Assembly: GCA_025360125.1 (NCBI GenBank)
Contig: JANYCU010000055.1
Span: forward strand, 55,752 to 119,751
Source of the DNA: Armatimonadota bacterium
GTDB taxonomy: Bacteria; Armatimonadota; Fimbriimonadia; Fimbriimonadales; Fimbriimonadaceae
DNA: 64,000 bases
Reading direction: 5' to 3'
Position 1 is the first letter of the stretch. Every line of letters begins with the position of its first letter. Of the stretch, positions 1 to 64,000 are shown one piece after another. Position numbers and translations under genes: made by a program. The notes beneath the pieces are model-generated. The model was not told the origin of the DNA, searched no databases, and saw nothing but the letters and a program-made list of their open reading frames with translations.

Positions 1-1
1 C

Positions 2-184
2 TGCTCTACTTTCAGAACTTCAATTCTTCCGTATGTAACCGCACACCCAAATGCAATTTTTCTCGTCCTCTCACCAGATCTAACCGACATCGCTCCGCTA
101 ATTGAAAACAAACGGTGTTACGTCGTTCAGTATCCACCAAAGTCTAAGTATTCCGAAATAATACCAGGGATCTACAACCGATGA
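2..184 (+). CDS. C-terminal fragment of an unknown protein truncated by the window edge
   Basis: Frame open from position 2 to TGA at 182-184; its stop overlaps the next ATG (ATGA). Confidence 0.5.
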   Translation, partial: CSTFRTSILPYVTAHPNAIFLVLSPDLTDIAPLIENKRCYVVQYPPKSKYSEIIPGIYNR

Positions 185-744
185 AAAAGCAAGCATTCTC
201 ACTTCTTGAACTTCTAAGTATCGTGATTATAATGTCCGTGCTTTTAGCGATCTGCCTACCTATAATAGCCAACGGTCAGCTTCAATTGAAAGCGAATTCC
301 GCGAAAGATAATCTGAGAGGTTTTTGGCGAGGAATTAAGCTATATCAAGCTGACAATGAAGAAAAAATAGAGTTCGGACTAGCAAAAGATATGGGACTCC
401 CAGCAGAAGCTAGCAATTTTTCAGCATTTGTCGATAACTACACTGGAGATCATCACAATACTTGGGAAACCAAGAAGAAATTTCTTCCCTGCGGAGTAAG
501 AGTCGGAGAAGACGATGCCCAGGGGCTGGGATATATGCCTGAAGTAAGAAGTGACTGGCTAAACGAAGTACTAGTACGTCGAAATAATACAGTGCTTATG
601 TACGATAAGAACTGCAATACGCTGGGAACCAGGGTAATGTGCCAGCTTTGCGAAAAAAGATCTATCGGCGTAACACTGGGTGGCATTATTCGAGATAACA
701 TAAGTTCTGATTGGGCTGTTTATGACCAATCGTTTTATGAATAA
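181..744 (+). CDS. Prepilin-like (type IV pilin / pseudopilin N-terminal) protein
   Basis: N-terminus MKKQAFSLLELLSIVIIMSVLLAICLPI resembles a class III signal peptide (xFxLxELL plus hydrophobic helix). Confidence 0.75.
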   Translation: MKKQAFSLLELLSIVIIMSVLLAICLPIIANGQLQLKANSAKDNLRGFWRGIKLYQADNEEKIEFGLAKDMGLPAEASNFSAFVDNYTGDHHNTWETKKKFLPCGVRVGEDDAQGLGYMPEVRSDWLNEVLVRRNNTVLMYDKNCNTLGTRVMCQLCEKRSIGVTLGGIIRDNISSDWAVYDQSFYE

Positions 745-764
745 CCGGCCGTATGGAATAAACA

Positions 765-1115
765 ATGAAACTAAATAAATATTCGAGCATCGCACTTTCT
801 TCTATAATGGTTTTAACTTCTGCGACTGCTTTCAGCAGAACACAAGTGGACCTTATTAAACAAATGTGCGAATTTTGTATTCAGATTGCCAAGCCAAATC
901 CAGTCTGTATAAAGTCTGTTGAGGATCCTGATATCATTACTTTTTGTGGATCCGAGACTTGGGATAGATCTGGGGTCCCTGAGTGCAAAAGATTCATTAA
1001 AGTTGCCCGGCATTGCGCAAATGGTTCAATCCAAGCATGGACCGAAGAGAGTTGGGCTGGGGCTGGAACTACTTGCAAGCCAGGTTCAGACATAGGCTCC
1101 CATGATTGTGAATAA
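765..1115 (+). CDS. Small Cys-rich secreted protein
   Basis: N-terminal signal peptide, 8 cysteines including CEFC. Confidence 0.65.
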   Translation: MKLNKYSSIALSSIMVLTSATAFSRTQVDLIKQMCEFCIQIAKPNPVCIKSVEDPDIITFCGSETWDRSGVPECKRFIKVARHCANGSIQAWTEESWAGAGTTCKPGSDIGSHDCE

Positions 1116-1770
1116 TAGCTTTACTTCAATCCGACAGTTTCTCCTAGTCAGTGGAGCACTGTTTGCCGCATCCGGTTACGGCCTGTCGATTCTCAATCAA
1201 GACACATTGCCAAAAGCCGCGAAAAGGTTTGGAGCTGCGGTTTTAGCATCAGATACCGCTACCCTCTGGACTTTCGTTTCCAACGATGAACGCGCATTTT
1301 ATGGCCTGGATGAAAAGAAGTTTGACACCTATTGGATGACGATCATCAAGCCAAATCTAGGTGACTTTCATACTTTTGATCTTTATGCTTCAAGTTCCAA
1401 TGGGCTAGACGTCAGAGCAAAGAGAGATAGGGCAAAAGATACTTCTCCCTGCTTCACACTAAAGGTGTCTGGCCAAAAAGGAAAATATTACGTTCCCTAC
1501 CTGATCGCTTGCTCAAGCATTTGCGTCGCTGGCCTAGACCTTGAGACAACGAAGGCTCCAATTCATACTCGGTTTGATCGGTATGTTCAGTGGATTGACT
1601 CCAACAAATCCCGCCTCAAAGTATCTGGGATTTCTATGATTCGTAGAGGACCCAAGTTCCAGGGTGAGTCCATCAGTCACATGAAAGCCCAGTTTCAAAA
1701 GAACGCGGCAAACGATGAAGCTCGAATCCTCATTCCCGCTATCCTGGGAACCGAAGGCAATAAGCCTTGA
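1102..1770 (+). CDS. Hypothetical protein with N-terminal membrane anchor
   Basis: ORF overlapping the upstream gene end; hydrophobic N-terminal segment. Confidence 0.65.
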   Translation: MIVNNSFTSIRQFLLVSGALFAASGYGLSILNQDTLPKAAKRFGAAVLASDTATLWTFVSNDERAFYGLDEKKFDTYWMTIIKPNLGDFHTFDLYASSSNGLDVRAKRDRAKDTSPCFTLKVSGQKGKYYVPYLIACSSICVAGLDLETTKAPIHTRFDRYVQWIDSNKSRLKVSGISMIRRGPKFQGESISHMKAQFQKNAANDEARILIPAILGTEGNKP

Positions 1771-1838
1771 AGCCAAAATCGACTCAAATCATCGTTTTCG
1801 TCTTGAACTTAGGTTCGATTCAACGGTAAGGTATCCCA

Positions 1839-3308
1839 GTGCTGAAAACTGTTGAGCTGACAAAAGAATACGAAGCCACAATTGCACTGAGCCCGTTTAA
1901 TTTGAACGTCGAGCCCGGCGAGGTTATTGGCGTTATTGGCGAAAATGGAGCGGGAAAAAGCACGCTAATGAAAGTGCTGTCTGGAATCGTGCAGCCAACC
2001 AGTGGTCATATCGAGTGGAACAACGCAATTGTCCACTTTCGAAATACTTCAGATTCGTCTCGCGCGGGAATCCAAATCGTTCATCAAGAGTTGAACATCA
2101 TCCCCACACTTTCCGTCGAAGACAACTTATTTCTCGGTCAAGAAATCGGGACTGGGGTCATTAACCGTGCCGAAACTAGGCGACGCGCCAATGAACTCTT
2201 ACAAAAAGTCGGAGCTAAGTTTCTATCAACCGATTTGTGCGACAACCTGTCTATTGCTGAGCAGCAACTCGTTGAAATCGCCAAGGCACTCTCTAAAGAG
2301 GCAAAGCTCATCATCTTCGACGAGCCAACTGCGGTGCTGAGTGAACCCGAATCGGAAAAGCTTTTCGAAATCATTCAGTCCCTCAAGATGCAAGGCGTCG
2401 CCGTACTTTACGTTTCCCACCGATTGCCCGAAATCTTGCGGATTTGCACCCGAATCGTTGTCTTGCGAGACGGTGTTAAAGTCGCCGACCAACCACCAGG
2501 TGGCCTAGCCGAATCAGATCTTGCAAACCTAATGGTGGGAAGAACCCTTGCTGATATTTTCCCCGCACGCCAAAGGGCACAAGATCTTATTGCCCTTGAA
2601 GTTCAAAACCTTTCGGTTCCTGGCTTTGCCAAAGACATATCTTTCACTGTCCGAGCCGGAGAAATCCTCGGACTCGCAGGCTTAATCGGTTCTGGGCGCA
2701 CCGAAACATGCGAAGCAATATTTGGGGTCAGAGATGGTAAAGGAACCGTCCGGGTTGAAGGAGTCACCCTAAAACAATTAACCTTAGCCAACGCTCTCAA
2801 GGCTGGAATTGCATATGTCAGCGAAGACCGCAAAGGCAAGGGCTTAGTAACTTCGATGTCCATTGACGAAAACATATGCCTAGCTTCACTAAGAACCCTC
2901 AACACTGCCTCCAAGCGACGTTCAACGGCAACTCACTGGATCAATGAATTGAAAATAAAAGTATCCGATTCCTCTCTGCCAATGACTTCGCTGTCCGGCG
3001 GAAATCAACAAAAGTGTTCGGTGGCAAAGTGGCTAGAAACGAAGCCAAGAGTGATCATCCTTGACGAGCCGACCAGAGGAATCGATGTCGGCTCAAAGGC
3101 GGAAATGTATCGACTTATCGCGTCGCTGGCATCAGCTGGTCTGGCCGTAATCGTCATTTCTAGTGAAATGCCCGAGCACGTGGGCCTTGCCCACCGAGTG
3201 GCAGTTTTTCGAGAAGGCCGGATAGTTGGAGAGTTAGTTGGCAGTGAGATATCGGAGTCAGGAATTATGTCGTTAGCAGCTGGAGTCAATAACGAGGTGG
3301 CAGCATGA
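1839..3308 (+). CDS. Sugar ABC transporter ATP-binding protein (RbsA/MglA type, two ABC domains)
   Basis: Walker A GENGAGKST, signature LSIAEQQ and LSGGNQQK, two ABC halves; GTG start. Confidence 0.95.
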   Translation: MLKTVELTKEYEATIALSPFNLNVEPGEVIGVIGENGAGKSTLMKVLSGIVQPTSGHIEWNNAIVHFRNTSDSSRAGIQIVHQELNIIPTLSVEDNLFLGQEIGTGVINRAETRRRANELLQKVGAKFLSTDLCDNLSIAEQQLVEIAKALSKEAKLIIFDEPTAVLSEPESEKLFEIIQSLKMQGVAVLYVSHRLPEILRICTRIVVLRDGVKVADQPPGGLAESDLANLMVGRTLADIFPARQRAQDLIALEVQNLSVPGFAKDISFTVRAGEILGLAGLIGSGRTETCEAIFGVRDGKGTVRVEGVTLKQLTLANALKAGIAYVSEDRKGKGLVTSMSIDENICLASLRTLNTASKRRSTATHWINELKIKVSDSSLPMTSLSGGNQQKCSVAKWLETKPRVIILDEPTRGIDVGSKAEMYRLIASLASAGLAVIVISSEMPEHVGLAHRVAVFREGRIVGELVGSEISESGIMSLAAGVNNEVAA

Positions 3309-4366
3309 ATTCTGAAGCTCGAATGTTCATTGTTATCGTCCTCATTCTTGCCTCGATACTCCTTGGCGTCTATAATTTGAATGATCGATACAAGCGATTT
3401 ATTTCCAAATATATACAGCCCTATGCCGCTTTAATTGCACTGATTATCTTGTTCCTCTTTGACGTTTTTTGGCTAAAGGGACCATTTTATGATGCCGAAA
3501 ACCTTCGCAACATCATGACCCAAAATGCCTCCAAAGGAATGGTTGCAGTCGGCATGACCCTCGTCATCATTGGTGGCGGAATCGATCTTTCGGTAGGAAG
3601 CATGGTCGGCCTTCTCGGGGTGCTTTGTCTGCTCACCCTCAACAAAACCGGCAGCATTCCTGGTGCGGTTGCGGTCGCCATTTTGGGAGGGGGCGTTCTG
3701 GGACTCTTCAACGGTCTGCTCATTTCACTCGGCCGTATCGCACCATTTGTTGCCACTCTTGCTGGGCTCGGTGCCTTCCGGTCGCTCGCACTAGCAATCA
3801 CGAACGCGGGCCAGGTAACGACCGAAAACAAAATGTTTGAAAGCATTGCCGGAAAAGGCATTCCGGTTCCAGGTCTTCATTCTGGTTCTGGACAGCCACT
3901 CATGCTTAACTGGCCGATATTGATCTTTGTCTTAGTAAGCATCATGGGCACCCTCATCCTCAATCGATCCGTATTTGGTCGGCGTTTGATAGCAACCGGT
4001 TCGAACGAACAAGCGGCCGAGTATTCGGGAATCAAGACGAGCCAGGTGAAGCTGCTGAGCTACGTTATCCTCGGCTTAATTACTGGCCTTGCGTCGCTCT
4101 GCATTGCGTCTCAGTACAACTCTGCATCCCCATCTCAGCAAGGTCTCTATCTCGAGCTCGATGCGATTGCCGCGGTAGTTATCGGTGGAACTAGCCTAGC
4201 GGGTGGGCGCGGTCAAATCGGAACCACCGTGATTGGAGTGCTTATTTTGGGAATTGTTGACAATATGTTGGCGATCAAGGGGATAGACTCCAATTGGCAG
4301 GGATGCGTAAAAGGTGTTATCATCCTACTGGCGGTTCTGTTGCAACGCAACAGCTCACGAAAGTAA
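3305..4366 (+). CDS. Sugar ABC transporter permease (RbsC type)
   Basis: Motifs GMTLVIIGGGIDLSVGSM and AAVVIGGTSLAGGRG; ATGA overlap with the ATPase gene. Confidence 0.95.
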   Translation: MNSEARMFIVIVLILASILLGVYNLNDRYKRFISKYIQPYAALIALIILFLFDVFWLKGPFYDAENLRNIMTQNASKGMVAVGMTLVIIGGGIDLSVGSMVGLLGVLCLLTLNKTGSIPGAVAVAILGGGVLGLFNGLLISLGRIAPFVATLAGLGAFRSLALAITNAGQVTTENKMFESIAGKGIPVPGLHSGSGQPLMLNWPILIFVLVSIMGTLILNRSVFGRRLIATGSNEQAAEYSGIKTSQVKLLSYVILGLITGLASLCIASQYNSASPSQQGLYLELDAIAAVVIGGTSLAGGRGQIGTTVIGVLILGIVDNMLAIKGIDSNWQGCVKGVIILLAVLLQRNSSRK

Positions 4367-4382
4367 TCCAAGAGCAAATTCA

Positions 4383-5405
4383 ATGAAGACAAACTCCATT
4401 CTAAAAATCGGACTCGTTTCCCTAGCGGCAATCATAATTGTCGGTTGCGGAGACTCAGGAAGTGCAAATTCTGCAGGCACATCAAACACGCCCACTAAGA
4501 CCAGCTCAGATCCAGTTGCAAAGAAATTCAAGATTGGAATTTCAATCCCTGCAGCTGACCACAGTTGGACGGGAGGCGTCAAATATTGGGCCGATGATGA
4601 GGCCGCAAAGCACCCTGAGGTCGAGTTCGACATCCAAACCGCCGATACCGCTGCGAAGCAGATCACCCAACTAGAAGCAATGGCAAGCAATAAGGTAGAT
4701 GCTGTCGTCGTCTTGGCAATGGAAAGTGTTACCTTAACTCCAGTCGCAAAGAGATTGAAAGAGCAAGGAATCTTTATTGTCAATGTTGACCGAGGTTTTA
4801 CCGACGCAACGATTGCCGACATATTTGTAGCGGGTAACAACACACAATTCGGCCAAATGTCCGCGGACTTTATGGCGAAGAAGTTGAACGGCAAAGGCAA
4901 CATTCTCGTCCTGGAAGGAGTCACTTGTACGGTCAACACCGACCGAGTCAAAGCATTCAAAGCTGTCGTTGACAAAAACCCCGGGATGAAGATTCTTGCA
5001 AGCCAAGCCGCAGATTGGAACCAGCAGAAGGCTCAAGACAAAATGACCATCATGTTGACAACTTACAAACAAGTTGACGCAATTTGGGCCGGAGATGACG
5101 ACATGGCGCTTGGCGTTGAAAAGGCTCTGAAAGCTGCCGGAAGAGACAAAGGAATTTGGATTCTCGGTGGTGCAGGTATGAAGGATATCGTTAAACGAGT
5201 GATGGATAACGATCCGTTCTTTCCTGCCGACGTAACCTACCCACCCGGAATGATTGCTCAAGGAATTCAGGAAGCAGTCGCAGCATTGACCTCAACGAAA
5301 AAGGAAGATCTCAAGACCTTCAAGCATAAGGATGTTATCATCCCGATTAAGTTGATCGAGCCTGCAAATGCCAAGGATTTCTACTTCAAAGATTCAGCCT
5401 ACTAA
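4383..5405 (+). CDS. Sugar ABC transporter substrate-binding lipoprotein (RbsB type)
   Basis: Lipobox IIVGCG; periplasmic-binding fold motifs (DAVVVLAMES, VNVDRGF). Confidence 0.92.
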   Translation: MKTNSILKIGLVSLAAIIIVGCGDSGSANSAGTSNTPTKTSSDPVAKKFKIGISIPAADHSWTGGVKYWADDEAAKHPEVEFDIQTADTAAKQITQLEAMASNKVDAVVVLAMESVTLTPVAKRLKEQGIFIVNVDRGFTDATIADIFVAGNNTQFGQMSADFMAKKLNGKGNILVLEGVTCTVNTDRVKAFKAVVDKNPGMKILASQAADWNQQKAQDKMTIMLTTYKQVDAIWAGDDDMALGVEKALKAAGRDKGIWILGGAGMKDIVKRVMDNDPFFPADVTYPPGMIAQGIQEAVAALTSTKKEDLKTFKHKDVIIPIKLIEPANAKDFYFKDSAY

Positions 5406-5423
5406 GGTTATTTAAACCCACCT

Positions 5424-5463
5424 GAATGCCGATTGACGAAAAGTCAATCGGCATTCATTTTTG
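5424..5463. terminator. Bidirectional intrinsic terminator between convergent genes
   Basis: GAATGCCGATTGAC-gaaaa-class loop-GTCAATCGGCATTC followed by ATTTTT. Confidence 0.85.
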
Positions 5464-6676
5464 CTGAATGGGAGTTCTTGCCGATGACCGAGGCAAGTAA
5501 TTTAGGGAGCGGCACCAAGTGATCGATTATCTTTCGATCAAACTGATTTTCCAACTGGCTTGAAAACTGGACGAAATATCGCTTATCTGGCTCAGTTGTC
5601 GAAAAGGCCAACGAAACTCCAGATTGAATATTTGCTTCTAAAAATATGGAGCGCTCCGTAGTCGCCGACTTTGGCAAATTCGACACCGTGTCAAAGGTCC
5701 ATGACTCTCGCTCAGTCGCCTGTTTCAGAAACCATCCCACGAAGGACAGGGGTATAGAACCTTCAACTGCATACCGCTCTTCAAATTCATTCCGTATCCA
5801 TGCATGAATGATAGTAAAAATGCCCCGTTTGTGGTCAATCTCAGCAATCATGGCCTGATCTGCCCCAATGAGTTTGCCGACTGCCCCTAACGTCATAGAA
5901 ATCTCGTGACCTTTGTTATTGGATTCCGAATTATAATGCGCCAAAATTCGGTCGACAAAGGCTTCAGACAACTTCCCAATATTTTGTAACACCAAATTCT
6001 CGGATGAGAGCGATGTGATGTCCTTATAAACGATAAAGTGGCCGATGGTTGAACCCCGAACCATCACGTTGCTTAGCGTGCGTTCAAATGTTCTGCCATC
6101 GGTCATCGCTATTCGGTCAACAGTTTTTTCCGATGGCGATGTGGCCAGGCTCCGAATCTTCTTCTCCGAAGTCATGTCAAAACTCAAAGCACGATTTTCG
6201 CAATTGTTTATAAATTGGCTAATGTCATGTCCGATCAGTTCTTTAGGTTTCAATGTGCAGCCTGCCATTCGACAAAGTTGCTCATTGACGTAACTAACCG
6301 ATAATCCGCCATTGGTGAACAGCACCCCTACGTCCAGCAGATTCATGAGCGAATTGAGTTGGGCCGCTGCCAATTGCTGCTGCTGACCAACGGCGTCCCT
6401 CTCCTTTAATTTTTGCTCTAGAGCCGTAACCTGACCTTCAAGCCGATCCAGATCCTCCTCGTAGTACTCGCGAAGAAATTCTGCGACCACCTCAGTTCGG
6501 CTCGAAGATTCAAAGCGGAATAAAATCCGCTTCCAATATGTGGCGACTGTGTCGGTCGTAATATCCAATAATTGGGCAATTGTTTTGTCCGTATTGCCCT
6601 CCATAGCCAACCAAATGACTTGCGATTCTCGAGCTAAGTTCGCAAACTCAAAATCAGTGCCTGGGTAAAAATCCAT
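5444..6676 (-). CDS. LuxR-family HTH regulator with PAS domain
   Basis: N-terminal QVIWLAMEGNTDKTIAQLLDITTDTVATYWKRI (LuxR HTH-like), coiled coil, PAS-like segment. Confidence 0.75.
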   Translation of the reverse strand: MDFYPGTDFEFANLARESQVIWLAMEGNTDKTIAQLLDITTDTVATYWKRILFRFESSSRTEVVAEFLREYYEEDLDRLEGQVTALEQKLKERDAVGQQQQLAAAQLNSLMNLLDVGVLFTNGGLSVSYVNEQLCRMAGCTLKPKELIGHDISQFINNCENRALSFDMTSEKKIRSLATSPSEKTVDRIAMTDGRTFERTLSNVMVRGSTIGHFIVYKDITSLSSENLVLQNIGKLSEAFVDRILAHYNSESNNKGHEISMTLGAVGKLIGADQAMIAEIDHKRGIFTIIHAWIRNEFEERYAVEGSIPLSFVGWFLKQATERESWTFDTVSNLPKSATTERSIFLEANIQSGVSLAFSTTEPDKRYFVQFSSQLENQFDRKIIDHLVPLPKLLASVIGKNSHSAKMNAD

Positions 6677-6782
6677 AGGTTAGAATCGACTCAGTAATTA
6701 AACGCATGAAAACGCAAAAAAGTATCCCTCACGCTATCAGTCCACTATAAATTTACCTTGCAATCGAACAAATCGATCAACT

Positions 6783-8018
6783 TCAGTGTCGATTGGCCTG
6801 ACCGTGTAAAATTTCGACCGCTTTGGCAATGACAGGATCAGGTTCATTGTCCTTCTTCACTGCCGTCACTTCCACATCTGGCGTGATCGGGTGACCTTCT
6901 AACCGAGTGCCTTTGATCGTAATGTAGTCCGAAACCGGATACTGGATGCTAAATCCTTCTGTTAGCTTACGAAATACCGAACTGAGCACGGCCCCAGCCG
7001 ACTTTGTGCCAACCATCTTCGCATCCGCCTTCTCCTTGAGGGCTGCAGCGCAAATTTCGCTCGCACTTGCCGATCCTCGATTGAGCAAGACCGCCATCTT
7101 TCCTTTAAATGGCTCAGTCTTCAGTTTTCTCGTTTTCGCCTTACCTGGTGCCCATTCGGCCATCGCTTCAGGCGTTTGAGCGCCCGATGGATTTGCTTTC
7201 GTATAATTCTCCGCAACTCGTCGCGAAACAAACACTCCGTAAGGCGTCTCTTCAGGAAGCAAAAGCGACAGCAGATGGTTCAAATTATTGACCGCTCCAC
7301 CACCATTCGATCGCAAGTCTAAGATGAGATACTTGGCCTTTTTCGACGCCTCGGCAATCAGATTTTCAAGATTCTCGCGGTCATAACCTGCTGCGAAAGT
7401 ATAAATGCGCAATACCGCAGTATCGTCACCCTGCCAAGTCAATGTCTCTTTTCGAACGGTTGAATATTCCTGAATTTCAAAGTCAATTTGTTTGGCGCTA
7501 CCATCAGCCTTTTCTATTTCAAGGTGGAACTTAGCACCTTTCTCGCCATCCAACACTTCAAGCTTTGTCGGCTTTTCACCGTTTACTTTGACAATCAAGT
7601 CCTTTTCTTCTAGCCCAGCAACTTGAGCAGGACTCTTTTCGGAAACTCGCCGAACGCGAATCCCCTTGTCCTCAATCGTTCCCGCAATACCAGTGTCCGC
7701 AACTGCAGTCCTTCCTCTACGGGCAGTTGCCCGAGGGCCTTGCAGCCGACAATGGCTAATGCCAAAGTCCCTCAGTACCTTGTTAACTGTATTGGTGAAC
7801 GCGGTCACATCTTTGTCTTTATCAAGGTCTTCCTTTTTCTTCTCGAGGTAATCATTCCACTTCTTGAAGTCAACTCCCGGAACAAATGCACTGGTCGTTA
7901 AGGCATCCTCAAGGGATTTCAAAACATTTTGCTTTTGCTCAGGCGTGATATCTTGAGCAAAGGTAATGGCAGACAAGGCCGCCGCCATGATAAGCAGAAC
8001 CAATCGTCGTAAGGTCAT
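6783..8018 (-). CDS. S41 family C-terminal processing peptidase with PDZ domain
   Basis: Signal peptide, PDZ, YLILDLRSNGGGAVNNL and LLNRGSASASEICAAALK motifs. Confidence 0.92.
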   Translation of the reverse strand: MTLRRLVLLIMAAALSAITFAQDITPEQKQNVLKSLEDALTTSAFVPGVDFKKWNDYLEKKKEDLDKDKDVTAFTNTVNKVLRDFGISHCRLQGPRATARRGRTAVADTGIAGTIEDKGIRVRRVSEKSPAQVAGLEEKDLIVKVNGEKPTKLEVLDGEKGAKFHLEIEKADGSAKQIDFEIQEYSTVRKETLTWQGDDTAVLRIYTFAAGYDRENLENLIAEASKKAKYLILDLRSNGGGAVNNLNHLLSLLLPEETPYGVFVSRRVAENYTKANPSGAQTPEAMAEWAPGKAKTRKLKTEPFKGKMAVLLNRGSASASEICAAALKEKADAKMVGTKSAGAVLSSVFRKLTEGFSIQYPVSDYITIKGTRLEGHPITPDVEVTAVKKDNEPDPVIAKAVEILHGQANRH

Positions 8019-8119
8019 ATGCTTACTTTAACGAATTTTGAGAAAAAATGTGCAATTTGATGCCTTCATTTTTCTCCATACGACCGAACCAGCTGGTCGC
8101 ATCGAAATTAGAATGAACC

Positions 8120-8776
8120 TCAGCTGATCTCGGTGCCCTTTGCAATTTCAATTTTACGATGCAAAAATTCCTGAAACCGAATCGAATCCGAATGGCGCCC
8201 GACTGCTAACAAATTAAGCAGTTTTGCTTGCTTCGATCCTAATGCCAACCGAAGCTGTTGCAATTCTTCGTACTGTATTGAGTTCCGATCCAACGAAACA
8301 CCTGCATACCGAATCACCAGATCCAACTCCTGAAATTGCTGATGAAACGATTTCGGTGTCGAATCAAGGGCCGGACGATCCACAATGCAGTCGGCGATCG
8401 CCTGCTCAATGTCAGGCAAAATCGTGGCATCCAGTTTGTCCCAATTCTCATCGCTACGCGAAACTCGCAAACCTATCTCATGAGCGTGGCTGACAAATTC
8501 GGTAGTAGATTTCCGCACTGAATCAAACCAGATCTGCCGAGTACGAGGCAACCGAGAAATAGCCCGGTCATTCAAATTCTGAAGAGCAATTCCATATTTT
8601 TCCTCAGCGTTCCGAACCTGAGCTGGCTCTTGACCAAACTTCTTACCGTAAATATCTGTCCAACGCTCGCGCCCCATCGCGACAATTTGTTCTGGACTCT
8701 TTCCCAGAAAATTCGCCCGATTCCACTGAATGGCGAAGTACCCAACGACTAAAGGAACGATAGTCATAGCTATCAA
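8120..8776 (-). CDS. Hypothetical membrane-anchored protein
   Basis: ORF with N-terminal TM segment. Confidence 0.6.
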   Translation of the reverse strand: MIAMTIVPLVVGYFAIQWNRANFLGKSPEQIVAMGRERWTDIYGKKFGQEPAQVRNAEEKYGIALQNLNDRAISRLPRTRQIWFDSVRKSTTEFVSHAHEIGLRVSRSDENWDKLDATILPDIEQAIADCIVDRPALDSTPKSFHQQFQELDLVIRYAGVSLDRNSIQYEELQQLRLALGSKQAKLLNLLAVGRHSDSIRFQEFLHRKIEIAKGTEIS

Positions 8777-8815
8777 TTAACAACGCCAAATGCGGCCGTC
8801 CCGTTCGATATTTTC

Positions 8816-9283
8816 CTACTTTGTCAGTTTTACTAACAATCCATCCGTCGTCGAATCAAGCATTTTGAACACTTCCTCAAAGCCACCAAAGTCGCCGTAA
8901 TAGGGATCGGGCACTTCGATTCGACCGCCATCGCCTCCCCAACTGGACATCAAGGACACCCTATGAGGAACAGATCCATTCCAATCACAAAGGTCACGCT
9001 CGTTGGCCAAATCCATGGCGATAATATGGTCAAATTCAGCGAAGTCGGAAGAAGTAACTTGTCGAGCGCGGCTAAATTCGTGCACTCCGTTCTGAGCCAA
9101 AACCCGAATCGTTCTAGGATCCGGATTGTCACCAACGTGCCAATCTCCCGTTCCCGCAGATTCAATCACAAACGACTCAGCCAAGCCAGCCCTATCAACC
9201 TTGTGACGAAAAATCGATTCCGCCATCGGACTGCGGCAAATATTCCCAAGACACACAAATAAGACGGAAGTTTTAGACATATG
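8816..9283 (-). CDS. Low molecular weight protein-tyrosine phosphatase
   Basis: VLFVCLGNICRSPMAESIF P-loop and PDPYYGD motif; start taken as MSKTSV. Confidence 0.93.
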   Translation of the reverse strand, partial: HMSKTSVLFVCLGNICRSPMAESIFRHKVDRAGLAESFVIESAGTGDWHVGDNPDPRTIRVLAQNGVHEFSRARQVTSSDFAEFDHIIAMDLANERDLCDWNGSVPHRVSLMSSWGGDGGRIEVPDPYYGDFGGFEEVFKMLDSTTDGLLVKLTK

Positions 9284-9361
9284 GAAAAAGTCCAGCAAGC
9301 ATGTTTACCCCAACCTCACACACTTAATCGTTTCGGTCCAGACATGCGTAGAACCAATTGC

Positions 9362-10084
9362 ATGATCAAAACCGCACTCATTTCAGGCGCAAACAAGGGG
9401 ATTGGATTCGAAACTGCGAAGCAGCTCGGAGAACTTGGTTACAAAATCTATCTTGGCTCAAGAGACCTCGAAAAAGGAAACGCTGCAGTTACCGAACTCC
9501 GGTCCCAGGGCATCGAAGTCGAACTAGCCCATCTTGATATGAGCGACGCAAAGACCTTCCATCAAGTCGCAGCCCAAATTGAATCTGATCACGGACTGCT
9601 AGACGTCCTCATCAACAACGCTGGCGCAACGTTTGACCAAGGCATTCGGGCATCCGAAGTTCCCATCGACAAGGTCCGCGAATCCTTCGAAGTCAATTTC
9701 TTTTCCCACGTCGAACTAACTCAAATACTTTTGCCATTGCTGATGAAGTCCGACGCTGGACGCATCGTCAACGTCAGCTCAATCCTCGGCTCGCTTACGC
9801 TCAACTCAGATCCGACCAGCCCGCTCGGCACCTGGCGATCACTTGGATACAACGGCTCAAAAACTGCTCTCAATGCATTTACCGCAATACTTTCCTATGA
9901 TTTGCGGAATACCAAGATCAAAGTCAATTCTGGCCATCCAGGCTGGGTCAAAACCGATCTCGGTGGCAAAGGTGCTTTGCTTGAGCTCAAAGACGGAGCC
10001 GCAACCAACGTATGGCTGGCGACCCTGCCCGACGACGGCCCCACTGGCGGATTCTTCCACATGCACGCTAAACTGCCTTGGTAA
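9362..10084 (+). CDS. SDR family oxidoreductase
   Basis: SGANKGIGFETAKQL and YNGSKTALN motifs. Confidence 0.92.
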   Translation: MIKTALISGANKGIGFETAKQLGELGYKIYLGSRDLEKGNAAVTELRSQGIEVELAHLDMSDAKTFHQVAAQIESDHGLLDVLINNAGATFDQGIRASEVPIDKVRESFEVNFFSHVELTQILLPLLMKSDAGRIVNVSSILGSLTLNSDPTSPLGTWRSLGYNGSKTALNAFTAILSYDLRNTKIKVNSGHPGWVKTDLGGKGALLELKDGAATNVWLATLPDDGPTGGFFHMHAKLPW

Positions 10085-10921
10085 ATGGCAAACCCAAAAG
10101 TTTGGTTCATCACAGGTTCATCGACTGGCTTCGGCCGACTTATGGTCGATGAGCTTTTGGAGAGAGGAGAAACAGTTGTGGCGACCTCCCGAAACCCAAA
10201 GCAATTAGAATCCCTTTTTTCCAATTATGACGATAAAGTTCTTCTTCCTGAACTTGACGTCACTGATCCGATCCAGTGCACAAACGCAGTTCAAATGGCT
10301 CTCGATTCCTTTGGCCGCATAGACGTACTAGTCAACAATGCTGGCTTCGGAGTATACGGCTCACTGGAAGAAGTCCCGATGGAGACCTTCCGCCAGCAAT
10401 TCGAGACCAACGTCTTCGGCGTCCTCAACGTTCTCAAAGCCGCACTCCCATCGATGAGAGCGCAGCGGAGTGGAACCATCCTCAACATCTCTAGCATCGC
10501 TGGCTGGATGTCATTCCCCGGCAGCGGTGCCTATGGCTCCTCGAAATTCGCCCTCGAGGGCCTGACTGAATCACTCGAAGCCGAACTAAGACCGCTGGGA
10601 ATCCGCACAGTCCTCATCGAACCGGGCAGTTTCCACACCAATTTTTATGGCCACAACTATCAGCGCATCGCCAACGAGATCGAGGACTATGCTGAGACAG
10701 TTGGCAAGACCCTCGAATTCTTCGACAACTTCTCCGGCAAGCAACCGGGCGACCTGCACAAGGCGGTCAACACCATGATCGATATCGCCGACCACCCCAA
10801 CCCTCCACTTCGCCTCTTACTTGGTAGCGACGCATTTGATCGCGCCATGGCCAACCTTAAGTCGGTGGAAGAGAATTTCGAAGAATGGGAATCCGTCAGC
10901 CGTAGCGCGGACAAGGACTAA
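10085..10921 (+). CDS. SDR family oxidoreductase
   Basis: TGSSTGFGR and YGSSKFALEG motifs. Confidence 0.93.
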   Translation: MANPKVWFITGSSTGFGRLMVDELLERGETVVATSRNPKQLESLFSNYDDKVLLPELDVTDPIQCTNAVQMALDSFGRIDVLVNNAGFGVYGSLEEVPMETFRQQFETNVFGVLNVLKAALPSMRAQRSGTILNISSIAGWMSFPGSGAYGSSKFALEGLTESLEAELRPLGIRTVLIEPGSFHTNFYGHNYQRIANEIEDYAETVGKTLEFFDNFSGKQPGDLHKAVNTMIDIADHPNPPLRLLLGSDAFDRAMANLKSVEENFEEWESVSRSADKD

Positions 10922-10958
10922 TCTCAATCTTCTTCGCTTCTCAGCTTCTTGGCTCGTT

Positions 10959-12302
10959 TCAATCCCTTCCGTACCGTCGCAAAACGCTCGAAAACATCTC
11001 GCATGGCTCCGGCTTAGCCAATTCATCCGTCTTCATAGGATCAAAGCGATAGTACATGCACTTGATTAACAGTGCCTCATATTTCGCTAAATCTTCGGGC
11101 TTCTCTACCTTCGCGGCATCCGCAATCGCTTGTAGAGCCGCGCTCGTCGCGCCAATATTCCCAGTATTCACTTTACGGTCCAAGAAAATCGCTTTCCCCG
11201 CTTCCGAGTGTACAAAATCGGACAAGGGGCGAACGACTTTCTGCGAACCAATCGTCACCGATACCTTATCATTCATTGGCCAGTAAACCTGACGAGCGGA
11301 TTTCAATTGGCTGGCCCGAAACGGTCGGTACATGCCCGCCCGCTGAAATGCCGCAATCAAGCGCTTATCCTTAATGATCTGGTTATTGGCGTCCGGCCCA
11401 ACCATTTCTAATTTCGTCTCAAAATCGAGTGCGACGAGTTTTTCGTCCGGTGTGACTTCAATTCCATATCGGTGGAAGTCAGCCTCAAAACCCTTCGGGT
11501 CCTCATTCTTATAATTGATCAGCGCTCGGCCCAATGATCCGCCGCCTTCTCGCAACGACGCAAATTGAATGAAGCCGACCGAAACGAATCCGGTGTCATA
11601 TGTGTTGATCGAATCAAATCCGCCTTCCAAAATCGAGACAGACTTAAACACCTTAGTGTCCGAATCGTCATATCCGCATTCTTTCAAAATGCCATCAAGC
11701 TCGGAGCTGGAAATAGTCTTGATCGATTGCCCTTCTGAATTCACACCATTGTCAAATCGATAGTAGGCGTAGCGTGGTCGCATATCGACGTTGTCGGAGT
11801 AGTTCAACGTCATGTCATCAAAGCGAACAGCAATCTTATTCGGCAGAATGTTCGCCGCAAAAACCGGAGGCTGACCAAACTTCGTGACCAACGCTGGGTC
11901 GGCTAGCTCAGGCTCAGGAACTTCGGCGGGATACTTTGGCGCGCGATGCTGATTCTTAGCGTTCAATGTCTCGGCTGCGCATGCCGCCAAATAGCGATCG
12001 CGAGCCACACGGGCATTCAGCCACTTTTCCCAGACCGCTTCCTCGTCGGTTGCCGGAGCAGGCACCTGTCCCGGAGGTGTCTTGCCGTGGCCGCGCAAAC
12101 GATTGTAGTCCCAAAACCACTTCGAACCAACCGTTGTCAAACGCACGACGTATTTGTCCGCAGGAGTAATCAGGTACCGACCGGGCTCGGCCCAAAACTG
12201 ACTAATCTGGCTCTTCTCGGAATCGGACCAAAGCACCGACTGGGCTCCGGAAACCTGAACAATTACGAATGCGAATACGCTTGCGGCCAAAGGTTTGAAC
12301 AT
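10959..12302 (-). CDS. Hypothetical secreted protein
   Basis: Long ORF with signal peptide MFKPLAASVFAFVIVQVSGAQS. Confidence 0.75.
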   Translation of the reverse strand: MFKPLAASVFAFVIVQVSGAQSVLWSDSEKSQISQFWAEPGRYLITPADKYVVRLTTVGSKWFWDYNRLRGHGKTPPGQVPAPATDEEAVWEKWLNARVARDRYLAACAAETLNAKNQHRAPKYPAEVPEPELADPALVTKFGQPPVFAANILPNKIAVRFDDMTLNYSDNVDMRPRYAYYRFDNGVNSEGQSIKTISSSELDGILKECGYDDSDTKVFKSVSILEGGFDSINTYDTGFVSVGFIQFASLREGGGSLGRALINYKNEDPKGFEADFHRYGIEVTPDEKLVALDFETKLEMVGPDANNQIIKDKRLIAAFQRAGMYRPFRASQLKSARQVYWPMNDKVSVTIGSQKVVRPLSDFVHSEAGKAIFLDRKVNTGNIGATSAALQAIADAAKVEKPEDLAKYEALLIKCMYYRFDPMKTDELAKPEPCEMFSSVLRRYGRD

Positions 12303-12304
12303 GT

Positions 12305-13678
12305 TTACACCATCAGTTTTGCTCGTTCTAAGTTTGCAACAAAATCTTCTAACATGCTTCGAACCCTTGGTCCGTCAAATGTCACCTGAGCCGGCGCCTT
12401 TTCTGGGGCGTCGAATAAGACTTCATGCAACAAGATTTCCATCATTGTTTGTAAACGTCGAGCACCAATATTGTCGGTCGTTTTATTGACTTGTTCAGCC
12501 AATCGCGCAATTTCTTCAATCGCATCTTTGGTGAACTCAACATTCACTCCTTCCACTTTCAGCAGACTCTGATACTGACGAATTAACGCGTTCTTAGGCT
12601 CCGTCAAAATCCTCGTAAAGTCAGCACCGCTCAGCGGCTCCAACATGACCCGAATCGGTAGTCGTCCCTGCAATTCTGGAATCAAGTCGCTCGGCTTCGA
12701 CATGTGAAAGGCTCCCGCCGCAACAAACAAAATGTGCTCTGTGCTCACTGGACCAAACTTCGTCTGAACCGTCGAACCCTCGATGATCGGCAACAGGTCT
12801 CGCTGCACACCCTCTCGGCTGACGTCCGGACCACTGCCGCCGCTTTTGCCCGCAACCTTGTCGATTTCGTCAATAAAGACGATTCCCGTTTGTTCTGCTC
12901 GTATCACGGCCTCACGGTGCACGCTGGGTCGGTCAATCAACTTTCCGGCTTCTTCCTCGATCAAAATGTTCATCGCTTCGGCCACCGTCGACTTTCTCAT
13001 GACCCGCTTGTTGCCAAAGGGATTGGTCAGCTGATTCATGTCAAAACCCATCTCCTCCATTCCGCCCGGAGTAAACACCTGTAGAAATGGGTTCGAAGGC
13101 TCTTCCACATCGAATTGGATCATCGCGTCGCGGTGCTCTCCCGCCTCAAGTTCCGTTCGAAGCTTCATTTTGCGAAGTTGGTCGTCAGCAGCCCGCTTCT
13201 CCCAATCAATAATCTCGTCTTCATCAGGATAAAACGTAGTCGTATTAAGCTCGTTATCCAGCAAATCGATGACGCGGTCAATCGCAAATCGTTCTGCATC
13301 TTCCTTGACCGCATCCATTCGCTCCTTCTCGACCAACCGAACCGCGGTGGCAACCAAGTCTCGAATAATCGACTCGACGTCACGCCCCACGTATCCAACC
13401 TCGGTGAATTTGGTGGCCTCAACCTTCACAAAAGGGGCCCTCGCCATCTGAGCCAATCGACGCGCAATCTCCGTCTTGCCCACGCCAGTGGGGCCAATCA
13501 TGAGGATGTTTTTGGGTTGAACGTCGTTTCGTTCCGCCTCGGGCAACTGCTGTCGGCGGTACCGGTTTCGTAGCGCAACCGCAATCGCTCGCTTGGCCGC
13601 GACTTGGCCAATAATGTATTTGTCGAGTTCGGCCACAATCTGGCTTGGGGTCAAATCTTCGACGGGAGGAACGTTCAC
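12305..13678 (-). CDS. hslU: ATP-dependent protease ATPase subunit HslU
   Basis: GPTGVGKTEIARRLA, VGYVGRDVESIIRDL, GIVFIDEIDKVA. The start is reassigned to GTG 13678 because the longer ORF adds a low-complexity LLPPLLPLPPHLSLPH N-terminus and a CATAAT box lies 6 nt upstream of the GTG. Confidence 0.93.
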   Translation of the reverse strand: MNVPPVEDLTPSQIVAELDKYIIGQVAAKRAIAVALRNRYRRQQLPEAERNDVQPKNILMIGPTGVGKTEIARRLAQMARAPFVKVEATKFTEVGYVGRDVESIIRDLVATAVRLVEKERMDAVKEDAERFAIDRVIDLLDNELNTTTFYPDEDEIIDWEKRAADDQLRKMKLRTELEAGEHRDAMIQFDVEEPSNPFLQVFTPGGMEEMGFDMNQLTNPFGNKRVMRKSTVAEAMNILIEEEAGKLIDRPSVHREAVIRAEQTGIVFIDEIDKVAGKSGGSGPDVSREGVQRDLLPIIEGSTVQTKFGPVSTEHILFVAAGAFHMSKPSDLIPELQGRLPIRVMLEPLSGADFTRILTEPKNALIRQYQSLLKVEGVNVEFTKDAIEEIARLAEQVNKTTDNIGARRLQTMMEILLHEVLFDAPEKAPAQVTFDGPRVRSMLEDFVANLERAKLMV

Positions 13679-14521
13679 AGATTCATTATGCGTGACATGA
13701 GGAAGCGAAAGATGCGGAGGAAGCGGAAGAAGCGGGGGAAGCAGTTTTCGCGATCTTTGATCCTCAAGCTCTGTGCTCAATTTACAGTCCTGGACAACGG
13801 TCATTGGCATACGTCGTTGCTCCCAACCTCGAAAAGTGGTGGATGAAAAAAATGCGGGTTAACTCGCCCTTGAACCTGACTGAAAATTAGGTCAGCATCA
13901 GTCCCGATTCGCCTCAGGCTCTCGGGATGCCGCTGAGACGGCAAAAGCGGGGGTGATGAAAAAAAGTACCCAAAGAATTTAGGCATCAGCTTTCGGCTTT
14001 CGGCTTTCGGGCTTCGGTAATAGAGGAGGATTCGTTGAGCGGTCCATGGGTGAGTGATATTGAAAAAAATGTTCCTAAAACTTTCGGGGCGCTGGCCGAA
14101 ATGCGAAGAATTGAACGGCCGTGAAAAAATTCCTTCCTAAAGTGGTTGGAAAGTGGGGTGCGCGAAAAAGTGTGCACCAAGTTTTCGGGGTGGGTTGCGT
14201 GGAGAATTCCACCAATTTTCTCGTTGATTGCGTGACGCACTATAGTATATATACGTCTACTATTTTAAAATTGTTCCGAGAAAGGGCGAGAAAGGGTTGG
14301 AAGAAGCGAGGTTTTAGGAAATTAGAAGCCAGTTCGAATTTAATGCACCCCAAAGTGAAGGGCTGGGGATCGTGGGAACGGTCCCACCTGTCTCCGCATT
14401 TCGCATAATTACAGAATTTCGTCTACTATATTGAAATACTATATCATGATGGAGCCAGCAAATAAAGACGTTTTGTCGGTGTTGGGCCGCAACTTCCCAT
14501 CTGCTAAGCTAGAAATTGCAA

Positions 14522-15313
14522 ATGGATGTGAAATACAAGTATTTCCAGCGCGTAGTTCCAGTTGCGTATTTGAACAGACCGGAAAGGGGTCAAACCAGGC
14601 CAGTATTCTTTCATTGCATCGAATTGCAATCGGCTTCCATCTCTTCATTTCTGATCAAACCTTTGCCTCGCCCGGAGTTGATGGCAAGAGAATTAATGGG
14701 AAATGCGCTAGCAAGACTCACAGGGCTTCGCACGCCAGATCCTGTAGTGGCCCTCATGGGCGAGACGATGGCCAACGAGGTCAATGACATGTTTCGAAAG
14801 ATGAATCGATTTCCAAATATGATTGCAGGACACTGCCCTGGATGCCGACAGTTTCGAGCTGGCCAGGAAAGCATGCTCATGGATATTCCGATGAGGGATG
14901 CCAAATCGGCACTTACACTTTATATTTTTGACATGCTAAGTGGCAACTCGGACAGGGTAATTCGAAATCCGAATTGCACCGTTGACAGCACTGGCTTGAT
15001 TGTTTATGATTTCGAACAATGTTTTTCTCTTGACGAGAGAGAAATGTTCGATCCGCTGCGACCTGCTTGGCTGGTAAGCAACCATGGTTTGGGCAGAACT
15101 CATATGTTCCATTCAAAGCTTGTTGGCCTGCCAGACGTAGAAACAGAAGTTAAGAGAATTCTTGGTAAATTATCGACTCGTACATTGCGTACAATTGAAA
15201 GTGAACTTCCGGACGCTTGGCGACCCGAAGCAAGTCGAATCATCGGGCATGTCAAGATGATTCGAGATCATGCCGATGATTTCATCAAGGACATTGTGGA
15301 GAGTTTGAAATGA
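14522..15313 (+). CDS. HipA-like kinase family protein
   Basis: ELMARELMGNALARLTGL..., GNSDRVIRNPN and IVYDFEQCF resemble HipA-type catalytic and metal-binding motifs. Confidence 0.75.
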   Translation: MDVKYKYFQRVVPVAYLNRPERGQTRPVFFHCIELQSASISSFLIKPLPRPELMARELMGNALARLTGLRTPDPVVALMGETMANEVNDMFRKMNRFPNMIAGHCPGCRQFRAGQESMLMDIPMRDAKSALTLYIFDMLSGNSDRVIRNPNCTVDSTGLIVYDFEQCFSLDEREMFDPLRPAWLVSNHGLGRTHMFHSKLVGLPDVETEVKRILGKLSTRTLRTIESELPDAWRPEASRIIGHVKMIRDHADDFIKDIVESLK

Positions 15314-16185
15314 GCGAATTTAAATATACATATTCTGTAATTCGCTACGTACACGACGTTTCAGTAGGCGAAAGTCTAAACGTGGGAGTCATTCTCCATT
15401 GCCGCCAACCGAACTTTGTGGGAATCGTGTACGATCGGTCTGTACGTCGATTGTCTTCAGCATTTCGGGATTTTGATGCCAGTTTGTTTCGAAGTGTCAT
15501 GCGGGATCTCGAGCGTAGCATCGACCGAATGAATACGCAAGAAGCTCTTTTCCCGGTAGCGGACGCATATGATGCAGTGCGTCAAATATGGCCCGATTAT
15601 TCGCTTAATTATCGCGGTATGCCAGCCAAACCCGGAATTTCAAACAAGCCGCTCGAGTTGACGCTCGAAATGTTGTTTGAGCAATTGGTGACGAGGCAGG
15701 CCCCTCACCGGCCGGAATTGCGATCACGAACCGACGATGAGGTGTGGCGGCGATTCAAGCACGGTCTGAGTTCTTCGGCGATTCTTCAGAAGCTAATTCC
15801 GGCAAGTGTTCACGCTTCGTCTGTCGAATTCAAATTTGATCATACTTATCAGAATGGAAAGTTGCACGTAGTGGCCCCACTTTCTTTTGACCTTCTGGAC
15901 TCTGATTCGATTCGGGATAAGGCCGTTCGCTGGCTAGGTAACGGTGAGGTCCTTAGTTCCGTTCCGGAGCTAGGAAAATTCATTTTTGTCATTGGACGGC
16001 CAAGCCAATCTGCCCGGAAGCCAGCATTTGATGCGGCAATGAAGTGGCTTGAAAGAGTGAAGCTAGACAAGGAGATTTACGAGGAAGATCAATTTGATCC
16101 TCTAGCCAAGACACTTGCTACTATGCTGTCGATGGATATTGGAAACCTAAGCGGCGGCAACAATATTAACGCGTTTTCCTCTTAG
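15310..16185 (+). CDS. DUF3037 domain protein
   Basis: YTYSVIRYVHDVSVGESLNVGVILHC is DUF3037-like; ATGA overlap with the HipA-like gene. Confidence 0.8.
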   Translation: MSEFKYTYSVIRYVHDVSVGESLNVGVILHCRQPNFVGIVYDRSVRRLSSAFRDFDASLFRSVMRDLERSIDRMNTQEALFPVADAYDAVRQIWPDYSLNYRGMPAKPGISNKPLELTLEMLFEQLVTRQAPHRPELRSRTDDEVWRRFKHGLSSSAILQKLIPASVHASSVEFKFDHTYQNGKLHVVAPLSFDLLDSDSIRDKAVRWLGNGEVLSSVPELGKFIFVIGRPSQSARKPAFDAAMKWLERVKLDKEIYEEDQFDPLAKTLATMLSMDIGNLSGGNNINAFSS

Positions 16186-16211
16186 TGGTTTTATTAGGAT
16201 CGTACCAGTGC

Positions 16212-19063
16212 CTAGCTAAGAGCGGATTGTTCGAAATTTCTCCTAAGCAATTCTGCGAGGAGATCGGACTCAGAGATGTCGACCGGAAGTCCGTAAGCGT
16301 CAGCGACAGCTTCGTCGAGTTTTTGGTGAGCCATGCGGAGCCACGCAGGTTGTTCGTTGTATAGTCTGGTCATCGTCCTGGCCGCAACTGATTTCACCAT
16401 AGCCGGATGAGGAATTCGGCGAACGTAAAAGGCCTCTGTAATCAATCCGAGCGCCAGGCTGTCGGCACCTGGAATCCATTTGTGCCAAGGGCCACCAACG
16501 GTGGCCGGAAACACAAGTGTTTCCTCTTTGGTCCATTCAATAGGATTAAGGTAGCTTTCACGCAAGTGGTCAAGCTCCGTAGCGGCTAAAGCAATCCTGG
16601 CCCTTTGCCCTTCAGTCATTTTAGGAAATGGAAACGTTTGAAAGGTACGTGTAGAATTGTAACGTGGGTCGTTACCGACGCCGAGCCTATTTCCAGTGCC
16701 TAACATCCAAAGAGTGTGAAATCTAGAAGACAAAACACCTTGGATAAAGTCTTCATCGGAGCTAATCACAATGGAACTGTGGTCCGGAGCAATCTCGGTA
16801 CTGATCCAACGAAAAAAGCGATGTTTTGATGTCTCTGGAGTCACTAGGAGCCTGGAAAAGCTTGGCGCATCCCGGGACGCGTTTCTCCCTGGCGCCACCA
16901 CTTCTCAGCGCGGGCCTTCCTTTTATTTGATGTTCGAACCGGTTTTACTTTCTCCTCCAACCAAGCGAAAGGGGATACATATTGGCTTGACTCTTCCTCG
17001 GACATCTCGGTGCCAGTATCAATTAACCAACGGCCTGCCCAGCGGGTTGCGAGATCTTTTCCGTTCCAAAGTGGTCTCAATAGATCTGAATTAGGTTTGT
17101 TGCTTGGATTAGGTTCAAGGAGCCACAAAAGTGCGACGTCGTCTGTAACATCAAAATCACCTGAAAGACAAATTCCATTGAAGGACTTTCCCAGGTTTTC
17201 TGACAGCTTCCCAGCTAACCCGAGGTCTACTTGGTTCAAAGTTGTCTGTCCAGTTAAGTCAGGCAAGATCTTGGCTACTTGGACTCCATCCAGCATTCTT
17301 GGCAAACCTGTCAAATCCTCGGAAGGGGCAAAGCAGGTGATCGCTACGCGAACTGCCGCACCCTTTTCATCGTGCCAAGGAACATCGGACCAAGCGGCAA
17401 ATATTTCGTTAGAAATGAGTGCTTGTCGTAGGACCGAGCTATTGGCACCTTTACGAATTTTGTTTGTAGAGACCAACCCGACACTCTTGGACTTGCCAGA
17501 CTCAATCGCAATGGCACCCTTTGCAAACCAATAGCAAACGAAATCTGCGCCACCTGGTACATGGCCCTTGTACTTCTTTCGTATTTCCTCGGTGTAAGAA
17601 TCACCAAGATGTTCCCTCATCACCTTGTCACCAATAAATGGAGGGTTGCCAATGATGAATTCAGCGGCTGGCCAAATAGCTTCCGTCCCATCAACGTTTA
17701 GCAGTGAGTCACGATTCTCAATTGAATCAAGAGGTTTTAAGATCGGTTTGCGTTCCACATTGAATCCATGCTCGATTTGCCATTGAAGCTCTCCTATCCA
17801 GATGGAAACCCTTGCCAGTTCGGCCGCATAAACGTTCAGCTCGATGCCTCTAAGAACGCTAGGATCAAGTTGGGGGAATTGACGTTGGAGCCCCATAGAT
17901 TCGGCCTCAAGCAACACTCTATGTTCGAGGTCCTTCAATCCTCGCAGGGCCAAATACAGGAAGTTCCCAGAGCCGCATGCCGGATCAAGCACGGTTACAT
18001 TTCGAAGGCGATCAAGGTATTTGTCAAGTGCCTCCTTCTTCTTTGCCGGGGACTTGTAGGTTTCAATTTGGACTTTGGCGATGTCCCATTCTCTCGATAA
18101 AGGTTCTAGAACTACGGGATTGACGATCCTCATGATATTTTGAGGATCGGTATAGTGGGCGCCAAGTTGGCTTCGTTTCTCTGGGTCGAGTCCGCGCTCA
18201 AAGAGAGTTCCGAGGATGCTGGGGTCGATGGCACTCCAGTCCAGTGTTGCGGCATTTCGGACGAGGTCAATTTGGGTACGAGTAAGGGGCAGAGCATCGT
18301 CATCTTCGAAGAGGCCACCATTAAACCAATCAATGGTTTGGAATCCGTGGCGGCCGCCCTTGCTCATGGCCCTAAATAGGTCGCCCGCTAAGGGTACAAA
18401 GTCTTCCGGTTTTGCCCGGGTCACGTCTAACATTTTGCTAAAAACGTGGTCACTGAGGAGTCCGGCGTCTTCGGCAAACATACAAAAGACAAGGCGATTG
18501 ACAAAGTGCGCCACACGAAGCGGCTCGTACCCTTCGTTCTGCAATTCTTGAGCCAACTTTGCAAATTCACTCGCCACCTTAGCGGTTAGTGCCGTTCGGC
18601 TTTCTCCGGTGCAGAGACTTTGGTCGCCTTGAAATACCTTTTTCAGGAATTGAAGTTTGAATGGGTCAGTGAGTTCGGACAGGTGAATTTCGTGGCGGAC
18701 AGATACGGTATTTGTCCAGTTGGTAATGACGATTATACGATTGATATCGCTCGCGACCAATAGTGGAGGGTTGTGGAGGGCGGCGGCGTATTGCTTGACT
18801 TGGACTAACGCTTTTTCGAGATCCTTATGTTTGCCCTTGTATTCCCAGGCGAAGCATCCTCTTCTCCAAACGTCGGCCCAGCCATCACCACCGCCAGTTT
18901 TGGCGGCTCCTTTTTCGAATGCATATGTTTCTCCAGTTGGATCCGCATCATGGGGTTTGGGTTCGCCGAGGAGGTCGCAAAGATCATTGAAGTGAGATTG
19001 GGCGGTTGCTCGTTCGGTTTGTGTAACCGAACTCCACTTGTCAATAAACTCCTTAGGCGACAT
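16212..19063 (-). pseudogene. MmeI-like (Type IIL/IIG) restriction-modification protein, split by a -1 frameshift
   Basis: Two consecutive ORFs (16844-19063 and 16212-16901) form one R-M polypeptide: FAWEYKGK nuclease motif, VLDPACGSGNFLYLAL (SAM) and IGNPPF (N6A MTase); collinear TRD/C-terminus continues in the other frame. Confidence 0.85.
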
Positions 19064-19114
19064 TTTGGATAGGTTATCTTATTTCAAGTCGACGATGGCC
19101 AATTTCCGACGTGG

Positions 19115-20083
19115 TTAGAGCCGATCAAATTCTGAAATGCTCATGGCGTTTCGTTGGATTCCAGGCGACTCAAAAAGAGTTAGAATTGGGGTCGACCAAT
19201 GGGTTTCAGTGCCATCTATCGCTTCGGTCGTGGTCGTTTGAAGGTGGCAAATGCTTTCTAATTTCATTGCTGATGATTTGTAGTCAAAAGTCGGTCCAAT
19301 TCGAACAAACCCTGATCCAAATAAAGCATAGGCCTGGTAATCACCATCGGGAATTGAGGAAACCTTTATGGAATCATGCCTTCGAACATAGATAGTCGCA
19401 AATTTTAGATCACTTGCCATATTCACGACTTTGACGATCGTATCCTCTGAGGCGTCATTTTTTATGGTGATTGAACATTTGCCGCTTCCGCTCTCCTGGT
19501 CGAGAATTTCGGTATCACCCCTTGTCGAGTTTTTGGGCTTGATTGGCTCCGGAATGTTTGTCGACAGGGATTCAATTGGCTTATTTTCCAATGCTTTGAA
19601 CTGCGGTTCCTTTTTGGGTTCATTATTTACTGGTTCAGTCTTGATTTGTTCAATCGGCTTGACGTCAATAGGTGTGAACTGAGGAATTGGCTTGTAGGTC
19701 TCGATTGGTGCTTTTTTAGCTAGAAACACTTCGGATGGACTTTCTGCAACAGGCTTAACGTGTGACAAATTGCTCACCACCAACACGTAAACCACGAGCA
19801 CAAGGATGCCAGCAGCCCACTTGTACGTACTCGGCAAAATACGAAACCTTGGTTTGGGCTTTAGGTTCTGAGCCTTACTCGTTTTGAATTTTTTTGATGA
19901 TGCAGTGGAAGGCCTTTTAAATGATTGATTTGGCTCTGAAGGTATTTCTCCGATAACCTCATTTCGACGTAGCCATTGGGGATGGCCACACGCCGGGCAC
20001 AAGCAAGAACCGCCAACTTCACCTTCCATTTGCCAGGTGGCAGTGCAAGGCGGTTTACCACATGATAAGTTGAACCTCGGCAT
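19115..20083 (-). CDS. Hypothetical zinc-ribbon plus single-TM protein
   Basis: N-terminal C-x5-C...CLCPACG; TM segment WAAGILVLVVYVLVVSNL; Pro/Lys-rich linker. Confidence 0.65.
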   Translation of the reverse strand: MPRFNLSCGKPPCTATWQMEGEVGGSCLCPACGHPQWLRRNEVIGEIPSEPNQSFKRPSTASSKKFKTSKAQNLKPKPRFRILPSTYKWAAGILVLVVYVLVVSNLSHVKPVAESPSEVFLAKKAPIETYKPIPQFTPIDVKPIEQIKTEPVNNEPKKEPQFKALENKPIESLSTNIPEPIKPKNSTRGDTEILDQESGSGKCSITIKNDASEDTIVKVVNMASDLKFATIYVRRHDSIKVSSIPDGDYQAYALFGSGFVRIGPTFDYKSSAMKLESICHLQTTTTEAIDGTETHWSTPILTLFESPGIQRNAMSISEFDRL

Positions 20084-20272
20084 GACTATATGGCTACGTT
20101 ACCTGACTTCACGATTTAGGGCCATAACAAGATATGTTATTTACATCAGCGACATAATGCAAGCATAACTGACAATTTGCCTATTGCTATCCAAGGAAGA
20201 ACTCCATTGTAGTTTTCTTACCAGTTTTTGAATCCTAGGTGACATACTATTCAAGGCGTTGGGGGCAACCAA

Positions 20273-21217
20273 ATGAAAATTGGAAAGCGTAAATTAGTAT
20301 CTGCGAAGAGCGTCTGGGAAAAGGAACTGAAGTTTTCAAATTGGCTGGCAAGCGAGCCTGGTCTTGAATTAATTGCCCAGGATCTTGGAATCCTGATCGA
20401 GAATGCGAAGCTTGAATCCAAGCCTGGAAATTACCCGTGCGATGTAACCGGAAATGAGGTTGGTGATCCTGACCACATTATTGTCATTGAAAACCAATTT
20501 GGGAAAACTGATCACGATCACCTCGGCAAAATTCTCACTTATGCAACATCCCATGATGCGCTTACAGGAATTTGGATTGCCGAGATAGCTTCGGACGACC
20601 ACATCAAAGCGGTTCAAAGAATCAATGAAAAGTACCATGGACTGTCGTGCTACCTAGTTGAACTTAGCGTCATTCAAATCGACGATGGACCGTATGCTCC
20701 AATCTTAAGAATTGTCTGTCAGCCCGATCTTGGAGACAAAATTAAGCGCTCAGGTCAGAGTGCGGCGGAGAAGAAGCTTCATGCTTGGCGACTAGACTTT
20801 TGGGCAGATATTCAAGCTGAAATTCGAAAAACAAATCCACCGTTTAACCTACAGAAACCCAGCACAGCCTCTTGGTCAAGTATTGCAATGGGTAGATCGA
20901 ACATTTATCTAAATATGCTGCTGACACCCAAAAACAAGAGTGTAGGACTCGAACTCTACATTAATGGTTTGAGCTGGAAAGAGTCTGCTTACAATGACCT
21001 TTTGGTCCAAAAATCCGAGATTGAGGCCGAAGTGGGCAATCTCGAGTGGATGCCTTTGCCGGATAAACGAAGTGCTCGGCTACTGTTAGAGTTCAAATTG
21101 GATCCAATAGACCCCAAGAACCGGGAAATGGTCGTTGAGTGGTTTGTTGAGAACACCGAGAGAATGTTTAATTCGCTTAAACCAAGAGTCATGGCGTTGA
21201 AGCAGCCTGAGGGTTAA
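20273..21217 (+). CDS. DUF4268-like protein (PD-(D/E)XK-type nuclease-like)
   Basis: VGDPDHIIVIENQFGKTDHDHLGKILTYATSHDALTGIWIAE pattern. Confidence 0.8.
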   Translation: MKIGKRKLVSAKSVWEKELKFSNWLASEPGLELIAQDLGILIENAKLESKPGNYPCDVTGNEVGDPDHIIVIENQFGKTDHDHLGKILTYATSHDALTGIWIAEIASDDHIKAVQRINEKYHGLSCYLVELSVIQIDDGPYAPILRIVCQPDLGDKIKRSGQSAAEKKLHAWRLDFWADIQAEIRKTNPPFNLQKPSTASWSSIAMGRSNIYLNMLLTPKNKSVGLELYINGLSWKESAYNDLLVQKSEIEAEVGNLEWMPLPDKRSARLLLEFKLDPIDPKNREMVVEWFVENTERMFNSLKPRVMALKQPEG

Positions 21218-21326
21218 TTATTCGGCGGAAGCTATTGAATTACCGCGAACCTTCTGCCCGCCAGTAAGTTTGGCTCCCAAATAGGGATTCGCCATTAGGC
21301 TAAGGGGCGGGTCTTAAGACTTCTCA

Positions 21327-21392
21327 GCGAAGCAGGCTTCGCAGGCTTAAAGCGCTCGCAGGCGAGCGCACTCCAAGGATCGCTTCGCGATC
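21327..21392. repeat. Three consecutive perfect short hairpins (REP-like array)
   Basis: GCGAAGC-AG-GCTTCGC; GCGCTCGC-AG-GCGAGCGC; GATCGC-TTC-GCGATC. Confidence 0.75.
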
Positions 21393-21426
21393 AAGACTAA
21401 TAGCGAGTCATCGTGATGCAGTCACG

Positions 21427-21756
21427 CTACTTCGGGAGTTCTCGGGGCAAGACGATATTTACGAATCTGTGATCATCGGGGAAGACGTTGAAGGAGGGCG
21501 AGGGCGCGGGGAAATCTAAGACGTCGATGATTCGGATTGGCGGTTGTTTGCCGTACTCGAGCCGGAGAGACGGGAGCTGGTCTCGCTCATCGTCTTGGAA
21601 TTCCTCGTAGAGTTCGATGGTCATCAATGCGGTTCCGCGTCCGATGCCTATGTCGACGACGACGCCCTGGTCACCTTTCTTGAGGCCGCTTTCGGGCACG
21701 TCTTCGGTGAGTTCGACGACGTCGTATACTTTGTAGAGTCCGACGAGGCGGCGCAT
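21427..21756 (-). CDS. DUF4926-like protein
   Basis: YKVYDVVELTEDVPESGLKKGDQGVVVDI pattern. Confidence 0.7.
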   Translation of the reverse strand: MRRLVGLYKVYDVVELTEDVPESGLKKGDQGVVVDIGIGRGTALMTIELYEEFQDDERDQLPSLRLEYGKQPPIRIIDVLDFPAPSPSFNVFPDDHRFVNIVLPRELPK

Positions 21757-22088
21757 GGGGGTAGTTTACAGTGCGAGGGCGAGGGCGAGACACGCTTTCG
21801 GCTCCTCTGTTAGCTTCGCGCCGTCTCAGCCTTGGCTGCTCCGCCGCTCCCCACTCAGGGGCGTAGCGTGGTCAATTCCTACTCAGTAAGCCGTAGGTCG
21901 ATTGCCATTGGTCGAAAGCAGGGTGAATTTGTTCCTCTCGTCAGAGAGGGGCGGGTGGGCGGGTTTAATCGAAACCGAAAAAGTCCAAATTGAATTGAAT
22001 CGCCGTTGTCTGTCAGCCGTCTGCCGTTTGGGGCCAGTCGTTGGAGGGCTGGAAGCCCACCCTCCCAAATTCTGTTAAGACCAGGTTA

Positions 22089-22114
22089 TTAACAATGTTA
22101 ACAATCCGTTAATA
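22089..22114 (+). promoter_or_regulatory. TTAACA-type direct repeats upstream of porin gene (candidate Pho box)
   Basis: TTAACA at 22089, TTAACA at 22098, TTAATA at 22109. Confidence 0.4.
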
Positions 22115-22138
22115 ATATCTCGGTACGATCCTTCTTCG

Positions 22139-23218
22139 ATGAAAGGAACTTTGTCATTATTCGCTCTTAGCCTCGTCTGCGTCGGGTTTGCGTTCGATGG
22201 TTCAACTGAAACCGTCAAACCCATTGAACTTGCTATCCAAAAAGATACCGACATGACCAACCACGGTTGGATTTCCGGCTTTTTGCAAGAGCAATATTTC
22301 TCGTCTGACAAGGGCGGAACGAACTCCGGGTTCTTCCGCAACCGAAGAACCCGCGTGGCCTACAACTACATGGGCGACGAAAAGACCATGGCTCGACTCA
22401 GTATTGAGTTTGCCGCCGGAGCAAATCACTCGACCGCCCAGGTCAGAGACGCATTTGTTCAGTACAAGCCTGGCACGTTCAAAGCCAGTTCCGGTCCAAC
22501 GTTTACATTTGGCGCGCAATCGATACCCGTTGGTTATGAGAACATGACCTCCACGCCTAACATCATGTGGTCCGAGCGTTCAACCTACCACGATGCATTT
22601 TTCAACAGCGAAGCCAGCAAGGGCGTGCTGTTCCAAAACGGCGACGCAAACACATTCTGGTACGTCGGCATGTTCGACTCGTTGACGATTGGCGACCCAG
22701 AGCAAAGCGACTCAAGCACGAAGGGCGAAGTTCTTCCCGTCTACGGAATCAGGGCAAAGATGGGCGCATTCGAAGGCGGCCTCTCGGGAATGTACGGCAA
22801 TCGTCCTGCTTACTCGGCTGGAGCAATCAACTTGGCTCGAACCGATCGACGATTCGCCTACGCTGATCTTCGCTATCATCCTAATGGATCGAAACTCGAC
22901 GTTCGAGGTGAATACATGATCGGAAAGGACCGAATTCCTCTGGCTGCCGTTGCTGCAGCGAACAAAGTAAAGGGCGCACTTGTTAACGCTGAATACAAGC
23001 TAAACAGCGAAGATACCGTGATTGGACGATGGGAAATGTTCGATCACAATTCCGATGCATTGCACCAAACCCAAACCCTCTATGGCGTAGGCGCAGCGAA
23101 GGATGTCAACAAGTTCATGCGAGTCTCACTTTGGGCTGATTGGAACAAGGTTCCAACCAACTCCCCTAGTACACAGTCATACAAACAGCTGACATTCCGC
23201 GTTCAGTTCAAGTTTTAG
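22139..23218 (+). CDS. Porin (phosphate-selective porin O/P-like)
   Basis: Signal peptide, alternating beta-strand pattern, C-terminal FRVQFKF ending in Phe. Confidence 0.7.
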   Translation: MKGTLSLFALSLVCVGFAFDGSTETVKPIELAIQKDTDMTNHGWISGFLQEQYFSSDKGGTNSGFFRNRRTRVAYNYMGDEKTMARLSIEFAAGANHSTAQVRDAFVQYKPGTFKASSGPTFTFGAQSIPVGYENMTSTPNIMWSERSTYHDAFFNSEASKGVLFQNGDANTFWYVGMFDSLTIGDPEQSDSSTKGEVLPVYGIRAKMGAFEGGLSGMYGNRPAYSAGAINLARTDRRFAYADLRYHPNGSKLDVRGEYMIGKDRIPLAAVAAANKVKGALVNAEYKLNSEDTVIGRWEMFDHNSDALHQTQTLYGVGAAKDVNKFMRVSLWADWNKVPTNSPSTQSYKQLTFRVQFKF

Positions 23219-23337
23219 CCAAGTAAATACTTCGCCTTTACCCAAGCCAAACTGAACCTATAATAGGGTTTGGGTTTGGGGCACATTATTTTTAACAATG
23301 TGATTTTCTTATAAATAAAATCACTAACTTTGGTGTA

Positions 23338-23378
23338 TTGTTCCATTTGAGGCTAGCGTGCAACCTCAAATGGAACAA
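23338..23378 (+). promoter_or_regulatory. 15-bp perfect inverted repeat with 11-nt loop abutting start codon
   Basis: TTGTTCCATTTGAGG-ctagcgtgcaa-CCTCAAATGGAACAA, ending 3 nt before ATG 23382. Confidence 0.8.
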
Positions 23379-23381
23379 ACC

Positions 23382-23912
23382 ATGTTAAAATCACTTTACA
23401 TCGTATTCGCAGGAATACCACTCGTCGTTTCTTCCTTGGCCGCAACCGGAGTAGCAATACCAAAATTGCCAGAACCCACAAAAGAATGCCCGTGCTCCAA
23501 AAATAGGTCTCTTCCAAATATGACGATGGAAGAAATGAAGGCGAATTTATCTACAAAATCCACACCAACGGCGTCAATGCCAGTTTGCCCGGATGGCCTA
23601 GACACCCTATGCGCACTAACTGGACAAAGTATGGATACATATTGTATGGCTGGTGGCTTGTTTGCTACTTGTGAGAATCCAGGGACTGACAATGATGGAG
23701 ACGGGATTTATGGTGAAGCTCATTTTCAAATGAAGCGATATATTAATACATATCACTGTAGTGCCCCCGCTCCAGCGGGTAAAGACTGGGTTGTCTGTGG
23801 AGAATGGATGCACATGAAAATTGGCGGTGGCACCTCAAACCAAGATGTTTGTTGTGCGACTGCTGCCTCACCTCCGGCCTGCCCTGCTGGTTCATGTCAA
23901 TTGGCGCAATAA
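23382..23912 (+). CDS. Cys-rich secreted protein
   Basis: Signal peptide, about 12 Cys in the mature region; start chosen downstream of the hairpin. Confidence 0.65.
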   Translation: MLKSLYIVFAGIPLVVSSLAATGVAIPKLPEPTKECPCSKNRSLPNMTMEEMKANLSTKSTPTASMPVCPDGLDTLCALTGQSMDTYCMAGGLFATCENPGTDNDGDGIYGEAHFQMKRYINTYHCSAPAPAGKDWVVCGEWMHMKIGGGTSNQDVCCATAASPPACPAGSCQLAQ

Positions 23913-23934
23913 CGAGGAAGGGCCTTCAAACTCA

Positions 23935-24342
23935 ATGGACAAAATACAATCCATTCTTTCGTGTGCTGGCAAGAGAAATATTGTCTACCTTGTCAGCACG
24001 GGGCTTTTGATTTCATTCTTACACATGATCAAAAGCATATCAAACCATGCACCAGTGATCGCAGTTAACCTTGAATCTGACATAAAGCGCCTTGTACTTA
24101 ATCCTTCACCCTATTTGATTCAAATTTTGATTGCGGTTTGTCTAATCCAGATGGGCTCGAAGAAATTTAGTTTTGTTATAAGCAGCTTAGGATATTGTTT
24201 GGGGATTTTTGCCGCTTTTGGCGACGGATTCACCCTTTCGAACAACGCCCAATTACTACTCATGTTAGCTTTGTTCACCGTTGCAATCGACTATCTATCT
24301 AGGAGCAGAAAAAATGAAGAAAAGAGCCTTAACCCTAATTGA
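23935..24342 (+). CDS. Small multi-TM membrane protein (possibly MauE/DoxX-like)
   Basis: Several hydrophobic helices; family assignment speculative. Confidence 0.55.
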   Translation: MDKIQSILSCAGKRNIVYLVSTGLLISFLHMIKSISNHAPVIAVNLESDIKRLVLNPSPYLIQILIAVCLIQMGSKKFSFVISSLGYCLGIFAAFGDGFTLSNNAQLLLMLALFTVAIDYLSRSRKNEEKSLNPN

Positions 24343-25012
24343 AATTCTAACTGTCATTACAATTTTGGCAATCCTGGTCGCAATTTTGATCCCAGTGATA
24401 ACAACTGCCAAGTTGTCGGCCAAGAAGACTGTTTGCGCCAACCAGCTTCGCCAAGTAGGCGTAGCATTGCAGTTGTACTCCGATGATGCAAACGGGGAGT
24501 ACCCAGTGCAGCTGTCCACTTTTAGCGGAACAATCATACGTTCTGTTGATCCCCTTGTAACATATGGAACAAAAAGTATCATGAGGTGTCCGCTCGACAA
24601 ACCTTTGGGCCGTGGGCGGCAACTCGGAAACGAACTATTAATCCCCAGATCATATTCCTTCAATTGGATCTTATGGGAAGGAGAAAGTGGAGTTGATGCG
24701 TGGCAAACTTTACTTCAATTGGATTCAAATCCTGTTGTTGCGAGATGCAACTTTCATGAACAACGAGTCGCATCCTTCTTGACATCTGCTGGGCATCAGT
24801 CCGCATTTGGTAGCTTCGAAAATGGTTATGGATTGGTCTTGCGAAGAGACCTTTCGGTTAGCCTGGACAAACGAAGCACACCGTCAAAGAATATCCCTGG
24901 TTCAAATAGCGTGGACCTACATTTGAACAAATGGGTTGTTACAACGAATATTCCATGTCCGGCTGACATTTGCAAAGGCGATAATTTAAGCAAATCCGTA
25001 AGGGAAGATTAA
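24314..25012 (+). CDS. Prepilin-type N-terminal cleavage/methylation domain protein
   Basis: MKKRALTLIEILTVITILAILVAILIPV class III signal peptide; Cys-Asn-Gln-Leu-Arg-Q motif typical of DUF1559-like pseudopilins. Confidence 0.88.
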   Translation: MKKRALTLIEILTVITILAILVAILIPVITTAKLSAKKTVCANQLRQVGVALQLYSDDANGEYPVQLSTFSGTIIRSVDPLVTYGTKSIMRCPLDKPLGRGRQLGNELLIPRSYSFNWILWEGESGVDAWQTLLQLDSNPVVARCNFHEQRVASFLTSAGHQSAFGSFENGYGLVLRRDLSVSLDKRSTPSKNIPGSNSVDLHLNKWVVTTNIPCPADICKGDNLSKSVRED

Positions 25013-25057
25013 CTCAAGATTTGTATTTAAGAGGGACTTAGGGTCACACTATTAAGC

Positions 25058-26677
25058 ATGCCCACCGCCCCCACTTCCCCAACAAATCTTCTTAATTGGC
25101 AATCAGACGGACGCGCCGTGCCCACAGTGGCCGACGGAAATCGATATCTCATTGGAGGAGAAATTCGCGAGTGGAAGGGCCTGGCCAGTGAGGTCAAGTC
25201 GTGCCTCTTTTTCAACCAGAATGGAGTGATCGTCCGGCCAACTCTCGGCTACGCTCCAGTTCTCGACGCCAACGAAGCCCTCGAAGCCCTTCATGCCGCC
25301 CAGAAAGCGTGGGACAACGGCCAAGGCGAATGGCCAACATCCACCGTCGCCGAACGAATCGCCGCCGTGGAAGCTTTCGTTGTCCGCATGAAGGCAGTCC
25401 GAGAAACGGTTGTCGAACTCATCATGTGGGAGATAGGCAAGAACCTCGCCGATGCCCAAAAGGAATTCGACCGAACAGTCCAATACATCGAAGACACTAT
25501 CGTGTCCCTCAAAGAACTCGACCGAAAAAACTCGGGCTTCACCGTCGAAAAGGGGTTCCTGGCTCAAATTCGAAGGTCCCCGTTTGGTCCAACTTTGTGC
25601 ATGGGTCCTTATAATTATCCACTCAACGAGACATTCACGACCTTGATCCCTGCGATTATCATGGGCAACCCGGTTATTTCGAAATTACCTCGTTTTGGGC
25701 AGTTATTGAACACTCCGTTGCTCGAAGCTTTTCGCGATTGCTTCCCCGCTGGCGTCGTCAATATCATTAATGGCAAAGGCTCCGAGATCATCCCGCCTAT
25801 CCTCCAACAAGGCGGGGTTGAACTGCTCGCTTTCATCGGTGGATCCAAAACCGCCGATCAACTCAAGACCTATCACCCCAAGCCGCATCGGCTGAAATCG
25901 ATTTTGTCTCTCGATGCAAAGAACTTGGCGGTTGTCTTGCCCGATGCCGACATCAAGGTAACGATTCCTCAGTTGGTTGCAGGTGCTCTCGGTTTTAACG
26001 GTCAGCGATGCACCGCGCTTAAGATCATCTTTGTCCATCGGTCCCGGGTTGACGAAGTCGTTAACGCCCTATCGGTTGCCGTGAACAATCTTCAAGGCGG
26101 CTTGCCTTGGACGAAGGGAGTTTCTTTGACTCCACTGGCCGACCTGAACGCGGCAAAGTGGCTTCGAGAGCTCATCGACGAAGCCGTTTTGATGGGAGCC
26201 AAAGTCATGAATGAGGGTGGCGGCGACGTCATTGAAAACTTCATGCACCCCGCGGTGGTCTATCCGGTTACTTCCGAAATGCGACTCCACGAGGTCGAGC
26301 AGTTCGGTCCGGTCATCCCCGTTCGAGCCTACGACGACATTGCTGAGGTAATGGAATACGCCGTAGAAACCCAATTCGGTCAACAGGTTTCGTTGTTTGG
26401 CTACGACCCGAAAGTCCTCGGACCACTTATCGACGCCATGGTCAACCAAGTTTCGCGAGTGAATTTGAATGTTCAATGTCAACGCGGCCCGGACACGTTC
26501 CCGTTCACTGGACGCAAAGCATCCGCTGAGGGCACTTTGTCGGTCTCCGATGCATTAAAGCGCTTCTCAATCCGAACCCTCGTCGCGACCGACTATAGCG
26601 AAGCTAATAGGGACCTGGTGAACGACATTATTGCGGCTCGAAGCAGTAACTTCCTCACGACAGACTTCCTCTTTTAA
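25058..26677 (+). CDS. Aldehyde dehydrogenase, non-phosphorylating GAPDH (GAPN)-like
   Basis: GPYNYPLNETF, FIGGSKTAD, FNGQRCTALK catalytic Cys motif. Confidence 0.88.
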   Translation: MPTAPTSPTNLLNWQSDGRAVPTVADGNRYLIGGEIREWKGLASEVKSCLFFNQNGVIVRPTLGYAPVLDANEALEALHAAQKAWDNGQGEWPTSTVAERIAAVEAFVVRMKAVRETVVELIMWEIGKNLADAQKEFDRTVQYIEDTIVSLKELDRKNSGFTVEKGFLAQIRRSPFGPTLCMGPYNYPLNETFTTLIPAIIMGNPVISKLPRFGQLLNTPLLEAFRDCFPAGVVNIINGKGSEIIPPILQQGGVELLAFIGGSKTADQLKTYHPKPHRLKSILSLDAKNLAVVLPDADIKVTIPQLVAGALGFNGQRCTALKIIFVHRSRVDEVVNALSVAVNNLQGGLPWTKGVSLTPLADLNAAKWLRELIDEAVLMGAKVMNEGGGDVIENFMHPAVVYPVTSEMRLHEVEQFGPVIPVRAYDDIAEVMEYAVETQFGQQVSLFGYDPKVLGPLIDAMVNQVSRVNLNVQCQRGPDTFPFTGRKASAEGTLSVSDALKRFSIRTLVATDYSEANRDLVNDIIAARSSNFLTTDFLF

Positions 26678-27000
26678 GCATCCGCTGGCATGTGAATGAA
26701 TGAAATATTCGATGTACCCTTGCAACTCGGATTCAAGATAAGTTTCTGCTGGAGCCAGTTCCAGCCCTGAAAGGGCGGCAATATGTCGGCCCAGTCTGCA
26801 GGAGTCTTTGGCGCGTTTTCGCGTCAAAGCTCCGGAGGGCTGGGTAAATGATGGAATTAGTCCTTTCCTCGGTCGCTCCGATTGCTCTCAATTTGAACGT
26901 GCCTTGGCGAGCGACCCCGCCGACTTTTCGGCCATATTGGCTCGGTGAAAACGAAGCAATGCTCGCTTAATTAATTTCGCTGAGACTGAAGCGTCATTGC

Positions 27001-27480
27001 CTAAACCTTCGGCATGTTCGCCCTAAACGCGTGGCAAATCGCGATCGCCAACGCATCTGCCACGTCGTCCGGTTTCGGGTCTTCTTTCAGCGCCAAGAGC
27101 CGACGAACCATAAACGTCACCTGCTTCTTGTCCGCACGACCATTCCCGACCACCGACAATTTGATCTCGGGAGGAGAATATTCGGCCCATTCGATCCCCG
27201 TGTCCGCCGCTGCCAGCAAAATCGTCCCCAGCGCCTTGGCGACGTCCATCGCGGTCGTCACGTTCTTCGTGAACAGCAGCCGCTCGGTCGCCATCGCGTC
27301 AGGATGGTGCTTTTCGATGAGCTCGACGACTCCGTCATGAATCAGCTTCAGCCGCTCAGGAATCAAAACACGCGGCGTCTTGATGAGACCGAAGTCCACC
27401 GCCTCAATTCTTGAGCCGACCTTGCGGATCACTCCGTAGCCAACACTCTCTAACCCCGGGTCAATTCCTAATATAAGCAT
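27001..27480 (-). CDS. ruvC: Crossover junction endodeoxyribonuclease RuvC
   Basis: MLILGIDPGLESVGYGVI, ATERLLFTKNVTTAMDVAKALG, DVADALAIAICH. Confidence 0.97.
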   Translation of the reverse strand: MLILGIDPGLESVGYGVIRKVGSRIEAVDFGLIKTPRVLIPERLKLIHDGVVELIEKHHPDAMATERLLFTKNVTTAMDVAKALGTILLAAADTGIEWAEYSPPEIKLSVVGNGRADKKQVTFMVRRLLALKEDPKPDDVADALAIAICHAFRANMPKV

Positions 27481-27774
27481 TTAATTCGGATTGAAAATCG
27501 CCTCAATATTTCGGGCAGAGTGAAGTACTCGTGCGATGTGGATTCTTTCATCGGAAGACTCATAAAAAATGACGTATTTTCCAAATGGCCAGGATCTCAG
27601 ATTTGGCCGCAATTCGCTTTGGTCCTTTCCCATCTTCGGTTGATCGAGGAAAAGCGAACAACATGATTTGAGCTCGTCTATAAATGATTCGCCCCGAGCA
27701 GGATTGTCGAGCTTGATATAATTGCCTATTTCGATGAGATCACCAATGGATTCTGGCGAAAACTGAAGCTTCAC
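27481..27774 (-). CDS. RelE/ParE family toxin
   Basis: FSPESIGDLIEIGNYI...LRSWPFGKYVIFYESSDERIHIARVLHSARNI; TAA abuts the ruvC ATG. Confidence 0.9.
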   Translation of the reverse strand: MKLQFSPESIGDLIEIGNYIKLDNPARGESFIDELKSCCSLFLDQPKMGKDQSELRPNLRSWPFGKYVIFYESSDERIHIARVLHSARNIEAIFNPN

Positions 27775-28004
27775 TGCATACCTTTGCGAATCATTTCATA
27801 AGCCGCCTCGGCGTCAAGCGGAGTGCCATCGTATCCTTTTCGAATTTCTTCTTTCAGTATCAGCAACTTTGCTTCACGGGTCATTTCAGCTGCTTTTAGC
27901 ATTCGCAAGCCGTCGCGAACGACTTCGGACGCGGTCGCATATTCGCCAGATTCCACTTTGCTGGCAACAAACTTGTCGAGTTCAGGTGTTAACGAAACAT
28001 TCAT
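27771..28004 (-). CDS. ParD-like type II antitoxin
   Basis: MNVSLTPELDKFVASKVESGEYATASEVVRDGLRML (RHH ParD); overlaps the toxin gene. Confidence 0.92.
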   Translation of the reverse strand: MNVSLTPELDKFVASKVESGEYATASEVVRDGLRMLKAAEMTREAKLLILKEEIRKGYDGTPLDAEAAYEMIRKGMQ

Positions 28005-28041
28005 AAATAACAGTTTATGACATTTCTTGTTATTTCGCAAG

Positions 28042-29874
28042 CTACATTCGCTTAAACAGCCGCAGCAAGTCGTCATGGGTCAACGTCGCAGTAATCGGGC
28101 GCCCATGTGGACAATGGTACGGATTCTCCGTCGTCGCCAAATCAATCATGAGCTTTTCCATCTCTGCGTGCGACAGCACGTCGCCCGACTTAACCGCCAT
28201 CTTGCACGAAGACATGATCCAAATTTGCTCCCGCGTCGGAACCAACTTCCGAGTCACCGATGACTCCACCAATTCGTCGATCAAATCCTTCAGATACTTG
28301 ATCGGATCTTTGCCCCGTAGCGCCGCCGGAATAGCTCGCACCACGTAAGCATCTCCCCCAAACGACTCTAATTCGAACCCAACGCTTCGAATCTCGTCCA
28401 GCCGTTCCTCAAGCAGCAACGCAGCCCGACGGTCCAGGTGAAGCGTTTCTGGCAGCATCAATGTTTGCTTCTCAATCAACGTTGACCGCTTCAACCCGCA
28501 CAAGTATTCATACAAAATCCGTTCGTGCGCCACATGCTGATCCACGATCACCAACCCGTGCCGCGTCTCAGCGATAATGAATGTCTTCATTGCCTGACCG
28601 ATGATCCGAAGGTCATCGAGCAATTGAATGTATTGCATCGACTGGTGCGCCAGATTGGGCTGGTCGGCAAACACGGGCGGCAAAACCTGATCGTAGTCGA
28701 TCCTCGATTGGTCGGATGGCACAACCGCAGAACCCCCTAAGGGTGACTGGGCGTAAATCGATAAATCAGTCGGAGGAGTATACGACTGGCCAAAGGTCTG
28801 CGCTTGCCGCAGCGCCTGGTTAGCCACCGCAATCTGCGACGCACTTGGCATCATTCCATGAGCAAGCAGGGCCTCACGAATACAAACACGCAAGGCCTCA
28901 AACGCCACGCCTTCCTGCTGAAACTTCACCTCAGTTTTGGTGGGCGAGACGTTCACATCAATCCGAAAAGGCTCTATCTCTATATTGAGGGCCACCAACG
29001 GGAATCGACGTTCGGGGGTCAAATCCCGAAATGCCTGATCCAAAGCAACAGTCAGCGTCCGACTCCGCATCGGACGGCCATTCACATATAAATATTGCAG
29101 GTTTCGGGTCGGCTTGGTAATGTGCGGCGGCGAAACGTACCCGACCAACCGAAGCCCGCCCAAAGTGGCATCAACCGGAACCAACGACCGCGCCGTATCT
29201 CGACCCCAAACGTCCGAAATCGCCTCAAGTTGATCCCCACTCCCGCTCGTCAAAATCACTTTTTGCCCGTTATGAGTCAGCGAAAACGCGACGCCAGGAT
29301 TGGCGATCGCATACTTCATCACATGATCAACCGCCTGCCCGACCTCAGTGGTATCACTTTTCAAAAACTTCAGCCGTGCTGGTGTGTTAAAAAATAAGTC
29401 TTCGACTCGAATCTCAGTACCCTTAGGTCCGGCAACCGCAGAAACCGGAAAAACGTCTCCCCCCTCGACCCGAACTACGGCTCGCATGCCATCACTCGTC
29501 GCGGTCGATATCGTCATCCGAGAAACCGATCCAATGGAAGGGATCGCTTCCCCGCGAAACCCAAGCGAACGGACTTCGTTAAGGTCATCCAAGCCTCGAA
29601 TCTTGGAAGTTGCGTGCCGCAACAGGCACATCTCGGCTTCCTCCGCCGACATGCCACACCCGTTATCGCTCACGCGTATCAGCTCACGCCCAGCCCCTAC
29701 AAGTTCGACTTCGATGCGGGTCGCTCCGGCATCCAGGGCATTTTCAACCAATTCCTTGACCACCGCCGCCGGACGCTCGACAACCTCGCCTGCCGCGATC
29801 TGGTTGATCGTATTCGAGTCTAGAAGCTGAATTCGGGAAGTTGAAAGTGAGTGAATGAATCTATTTTGAAGCAA
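28042..29874 (-). CDS. mutL: DNA mismatch repair protein MutL
   Basis: NQIAAGEVVERPAAVVKELVENALDAGAT; DQHVAHERILYE C-terminal endonuclease motif; TTG start. Confidence 0.97.
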   Translation of the reverse strand: MLQNRFIHSLSTSRIQLLDSNTINQIAAGEVVERPAAVVKELVENALDAGATRIEVELVGAGRELIRVSDNGCGMSAEEAEMCLLRHATSKIRGLDDLNEVRSLGFRGEAIPSIGSVSRMTISTATSDGMRAVVRVEGGDVFPVSAVAGPKGTEIRVEDLFFNTPARLKFLKSDTTEVGQAVDHVMKYAIANPGVAFSLTHNGQKVILTSGSGDQLEAISDVWGRDTARSLVPVDATLGGLRLVGYVSPPHITKPTRNLQYLYVNGRPMRSRTLTVALDQAFRDLTPERRFPLVALNIEIEPFRIDVNVSPTKTEVKFQQEGVAFEALRVCIREALLAHGMMPSASQIAVANQALRQAQTFGQSYTPPTDLSIYAQSPLGGSAVVPSDQSRIDYDQVLPPVFADQPNLAHQSMQYIQLLDDLRIIGQAMKTFIIAETRHGLVIVDQHVAHERILYEYLCGLKRSTLIEKQTLMLPETLHLDRRAALLLEERLDEIRSVGFELESFGGDAYVVRAIPAALRGKDPIKYLKDLIDELVESSVTRKLVPTREQIWIMSSCKMAVKSGDVLSHAEMEKLMIDLATTENPYHCPHGRPITATLTHDDLLRLFKRM

Positions 29875-29957
29875 GAATCTTGAGCTTCATGAGTTATGTG
29901 TATAAATTCGCCAAAATGGGACCCTCTTACCCCAAAAATCCCGTATGATGAGTAATT

Positions 29958-31061
29958 ATGCGTATTCGTACAGCATTAGCTATCCTATCTGCGCTCGCGA
30001 TTTCTGGAATCGCCTCCGCGCAATCTTCACTTCCACCGGCTCTCCACGTTGGCGACAATGCTCCTGCAATCCCAATTACTGGCGTTATTAAGGGCGACAA
30101 GATCGACCACGTTGAAAAAGGTAAGACCTACGTCGTTGAGTTTTGGGCAACTTGGTGCGGTCCTTGCATCGCTTCCATGCCTCACCTCAGCGACATGGCC
30201 GACAAGTACCAGGGCAAAGTAAGTTTTGTCAGTGTCAACACTTGGGACTATAACAAAGACGCAAAGAAAGTTCCAGAAACCGAAGAGACCCACATCAAGC
30301 GAGTTGCTGACTGGGTAACCAAGAACACCGACAAAATGCGCTACAATATCGTTCGCGACGATGTCAGCGACACCATCTCAACAAATTGGATGTTCGCTGC
30401 TGGTCGATACGGCATTCCTTGCGCATTCATCGTCAACGAGGAAGGAAAAATTGCGTGGATCGGTCATCCAACACAAATGGACAAGGTTCTCGAAGAAGTT
30501 ACTGCCGGGACCTGGGATGTCAAAGCGTTCGCTGACAAATTCAACCCATCCATCGATACTGAGAGAGCGAAGCGAGAGGTGCAACTCAAGGTTGCTGCTG
30601 CCGTCAAGGCAAATGATTCAGCTGCTATTTACAAGATCATCGATTCTTCCGATACAGCCAGCAAGTCGACGTACGCAATGATGGCTATATCGTCAAGTTC
30701 ACGAACGAATCCTGATCTCGCGTTCACGATCTTCAAGAAATATGCTCACATGGCACCTGCAAGTGAAGCTGCAAGCTGGTGTTCGACTGCAAGCAATCTA
30801 GTTAAATCATTGAAAACTGATGAGGCGAAGAACGAACTCGCCGCGATGTGCGGAGAGTGCACCTCAATGGCCGAGCCAAAGTCTGCAGCCCTTGCATACA
30901 CTTACCACGCGTCAGTCTTGAACTCCGTGGGTAAGAAAGAAGAAGCCGCGAAATGGATCGAGAAAGCTAAAGCCGCCGTCTCAACATTTGAGCCAGCAAA
31001 CCAGCACGATGCCTTGATGAACTTCATCAACCAGACTGCAAAGTCATTCGAAAAGAACTAA
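29958..31061 (+). CDS. TlpA-like thioredoxin-family protein
   Basis: VVEFWATWCGPCIASMPHLS; signal peptide. Confidence 0.92.
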   Translation: MRIRTALAILSALAISGIASAQSSLPPALHVGDNAPAIPITGVIKGDKIDHVEKGKTYVVEFWATWCGPCIASMPHLSDMADKYQGKVSFVSVNTWDYNKDAKKVPETEETHIKRVADWVTKNTDKMRYNIVRDDVSDTISTNWMFAAGRYGIPCAFIVNEEGKIAWIGHPTQMDKVLEEVTAGTWDVKAFADKFNPSIDTERAKREVQLKVAAAVKANDSAAIYKIIDSSDTASKSTYAMMAISSSSRTNPDLAFTIFKKYAHMAPASEAASWCSTASNLVKSLKTDEAKNELAAMCGECTSMAEPKSAALAYTYHASVLNSVGKKEEAAKWIEKAKAAVSTFEPANQHDALMNFINQTAKSFEKN

Positions 31062-31083
31062 ACGTTCAAAACTAAAACGAAAA

Positions 31084-31116
31084 GGCCCCATCGAATTTCG
31101 ATGGGGTTATTTTTTC
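31084..31116 (+). terminator. Intrinsic terminator
   Basis: CCCCATCGAATTTCGATGGGG followed by a T-rich tract. Confidence 0.85.
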
Positions 31117-31126
31117 ATTTCAGTGA

Positions 31127-31435
31127 CTACTGGACGTTGACAGTGACACTGCTCGTCGCGGTGCCGCCGAAAGACGACTGCACCGTGATCGTGTAAGTCG
31201 TTGTACTACCGGGAGAAACAACTTTGGTTCCGTTAACCGTCGAAGCCCCAAAGTTAGACGAAACCACGCTACTCGCGTCAATGGACTGCCAGGCGAGAGT
31301 CGTACTCTGTCCGTTGGTAATCGTAAGCGGTGTAGCGCCAATCTGAACCGTCGTGGTGGGAATTCCCAATCCACCGCATCCAATCATTGCAAAACCAATA
31401 GCGGCCAACAAGTACTTTTTAACCATTCCTAACAT
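31127..31435 (-). CDS. Small lipoprotein, Ig-like repeat fragment
   Basis: Lipobox AMIGCGGLG; TTYTITVQSSFGGTATSSVTVNV. Confidence 0.65.
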   Translation of the reverse strand: MLGMVKKYLLAAIGFAMIGCGGLGIPTTTVQIGATPLTITNGQSTTLAWQSIDASSVVSSNFGASTVNGTKVVSPGSTTTYTITVQSSFGGTATSSVTVNVQ

Positions 31436-31541
31436 ATTGCCCCAAAACTGGTCCGATCCTGGAAAAAACCCGAGACCTTCTCGCCAGTTCGGCCTTCTTC
31501 ATTGACTTTGGCCCTCTGCCTGAGTCATACTTTAATCTCAT

Positions 31542-31618
<77 letters not shown>

Positions 31619-31628
31619 ATTTCAAAAT

Positions 31629-31660
31629 CGGCCGACTCATTGAGTTTCGGCCCTTTTTTT
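31629..31660 (+). terminator. Probable terminator after tRNA
   Basis: GGCCGActcattgagTTTCGGCC then T7. Confidence 0.65.
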
Positions 31661-32288
31661 ATTCCAAAATCGCAAAGGCCGCCGAATACCCTTCGGCAAC
31701 TTCCAAGTTCTGAAGCCGGACAGGCTCCGGCAGAAGCACCACATCCTGCAGCACACTGATCGTCCGCAGCGGAAAGCTCATTCCATCCCCCGTTGCTTTG
31801 ATCACCGACTCCTTACGAGCCCAAATACGAAAGAAATTGGCGGTGTCATTCTGCTCGGCCTTGAGCAAATTAATCTCTTCGCTTGCCAGAAAGTGCATGT
31901 CCAGACTTGCCATTTTGGCATTGTGAATTTCAATATCAACCCCAATCGGGCGATTCGTCGAAATAGCAACCAAACCAAATAGCCCCGACGAAGAAATTGA
32001 AAAATGAAGTGGAAAGCCTTTGAGCCACGGCTTGCCTCCCTCCTCAAATTCGAATTTCAACTTCTTTGGAATTTCGATTCCGAGTTCCCTGGCAAGCAGC
32101 CGACGAAGTGTGCTGCGCCGGACGACAAACCGATCCTGAAGCTCCGGCCGACCATATGATTTCATCTCCATGATGTCCGCCGAATCGAGGTCTAACCTAA
32201 ACTCTTTGATCTGCTCTGCCTCGGCCTCTAAGCTAAATTGCCAGACCTTGACCGAGTCCTTATCAAATATTTTGGTTACGTTCGTCAT
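31659..32288 (-). CDS. Sfp-type 4'-phosphopantetheinyl transferase
   Basis: PIGVDIEIH and FFRIWARKESVIKATGDG motifs. Confidence 0.93.
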   Translation of the reverse strand: MTNVTKIFDKDSVKVWQFSLEAEAEQIKEFRLDLDSADIMEMKSYGRPELQDRFVVRRSTLRRLLARELGIEIPKKLKFEFEEGGKPWLKGFPLHFSISSSGLFGLVAISTNRPIGVDIEIHNAKMASLDMHFLASEEINLLKAEQNDTANFFRIWARKESVIKATGDGMSFPLRTISVLQDVVLLPEPVRLQNLEVAEGYSAAFAILE

Positions 32289-32291
32289 GGA

Positions 32292-35200
32292 TCACTTTTG
32301 TCCCACATTCGGATCGATCTGGGCTGGGGACCCTGTCCAGTATGTATGGGATGGAATTGTTTCGCCCTTCATCACCAGTGACAAGTCACCGATGTGGGCG
32401 TCGTGCTTCAACTCCGACTCACACAATATGACCGAATAGGTCCCCACCGAGCAGCGATCACCAATCGTAATCGGACCAATCTTCATGATCCGGTCCTCAA
32501 ACAAGTGGGCCTGAAGAGGCGCATTTGCATTGATGGCAACATCATCGCCAATTGAAATCAAATCCGTCTCAGTCCAATCGGTAGTATTCATAAATACGCG
32601 ATGCCCAACCTTCGCCCCAAGGAACCGCATAAATCCGGACATCATGGGCGTACCAACCAGTGGCAACACAAACAGGGGGACTCCAAAATCATGCAGCACC
32701 GCCGAGTAGGTCTCTACGTTCCAGACTTGCCGACTCCATAGTGGCTGGACCGAAGGCTTATATTTACCGACCAGTAACCATTTCGAAAACTTGCAGATAC
32801 ACGCGCCAATGAATGCGGTAACTAAATAGAGGATTGGAAGCGAAATCACACTCAAAACGATCGAGTGCATATCCCAAATCTCGACGAACGCCTCAATAAA
32901 ACCTGCCGCAATCATCAGCGAAAACATGCTCGGCAAAATAATTCGAAAGCCTTCATGAAAAAGACGTTCGATATAAAGTCGCTTGCTTGGACGATATGTG
33001 CGCTCAAGTCCAAAAGTATCGGTTACCTGGCGGCGCGGAAGCTTAAACGCGGGTGAACCGAGCCAAGCTTGCCCCACTTCATCACCCATCGTTTCAGGAC
33101 CGGGGGACGCGGAAAGAACACCCAAAAGGCTTTCATCAGGGATATTGGAGCCTTGCGGTACAACCGAGTCGTTGCCCAAAAAGACCCGCTTTCCAACGAT
33201 GGTCCGCAGCAGCGTAATCGTTCCATTTCGACGTAGCGGCATGCCAATACTAACTTCGCTAGCCAAAAAGCTTTCTTCGCCCATTTCAACCAAATCATAA
33301 GGCATTCGGCGCGGCAAGGCGATCTCGCAACGGGGCCCGCATTTCATTCCGAGTGCCTGGCACCAGTTTCGAGTGAACAGCGAATCATAAATCGGAACAA
33401 GAGTCCCTGTCATCAATTCAAGGTGCTTATCGGCAAACCACTTCCTTAGCCAATACCCTCCCGGATATTTGAAGACTCCGGGCTTCAACTTTCCGATAAC
33501 CAACCACTTAATCATCAGGGCTTGACCACAAGCAAATAAGACCAAGGCAATGGCATAAACTGGCTCCATCAAGTAGGCAAAAATGCCTTCGCTTTCGTTA
33601 TAAAGCGTAAACGCAATCGCCAGAAACGGGATTGAATCCAGTACCGCCAACACCGCAACGAGAACGGTTTGCAAAATAGCAAACGACACCAAGCGGTTCT
33701 TCGAGGGTCGCATCGTAGGATCATACGTCGGTAACAACCGCTCATCAACTTTATGCGCAGGGCTACCCGCCCACTCCTCATTGGCGGGAATTATGTTGCC
33801 CGCCTTAATGCACCCAAGATCCCGAAGGACCGAGCCATCCTCCATGATTCCCCCACCAGCAACCCCGGATCGAACGCCGACTACGCAGCCGTTACCAATC
33901 GATATTTTGCGGAGATGGAGTTGACCATTAGAAACTGTTGCGGCATGGAGCCACGCCGAGTTTTCAAAACTACAGTCATCCCCAATTGAAATAAGGCCCG
34001 GAGCGTCAATATCGAGCGACTCAAAGGTGACATTTTTGCCGACCTTTGCTCCAAGAGCACGCAGGAAAACGGTGGCCAAGGGAGTGCCCGTAATAAACGG
34101 AATCGGAGCAATCGCCAATATACGGTTTGCAAACCACCAGCGCAAAAATGTCGGTCCCCAAAGCGGATAAGTTCCCTCCTTTAAGCTTCCTCCCGTGATT
34201 CGTTTCGCAATCACAACAAACAAAAACAGGATCGGGACCTGGACGGCATTGATGCCTAAACCGACGAGGAATGCATGAAAGTCGGAGAGCCCGTTGTTGG
34301 AAAAGTAAATCGCGGCAAGAATCGGACCAAGCCAAGTGACGGCTTGGATTCCAAACAGGGCCAAGACGCAAAAGAACATGACCACCTTGGAAATCCGATA
34401 TTGCTTCTTGGAGACTTCAACAAAAACTGGCTCTTCCGAAATTGGACGAACCATTCCGTCTAGCAACGAGGCCAAGCTTCGAATTGTTGGATTCTCGTAA
34501 AGGTCAAGTACAGATAGCCCAGGATAACCGTGTGAACTCCTCAGAGTTGAAACGATTCGCGATGCGAGCAGCGAATAGCCACCTAGTTCCAAGAAGAAAT
34601 TGTCGTCGCACGAGATGTCTTCAGTCGCGAACAAATCTTGCCAAACACTCAGCAACAACGACTCGGTGTCGTTCATCGGCGGCAGAATCTCGCGCTCGAT
34701 TCGAACGGTGTGGCCATGCAAACTCGCGCATGCGCCGCGATCTATCTTTCCACTCGGCAGTACTGGGATCGATTCGACCAGCTCGACCGATTGCGGAACC
34801 ATGTAAGCGGGCATCGCCTCTCGCATGCGCTCAAGGAACGACGAAAACTCCAACTCGTGGTTTTCTTTGAGCCGAACCAATGCAATGAGCTGAGGATTAT
34901 CCGTGTCGGCCCCACGCACGATTACGACCGCGGTTTGCACCGAAGGCTCGGACAAAACATGGCTTTCAATTTCCGAAAGCTCAATTCGGTGACCGCGAAT
35001 CTTGACTTGGTTGTCAATCCGGCCAAGCCAGACAATATTTCCGTCCGCGTTGACCAGAACCCGGTCACCAGTTTTGTACAGAATCTTATTTCTGCGTTCG
35101 GGTTCGTAATACGGGTTTTCGAGAAAACGACCCAGACTCAACTCTTCCCTTCGGAAGTAGCCATTTGAAACTCCGATCCCTGCTATTGTCAACTCACCTT

Positions 35201-36212
35201 CATGCCCTAGCTGAACCTCTTCCAGGTCATCGTTCATCACATAACAGTCATATCCCGGCAAAGCCTGACCGATCGTCACAGGCTGACCTGGCGTGCAATA
35301 ACCAAAACTCGCCCCAACCGTCGCCTCTGTTGGTCCATAGGTATTGAGAATCTCTCGAGTCGGCTTCCACCACCGTTCGATCATCGATTTCGATAGACTC
35401 TCCGCACCAAACAAGACCCTTCGTAAAGTTGGAATGTCAACATCCACCATCGAAAGAAGAGTTGGCGCGCACGAAATGATCGTGATTTTTTGGTGATTTA
35501 AAAACTCAGCAAGTTCCTCTCCCGAGTGAACGTGGCTTGGCGAGGCAACCACCAATGTAGCTCCGGCCAAAAACGTCGGCCATACCTCTTCATGGTGCCC
35601 ATCGGATGCCGGACTAAAGCATTGCAAAACCTTGTCATCAGATTCAACGCGAATACAAACTGCCTGATTTCCAATGATGAAATTGGTAAGCGCTGCGTGG
35701 GTGATCGGCACTCCCTTAGGCCTGCCCGTTGTTCCCGAAGTAAAAATAATATAAGCCAGGCTATCAGGATCAATCTGGGGCGCAATCGCTGCCGGAGATA
35801 GAGACTTTGCCTCGGCCAACAACTCCTCTATTGCGCAAATCGGAGCCGTGCAGCCAATAAGATTTGTTGTTCGCTCCTCGGCAATAACGAGCGCGGGGTC
35901 GGCATCTTCGAGGCAGTCGGCGATTCTTCCCGGAGGCGATTGCGCATCAATTGGGACGTATGCCGCGCCAACCTTGAGAATTGAAACGAGGAGCAAGACT
36001 GCGTTTGGACCGCGTGGTAAAACGAAGGAAACCCGATCGCCCGCTTTGATGCCGCGAGCCGCCAAAGCAGCAGCCAATTGATTCGATCGCGATTCAAATT
36101 CTGAATAGGTCCAAGAAACACCATCAGCAACGACCGCAAGTTTAGAAGGAGTCGCGGCTGCCCAAAATGCTAATGACTCAAAAACAAAGTTCTGTATTTC
36201 GGCTTGCGGTTT
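32292..36212 (-). CDS. Pls/PosA-like single-module non-ribosomal peptide synthetase (A-PCP plus membrane C-terminal domain with hexapeptide repeats)
   Basis: A-domain IIFTSGTTGRPKGVPITH, NTYGPTEAT, YKTGDRV, LPSGKIDRG; PCP LELGGYSLLASR; C-terminal multi-TM with LbH-like repeats. Start estimated near MDSES; coordinate approximate (the ORF reaches 36323). Confidence 0.88.
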   Translation of the reverse strand, partial: KPQAEIQNFVFESLAFWAAATPSKLAVVADGVSWTYSEFESRSNQLAAALAARGIKAGDRVSFVLPRGPNAVLLLVSILKVGAAYVPIDAQSPPGRIADCLEDADPALVIAEERTTNLIGCTAPICAIEELLAEAKSLSPAAIAPQIDPDSLAYIIFTSGTTGRPKGVPITHAALTNFIIGNQAVCIRVESDDKVLQCFSPASDGHHEEVWPTFLAGATLVVASPSHVHSGEELAEFLNHQKITIISCAPTLLSMVDVDIPTLRRVLFGAESLSKSMIERWWKPTREILNTYGPTEATVGASFGYCTPGQPVTIGQALPGYDCYVMNDDLEEVQLGHEGELTIAGIGVSNGYFRREELSLGRFLENPYYEPERRNKILYKTGDRVLVNADGNIVWLGRIDNQVKIRGHRIELSEIESHVLSEPSVQTAVVIVRGADTDNPQLIALVRLKENHELEFSSFLERMREAMPAYMVPQSVELVESIPVLPSGKIDRGACASLHGHTVRIEREILPPMNDTESLLLSVWQDLFATEDISCDDNFFLELGGYSLLASRIVSTLRSSHGYPGLSVLDLYENPTIRSLASLLDGMVRPISEEPVFVEVSKKQYRISKVVMFFCVLALFGIQAVTWLGPILAAIYFSNNGLSDFHAFLVGLGINAVQVPILFLFVVIAKRITGGSLKEGTYPLWGPTFLRWWFANRILAIAPIPFITGTPLATVFLRALGAKVGKNVTFESLDIDAPGLISIGDDCSFENSAWLHAATVSNGQLHLRKISIGNGCVVGVRSGVAGGGIMEDGSVLRDLGCIKAGNIIPANEEWAGSPAHKVDERLLPTYDPTMRPSKNRLVSFAILQTVLVAVLAVLDSIPFLAIAFTLYNESEGIFAYLMEPVYAIALVLFACGQALMIKWLVIGKLKPGVFKYPGGYWLRKWFADKHLELMTGTLVPIYDSLFTRNWCQALGMKCGPRCEIALPRRMPYDLVEMGEESFLASEVSIGMPLRRNGTITLLRTIVGKRVFLGNDSVVPQGSNIPDESLLGVLSASPGPETMGDEVGQAWLGSPAFKLPRRQVTDTFGLERTYRPSKRLYIERLFHEGFRIILPSMFSLMIAAGFIEAFVEIWDMHSIVLSVISLPILYLVTAFIGACICKFSKWLLVGKYKPSVQPLWSRQVWNVETYSAVLHDFGVPLFVLPLVGTPMMSGFMRFLGAKVGHRVFMNTTDWTETDLISIGDDVAINANAPLQAHLFEDRIMKIGPITIGDRCSVGTYSVILCESELKHDAHIGDLSLVMKGETIPSHTYWTGSPAQIDPNVGQK

Positions 36213-36269
36213 GATCGATTCAGAGTCCATTTTGTGTGGCGTGCTTGCATCCCAGCTCTTGACGATAAC

Positions 36270-36314
36270 GGGGCAAAATGCCCCAATTTCGCTTAGGTTC
36301 GCGCCGAACCTAAG
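36270..36314 (-). promoter_or_regulatory. Two perfect hairpins upstream of the NRPS gene
   Basis: CTTAGGTTCG-CGC-CGAACCTAAG (36292-36314) and GGGGCA-AAA-TGCCCC (36270-36284). Confidence 0.7.
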
Positions 36315-36453
36315 AAGACTCAAATAATTTACCTGACACGAGCTTAAACCAAAGTACTATTTTTCGAGCCTCAAGGTACAAGGATCAAAGATCAGGACCC
36401 AAGACTCAAGGCTGAAAGCTCCTTGAGGTAGCATCCTGTCTAATTATTCCCTT

Positions 36454-37890
36454 ATGTCACCTATTTCTTTGGTTTGTTTAGTGTTAGGTTTGCTGGTCGG
36501 ACTCGGCGGTGGTTACGCCTTACTGAGGACTCGATTTCAGTCGTGGGAGACTCCCATGCGCGAGCGAATCCACGGTCAGGAGCAGGAGTTAAAGGACCGC
36601 CAAGAGAAACTCAACGAACTTTTGCCCATTGAAGGTGAGCTTAAACAACTCCGAGAGAATTTAACCGCGACGACCGCCAAGGCTGAGGAGGCGTCGATTC
36701 AACGCGACACTGAGCGAGAGTTGCGATCAAAGCTTGAGACTGAACTTGAGGCATCGAACCGCGAAATAAGTGAACGTGAGGCGTCGCTTCAGCGCGAGCG
36801 CGAGCGCTTCCTCGAAGAAAAAGAAACTCTCGAAAACTCTTTTGCCAACTTGTCGAAACAGGCTCTGACTCAAGCCCAAAACTCCTTCATGGAGATCGCC
36901 AACGAGAAGTTCGCCAATGAACGAAAAGTTGGTCAAAAGGAGATCGACGAAGTGCTTGCTCCGATGCGGGAAACCCTTCACCAGTTGAAAGAGCATACGA
37001 AAGAAATCGAAGAAAAGCGAACTGAGTCGTACGCGCAACTGACCATGCAGGTTCGTAATCTCATGATGTCGACGACCAAATTAGGCAATGCGCTTAACCG
37101 CCCCGAAGTGCGAGGATCGTGGGGAGAACTCACCCTTCGCCGCGCCGCCGAGCACGCTGGCCTGGTGGAAGGAACTGACTTCGACATGCAGGTCCATACT
37201 GAAACCGAGGATGGGAAGTTCCGCCCCGATATGGTCGTCCGACTTTCCAATAATCGAGTCATTGTGGTCGATGCCAAAGCTCCGCTAACGGCTTATTTGG
37301 CCTCGCTCGAAACCGAAGACCAGATTGAAAAGCAGTTCAAGCTAAAGGAGCACGCCGCCCAAGTCCGCAAGCACATCATGCAGCTTTCCACCAAGCAATA
37401 TCAGGGGATGTACGCTGATACCGCTGACTTTGTCGTGATGTTCGTTCCGAATGAAGCCCTCTATCAAGTCGCGATTCAAGAGGACCCTGACCTGCTCGAG
37501 GAGGCATTCGTCCGCAAAGTCATTCTCGCCAACCCGATGACGCTGGTCGCCCTTCTCAAGACCATCGCCAACGGAATGCAACAGCAAAAAGCATTCGAGA
37601 ACTCCTTGCAAATCGCAAAATTGGGTGGAGAACTCCACGACTCGGTTGCCACCTTCGCCGAGCATTTTGCGGGCGTCGGGAAAGCCCTCGGCTCGGCCGT
37701 TCGCAAGTATAACGATGGCATTGGCTCGATGGAAAAGAATGTCTTGCCGAAGACTCGCCGAATGCGAGAGCTCGGCGCGAAGGCGCATAAAGCGCTCGAA
37801 GATCCTGAGATTTTGAATGCGGTGGTAAAGCCGAGTTCCCTGCCTTCGCCAGCGGCGAAGGACGAGCCAGAGACCGAGAGTTTGTTTTAG
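36454..37890 (+). CDS. rmuC: DNA recombination protein RmuC
   Basis: Coiled coil plus VRGSWGELTLRRAAEHAGLVEGTDFDMQ, PDMVVRLSNNRVIVVDAKAPL. Confidence 0.95.
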   Translation: MSPISLVCLVLGLLVGLGGGYALLRTRFQSWETPMRERIHGQEQELKDRQEKLNELLPIEGELKQLRENLTATTAKAEEASIQRDTERELRSKLETELEASNREISEREASLQRERERFLEEKETLENSFANLSKQALTQAQNSFMEIANEKFANERKVGQKEIDEVLAPMRETLHQLKEHTKEIEEKRTESYAQLTMQVRNLMMSTTKLGNALNRPEVRGSWGELTLRRAAEHAGLVEGTDFDMQVHTETEDGKFRPDMVVRLSNNRVIVVDAKAPLTAYLASLETEDQIEKQFKLKEHAAQVRKHIMQLSTKQYQGMYADTADFVVMFVPNEALYQVAIQEDPDLLEEAFVRKVILANPMTLVALLKTIANGMQQQKAFENSLQIAKLGGELHDSVATFAEHFAGVGKALGSAVRKYNDGIGSMEKNVLPKTRRMRELGAKAHKALEDPEILNAVVKPSSLPSPAAKDEPETESLF

Positions 37891-37938
37891 GTCTTGAGTA
37901 GCTTCATCCCTTGGGGAATTCGTTTCTTGGGGAATTAT

Positions 37939-38024
37939 TCATCCCTTCCGTCTCGCTCGCCAATCAGGAACGATGTGAAAATGGTTGGCGAGCGAGCCAC
38001 CTTCCCTATCTAGGGAAGGACTTT
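37939..38024 (-). repeat. Copy A of two-hairpin element
   Basis: On minus strand: AAAGTCCTTCCCTAGATAGGGAAGGTGGC + TCGCTCGCCAA-21nt-TTGGCGAGCGA + GACGGAAGGGATGA. Confidence 0.92.
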
Positions 38025-38037
38025 AGCGGGATGTCAA

Positions 38038-38445
38038 TCAGTTGTATATATCCTGAACGCAGATTTCACCCAGACAGATCGACTTAATCAAATTTGCAAC
38101 CCCATCCGGATTTGCCAAGACTCTTCGAGCTGAGATTCTAACGACCGAAATACCAGCTTGGGACAGAATCCTGTCTCGTACAATGTCTTCATTCCGTTTC
38201 AGTTCGTGAACGCTTCCGTCGATTTCAAAGACAATTTTGAGCTTCTCGAAATAGAAATCAGCCGTGAACTTTCCGAGCAAAGGTACTTGCCGCCGAAAGT
38301 GAAAATCCTTATTAACCTTCGGTCGCAACCGTTGCCAGATCATGACTTCAGGCAGGGACATTTCCTGTCTTAGCCTTCGGGCTCGAACTATTTTAGGCTG
38401 GGCAATCTTGCCAAACACATTTTCGTCTCGCATCGAAGAACTCAC
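38038..38445 (-). CDS. DUF559 endonuclease domain protein (Vsr-like fold)
   Basis: ARRLRQEMSLPEVMIWQRLRPKVNKDFHFRRQVPLLGKFTADFYFEKLKIVFEIDGSVH. Confidence 0.93.
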   Translation of the reverse strand: MSSSMRDENVFGKIAQPKIVRARRLRQEMSLPEVMIWQRLRPKVNKDFHFRRQVPLLGKFTADFYFEKLKIVFEIDGSVHELKRNEDIVRDRILSQAGISVVRISARRVLANPDGVANLIKSICLGEICVQDIYN

Positions 38446-38529
38446 TTCAATCCGATTCTACTTCCTAGATATCGTTTCGAACCAACAAAGTCTACTGAAT
38501 GAAACTAACCGACTATGGTGCAGTAAACA

Positions 38530-38613
38530 AAAGTCCTTCCCTAGATAGGGAAGGTGGCGCATCGATCATTCCTAGACTTTCTTTACCATTGATCGATGCG
38601 ACGGAAGGGATGA
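38530..38613 (+). repeat. Copy B of two-hairpin element, inverted relative to copy A
   Basis: AAAGTCCTTCCCTAGATAGGGAAGGTGGC + GCATCGATCA-21nt-TGATCGATGC + GACGGAAGGGATGA. Confidence 0.92.
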
Positions 38614-38620
38614 TAGTAGG

Positions 38621-41437
38621 CTATGGAAGAGTTGAAACGAACTGGTACGTTCCTGATCCAACTGCAATCATTGCTTTCACCGACTTTCCACCCTCGGTCA
38701 CGTTGCTTCCCGGAACAAAGACCGTCGCCGACGTATTCGGCGGAACCACTACCGTTAGGGTCAACTTGTTTCCTTCCCGCTTCCAGTTGCTCTCAATCCG
38801 CCCGTACATCGAATCATGGTGCGCCTTAACCCAAGTCAAATCTCCAACAACCGACGGCCGAACGAAGAACTTCTTAAATCCGGGTCCCGATGGGTCCGGC
38901 TGGATTCCCGCCAAAGACTTGTAGAACCATTCGCTGACCGATCCAAACATCGGGTGGTTGTGCGAGTACGTGTTGTCGCTGAACTCCCAGTGCTCCCACA
39001 TCGTCGTCGCTCCATTCTCAAGCATCCATCCCCAACCAGGGAATGTCTTCTGGTTCACTATTCGATAAGCAATGTCATCTCTTCCCGCGTTCGAGAGGGC
39101 TTGGAACAAGTACTTCGTGCCAAATATTCCCGTCGTCAGATGATAGTCGTGGGCCTTGATGTCCTTGATCAGCACGTCGAGAACCTTCGCCTTCATGTCT
39201 TCGGGAACGAAGCCAAGGGCCAACGGGATCGCTTGGCAAGCCTGAGTTCCGGAATCATACGTTCCATCGGGCTTAAGGAATCGCTTGTTCAACGCATTCT
39301 TAAAGTCCTCGGCCAAGCCGTGCAATTTATTCGAATAGTGCTTGTTGCCCCTAACCCCATAAAAAAGATCGATCGAACCTGAAGCTACCTTTCTAGGATC
39401 GTCATCCGGCAAGTTACCAAGCAAAATAATACGCCCAAACCAGTCGTAATTTAGAAGCTCGTAGGTTAGCCCAGTTAGAGCCTCGGGCTTAGGCACCAGG
39501 CTCTCATGATCACTGATACCTTTCTCAATCTTCGCTTTATCCGCACCCGCGAGATAGTTCAGCCACAGTCCTTCGCTTGTAAAAAGGTCCTGGGCAACCG
39601 CTTTATCTCCGTAATAGTCATTCAACTGCACAATAAGCATCGGAAAAGCAGACGCCCATTCGATCGGGCCCGTTTGCCCACCCAAGCCTTCGTCGGCAAT
39701 TCCAACAAATGGTGCGGTCTCCGTAACCCCTCGTCGCACATTCGGTTTCATAACCCTATCGAAATTATTTCCTAATTCGGTCGGAGGATCGATGATCATT
39801 GATTCCGCCAGCAAATGAGCAGTATTAGCATAGAACCGAGCCATGTCGTACGTGTACATCGCCATCTCGCTCGTCGCAACCTGATCGCCCCCGTACCCAA
39901 ACTTCTCGCGGTGCGGGCAGTCTGACTGAACGCTAAACAAGTTGCTCAGCAACGTCCACTCAACCATTGTCTGAATCCGGTTGAACATCGGGTTCGAGCA
40001 CTCGAACGAGCCCACTTGCTCAACGTCCGAGTTCATCCGCAATCCCTCAAACGATTCTAGCGTCGGCTTGCCCGGATACCCGGTCACCTCGACATAGCGA
40101 AAGCCGTGGAAGGTAAATCGAGGCTGAAAGACTTCTTCTCCTGACCCGCCACAAATATATTCGTCGATTTGAAAAGCCGTCTTCGGATATCCCTTTCCGT
40201 CGTAATGGTAGTCCTGGCCGCCGCCCTTAATCTGGCCGGCAACCGAGGTCATGGCATTCAACGTTCCATCTTTGTAAAGTAATTCGCCCGACCGTAGCCG
40301 CACCCGGGTCCCGGCCGCCCCACGAACTTTCATGCGGGTTACGCCAGCGAAATTCTGACCAAAATCCACAATGAATAAACCGGGCTTTGGCTCAGTGATC
40401 TTTACAGGTTTAACCGTCTTAGTTATACGAATCGGCGGAGTTTGCTGCGATTGCAAGGCTCCAGTTTTGATCCCTTGAGCTAAGACCGCGGGTCCCCAGC
40501 CGCTATCATCGAAGCCAGATTTATCCCATCCGGGCTGCACATTTCGCGCATCGAACACTTCACCCAAATAGACGCTGTTTCGAACAATCGGCCCTTCCCC
40601 TGCTTTCCACGATGGATCGGAAACAATGACGTCCGTAGTCCCGTCTGCATATTCGATGTGAAGCTGAGCCAGCAACCTTGGATCACCAGTTGGCAAATGC
40701 TCTCTTAAATTGATGCCAAAAACCCTTAGCGGAACGGTGTTGAACCACCCATTTCCCAGCATCGCCCCGATTGCATTCTTGCCCTTGACCAAGGAAGACG
40801 TTACGTCGAAAGTCTGATATGAGACTCGCTTCGAAAAGTCGGTCCAGCCAGGATCGAGCTGATGATCGCCCACCTTGGCTCCATTCAAATGAAACTCGAA
40901 GTACCCTAATCCCGCCCCGAACAATAGGGCTCGCTTGATCGGCTTCGAAACAGTAAATTGCTTTCGAAACATCGGATTTGGATCGTCGTCGAAGGGATCG
41001 ACCGCGGCAAATGTCTCTTTTATGTGTCGCTGGATCCATTGCGCCTTCCAGTCTGACGGCGAGAACATTCCTGTGGTCCAGGCCGCGGCCTCACTCCAAG
41101 CGCAAGCTACCCCCTTTTCATCCCAAGTCCGAACCTTCCAAAAATATTGTTGATGAGAAGCCAACCGCTTACCTTGATAGGCAACTTGAATCGATGTATC
41201 CGCCTTCAGGATTCCGGAATCCCACGCGTCAGCTTTGCCAGGCTTTAACAAGCCTGGACTCGTTGCAACTAAAACTTGGAAGGCAGTTTGACGAGCCCCT
41301 CGAGTGGAGGATTTCAACCACCAACTCAATCGAGGTTTCGCGCTATCGATCCCCAGCGGATTGATCTGATACTCACACCGAAGGTTCTCAACTTTCGTCA
41401 TCGCGACCATACTCACAAAAACTGCTAAAGAAATCAT
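38621..41437 (-). CDS. Alpha-L-rhamnosidase (GH78)
   Basis: LRCEYQINPLGIDSAKPRLSWWL, SDCPHREKFGYGGDQ, TTMWEHWE. Confidence 0.95.
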   Translation of the reverse strand: MISLAVFVSMVAMTKVENLRCEYQINPLGIDSAKPRLSWWLKSSTRGARQTAFQVLVATSPGLLKPGKADAWDSGILKADTSIQVAYQGKRLASHQQYFWKVRTWDEKGVACAWSEAAAWTTGMFSPSDWKAQWIQRHIKETFAAVDPFDDDPNPMFRKQFTVSKPIKRALLFGAGLGYFEFHLNGAKVGDHQLDPGWTDFSKRVSYQTFDVTSSLVKGKNAIGAMLGNGWFNTVPLRVFGINLREHLPTGDPRLLAQLHIEYADGTTDVIVSDPSWKAGEGPIVRNSVYLGEVFDARNVQPGWDKSGFDDSGWGPAVLAQGIKTGALQSQQTPPIRITKTVKPVKITEPKPGLFIVDFGQNFAGVTRMKVRGAAGTRVRLRSGELLYKDGTLNAMTSVAGQIKGGGQDYHYDGKGYPKTAFQIDEYICGGSGEEVFQPRFTFHGFRYVEVTGYPGKPTLESFEGLRMNSDVEQVGSFECSNPMFNRIQTMVEWTLLSNLFSVQSDCPHREKFGYGGDQVATSEMAMYTYDMARFYANTAHLLAESMIIDPPTELGNNFDRVMKPNVRRGVTETAPFVGIADEGLGGQTGPIEWASAFPMLIVQLNDYYGDKAVAQDLFTSEGLWLNYLAGADKAKIEKGISDHESLVPKPEALTGLTYELLNYDWFGRIILLGNLPDDDPRKVASGSIDLFYGVRGNKHYSNKLHGLAEDFKNALNKRFLKPDGTYDSGTQACQAIPLALGFVPEDMKAKVLDVLIKDIKAHDYHLTTGIFGTKYLFQALSNAGRDDIAYRIVNQKTFPGWGWMLENGATTMWEHWEFSDNTYSHNHPMFGSVSEWFYKSLAGIQPDPSGPGFKKFFVRPSVVGDLTWVKAHHDSMYGRIESNWKREGNKLTLTVVVPPNTSATVFVPGSNVTEGGKSVKAMIAVGSGTYQFVSTLP

Positions 41438-41675
41438 AAAACCTTAAGGGGTGCCGCCGTGTTTGAGTGTCGACGCAAGAACAAAGCCAGCAAAACGTGC
41501 ATGTCGGTATCTTACACAGATTCCTTGGCGCTGGAGTAGTACAATGTCGGCCTTTGCCCGGTGGACCCATAAAAATACGTTTGGATCGATTAAGACCTGG
41601 ACATTCTGTTAATGCAGACAAAACTCTACTAAATCGAGTAACGGCAACGTAGATATTGGTATTCTACGATTAGAC

Positions 41676-42662
41676 TTGAAACAGAAAAAAGTGCCTTGGA
41701 AAGAGTTTGAGCAATTGGTCAGCAACCTCGAGATCATGTTTTCGGATCAAAATTGCCGTGTCAAACACAATGATCAAGTGCGAGACAAATACGGAAGTTT
41801 GCGTCAAGTCGATGCAACTGTAAGATTCTCTACTGGTGCAACAAATTACTTGACAATCATAGAATGTCGCAATAGGAAGAAAGTTAGTGATTCTATTTGG
41901 ATTGAACAGATTGCTACAAAACGCGATAATCTCGGAGCTGACAAGGCAATATGCGTTTCGAATAAGCCGCTATCGTCTCCCGCAAGGCTACAGGCACGAG
42001 ACAGACGTATTGACGTTCGCACTCTAGAAACTTTAAGCGAATCATTCAATGATTATTTAGAGCCATGGATGGAATTTGGCAACGCTGGCTGGCACTCGGA
42101 AAGAATTGGGATTGGCTTCACTGACGAAGATTCTCAAGCACAATTTAGTGAATATTTCGGCAACATTGATGCCAATGAATTGACATTCTTGATTTTGGGA
42201 AGGACTTGGAATGCACAAAGCTTATACAAAGCCGCGCTCCGCGAATGTGAAAAAATCGACATTCCTCCTAAAACAAAGGAAGTCCGTCGCAGCATAAGTT
42301 TCTTCGAAGAGGGTACACCTTCGATAGTATGCCATCTGGACAAAAAATTTGAAGTGACATCAATTAATGTAGAGATGGTCTATCAATTTAAGCAGACTCC
42401 ATTGAACTCTTCATTTAAAGGCATGTATACGAGCACCGATTCCACCATAGATCATATTGTCCATGAAGCAAGCGTTACTCACAATGGCAACGATCTTCGG
42501 TTTCGCTCTACCAAGGCCAGCAAGTCCGAAACGTTCTCATTTAACGTCCCATTTGAGTTCCTTGATGAAGATGCTCGCCAAGGAGTTGATCCTGAGCGTG
42601 GTGTAACTTTAACTGTCGATTTTGATGAAAAAGGCAATCCTACTATAAATTCTAAAAAGTGA
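41676..42662 (+). CDS. Mrr-like restriction endonuclease domain protein
   Basis: N-terminal WKEFEQLV...DKYGSLRQVDATVRF...YLTIIECRNRKKVSDSIWIEQI (D...ExR/K-like core); TTG start. Confidence 0.75.
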   Translation: MKQKKVPWKEFEQLVSNLEIMFSDQNCRVKHNDQVRDKYGSLRQVDATVRFSTGATNYLTIIECRNRKKVSDSIWIEQIATKRDNLGADKAICVSNKPLSSPARLQARDRRIDVRTLETLSESFNDYLEPWMEFGNAGWHSERIGIGFTDEDSQAQFSEYFGNIDANELTFLILGRTWNAQSLYKAALRECEKIDIPPKTKEVRRSISFFEEGTPSIVCHLDKKFEVTSINVEMVYQFKQTPLNSSFKGMYTSTDSTIDHIVHEASVTHNGNDLRFRSTKASKSETFSFNVPFEFLDEDARQGVDPERGVTLTVDFDEKGNPTINSKK

Positions 42663-42751
42663 TCCCATGGGCGGAGCCAAATTTGCCCCTCTATACTCAT
42701 CGCTCCATTGACGAGCTCAGGACTTACGATTTGAGCTAGTAATATATAACC

Positions 42752-43933
42752 ATGATTTCACGCCCCGATTCTCGCGGACGCTTTGGAGCCTTTGGCGGAC
42801 GATACGTCCCCGAAACCCTCATGCCAGCCTTAGAGCAACTCGAAAAAGAGTTCGATGCGGCGTGGGCAGATCCAGCCTTCAAAGCCGAGTACATGCGGTT
42901 GCTGACCGAATATGTCGGTCGTCCATCCGCCCTTACCGAAGCCAGAAACTTGAGCGAAGACACCGGCCTCCACGTCACCATCAAGCGAGAAGACCTCAAC
43001 CATACTGGTGCGCACAAGATCAATAATGCCATCGGTCAAGCCCTGCTGGCCGTGAGAATGGGCAAAAAGCGCATCATCGCCGAAACCGGGGCGGGTCAAC
43101 ACGGAGTTGCTTCTGCTACTGCTTGTGCCTTGCTCGGGCTCCAATGCGAGGTCTATATGGGCGAAGAAGACATCATTCGTCAAGAGCTCAACGTCTTCCG
43201 CATGAAGCTTCTCGGTGCAAAAGTCCACCCGGTTTCCAGCGGAACCAAGACCCTGAAAGACGCCCTCAATGAAGCGATGCGCGACTGGGTTACGAATGTC
43301 GATACCACCCACTACATCATCGGTACCGCGGCCGGCCCCCACCCCTATCCGTACATGGTTCGCGAGTTTCACCGTGTCATCGGCGAAGAAGCCCGGGCCC
43401 AATATGTCGAGCGATATGGTTGCACTCCTGATGCGATCGTAGCCTGCGTGGGCGGCGGTAGTAACGCAATCGGATTCTTTGTCGGATTCTACGGCGACGA
43501 TTCGGTCCGAATGATCGGAGTCGAGGCTGGAGGTCATGGTTTGGCTTCAGGCCAACATGCTGCACCGCTCACTGCGGGATCCCCTGGCGTTCTCCATGGC
43601 AGTTACAGCTACCTCATGCAAGATGCCGACGGGCAGGTCATTGGTACTCACTCAGTCTCGGCTGGCCTAGATTATCCTGGCGTTGGTGCCGAGCACTCTT
43701 ACCTGAAGGATTTAGGCCGAGCAGAATATGTGTCGGTTACCGATGACGAGGCACTAAGCGCACTCCAATGGTGTGCCAGTCGAGAAGGTCTCATCCCGGC
43801 TCTCGAAAGCGCTCATGCGTTTGCTGCACTCAAGATTCCCGGCTTGTTTAAGCCAGGAACTCGAGTGATTGTGAACATGAGTGGACGAGGCGACAAGGAC
43901 ATGGTCACCGTCGCCAACATCCTTAAACTGTAG
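42752..43933 (+). CDS. trpB: Tryptophan synthase beta chain
   Basis: [40 protein letters not shown]. Confidence 0.98.
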
Positions 43934-44591
43934 CTTTCAATCGGCCAACTGGGGTGGTTGACACTGCATCGGAAATCACGTCGCTAAACGTCCTTCCGAC
44001 CAACGCGGAGTCGCGTAGCATCAAGAAATTGGGAAATTCTTGCTCAATTGTTGGATTCATTTTAATAATCTTAGGTCCAGTTTCAAGCTGGGGATTCAAA
44101 ATTATTTCTAGGGCCTGGTTAATGCCCGAAAAGTCGGTGGCCGTCACTGGCTGCTGAAGAGAGTCAATCGATTGCCGTTCGATGCCAAGGGTCGGAATCA
44201 TTGCTCGGCCACTCGTATTAAAATTCTGAAGGCTCAAAAAGAGGGCACCTTCAAGCGAGGTACCCAATCGATGCTCGGCAAAATCCCTAAGAGTCTTTCC
44301 GTCGACCTGAAAGTTCTTGGTCTTCGAAGGAAATCCCGTCAATTCAGTGATTTTCGACATATATCGATTTTCAAACGGCGTAAAATCAGAGCCCTCAGGA
44401 AGTAGGCGTGGGGTGATCGGAACGTCAAGGAAATTAGCCAATATCCGCTCTTCGGAACTGAGGCGATCTGGCTGAGCGGTCTTATCGAGAAGGTGTCCGC
44501 GTGCGGCTTGCAACGCAACGACGGTGACGCGAAAATCGAAATCCATAATCGGGACGACAGCTTTAAAATCCCACAAAAATGTGCGTTTCAT
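43923..44591 (-). CDS. Hypothetical protein
   Basis: Intact ORF convergent with trpB. Confidence 0.6.
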
Positions 44592-44684
44592 ATTGCAAGA
44601 TACGCCAATTTTCGATGAGATTCAAGATACTTTGGAAAAGATGAGCTTTTGGTCCTGAATCCCTAACCGAGTATCCTAAAACTA

Positions 44685-45614
44685 ATGTTATTCATTTCCA
44701 GTTTGCTTGGTGCTGCAGCCATTATTCAAACCCAAAAGCCTACTGAACCAGAGGTCAATCCTCTGCAACTCAAGGTTCGCCGCACAGACTCGTTGAACGT
44801 CAGCGTCAATAACTGGTTTGACCTTAACTCTGGCAAACAAAGTTCGCTGGACGCATTCGTAAAACAAGCGGACAACTATCAGTTCGTGTTCCTCGGCGAA
44901 TCACACGATGACCCGGTCCACCACCAAATGCAAGCGAATGTCATCGAAGGATTGGCAAAAAGAAGGCGCAACGTGATTGTTGGATTTGAGATGTTCACTC
45001 GACCAAACCAAGAGAACCTAAGCTCCTGGACCCTCGGTCGGGAGTCCGAAGATGATTTCATTACCAACGCAAATTGGAAGAAAGAATGGGGATTCCCTTT
45101 CCCTCTCTACCGTCCAATCTTCGATGTCATCAAGGCAAACCGAATCCCGATGGTCGGGCTCAATGTTCCTCGCACATGGGCAAGTGCAGTCGGCAAAGGC
45201 GGCCTAACTGCCCTCACTCCAGATCAACAAGCCCAAATTCCAACCGTCCTCACCAATAACGCGAACCACAAAGCCGTATTTGATGGCTTAATGGGTGGAC
45301 ACCCAATGACGGGCCCACGCGGCGACAATATCTACGCTGCCCAGTGCCTGTGGGATGAAGGGATGGCCGACACGGCTTTGAAGTACGTGTCCAATCGGTA
45401 CGGTAAGCCCGAGAACATGCCCAAGAACACCGTCTTCGTGATCCTCGCCGGAATGGGGCACGGACTATATAAGCAAGGTATCAACTGGCGAATCATGCGC
45501 CGAACGGGCATGGACACCCTGACCCTCATCAATATTGAGGGCGAAAAGTCGCAGTCAGTCTCACGTGGGCTCGCCGACTTCGTTTACGTCTCACCGTCAT
45601 TCGAGCGCAAATAG
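44685..45614 (+). CDS. ChaN/DUF399-like (Tiki/EreA-like) protein
   Basis: VFLGESHDDPVHHQMQANVIEGLAKR...VIVGFEMFTRPNQ. Confidence 0.88.
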   Translation: MLFISSLLGAAAIIQTQKPTEPEVNPLQLKVRRTDSLNVSVNNWFDLNSGKQSSLDAFVKQADNYQFVFLGESHDDPVHHQMQANVIEGLAKRRRNVIVGFEMFTRPNQENLSSWTLGRESEDDFITNANWKKEWGFPFPLYRPIFDVIKANRIPMVGLNVPRTWASAVGKGGLTALTPDQQAQIPTVLTNNANHKAVFDGLMGGHPMTGPRGDNIYAAQCLWDEGMADTALKYVSNRYGKPENMPKNTVFVILAGMGHGLYKQGINWRIMRRTGMDTLTLINIEGEKSQSVSRGLADFVYVSPSFERK

Positions 45615-45624
45615 ACAGGCAACA

Positions 45625-45660
45625 AAAAAGCCCCGATCCAGTTGGATCGGGGCTTTTTTG
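45625..45660. terminator. Strong bidirectional intrinsic terminator
   Basis: AAAAAAGCCCCGATCCAGTTGGATCGGGGCTTTTTT. Confidence 0.95.
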
Positions 45661-45669
45661 TTTGTTGCC

Positions 45670-46539
45670 TTAGCCCAGTTGGCGCAGGGCTTCGATTCGC
45701 TTTTCAAGGGAAGGGTGCGAGTCTAGGAGAGGTATTCGGCTCTTTCCATCGGCGATTTTCGCCGTCGCAAGTCCGTTCGGAGCATCGAGCTTTACATAAT
45801 TCAATTGCAAAGTCTGCAACGCACCGATCATCGATTCTCGACTCACCAAAAGTCCCGCACCAGAGTCGGCTCGGAATTCTCGCTTTCGTGAAAACGCCAT
45901 CGTGATGAACGATCCTAGGAAGGTGAAAAGGAATTGGCAAGCAATGTTGACCACGTAATACACCAGCGTGGAGATCTTCGAATCAACCATCATCGACGCT
46001 GCGTAACCAATGATTCTCGCAAGGAAGATTGCGAACGAGTTAATGACGCCTTGCAGCAAGGTCATCGTAACCATGTCGCCATTCTTGATGTGAGTAATTT
46101 CGTGAGCGAGAACCGCGCGCACTTGATCGTGCGGCATATTGGTCAAAAGCCCAGTTGAGACGGCGACCAACGATCGCTTTTGAGTCGGTCCGGTCGCAAA
46201 TGCGTTCATTTCTTCGCTGGCATAAAAGCCAACTTCAGGCATTCCCTTGAGGCCAGCCTTTTCGGCCAGCTCATAGACGTCGCTTGCAAGTTGTCCAAAA
46301 GCTCCTTCCGATTGAGGAGTGACCAATTGGATTTTCATCATCCATTTGGCGACGATTCGGGATAAGCCAAGGGAAATAAATGCCCCTGCGAATCCGTAGA
46401 TGACTGAGCTCACCATCAGGACTTCGTAGTTGATTCCTTTTTCGGTAATCCAACCGCGCAATCCGAGGGCGGACGTAACGCCAAACAGCAACAAACCGAC
46501 TAACAGGTTCGTCGCTACAAATAAGCCAATTCGCTTCAT
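45670..46539 (-). CDS. htpX: Zinc metalloprotease HtpX
   Basis: AVLAHEITHIKNGDM; four-TM topology. Confidence 0.96.
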   Translation of the reverse strand: MKRIGLFVATNLLVGLLLFGVTSALGLRGWITEKGINYEVLMVSSVIYGFAGAFISLGLSRIVAKWMMKIQLVTPQSEGAFGQLASDVYELAEKAGLKGMPEVGFYASEEMNAFATGPTQKRSLVAVSTGLLTNMPHDQVRAVLAHEITHIKNGDMVTMTLLQGVINSFAIFLARIIGYAASMMVDSKISTLVYYVVNIACQFLFTFLGSFITMAFSRKREFRADSGAGLLVSRESMIGALQTLQLNYVKLDAPNGLATAKIADGKSRIPLLDSHPSLEKRIEALRQLG

Positions 46540-46569
46540 TACTTCTATTGTACGTTTGAGTCCGGCGGT

Positions 46570-47283
46570 TTACTTCACTGTCTCAATCCACTTAAGGGCA
46601 AATTGAGCAACTTCCGTGGCGCGTCGGCTCATTAGTGGGCCAACATGACTCATTTTCGGATAGCTCTTCACCGTCGCTCCCGTCCAATTTGCCAACGCCA
46701 AACCAGTCGAATGAGGCACATCGGTATCCGCTTCACCGAGAATCGTTAATACGAGACATAGGGCACTTTGAGCCGAAACCCCTTCGGTAATTTGGTTCAT
46801 GACTGTTCCGGACTCATCCCGCCATCGTTTCCAAGCCCAACGAATGGTTTTTCGGTCGCTGTCGGGCATCGCGGCTTCGGAATCTTTCAACGGGCCATTT
46901 GCCCACCGAACGATCGGGGGAAACGATGCGGGATGCCGTTTGATCGGCACTTCGAGCGGGGCCACGCTATTCACAAGCACGATTCCCATCACGGGTCTTC
47001 GCTCTTGGGCTTTGAGCGCCAACAGTCCGCCCATACTTGCGCCAATGTAATAAACTCGCCCGCGTTGAGGAGTCCAACTCACTACTTGGGCAACATAGTC
47101 GTCTAACTGGGTTGATTCGTACTGATGGTTGGTCGGGACTAGGTCTTTGGCTATGACAGTCCAACCTGCCCGTTCGAACACGGGTCGCCACTTGTCATAT
47201 TCCCATCCGCCACCACCAGCACCATGGATCATCACGACGGTCCCTTTTGAGGCCAACAAGCTAGCGGCGAGGAGAGCGATCAT
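46570..47283 (-). CDS. Alpha/beta hydrolase
   Basis: VVMIHGAGGGGWEYDKW, YYIGASMGGLLA. Confidence 0.9.
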   Translation of the reverse strand: MIALLAASLLASKGTVVMIHGAGGGGWEYDKWRPVFERAGWTVIAKDLVPTNHQYESTQLDDYVAQVVSWTPQRGRVYYIGASMGGLLALKAQERRPVMGIVLVNSVAPLEVPIKRHPASFPPIVRWANGPLKDSEAAMPDSDRKTIRWAWKRWRDESGTVMNQITEGVSAQSALCLVLTILGEADTDVPHSTGLALANWTGATVKSYPKMSHVGPLMSRRATEVAQFALKWIETVK

Positions 47284-47285
47284 GA

Positions 47286-48065
47286 TTACCCGAGCCCCTT
47301 GGTCATTCCGCCATCGACCAGCAAGCTGGTACCCGTAATGTATGCCCCTGGTTGAGAGCAGAAGAAGGCGATCGCCGCCGCAATCTCTTCGGGTTTACCG
47401 AGGCGCTTCATGGGAACCTCACTGGCTTGAAGGTCGAGGGCTTCGTCAACCGTTAGTCCATCCCGTTTGCCGCGAATCTCGGCTAGATGAATCTGGCGAT
47501 CGGTCAGTGTGTGGCCAGGCAGGACTCCGTTAACCGTGATTCCAAACGGAGCAAGTTCCAGTGCCTGCAATCTCGTAAGAGCCATCAACCCGGCTCGCAG
47601 GGTGCTTGAAATTGGAAGAATGGCGTTTGGCTCCTTCGCCACGAGAGACGTGTTGTGAACGATTCGGCCCCAGCCTCGCTCTTTCATTTCTGGTGCCACA
47701 TTTCGAACCATTCGCACAACATTCATGAGCGTCGAATCAAAACCAGCTTGCCATTGCTCATCAGTAATTGTCTGCCATGAGCCAGCCGGGGGTCCGCCAG
47801 TATTGGTCACCATGATGTCGATGGGGCCCAACTGAGATTGAGATTCGGAAATCCAATGGTCGATATCGCTCAACGATGACACATCGCAAGCGATGCCAAT
47901 TGCTCCGTGGCCAATTTGTTTGGTGGCTTGATCGAGGGACTCTTGGTTTCGACCGCAAATCGATACCTTGCACCCTTCTACTGCGAGCATTCTCGCCGTC
48001 GCGAGGCCAATGCCTTTACTTCCGGCGGCGACGAGCGCGACCCTACCTTGTAGTCCGAGATCCAT
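47286..48065 (-). CDS. SDR family oxidoreductase
   Basis: LVAAGSKGIGLATARML, terminal GAYITGTSLLVDGGMTKGL. Confidence 0.95.
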   Translation of the reverse strand: MDLGLQGRVALVAAGSKGIGLATARMLAVEGCKVSICGRNQESLDQATKQIGHGAIGIACDVSSLSDIDHWISESQSQLGPIDIMVTNTGGPPAGSWQTITDEQWQAGFDSTLMNVVRMVRNVAPEMKERGWGRIVHNTSLVAKEPNAILPISSTLRAGLMALTRLQALELAPFGITVNGVLPGHTLTDRQIHLAEIRGKRDGLTVDEALDLQASEVPMKRLGKPEEIAAAIAFFCSQPGAYITGTSLLVDGGMTKGLG

Positions 48066-48103
48066 ATCGTGATGTTACCGGAGGCCGTCCGAACTGCTCT
48101 TGA

Positions 48104-49705
48104 CTATGCTTGCTTTGCTTCAGCGGTTTGCAAGAACTTTGGTGCTTGCCGATTCTTGGCTGCTTGCTCGTAGGCGTATGCCAGTTTGAGCAGCGTAGGT
48201 TCGCTCCACGCTCTCCCGAACAGAGTCAAACCAACTGGGAGGCCCCGAATATAGCCCGATGGCAATGTGATTGCCGGATATCCCGCAACCGCCGCAGGCG
48301 TTGAACTACTGCCGGAAATGTGATCCCCATTGATCAGATCGGTCGTCCATGCTGGACCACCCGTGGGGGCAAAAATTGCGTCCAATTTGAACTTATCCAT
48401 GACCGCATCGATTCCATCGGTTCGAGACATCTTGTGATTTCTTGCCAACGCGTCGATGTATTTCTTGTCGGTCAGGGGCCCCTTCGCTTGCGCTTGGATG
48501 AATAACTCTTGGCCGAAATACTGCAACTCAGTGTCCTTCAGTTTCTCGTTTATTTTGATGAGATCAGCCAGCGTTTTTGCCTCGAGATGGCGAGTCGATA
48601 GATACTTGTTGATGTCATTTTTGAAATCGTAAAGCAGCACTTCGGTTTCGGTGTCATCGTACTTGCCGTGGGATGGCAAGTCGGCTGGATCGACAATGAT
48701 TGCGCCGAGGTCCTTCATGACCTGAATGGCGTTATGCATCAGGGTGTCGACGCGATCATTGAAGCCAAAGAACTTTCGGGCAACCCCGATGCGAGCACCC
48801 TTGAGTCCGTTTGTATCGAGGAACTTGGTGTAATCGGATACGCCCTTATAGCCTTTCGTTGCCGGGTCCGATGGATCTGGACCAGCGAGAACGCCCAGCA
48901 AGATTGCGGCATCACGGACGGTTCTCGCCATCGGGCCAGCGGTGTCTTGGCTATGTGAAAGCGGAATAATTCCTGAACGGGAAAGAAGACCAAGTGTTGG
49001 CTTTATTCCAACCAAGCCATTATTTGACGACGGGCAAACAATCGAACCATCGGTCTCGGAGCCAATCGAAATGGCACAAAGGTTTGCCGACGTAGCCGAG
49101 CCTGAACCGGAACTGCTACCGCACGGATTTCTATCTAGCGCGTAAGGATTCTTAGTCTGCCCGCCTCGCCCGCTCCAGCCGCTACTTGAGTGAGTAGATC
49201 GGAAGTTTGCCCATTCGCTGAGGTTCGTCTTGCCGAGAATAATTGCCCCAGCTTTTCGCATCAAGGCCACGATGTGGGCATCGTGGGCGGCAATGTTGCC
49301 GAGCAAGGCTAACGACCCCGCAGTCGTCATCATTTTGTCGCCCGTTTCGATGTTGTCTTTGATGAGAATAGGGATTCCGTGCAGGGGTCCGCGAATGACG
49401 CCTTCGGATCGCAATTTGTCGAGGCGATCGGCATGAGCCAAGGCTTCGGTATTGGTTTCGATTACAGATCGCAAAGTTGGCCCGTTTCGATCAATTTCCT
49501 CAATTCGCTCGAGATATTTTTGGGTGATCGAGTGCGCGGTTTCTTTGCCTGAATTCATCGCTTTTTGCAGGTCGGCGATGGTGGCTTCGTCTAATTCAAA
49601 TGGCTTGGGGGCTGGTTGGGAGTCTTGAGTTTCAGCCATGAGGGGTTTCGCCATCGCCGCGGCACCCGTCAGGAGGCCAGCTTTCAGAAAATCACGTCGC
49701 TTCAT
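48104..49705 (-). CDS. Amidase (amidase-signature family, Tat-like N-terminus)
   Basis: MKRRDFLKAGLLTGAAAM; GSSSGSGSATSANLCAISIGSETDGSIVCPSSNNGLVGIKP. Confidence 0.96.
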   Translation of the reverse strand: MKRRDFLKAGLLTGAAAMAKPLMAETQDSQPAPKPFELDEATIADLQKAMNSGKETAHSITQKYLERIEEIDRNGPTLRSVIETNTEALAHADRLDKLRSEGVIRGPLHGIPILIKDNIETGDKMMTTAGSLALLGNIAAHDAHIVALMRKAGAIILGKTNLSEWANFRSTHSSSGWSGRGGQTKNPYALDRNPCGSSSGSGSATSANLCAISIGSETDGSIVCPSSNNGLVGIKPTLGLLSRSGIIPLSHSQDTAGPMARTVRDAAILLGVLAGPDPSDPATKGYKGVSDYTKFLDTNGLKGARIGVARKFFGFNDRVDTLMHNAIQVMKDLGAIIVDPADLPSHGKYDDTETEVLLYDFKNDINKYLSTRHLEAKTLADLIKINEKLKDTELQYFGQELFIQAQAKGPLTDKKYIDALARNHKMSRTDGIDAVMDKFKLDAIFAPTGGPAWTTDLINGDHISGSSSTPAAVAGYPAITLPSGYIRGLPVGLTLFGRAWSEPTLLKLAYAYEQAAKNRQAPKFLQTAEAKQA

Positions 49706-49841
49706 ATGATTTTTTCATCTTTGCATATCTTCGCAGTAACATTGCAAATCCTCATCACCTTCATGGGTCGGCTATAGGAATTGATGCTTTCTTGATGTCG
49801 CCAAACGGGGAATTCATAGGTTGCTCAAGTAGAATTGACCC

Positions 49842-50207
49842 ATGGCAATCCAACTTCAAGTTCACGATAAATTCAAAGTCTATTTCGGCAAGACAATCGC
49901 CGACATCAACGCAAAGATCCAGGCTGAGACTGCCGACGGCACGATCGCAGCAAAGAGCATCGGCGTTGAGTATATGGAAGCCAGAAATCAATTTCTCGTG
50001 TCAGTTGGTTACGCCGAAGGGCAAGCTGGTTATCAGGTGGGAATTACTGACACCGTCGTTGGTCCTCTTCCCGAGTTCAACGATGCACCCGACCAACTGT
50101 GTAGTTCGATGGAAGCCATCGTTGACGAATTCTCAGATGTCATCTGTCACGAGTTGTTCGTCGATAATGATGAGGTCGTGCATCTTGTCTTGATGACCAA
50201 ATTGTAG
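49842..50207 (+). CDS. Hypothetical protein
   Basis: ORF with TAGAAT 6 nt before ATG. Confidence 0.6.
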   Translation: MAIQLQVHDKFKVYFGKTIADINAKIQAETADGTIAAKSIGVEYMEARNQFLVSVGYAEGQAGYQVGITDTVVGPLPEFNDAPDQLCSSMEAIVDEFSDVICHELFVDNDEVVHLVLMTKL

Positions 50208-50246
50208 AGTCGATTCCAAAGAAAACATCGAGAGAAACATCGAAAA

Positions 50247-50268
50247 CATTTCGCTTTTCGTCGAAATG
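50247..50268 (+). promoter_or_regulatory. Candidate ArsR operator
   Basis: CATTTCG-8nt-CGAAATG inverted repeat just upstream of TATAAT 50274; a third CATTTCG at 50280. Confidence 0.65.
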
Positions 50269-50286
50269 AGTGTTATAATCATTTCG

Positions 50287-50634
50287 ATGGCGAACGAAAT
50301 GTCCCTCGTTGTATTGAAGGCGTTGGCGGACCCAACGAGACTGCATATTGTTGAGTTCTTGTCGGGATGTGCGTGCGGCCGTGTTAATTTGCTTGATGAT
50401 TTAGGCGGAGTTGAGGGGCCAACGGCGGGTGAGGTCTGTTGTCATATCACTGGCGCGGATAAGATCAATTCGACCATTTCACACCACCTGCACGAGTTAG
50501 AATCAGCTGGGATTATTCGCCTTGACAAGCGAGGTAAAACGACGGTTTGTACCTTGATTCCGGCTTCCCTCGTTGGATTATCTTCGCATCTCACTTCCCT
50601 CGCGAATGGCGAAATCAAGACGGATTGCTGCTGA
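50287..50634 (+). CDS. arsR: ArsR-family metalloregulator
   Basis: LKALADPTRLHIVEFLSGCACG...STISHHLHELESAGIIRLDKRGK; several Cys. Confidence 0.9.
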   Translation: MANEMSLVVLKALADPTRLHIVEFLSGCACGRVNLLDDLGGVEGPTAGEVCCHITGADKINSTISHHLHELESAGIIRLDKRGKTTVCTLIPASLVGLSSHLTSLANGEIKTDCC

Positions 50635-51044
50635 TGAACGTTTTGTACGTGTGCGTTCATAACGCGGGTCGATCACAAATGGCCGAGGCGATTACTAATC
50701 ATCTGGCCAAAGATCGGGGATTGGACGCTCACGCCAAGTCGGCGGGAACCGTTGGGGGTAAGCAACTCAATCGTCAAGCGGTTGCAGTTCTGGATGAGAT
50801 TGGGATTTCCTTGGCGGATCATGAGCCAAAGTTTTTGACTCCGGAAATGGTCGCGGAGGCCGACCAGATTATTTCGATGGGTTGCGGCGTGGACGCCGAG
50901 GCGTGCCCCACCAAATTCCTGCTGACCGAAGATTGGGAGCTGGACGATCCGGCAGGCCAGCCGCTTGAGACGGTGCGGGTTATTCGCGATCAAATCATCG
51001 GTCGGGTCAAGGTACTTTTGGACCAGGTTGAGGTGGCACCATGA
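50634..51044 (+). CDS. arsC: Arsenate reductase (LMW-PTP-like ArsC)
   Basis: VLYVCVHNAGRSQMAEAI; overlaps arsR stop. Confidence 0.92.
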   Translation: MNVLYVCVHNAGRSQMAEAITNHLAKDRGLDAHAKSAGTVGGKQLNRQAVAVLDEIGISLADHEPKFLTPEMVAEADQIISMGCGVDAEACPTKFLLTEDWELDDPAGQPLETVRVIRDQIIGRVKVLLDQVEVAP

Positions 51045-51736
51045 TCAAGCGATATTTAGCCGAGTTCATTGGGACATTTGTGATTGTGTTCGCTCCGGTA
51101 GCCGTTTCGGCATCTGGGATCATTGGCAAAGTCGATCACGGGTTATTGATTAGTGCTCTCGTTTCAGGTATGCCCGTCATGGCGATGATTTACGCTCTGG
51201 GCTCGATTAGTGCGGCCCACTTTAATCCGGCTGTCACCCTCGGTTTTGCATTAGCCAAACGGTTTCCTTGGAAATTTGTGCTGCCGTACTGGCTCGCCCA
51301 GATGATGGGATCGCTGGCGGGGGCGGGGTTGGGCATGGTTCTGTTTGGAGTTTCGAGTGGAACGCATGTTCCGGCTGACCCTTCGATGATCGTTCGAAAT
51401 GTTGGACTTGAGATCACACTTTCGGCGATGTTGATGTTGGTCATCATTGCCGTTGCAACCGACAAACGGGTGAGCGGAACGGTGCCTGCTTTGGCGATTG
51501 GATTTGCGGTAGTGGTCGGAGTTCTGATTGGCGGACCGATTACGGGTGGATCGATGAACCCGGCGAGGTCCTTTGGTCCCGCCGTGTTTGCGGGCGGAGC
51601 GGCACTGGCTAACTACTGGATTTATATCGTGGGACCCTTTGTTGGCGCAAGTTTAGGGGCGATTCTTTATGAGAAAATTAGGTTGGATGCAGATAGTGCG
51701 AAGGGTGCTCCGGATGGCCTGGTAAAACCAGGTTGA
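51041..51736 (+). CDS. MIP/aquaporin (AqpS-like)
   Basis: Two NPA motifs HFNPAVT and SMNPARS; in ars operon. Confidence 0.93.
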   Translation: MIKRYLAEFIGTFVIVFAPVAVSASGIIGKVDHGLLISALVSGMPVMAMIYALGSISAAHFNPAVTLGFALAKRFPWKFVLPYWLAQMMGSLAGAGLGMVLFGVSSGTHVPADPSMIVRNVGLEITLSAMLMLVIIAVATDKRVSGTVPALAIGFAVVVGVLIGGPITGGSMNPARSFGPAVFAGGAALANYWIYIVGPFVGASLGAILYEKIRLDADSAKGAPDGLVKPG

Positions 51737-52188
51737 TGAACAACCCATATCTCATTCGCGCCCTTTCGTTTGGACCCTCCATTGTTGCCCGAATCGTGGG
51801 CCAAATTGATGCTTCCCGGTATGACAGTCATTCTGATCCCGAGCGGTTTACCCTTCGGGAAGCGGTCGCTCACTTGGCGGAGTGGGATGCGATTGACCTC
51901 GTCCGAATCAAGCAGATTGTCTCGCGTCCTGGCAGTGACATCGAGCCGTTTGATGAAGTTGAGCTGGCGGTGAAGAACCGCTACGTTTCGCTGGATGTTC
52001 ATGAGCAGTTGGCTTTGTTTGCCCGTCGACGAGTAGCAACGATTGCGTTTTTGGAAACGGTTCCGCCTGAGAAGTGGGGGCTTTCGGCGGTTCACGCCGA
52101 GAAGGGTCCGTTGACGGTTTACGACATGGCGAATTTGATCGTGGCGCACGACACATATCACATCGAGCATTTGACGCAGTATTTGTAA
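51733..52188 (+). CDS. DinB-family (DinB/YfiT-like) protein
   Basis: EAVAHLAEWD...HDTYHIEHLTQYL metal-ligand pattern; ATGA overlap with the aquaporin gene. Confidence 0.85.
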   Translation: MMNNPYLIRALSFGPSIVARIVGQIDASRYDSHSDPERFTLREAVAHLAEWDAIDLVRIKQIVSRPGSDIEPFDEVELAVKNRYVSLDVHEQLALFARRRVATIAFLETVPPEKWGLSAVHAEKGPLTVYDMANLIVAHDTYHIEHLTQYL

Positions 52189-52250
52189 GTCAGGGGCGAG
52201 GGCGAGGGCGAGGGCGATGGTGATCTCAGCATGCCGACACATTGCCGTCG

Positions 52251-53078
52251 CTATTTCAGCCGGATATCGTTGGCGCCAATTTCGATCAGGCCTTCGCGGA
52301 ACAGGTTGCCGATGAGCTTCTTGAACGCACCTTTGCTTAGACCAAATCGGCGATGGATTTCTTCGGGCGAAGAACGATCGGAGACTGGTAGAACGCCTTC
52401 GTTGTCATGCAAAGCCTTCAAGATTCGATCACGCTCACCCAAAACGGCTTGGTATCCTTGCGGCCGCAACGAGATGGCGACCCGGCGGTCTTCGGGTCGG
52501 ATTCGCTTTACGTACGCGTCTCGCACCTCGCCCATTTTGAGCTTCTCGTGCCATTCGTCGGGGAAGATTGAGCCTTTGATCGCGTTGTTGATGATGACAG
52601 TGATCCAATCTTGGTGAAAATCGGCGACCATGATGGTTACTTTCTCACCAGGCTCGAGCATTTCGCCGTCGGCTTTTAGGAAGCGGTTTAGCTTGCTTGA
52701 ACAGGCGACTCGGTTCGAAACCATGTCGAGGTAAATTCGCACCAAATAATCTTCGCCCGCCATCATGTGATAGTTCTGCTCTTTGATCGGGCAGAAGAGA
52801 TCTTTATCGAGTCCCCAGTCGAGAAAGGCCCCGGCACCCGTCACCGAAACACATCGCAGCAGGGCAAAATCACCAACTTTGGCAATCGGCTTTTTCAGGG
52901 TTGCGACTGGGCGGTCTTCGCTGTCGGTGTACAGGAAGACCTCGATGTAGTCGTTCATGAGCAGGTCATCGGGACATTGTCCCAGTGGCAGAAGCACTTT
53001 TGTCTCGCCGTCGCCAAGGTACAAGCCGTGTTCGGACTCGCCAATTACCTTCAGTCGTTCATACTCACCCATTCGCAT
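52251..53078 (-). CDS. CvfB-like S1 RNA-binding protein
   Basis: VTGAGAFLDWGLDKDLFCPIKEQ...YLVRIYLD plus C-terminal winged helix LSKGAFKKLIGNLFREGLI. Confidence 0.9.
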   Translation of the reverse strand: MRMGEYERLKVIGESEHGLYLGDGETKVLLPLGQCPDDLLMNDYIEVFLYTDSEDRPVATLKKPIAKVGDFALLRCVSVTGAGAFLDWGLDKDLFCPIKEQNYHMMAGEDYLVRIYLDMVSNRVACSSKLNRFLKADGEMLEPGEKVTIMVADFHQDWITVIINNAIKGSIFPDEWHEKLKMGEVRDAYVKRIRPEDRRVAISLRPQGYQAVLGERDRILKALHDNEGVLPVSDRSSPEEIHRRFGLSKGAFKKLIGNLFREGLIEIGANDIRLK

Positions 53079-53084
53079 ATAAGA

Positions 53085-53116
53085 ACATTGTGAGACATTC
53101 GGGCAGTTTCGATTCG
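53085..53116. repeat. 32-bp direct repeat, copy 1
   Basis: ACATTGTGAGACATTCGGGCAGTTTCGATTCG. Confidence 0.95.
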
Positions 53117-53171
53117 TGAGAACCCAAATAAGTTCATATACAGTTGTCTGATCCAGTTTATAGGGTTAGAA

Positions 53172-53564
53172 TTGAATAGTAGATCGAAATTGAATTCCAT
53201 CACTTCGCCAGGGCAAACTGAGACATTCCTTCAATGTCCAAACTGCGGTTTTGCCTTCCCAATCGGAGCAACTTCGTGTGACGGTTGCGGCGCGGGGAAA
53301 AAATGGGACGAAACGATTCCTGCAGACGCCCAAGGGACTATTGATCTCAGCCATGCCTCTACTGCACTGCTGATATTCGCAATTGCCATGATTGAAGTGG
53401 CAGACTACGACATCCATGACATGCTAAAGGCCTCTCTGACTCAAGACGCATTTGCCTTACCAAACCTGATTCTTATTGCCACCAAATGGTTCGTTATCGG
53501 ATTGATAATCAACGTAATCTTTAAGTACCAAGCAAGGAAGAATGCTCAAAGCGACAGAATCTAA
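53172..53564 (+). CDS. Hypothetical zinc-ribbon/TM protein
   Basis: CPNCGFAFPIGATSCDGCG motif plus hydrophobic segment. Confidence 0.65.
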   Translation: MNSRSKLNSITSPGQTETFLQCPNCGFAFPIGATSCDGCGAGKKWDETIPADAQGTIDLSHASTALLIFAIAMIEVADYDIHDMLKASLTQDAFALPNLILIATKWFVIGLIINVIFKYQARKNAQSDRI

Positions 53565-53598
53565 AATGCCTGGCAGTTCTAGGATTCGGCATGTAAGT

Positions 53599-53630
53599 AC
53601 ATTGTGAGACATTCGGGCAGTTTCGATTCG
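53599..53630. repeat. 32-bp direct repeat, copy 2
   Basis: Identical 32-mer 514 bp downstream of copy 1. Confidence 0.95.
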
Positions 53631-53686
53631 CGAAACTCCGTTTGAACTAAAATAAGTCCATGTCCGTTTTGGGATTTTCCACGTAG

Positions 53687-53845
53687 CGAACCGAGCAGGA
53701 GAAACAGGACCAGTTCCTGGTTCGGATGTCGAAGATTCTCAAGCGCGATCTCAGCCAGTACTTCGCGATGTGGGACGTCAAGAACTCCGACGAGGCGAAG
53801 AGGCAGGCGGGTGCTTTTGCGTCTTGGATGCCGAAGGAATTGTGA
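53687..53845 (+). pseudogene. Residual C-terminal coding fragment (possibly metallopeptidase M60-like tail)
   Basis: Open frame RTEQEKQDQFLVRMSKILKRDLSQYFAMWDVKNSDEAKRQAGAFASWMPKEL* directly after a stop; family guess weak. Confidence 0.45.
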
Positions 53846-53889
53846 CAATTTTTGAACCATTTTCTATCGCGACGACACCAACAAAAAGC

Positions 53890-54402
53890 ATGAAATTTTC
53901 TTTTGCCATTGTAGGAATCGGGCTCGCCGCTTTAGGCATGTCTCAGGATGTCAATTCTCTGACTCGCAGCGTTTACTTTGCAAGCCAGGATCCCCATAGC
54001 CTCACCAAGTTGCCAGCCCTGAGCGTGGAGCAACAGAAGCATTACTCGGGCACGGTTATCGTGCTGTCGGGCAACAACGCCACGATCTATAGTTTTTCCG
54101 GCGGAAAGAGGCTGATTTTTGTGACTGAGGACAAGATTTTTGATGATCCTAAAGTGACATTCCCAATGTTCCTCCGGCAAAACGCAGGCAAGGATTTTCG
54201 AGTAGGCGTTCCGGCTAATTCTCGATTCGAATTGCCAAAGGATGCCGCTAAGTTGGCCTCTTTTACAGGCACGCTGATGCGACGCGAGGATATTGGGATC
54301 AATCAAGTTTTTGTCCTCGTCAAAGGCAAAATTGTGAACAGCTCTTTGACCAACGCGATGGATGGCTCCTATTCACGCATCATCCCCAATAAAAAGCACT
54401 AA
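53890..54402 (+). CDS. Hypothetical secreted protein
   Basis: Signal peptide MKFSFAIVGIGLAALGMSQD. Confidence 0.6.
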   Translation: MKFSFAIVGIGLAALGMSQDVNSLTRSVYFASQDPHSLTKLPALSVEQQKHYSGTVIVLSGNNATIYSFSGGKRLIFVTEDKIFDDPKVTFPMFLRQNAGKDFRVGVPANSRFELPKDAAKLASFTGTLMRREDIGINQVFVLVKGKIVNSSLTNAMDGSYSRIIPNKKH

Positions 54403-55418
54403 CGAATAATCTTTCGTTTTCCGTAATTCTCGATGAATCGCTTGTACAAGCCGTATTTGTCAGATTTTTTCTTAATCATCTCTTGGGCGTAATTGATGCA
54501 GATGGGGAGGAAGTCGGGGCGAGAGCGGAGATAGAGCAGGACTTCGTATTTGGTGGTGTCGTATTCCTCAAGGTAGCCATTTTGCTTGTCAGTCCGAAGG
54601 AGGATTCTCTGACACTCTTGGTCCAAGGCGGGATTGGCAACAGTTTGGAGTTCGAGGATAATGGATCGTGGGCTTGCGGAGGGCTCGCCTCGGGGCCTTC
54701 GTCCATATGAGGTTCGGAGGCAGTCCATGGCCAGTTCGGCAGCTTCGCTCGGAAAAAAAGTTCGAAATCGTTCAAATCCGAAGACCTGTCGTGCTTCGGA
54801 GTCGGGTTTTATGACGTCGTTTCGGAGAGATAATTTCAGGTCTTCGGAGCGCACGGAATTCCAGTCGTCAGTGGCTGATTTTTGGACGGCGGGATGGTCG
54901 GAAGCCGAGCAAAGGAGCATCAGCGAGGGGTTTCCACCGAGGATTCCGTACCAGCGATTGGTTATCTGCCCGAGGGCGAAGAAGGCGACGTCTCCGCGGG
55001 TGATGGTGTGCTTGAATTGGGGAGCTTTGAGGAGAAACTCGTTGGTGACGACGGCCCATGCTTCGGTGTCGGGTTGTCTGAATTTGGGGTCATACGCTTC
55101 GTAGGCGACGGAGATTACGTCCGGTGTTTCGCCGATTTTGAGTCTCGACTCCTCTTTGCTTGAGAGTTGGGAGACGAGGTATGGGATGGCGTCGTAACCG
55201 CGCGAGATGAGCATGTCGATGGAAGTCGAGACGGTTTTGCGTCGGACGAGGGTGTCGGCCTGGAATTCGTCGGCGAACTCGTAGCCGTCGGCCACGAATC
55301 GGCCCTTGGCGGACATTTCTTTGGCGAGTTCTGGGGCGGGCGTCGCGACGGCAGCGTCGAGCAAGTCGCTGACTTGGCTCAGGCGAGCCGATAGAAGCAG
55401 TGAAAGGGCGAGAATCAT
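54399..55418 (-). CDS. Hypothetical secreted protein
   Basis: Long ORF with signal peptide MILALSLLLSARLSQ. Confidence 0.7.
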   Translation of the reverse strand: MILALSLLLSARLSQVSDLLDAAVATPAPELAKEMSAKGRFVADGYEFADEFQADTLVRRKTVSTSIDMLISRGYDAIPYLVSQLSSKEESRLKIGETPDVISVAYEAYDPKFRQPDTEAWAVVTNEFLLKAPQFKHTITRGDVAFFALGQITNRWYGILGGNPSLMLLCSASDHPAVQKSATDDWNSVRSEDLKLSLRNDVIKPDSEARQVFGFERFRTFFPSEAAELAMDCLRTSYGRRPRGEPSASPRSIILELQTVANPALDQECQRILLRTDKQNGYLEEYDTTKYEVLLYLRSRPDFLPICINYAQEMIKKKSDKYGLYKRFIENYGKRKIIR

Positions 55419-55958
55419 ACTTGTATGACTATCTTACGTCGGAAAGGAGCCGAATTTACCTTCAAGCTTTCTTGATTCTCGCACAGCTAACAAAAGCCCT
55501 GCTCTGACCTCCATATCAATACCAGACCTCATGACTGATATCATAAGAGGCGGCTGTAACAGCCGGGGTCGCTTTTCAACAGCAATCAAATTCCAAATCA
55601 GTTCAGAGCGACCTTTGACTAAGGACAGTCTCAATTTTTCCAGGGGTCTCCAATCCATTTTCGCTGAGGCTCAATGCATTTGCGACACCCTGGCTACATG
55701 CTGTGATCCCTCCGGGATCGGTTTGTCGGAACTTCAAATCTGTCGATGCAAAGCAATAACGTCTCTATAGGAGCAGATGCTGACAAGTCCGCGATGTGGC
55801 GGTAAAGATCAAGGAAATGGCAAGTGTCATTAGTTGTCAGACAATGATACAGCGGATTTTCGTAAGCCGTTTACAGTTTGCCGTTTGCCGTTTGCCGTTT
55901 TAAGTTTGTCGTTGGCCGAATCAAGAACCATCCCCCTCGCCCTTGCCCTTGACCTAGT

Positions 55959-57425
55959 TCAACACACCTGATATTCCGGTGCTGCGACGAGGAGTTTCAT
56001 CACGGCAACGATCATCTGGCTTGCGGTTTCCTTGTCCTTAAGAGCGCTAACTCCGCCGCTATCGGCGCACGCCTTGACGAGAAGGGTTCGCTTTTCGGCG
56101 GGGATTTCGCCATCAAAGAGTTGCAGCAGGCCGTCGACGATTTTGTCTGGGCTATCGGCCTTGAATTCATTGGTGAGCCTTTGCCCGATGAAGGCGGCGA
56201 TTGGGCGATTCTTATCGTCGCCTTGGAAGATGACGCTAGGCAGTTGCAGCCTGGAGGCCATGTTGGCCGATGTGATCCAGGCTTTGCCCCACTTCCATCC
56301 GCTGACGTTGGGCGGATAAGTGAGCAAAAGTCCCTCGCGGCTCATGAGGAAAAGCAGACCTTCTCCACTGCCTCTAAGCTCGGGGCGCATGGGCTGGAAA
56401 ACGCTTTTGACCTCGCCGCGAAGTTGCAAAAGGATCGGTTGGACACCGAGTTGGCGGAACATGGTGACGTAATAGTCAACCGGGCTCTTGGGTCGAAGGC
56501 GGACCTGCTTTTCGTCCCAGAACTCAGGGGAAGCCGCGATTGCCCGGAGGACGGGCTTGATTTCCATTTCGCTGGAGACGAATATGGCCGAAAGCTTTTC
56601 AACCAAACTGGCAGGGATTGGCCCTTCGATGAACCAGCTGGCCAATTTTGTGGTGATGAATTTGGCGCATGCGGGCTGATCGCACAGGTGGTCGAGCAAG
56701 GAGTCGCCGTCAAATCGGGCGGTTTTGCCGAGGACGGTTTTCAGGCGGTCATCATGAAGGGAGGGTACGACACAAAATGAGAGGGGTGAACGACCTTTTC
56801 TCGCGGCGGCCTCGGCGACCTTATCGAACGGGATATTTCCGCCGATGTCGGAGTAATGAAGGCTCCAACCCGTGAACGCATGGGATGCTTCTTGGATGTC
56901 GTGTTCGGTGTAATTTCCGATTCCGAGCGTAAACAGCTCCATCACTTCGCGAGCGAAGTTTTCGTTGGGGTGCTCAGCGGTGCTTTGATGGGTGTCTAGG
57001 TAGAAGACCATCGCGGCGGATTTGCTGATCTCCTTGAGTAACGTGCGGAAGTTGCCGCTGGCATGGGTTCGGAGGGTTTGCTGGTAGATGAGCATGTTGG
57101 CGCCATCGGCGACTTTTTCCGCGCTCACGGCAAAGTGGTTGTGCCAAAACAGAGTCAATTTTTCTTGAAGTGGCCGCTTGGTGAGGAGCATGCGTAGTGA
57201 CCACCAAGCCGCAAATTTTGGCGGATCGAACATGATGAGGCCTTCAGTGCCATAGCCCGTCATCTCCCAGGGACTGACAGGAAAACCTTCGTCGACTTGA
57301 TCGTAATTGATGAGGCGCTCGATAGTGCCCTCGACACCGAGCTTCATGTATTCATCCACTTCAATTTTTCCGGCTCCGAGGCCAAATCGGCGCAGAAGGT
57401 GGGAAATCTTTTCGCGATCCGTCAT
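55959..57425 (-). CDS. DUF1800 family protein
   Basis: ISHLLRRFGLGAGK, LTLFWHNHFAVS, NENFAREVMELFTLGIGNYTEHDIQEASHAFTGW; start reassigned to MTDREK (TATAAT 6 nt upstream). Confidence 0.95.
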   Translation of the reverse strand: MTDREKISHLLRRFGLGAGKIEVDEYMKLGVEGTIERLINYDQVDEGFPVSPWEMTGYGTEGLIMFDPPKFAAWWSLRMLLTKRPLQEKLTLFWHNHFAVSAEKVADGANMLIYQQTLRTHASGNFRTLLKEISKSAAMVFYLDTHQSTAEHPNENFAREVMELFTLGIGNYTEHDIQEASHAFTGWSLHYSDIGGNIPFDKVAEAAARKGRSPLSFCVVPSLHDDRLKTVLGKTARFDGDSLLDHLCDQPACAKFITTKLASWFIEGPIPASLVEKLSAIFVSSEMEIKPVLRAIAASPEFWDEKQVRLRPKSPVDYYVTMFRQLGVQPILLQLRGEVKSVFQPMRPELRGSGEGLLFLMSREGLLLTYPPNVSGWKWGKAWITSANMASRLQLPSVIFQGDDKNRPIAAFIGQRLTNEFKADSPDKIVDGLLQLFDGEIPAEKRTLLVKACADSGGVSALKDKETASQMIVAVMKLLVAAPEYQVC

Positions 57426-57778
57426 ATGAGGATTATATGGGTCCTGGGCGATGGCAGGTTGCGAAAAAGTCGAATTGCCTATTTTCAGTTCGAAATAGCA
57501 GAACATTTTGACTTTAGTTTGCGTCCTAGACTCGGGCGACCGCCAGCCAGTTGTTACGTGTAGAGAGCGTGCACGGCGATTTCAGACGAAATGTGTTGTG
57601 CAGATTAGCTGTGCTTGGCGGTTTAGCCCCCTTTTTTTGCGCCTACTTGGCCAAAAGTCCCGACTTTTGACCTGTTCACGGTTTGGTAACAGCCCGTTCA
57701 GACTTCATTCACCTAAGTCTCGTTTCATGTCATCAAGCACCAGTTCCCAACAAGAACTGAGTGTCTTGGAATTTAACA

Positions 57779-58465
57779 ATGAAACTAAAAATGATCCCCA
57801 TCTTAGCCGGATTAGGAATTGCATCTGGTGTTGGCCTTCTTGGCGTTCAACACGTCTATGCTTCTGATCACGCAGATACACCACAAATTTTCAACTCACC
57901 GGGAACTGACTTGACCGACGTCTTCATGTTCCCTAGCCCTACGAACTCGAACAATGTCGTTTTGATGATGACGGTTAATCCACTCATCACTCCTTCGACC
58001 AAGAATTCTACGAGCTTTGACCCGAATGTCTTGTATCAATTCAAAATTGACAACAACCTGGACGGGCGCGAAGATCGAGTGATTCAAGTTTGGTTTGACG
58101 GAACGGGTTCCGGACAAACCGCTCACGTTGCTGGCCCAGCATTGCCACTGTCACAGGGCACAAAAAATGGAAAGCTTCGGCCTTATGATGTAACCGGAAC
58201 CTTTGGTTCAACATTCTCGCCGACTGGTGGAATGCAGGTTTACACTGGAGTTCGCGAAGATCCATTCTTCTTTGACCTGGAGCAATTCTTCAACATCCTG
58301 CCAGATCGAGCTACTCCGGTCAACGGAATTGAAGTTCCAAACCCGAATTCTCCTCATCAGACAACTTGGCGTGCTCCAGGCACCGCGGTTGACTTCCTTT
58401 CGAACGGCAACTACAGCGTCCTTGCGATCGTTGTCGAACTCCCTAAGACGATGTTGACCAACTAA
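57779..58465 (+). CDS. DUF4331-like protein, N-terminal half
   Basis: SDHADTPQI...TDLTDVFMFPSPTNSNNVVLMMTVNP; REDPFFFDLEQFF. Confidence 0.85.
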   Translation: MKLKMIPILAGLGIASGVGLLGVQHVYASDHADTPQIFNSPGTDLTDVFMFPSPTNSNNVVLMMTVNPLITPSTKNSTSFDPNVLYQFKIDNNLDGREDRVIQVWFDGTGSGQTAHVAGPALPLSQGTKNGKLRPYDVTGTFGSTFSPTGGMQVYTGVREDPFFFDLEQFFNILPDRATPVNGIEVPNPNSPHQTTWRAPGTAVDFLSNGNYSVLAIVVELPKTMLTN

Positions 58466-58473
58466 GAATAACC

Positions 58474-59082
58474 ATGAAAAACCTTGCAATTACCCTTATT
58501 TTCGCTTCACTGACTGTCGCTGGTTGTGGCGGTAGCCCTGGCACCACTGCCGTAAACGGAACCACGATTGGCCTGTGGTGCACTACTGGAGTCAAGTCTG
58601 GCCCGAACAGCTATACCCAGCGTGACCGATTGGCTAATCCAGTTGTCAACGAAGTGTTTGCTTCGGTTGCTAACAACCGACACAAGATCAACGACGAAGC
58701 GTCGCCTGACCAAGACTTCAAAGAGTTGAAGAACGATATTAACTCGTTCATGCTCAACACAGCGGGTCGGTCGCAAGCGACCGCCAACGTGGTTGTTGCG
58801 GTACTCGTACCCGACACGATGAAGGCCGATTTAACGCAAAGCGGAGTCGCGTCGTACCTCGGTCATGAGACCAATGGTGCAACCGGCGGAAAGTTTGGCG
58901 GACGAGCGTTGACCGACGACGTCGTTGACATTTCGCTTGGTGTTGTTTTTGGCAACACCATTTCAGCTCTTGGACTTGCTCCGGATGATGGACACGAAAT
59001 TCCTACTTTGACCAGCGACAACGTTGGCTCTGGTGGCAAGCATTTCCAAGCTACTTTCCCTTATTTAGGTAACCCTCAATAA
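58474..59082 (+). CDS. DUF4331-like C-terminal half, as separate lipoprotein
   Basis: Lipobox TVAGCGG; RLANPVVNEVF...GRALTDDVVDISLGVVFG...HFQATFPYLGNP. Confidence 0.75.
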   Translation: MKNLAITLIFASLTVAGCGGSPGTTAVNGTTIGLWCTTGVKSGPNSYTQRDRLANPVVNEVFASVANNRHKINDEASPDQDFKELKNDINSFMLNTAGRSQATANVVVAVLVPDTMKADLTQSGVASYLGHETNGATGGKFGGRALTDDVVDISLGVVFGNTISALGLAPDDGHEIPTLTSDNVGSGGKHFQATFPYLGNPQ

Positions 59083-59092
59083 GACTGACCGC

Positions 59093-59122
59093 GGGCCTCT
59101 CCCCCGGAGGCCCCTCTATTTT
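59093..59122 (+). terminator. Intrinsic terminator/attenuator between DUF4331 pair and TPR gene
   Basis: GGGCCTC-tccccc-GAGGCCC followed by CTCTATTTTT. Confidence 0.8.
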
Positions 59123-59132
59123 TGGGATATCC

Positions 59133-60491
59133 ATGATGAAGCCAACTCTTTCGATTCTCGCCCTGCTTGCCCTTGGCGCATTGGTATTTAACACCATTCC
59201 TCGCGCTCAGGCTGCGGCGCCCTTGGTTAAAGCAAATCACCGTGCCTATGACCCGCACTTTGCTTTGGCCGAAGTTGCGTTTAACGAAGCTCGTGTGAAG
59301 CGAGATCCGGGCGGATCGATTGGCTGGCGGCAACTGGCATCGGCGTATCTTGCGGCGGGGCGAGAGTCTGATTCGCAGGTGTTTGCCAAGAAGGCAGAGG
59401 CGGCGGCAATGAAGTCATTGGAGCTACGTCGGGAGCAGAATTCGTCGGCGTCGGTTATTTTGAGCGAAGCTTTGATGGAGCAGCATCGATTTCCGGATGC
59501 TTTGAAGGCTTGCAACGAGTCGCTGGCGACAGAACCCGGGAACGATTTTGCTGAAAGGACGCTGACTGACATCTATTTTGAATTGGGAAAATACGAAGAA
59601 GCCCGAAAGCTGATTGGCAAACATGCCGATTGGAACGAGGATCCGGGCGGGCTTGCGTTGATTGCTCGGCAATTTGAGTTGACGGGCCGCTCGGACGAAG
59701 CGCTGGTGACTCTTCGAAAAGCAACCGAGATTGCGGAGAGTCATTATGACTATAGTGCGACGACGGTGAGTTGGTTCCACATCAAATATGGCGACCTGCT
59801 TGCTCGGAACGGGCAGTTGGCGCAAGCAGAAGCGGAATACTCGGCTGGGCTGACGTTGAATTCAGGCTCATGGAAGGCGTTGGCGGGGATGGCCCGATTG
59901 AAAGCTTTGCAAAAGGACCCGGCGGCTGTTGTTGCTTTCGGTTCGAAATTGAATGCGATTGCGCCGATGACGGACGTTGTTGGCCTCATGGAAGATGCTT
60001 CAAGGTCGTTAGGCGACAAGGCGGGTGCTTCTCGTTATGCCAATCAGGTGATATCAATGAACCAAGCGGCGATTGATGCGGGGACTTCGGCAGTGGCGGA
60101 AGGAGATCTTCGGCGAACCCATACCCACGACCGAATGTTTAGCCTGTACTTGGCCGATCATAATAAAATGTTGCCGTTGGCTCAGCATGCGGCGACGCAC
60201 GATTTGGCGATTCGGAAGGATATTTACTCCTACGATACGTACGCTTGGGCCACCTATCGACTGGCGATGAGCCCATCATTCATAGCTTCGACTACGAATA
60301 GTCATGAACTGTTTTTGGAGGCTAAACAGAGTATTGACAAAGCCTTAGCATTCGGTACTCATAACGCCTTGATTTACTATCACGCGGCGAAGATTGAGCA
60401 GGGGCTTGGTCAAATGAATTCTTGCAAAGATCATATAGCGATGGCTAACAAAATAAATCCTTCTGTCGTTAATTACTTGGAACAGCACTAA
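59133..60491 (+). CDS. TPR-repeat secreted protein
   Basis: Signal peptide; repeated LA...YEEA.KLIGKHADWNEDPGGLALIARQFELTGRSDEALVTLRKA units. Confidence 0.85.
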   Translation: MMKPTLSILALLALGALVFNTIPRAQAAAPLVKANHRAYDPHFALAEVAFNEARVKRDPGGSIGWRQLASAYLAAGRESDSQVFAKKAEAAAMKSLELRREQNSSASVILSEALMEQHRFPDALKACNESLATEPGNDFAERTLTDIYFELGKYEEARKLIGKHADWNEDPGGLALIARQFELTGRSDEALVTLRKATEIAESHYDYSATTVSWFHIKYGDLLARNGQLAQAEAEYSAGLTLNSGSWKALAGMARLKALQKDPAAVVAFGSKLNAIAPMTDVVGLMEDASRSLGDKAGASRYANQVISMNQAAIDAGTSAVAEGDLRRTHTHDRMFSLYLADHNKMLPLAQHAATHDLAIRKDIYSYDTYAWATYRLAMSPSFIASTTNSHELFLEAKQSIDKALAFGTHNALIYYHAAKIEQGLGQMNSCKDHIAMANKINPSVVNYLEQH

Positions 60492-61378
60492 ACTGCTGAC
60501 TTCTTAGTTGGCTCTGGTTGACCAAATTGTTGGACCAGAGCTACTCCGGAGAGAATCAATGCGCCGCCAATTACCGAAACGACCGTTGGGATTTCATGGA
60601 GGAAGAGCCACGCGACAACGATGGTTGCGGCGGGAATGGCGTACAAAAACGCCGCCGCCTTGGCGACCGGCAATTTCTTTATGGTCTGCGCCCATGTCCA
60701 GTATCCGAAGGCGGTTGTTATAACCCCCATGTAGATGGTGCAAAGGAAGGGCGTCAGCGCTCCGTTAACGGTTTTGGTCCACGAACTTGCCGCCCACGGC
60801 GTCATGAAAAGGGTAGCGAAGAAAACCGAGTAGGTGATGACCTGAAGTCCGGAGTACGACTTGAGCAGCGGTCGTTGCCCCATCGAATAGAAAGCCTGGA
60901 GCAGGGCTGCGCATAGAACGATGAGAGCAAACCAATCGAGGCTTTGCAGTCCGCCGCGGCCTACCGAGACGATCGCAACCCCAACGAAACTGACGGCCAT
61001 GCCGAGCTTGCCAAAAAGTGAAAGGCGCTCAGGATTGGAGAATTTTCCGATGATTACCATGAAAATGGGGGCGGCCGCGATGATGAAGCTGGCGGTTGAG
61101 GCGGGGACGCGGGTGAGTCCGAGGCTCAGCACTGGGGAATAGAGTGCGTGCCCCAGTAGTCCGAGTCCGGCGAAATATGGCAAGTCTTTGACTTTTGGGA
61201 TCGACTCTTTGGCGAAGAAGGATATGGCTCCAAGTACGATCGAGGCGGCGACGAGCCTCACGAAGGTCATTTCGAGCGGTGAGTATTGGGTTACTGCGAT
61301 CTTGACCGCGGCGTAGGCCAGCGACCAGCAGACCATGGTGCTGACTGCGGCAACCACTCCAAGTTGTTTGCTCGTCAT
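60488..61378 (-). CDS. EamA/DMT family transporter
   Basis: Ten TM segments, FVRLVAASIVLGAI, VSVIGGALILSGVALVQ. Confidence 0.92.
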   Translation of the reverse strand: MTSKQLGVVAAVSTMVCWSLAYAAVKIAVTQYSPLEMTFVRLVAASIVLGAISFFAKESIPKVKDLPYFAGLGLLGHALYSPVLSLGLTRVPASTASFIIAAAPIFMVIIGKFSNPERLSLFGKLGMAVSFVGVAIVSVGRGGLQSLDWFALIVLCAALLQAFYSMGQRPLLKSYSGLQVITYSVFFATLFMTPWAASSWTKTVNGALTPFLCTIYMGVITTAFGYWTWAQTIKKLPVAKAAAFLYAIPAATIVVAWLFLHEIPTVVSVIGGALILSGVALVQQFGQPEPTKKSAV

Positions 61379-61381
61379 GTG

Positions 61382-62353
61382 TTATTCGGGTTCGGCGATG
61401 AGGAGCGTATTTTCAAGGTTGAGGGTTTTTTGGATGATGTTGGCGGGGTCGAGGTCTGGTCGGTGGATCGGCCATTTCGCGGCTCCAGCGAGGGCTTTGG
61501 GGGTTTCGGATCGAAAGAATTGGATTTCCTCGTCGCTTGGCCTTCGCTCATTCCATTTGAGTTCGAGGAGTTCGTCGACGCCGACGATTTTGGCGACGGA
61601 TTTTAGTTTTACGAGGAAGGAACGGAGGTTGATGAGGCTTCGCATGTAGACCTTTTCGTCAACCACATTGGCAAACGGAAGCGGTTCGGCGGTTTTGCCG
61701 CCAAAATATCCACTGTCCCAGAAGGCGTCATGTCGGAAGCGGGTTGGGTGACCAACGAAGATTCCGAGCCAGGGCGTGGTGGCCGATTGGATCGCTTTGA
61801 GCACTTGGTTGGACCGTTGGTCGGCAATTTGGTCATCGGCCCATTGGTCTTCACCGATTGAGTAAGCCTGGGGAAGTCCAAGAATTCCGTTGATGCGGTG
61901 AGGGCGATGGTTCGGGGTTTGGATAAGGGAATAGGAGTAAGCCGGGACTTGCAGTTGGCTGAGCGCGGCGTTGATTTCGGGTGACCAGGTGTTGCCCGCT
62001 CCTCCCCAAAAAGTCGGGGATTGGCCGAATGCTTTGACGAAGGAATCATGGCCTTTTCGCTCGGAATCGAGCGCTAGTCGGCACCCGGTTTCGTAGTCCA
62101 CGTCGGCGAGGAGCTCCATCGTGGATGGATGTTGTGAGTGGGTATTCGTATGCAAACCTATACAATGCGATTTAAGGCTGGTCAGAATATCTTGTCGGTT
62201 CCGGGACATTAGGGAGCGACATTTCTCGCCCGTGATGCACATGGATGCGCGAACCGAGAGGTTCGTGAAGAGCTCGGAAATATCCAGCGCAGCGGGGTCA
62301 GCCAGCGGGTTGATCGGGTCTTCGATATCCATGAAAACGGAAACAAGGATCAC
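61382..62353 (-). CDS. Polysaccharide deacetylase-like protein
   Basis: VFMDIED...HCIGLHTNTHSQHPS (NodB-like D and HxxxH region). Confidence 0.75.
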   Translation of the reverse strand: MILVSVFMDIEDPINPLADPAALDISELFTNLSVRASMCITGEKCRSLMSRNRQDILTSLKSHCIGLHTNTHSQHPSTMELLADVDYETGCRLALDSERKGHDSFVKAFGQSPTFWGGAGNTWSPEINAALSQLQVPAYSYSLIQTPNHRPHRINGILGLPQAYSIGEDQWADDQIADQRSNQVLKAIQSATTPWLGIFVGHPTRFRHDAFWDSGYFGGKTAEPLPFANVVDEKVYMRSLINLRSFLVKLKSVAKIVGVDELLELKWNERRPSDEEIQFFRSETPKALAGAAKWPIHRPDLDPANIIQKTLNLENTLLIAEPE

Positions 62354-62396
62354 GGAGATAGTTTAACTTCCACGGGAACGAATTTAGTCATTTGGC

Positions 62397-62426
62397 TTGA
62401 CGTTGATTGTCCGAGATCGCTACAAT
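62397..62426 (+). promoter_or_regulatory. Sigma70-like promoter
   Basis: TTGACG-18 nt-TACAAT. Confidence 0.75.
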
Positions 62427-62432
62427 ACTTTA

Positions 62433-62545
62433 ACAGCGCGAAGGGCGCTTCCAGTCCGTGGAAAGGGTTGTACCCACCTCATAATAGATGAAAATACAAG
62501 GTCACGAACCTCGTTTCGAGCCTGATTTGGACGGACTCCAGGCAC
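62433..62545 (+). ncRNA. Candidate structured leader / small RNA
   Basis: Hairpins AGCGC-GAAGG-GCGCT, TCCA-GTCCG-TGGA, GGGT-TGT-ACCC, CTCG-TTT-CGAG; long-range AGTCCGT/ACGGACT complement. Confidence 0.4.
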
Positions 62546-62563
62546 AAATAGAAGTGAGTTCGT

Positions 62564-63880
62564 ATGAATAAAACACCATTGCCCTCGCGGCCAAATATCG
62601 AGCTGTACAAGAAGCTCGCGAAAGATATCGTCAAAGTTTGGAAGTCAAACGTCCCCGGAATTGTCCATTGGGAAGGGCGAGAAGTAACCTTTTCCCGACT
62701 TGAGATCGCGGTTAGGCATCCCCGATTTTCAAAGCTATTGGAAGTTGATCTGAAAGAGGTTAAATTCTCGCTGGCGGATGCTCAGTTTTTGATCGCCCGT
62801 GAATATGGGTTTGAGAGTTGGCCGAAGTTTGCCGAGCATATTGCGGCACTGCGGTCTGAGGATGAACCAAATCGTTTGTTTCTGATTGCGGCGACGGTGC
62901 CGCTGGATGGCACTTCGCATGTTTTAGGCGACTTGACCGAGGCGAATGAGATATTGGCTCAGAACCCGGGAGTTGGCACCAAGGACATCTTTGTTGCAGC
63001 GGTAACGGGCAACATTGGGTTGGTCCGTCTGTTCTTAGCGCGTAACCCGAAACTCGCCAAGCGAAAGGGTGGTCCGCATGGATGGGACGCCCTGTGTTAC
63101 CTTTGCTTTTCACGGTATTTGCGGTTGGACAGTTCTCGGTCGGACGATTTTGTCGCTTGCGCGAGGGCTTTGCTTGAGGCGGGAGCGAACGCAAATACGG
63201 GTTGGTTCGACCGAACTCATTCGCCAGAGCCTGAGTGGGAAAGCGCGCTTTACGGGGCGACGGGGGTTGCTCAGCACCCCGGGGTTACCCAGGTCTTGCT
63301 CGACTTTGGGGCCGATCCGAATGACAACGAGACCCCATATCACGCACCCGAGACTTATGATAATCGGGCGGTGTCGGTGCTTATTGGGAGTGGAAAGCTC
63401 AGCGCCAAAAGTCTCTCAATGATGCTGGTTCGAAAGTCGGACTTTCACGACCTTGCGGGAGTGCGGATGTTGCTAGAGGCGGGTGCCGACCCGAACCTGA
63501 TGACGATGTGGAAGGTAACGGGCCTCCATCACGCCATTCGGCGAGACAATAATATTACGATTCTCGATTTGCTGTTGGATCATGGCGCTGACCCGAAGAT
63601 TACCGATCAGCTGGGTGGTCAGAATGGGATCGCGATGGCGGCTCGCCGGGGTCGGGGAGACTTCCTGGCATCGTTGGTTGCTCGGGGAGTTGCCTTGGAC
63701 TTGAATTCGGCCGATACGTTGGTTGCTGCGTGTGCGATGGATGATCGAGAAGCCATTTTGGCTGCGTCTGATGAGACGAAGACTGGCGTTCGGGGGTTGG
63801 GCGGTGCGTTAGTGTCAGAGTTCTCCGGAACCGGGAATGCGGTTGGAGTTGGACATTTGCTGTACAGTCAAGCTTCATGA
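62564..63880 (+). CDS. Ankyrin-repeat protein
   Basis: Repeated LLEAGADPN / LLDHGADPK units. Confidence 0.9.
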   Translation: MNKTPLPSRPNIELYKKLAKDIVKVWKSNVPGIVHWEGREVTFSRLEIAVRHPRFSKLLEVDLKEVKFSLADAQFLIAREYGFESWPKFAEHIAALRSEDEPNRLFLIAATVPLDGTSHVLGDLTEANEILAQNPGVGTKDIFVAAVTGNIGLVRLFLARNPKLAKRKGGPHGWDALCYLCFSRYLRLDSSRSDDFVACARALLEAGANANTGWFDRTHSPEPEWESALYGATGVAQHPGVTQVLLDFGADPNDNETPYHAPETYDNRAVSVLIGSGKLSAKSLSMMLVRKSDFHDLAGVRMLLEAGADPNLMTMWKVTGLHHAIRRDNNITILDLLLDHGADPKITDQLGGQNGIAMAARRGRGDFLASLVARGVALDLNSADTLVAACAMDDREAILAASDETKTGVRGLGGALVSEFSGTGNAVGVGHLLYSQAS

Positions 63881-64000
63881 CTAACATAATCATGAAGATC
63901 AATGCTAAAACAATCAATTAAGATTCCATCTCCTAAACTATTGGGGGAGAGAACGTTTGTGAAAGACCCTGCTGAGAAGCTTGCTTTGTCCAGGCTTCGG

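Follow-up and report, generated by a model that had tools for sequence, protein, structure and literature searches.

DUF559 genes are accompanied across bacteria by intergenic repeats of the intrastrand-triplex type, an association that we regard as essentially certain and that suggests DUF559 to be the missing partner of this long-known 'triplex' repeat class. The unit that we describe in detail lies in a 64-kb stretch of DNA, referred to here as the window, and consists of a DUF559 nuclease gene bracketed by two inverted copies of such a repeat. We favor the reading, with a probability of roughly two in three, that it is a mobile unit organized like a REPIN/RAYT system but built around an unrelated nuclease, and we place this ahead of homing-like and domesticated readings. 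Few intergenic repeats of bacteria are as widespread as those of the triplex type, and DUF559 is a very common family. The link between the two makes both the spread of the repeats and the function of DUF559 directly testable, including with ycjD and BoxC in E. coli K-12.

The unit of the window (37939..38613, 675 bp) has the order end A, DUF559 gene, end B, and is flanked by the 3' ends of two convergent genes, rmuC and a GH78 alpha-L-rhamnosidase gene. Both ends are triplex-type elements of ~85 nt by sequence, folding, and the motif finder, end A at 37939..38024 on the minus strand and end B at 38530..38613 on the plus strand, and at the finder threshold used they are the only two such motifs in the window. 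Stem 1 is the same in both, CCTTCCCTA-GA-TAGGGAAGG, comprising a pyrimidine arm, a loop, and a purine arm (38000..38019, minus, in end A; 38535..38554, plus, in end B). It is followed by a variable second hairpin with a stem of 10-11 bp and a 21-nt loop, TGGC-TCGCTCGCCAA-(21 nt)-TTGGCGAGCGA-GAC in end A (37950..37999, minus) and TGGC-GCATCGATCA-(21 nt)-TGATCGATGC-GAC in end B (38555..38602, plus), and then by the tag GGAAGGGAT (37941..37949, minus, and 38603..38611, plus, respectively). The two-hairpin fold of each copy is well below that of shuffled sequences (z = -5.8 and -4.8), and a 29-mer shared by the ends occurs exactly twice in the window (37996-38024, minus, and 38530-38558, plus), where shuffles lead one to expect no occurrence. 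The gene between the ends (38038..38445, minus) begins with GTG and encodes an endonuclease of 135 aa in the DUF559 family (PF04480), with a PD-(D/E)XK fold of the Vsr/EDxHD type. Re-reading the sequence bore out the original prediction: the coordinates are right, as are the 29-mer common to both copies, the second stems that differ between them, the 21-nt loop of each, the shared GACGGAAGGGATGA, and the placement of the DUF559 gene amid inverted copies, with rmuC and the GH78 gene ending on either side. Its description of the gene as a lone one did not survive, as the genome carries 11 DUF559 genes and 23 copies of a broader element family.

The key feature, which the original prediction missed, is a mirror tag of the triplex type within the shared terminal block. 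In both copies, the tag GGAAGGGAT mirrors the stem-1 purine arm TAGGGAAGG perfectly (9/9), a match reached by 38 (end A) and 28 (end B) of 20,000 shuffles, and it would form a putative third strand. The combination of a pyrimidine arm, a purine arm, and a 3' mirror purine tag makes the window element an intrastrand triplex repeat of class II, the type known in E. coli as BoxC, PIT, or TM (Holder et al. 2015, PMC4666352). Read in this way, the second hairpin would be the linker that joins the duplex to the putative third strand and collapses the distance to the tag. Rfam contains no family that matches the unit. Elsewhere in the window, at 32292-36323, is a gene for a protein of 1343 aa with AMP-binding (adenylation) and carrier domains, the C-terminal parts of which resemble hexapeptide repeats.

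The association extends far beyond this genome. DUF559 loci were gathered blind to the repeats (80 from GTDB genomes and the rest from relatives, plasmid records, and E. coli), and a mirror-tag motif was found within 350 bp of the DUF559 gene at 105 of the 120 loci outside the window's own genome, the remaining 15 having no motif. Motifs occurred at 2.69 per kb near DUF559 genes vs 0.124 per kb more than 600 bp away on the same contigs, a 22-fold enrichment for which the finder thresholds were tuned on these same data and the controls were run at identical settings. The pairing of DUF559 with the repeats spans at least 18 named phyla, E. coli included. When the upstream flank of each gene was aligned with the reverse complement of the downstream flank, the median score was 41, compared with 22 for controls from the same contigs (p = 1e-31, a value that, like the other cross-genome statistics, ignores phylogeny). 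Among hairpins called blind to the tag, the 3' flank contained a mirror for 51% and the 5' flank for 15%, and hairpins fitted their own tag (0.833) better than the tags of other loci (0.763, sd 0.0036). Because the few hairpins that lie far from DUF559 genes show an equal rate, the mirror tag belongs to the hairpin class as such, and what is enriched near DUF559 genes is the number of mirror-tag elements rather than the rate of tags per hairpin. The tag points outward in the window family and inward in Xanthomonas and others, and at loci with motifs on both sides, 44 were in inverted and 23 in the same orientation. On a tree of the DUF559 proteins, linker type changes 17 times, a raw count that we set aside as evidence. 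On a Pseudanabaena plasmid, the repeat CCCCCTAAATCCCCCAATTCTGGGGG is present as inverted pairs on either side of a DUF559 gene, which points to membership of this cyanobacterial repeat in the class as well. Repeats with intrastrand-triplex potential are known from >260 genomes, and the main survey of them reported no associated enzyme or mobility gene (PMC4666352). Our search of published open-access papers found none linking DUF559 to triplex-type repeats.

The Xanthomonadales provide a measure of specificity. In 12 genomes of this order, the motif is found near 24 of 26 DUF559 loci, 16 of them with motifs on both sides, and near 0 of 30 loci encoding ParE toxins in the identical genomes. Across a sample of 100 Xanthomonadales genomes, at least five canonical motifs were present in 15 of the 27 with a strong DUF559 match vs 1 of the 73 without (p = 1e-9, kinship ignored), the reversed control pattern being zero throughout, and the sole motif-rich genome lacking a strong match (G159) has a partial one. 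High copy numbers of the repeat are confined to some lineages. A DUF559 gene enclosed by an inverted repeat pair is also found in Xanthomonas (L159).

In the window's own genome, the exact pattern of the element has 13 copies, with 0 for its reversed control, and the broader pattern has 23. Nine of the 23 lie within 600 bp of one of the 11 DUF559 genes, where 0.09 would be expected (p = 2e-16), so the possibility that copies might prove unlinked to DUF559 when examined genome-wide, named in advance as one that would undo the original prediction, can be set aside. The other 14 have no DUF559 gene nearby, as would be expected of gene-less copies and equally of repeats maintained by the host. Several of the DUF559 paralogs have their own variant of the repeat, and the copies flanking a gene within one locus have a common stem-1 variant. 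The variable second stem is 97.8% paired over 18 copies with many different stems, compared with 70.8% (sd 3.0) when the arms are permuted, and the stem difference in the window is thus neither unique nor accompanied by unpaired regions in other copies, the second outcome that had been feared. For 35 distinct second-stem arms pooled from this genome and the two genomes of the genus with clear families (G002 and G009), pairing was 89.3% vs 58.5% (sd 2.3) on permutation, and among chance matches to the pattern in other genomes, the second stem was only 39% paired. Pairing so far above both permuted arms and chance matches makes selection on pairing clear.

A reason for this selection may be found in the length of the linker. 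Near DUF559 genes, linker lengths are bimodal, 124 linkers being no longer than 5 nt, 8 measuring 6-9 nt, and 89 reaching 10 nt or more. Among 50 long linkers, half contain a helix of at least 6 pairs that closes the linker ends, compared with 15% of shuffled linkers, and this helix typically shuts within ~1 nt of both ends. Long linkers thus appear from their sequences often to be folded short, which would require the second stem to remain paired while leaving its sequence free. The linker of the window element, at 48-50 nt, conforms to this, its hairpin closing a few nt from the linker ends.

The difference between the second stems of ends A and B is best read, from few pairs, as marking left-end and right-end identity, with stem 1 and the tag common to both. 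Three lines of evidence point to this. In the pairs listed, second stems differ between inverted neighboring copies, and they match in four pairs of neighbors in the same orientation. In G009 (L199), an inverted pair is present on each side of a DUF559 gene, and in both pairs one stem type is on the minus copy and another on the plus copy. Finally, all five inverted TM pairs of E. coli consist of a type A and a type B motif, types that differ in their second loop (Holder et al., PMC4666352), and this loop corresponds exactly to the linker of the window element. The original prediction had seen in the differing stems either selection on a folded structure or templated rewriting. The former stands, given the pairing above permuted levels, and we dropped the latter in favor of subfamily divergence under pairing, which, with two end types, suffices.

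The protein encoded by the window gene is very probably a nuclease, as judged from its modeled fold, the nearest solved structures, and what is known of its relatives. It matches PF04480 with E = 7e-25 and 87.5 bits, well past the curated cut-off of 20.6, and the catalytic columns E, D, E-x-D, and H are aligned and conserved in the alignment of the family. The AlphaFold model is confident (mean pLDDT 85) and has a fold of the PD-(D/E)XK type, and the nearest solved structures are the Neisseria DUF559 protein 3hrl and the homing endonuclease I-Bth0305I (Foldseek E = 5e-4 for the latter), all of which agrees with the Vsr-fold DUF559 nuclease of the original prediction. YcjD was placed in the same superfamily as Vsr, adjoining it, in 2005 (PMC1189080), and in Caulobacter, the loss of a solitary methyltransferase leaves the DUF559 protein VsrA to cause DNA damage (PMC12907096), the latter being the one functional paper on DUF559 that we found among open-access papers.

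Comparison of occupied and empty sites bears on whether these units move. On a plasmid of Sphingobium RAC03, a TM-DUF559-TM unit (about L058:1373-1902), the ends of which have different linker stems that are each self-paired, sits where two carboxylase genes join; in Sphingobium V4 and RC1, these genes abut and the unit is absent, and at least 10 further Sphingobium records apparently have an equally shortened span. This comparison is made at 80-87% identity, shows no target duplication, and is complicated by tandem duplication at the locus. Beside the RAC03 unit, part of the carboxylase gene junction is repeated in tandem, and there is an additional hypothetical gene (L058:560-1380). For the window unit, rmuC is present in 18 of 20 genomes of the genus, and a different gene adjoins it in the two closest (73 and 72% identity), so the rmuC-GH78 neighborhood is not conserved and relatives offer no empty-site comparison. 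In E. coli, BoxC/TM copies come after ycjD, which has repeats on one side only and occupies one conserved place in the strains possessing it, being missing from the sapF-fabI interval in ~38% of genomes. We considered this interval as an empty site and rejected it, because the two intervals without ycjD that we examined (L146 and L147) contain a tetR gene and an operon for RND efflux instead, which is a swap and not a clean empty site. The presence of this efflux operon at the same place has also been described in PMC12817139.

Among known systems, the closest in layout is REP/REPIN with its RAYT (TnpA-REP). Both have short folded intergenic repeats in inverted pairs with many gene-less copies, and a nuclease gene, single or in low copy number, flanked by its own repeat variant; the repeats described here both flank DUF559 genes and occur dispersed, often as inverted pairs. 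However, RAYT is a HUH Y1 (tyrosine) transposase, whereas the window enzyme is by Pfam and structure a Vsr-like PD-(D/E)XK protein of DUF559; the GTAG tag at the foot of REP/RAYT hairpins is not conserved among the window-family copies listed; and the window repeat has a mirror tag of the triplex type, unlike REP/RAYT repeats. The DUF559 unit is therefore not a RAYT system, its enzyme and tag being different. The REPIN/RAYT-like layout with a Vsr-fold nuclease, as had been predicted, fits well and holds across phyla; recognition, cutting, and movement are our inferences.

The window element shares with BoxC/PIT/TM the pyrimidine arm, the purine arm, and the 3' mirror purine tag of class II, as well as the arrangement in inverted pairs of two types differing in the second loop, but loops under the ITxF definition are 1-6 nt, whereas the window linker is far longer and folded as a variable hairpin. 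A triplex has been demonstrated in vitro for an E. coli oligonucleotide and was not seen in vivo for the E. coli motif (PMC4666352). The CGTC-tagged REPs are likewise palindromic, and next to its second hairpin the window element has GACG, which reads CGTC on the opposite strand. These REPs have 8-9-bp stems, 4-5-nt loops, a CCA tail, and no known transposase (Di Nocera et al. 2013, PMC3733652), and the window element has two hairpins, the longer second stem and its 21-nt loop, and a mirror tag; no homology between the two was established. With I-Bth0305I and Vsr, the DUF559 protein shares the catalytic fold, but its gene is outside any intron, is flanked by complete inverted repeats, and is found at many loci.

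We propose that the unit is a mobile one, in which the DUF559 nuclease gene lies between two ends that can be told apart. Each end is of the intrastrand-triplex type, with a pyrimidine/purine hairpin, then a linker either very short or folded into a hairpin, and a purine tag mirroring the purine arm, on which the tag could lie back as a third strand. That the DUF559 protein acts on the repeats is likely. It would recognize the folded end, that is, stem 1 plus the tag, when the DNA is single-stranded or extruded, as it might be at a replication fork, and the linker hairpin would merely bring the tag home and label the end as left or right. We further infer cleavage of the repeats and their mobilization by DUF559, which would cut at the folded end and lead to the unit being copied to new intergenic sites, with gene-less end pairs copied in trans. 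DUF559 would in this way work as REPIN/RAYT does, a PD-(D/E)XK nuclease replacing the HUH transposase. If the enzyme does read a folded three-stranded end, this would be a mode of DNA recognition undescribed for mobile elements in the open-access literature searched, and if mobilization were proven, the units would constitute a new class of mobile DNA. A wider proposal seems to us evenly balanced, namely, that DUF559 proteins are the dedicated mobilizing enzymes of BoxC/PIT/TM-type repeats throughout bacteria, single-domain PD-(D/E)XK proteins that read three-stranded or hairpin ends with the linker telling left from right, and that E. coli BoxC represents the remains or targets of YcjD.

Other explanations fit part of these data. 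The gene could be a selfish one of the homing type, with gene-less copies cut as double-stranded DNA and the gene entering by homologous repair, the flanking repeats serving as homology arms. The nearest characterized fold, that of I-Bth0305I (EDxHD/Vsr), would suit this, as would the gene-less repeat pairs, which are potential targets, and the common stem-1 variant within each locus of the window's own genome, which could have arisen from gene conversion. A homing endonuclease gene interrupts a conserved target, however, and here both flanking repeats are complete, not halves of one cut site, and instead of one conserved host site there are many unrelated loci. Homing would also leave the spread of gene-less copies to new sites unexplained, and we consider it unlikely. 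More doubtful still is a domesticated maintenance role, in which DUF559 would cut hairpin or triplex structures that stall replication, its gene lying beside the repeats for regulation or through repeat accumulation and neither being mobile now. The single conserved place of ycjD in E. coli, the folding kept through compensatory change, and the position of repeats between convergent gene ends are all consistent with such a role, but it sits poorly with the presence in one genome of several DUF559 paralogs that each have their own repeat variant, with unrelated insertion places and one empty-site pair, and with high copy number in some lineages only.

The damage caused by Caulobacter VsrA once its solitary methyltransferase is lost (PMC12907096) raises the idea of a Vsr-like mismatch or restriction role tied to a cytosine methyltransferase, the repeats being incidental. 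We find this improbable, given that linkage to the repeats is strong and specific, that no methyltransferase gene adjoins the window gene, and that neither padloc nor ncbifam gave a firm assignment to restriction-modification or defense. The repeats could also accumulate next to small acquired genes simply as transcription terminators or insulators, as hairpins at the 3' ends of genes might suggest, and this is the least credible of the alternatives. ParE toxin genes are likewise small and mobile and have no motif in the 12 Xanthomonadales genomes compared, mirror tags and linker hairpins are foreign to terminators, and the E. coli motifs are without terminator activity (cited in PMC4666352). 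Against these alternatives, we retain the mobile unit as the preferred reading.

Several further observations concern repeats in other settings. In several Xanthomonadales, a triplex-repeat dimer is present in frame in a uvrD/recB-like helicase gene, giving a APSPLRGEGWGEG-type peptide (L157, L179, L180, L182, and L186). The insert is clear in several species, and we examined it for target duplications and abandoned it for this purpose, its boundaries being too blurred. Inverted triplex-repeat pairs ~0.9-1.1 kb apart in another genome (G138, L150-L156) were likewise considered as composite units and rejected, the DNA being rich in repeats and having no clear gene. Within the genus of the window's genome, other DUF559 paralogs are flanked by a second element family that has a GGAGAG-type tag and the sequence ACCTCTTTT/AAAAGAGGT-CGG or AGAGAGG (L007 and L008 on contig C16 of the same genome, and L052 in G002), and at one further locus of the window's own genome (L004, C56:192724), the DUF559 gene is flanked by a different, C-rich hairpin family, AACCCTTCCCC...GGGGAAGGG.
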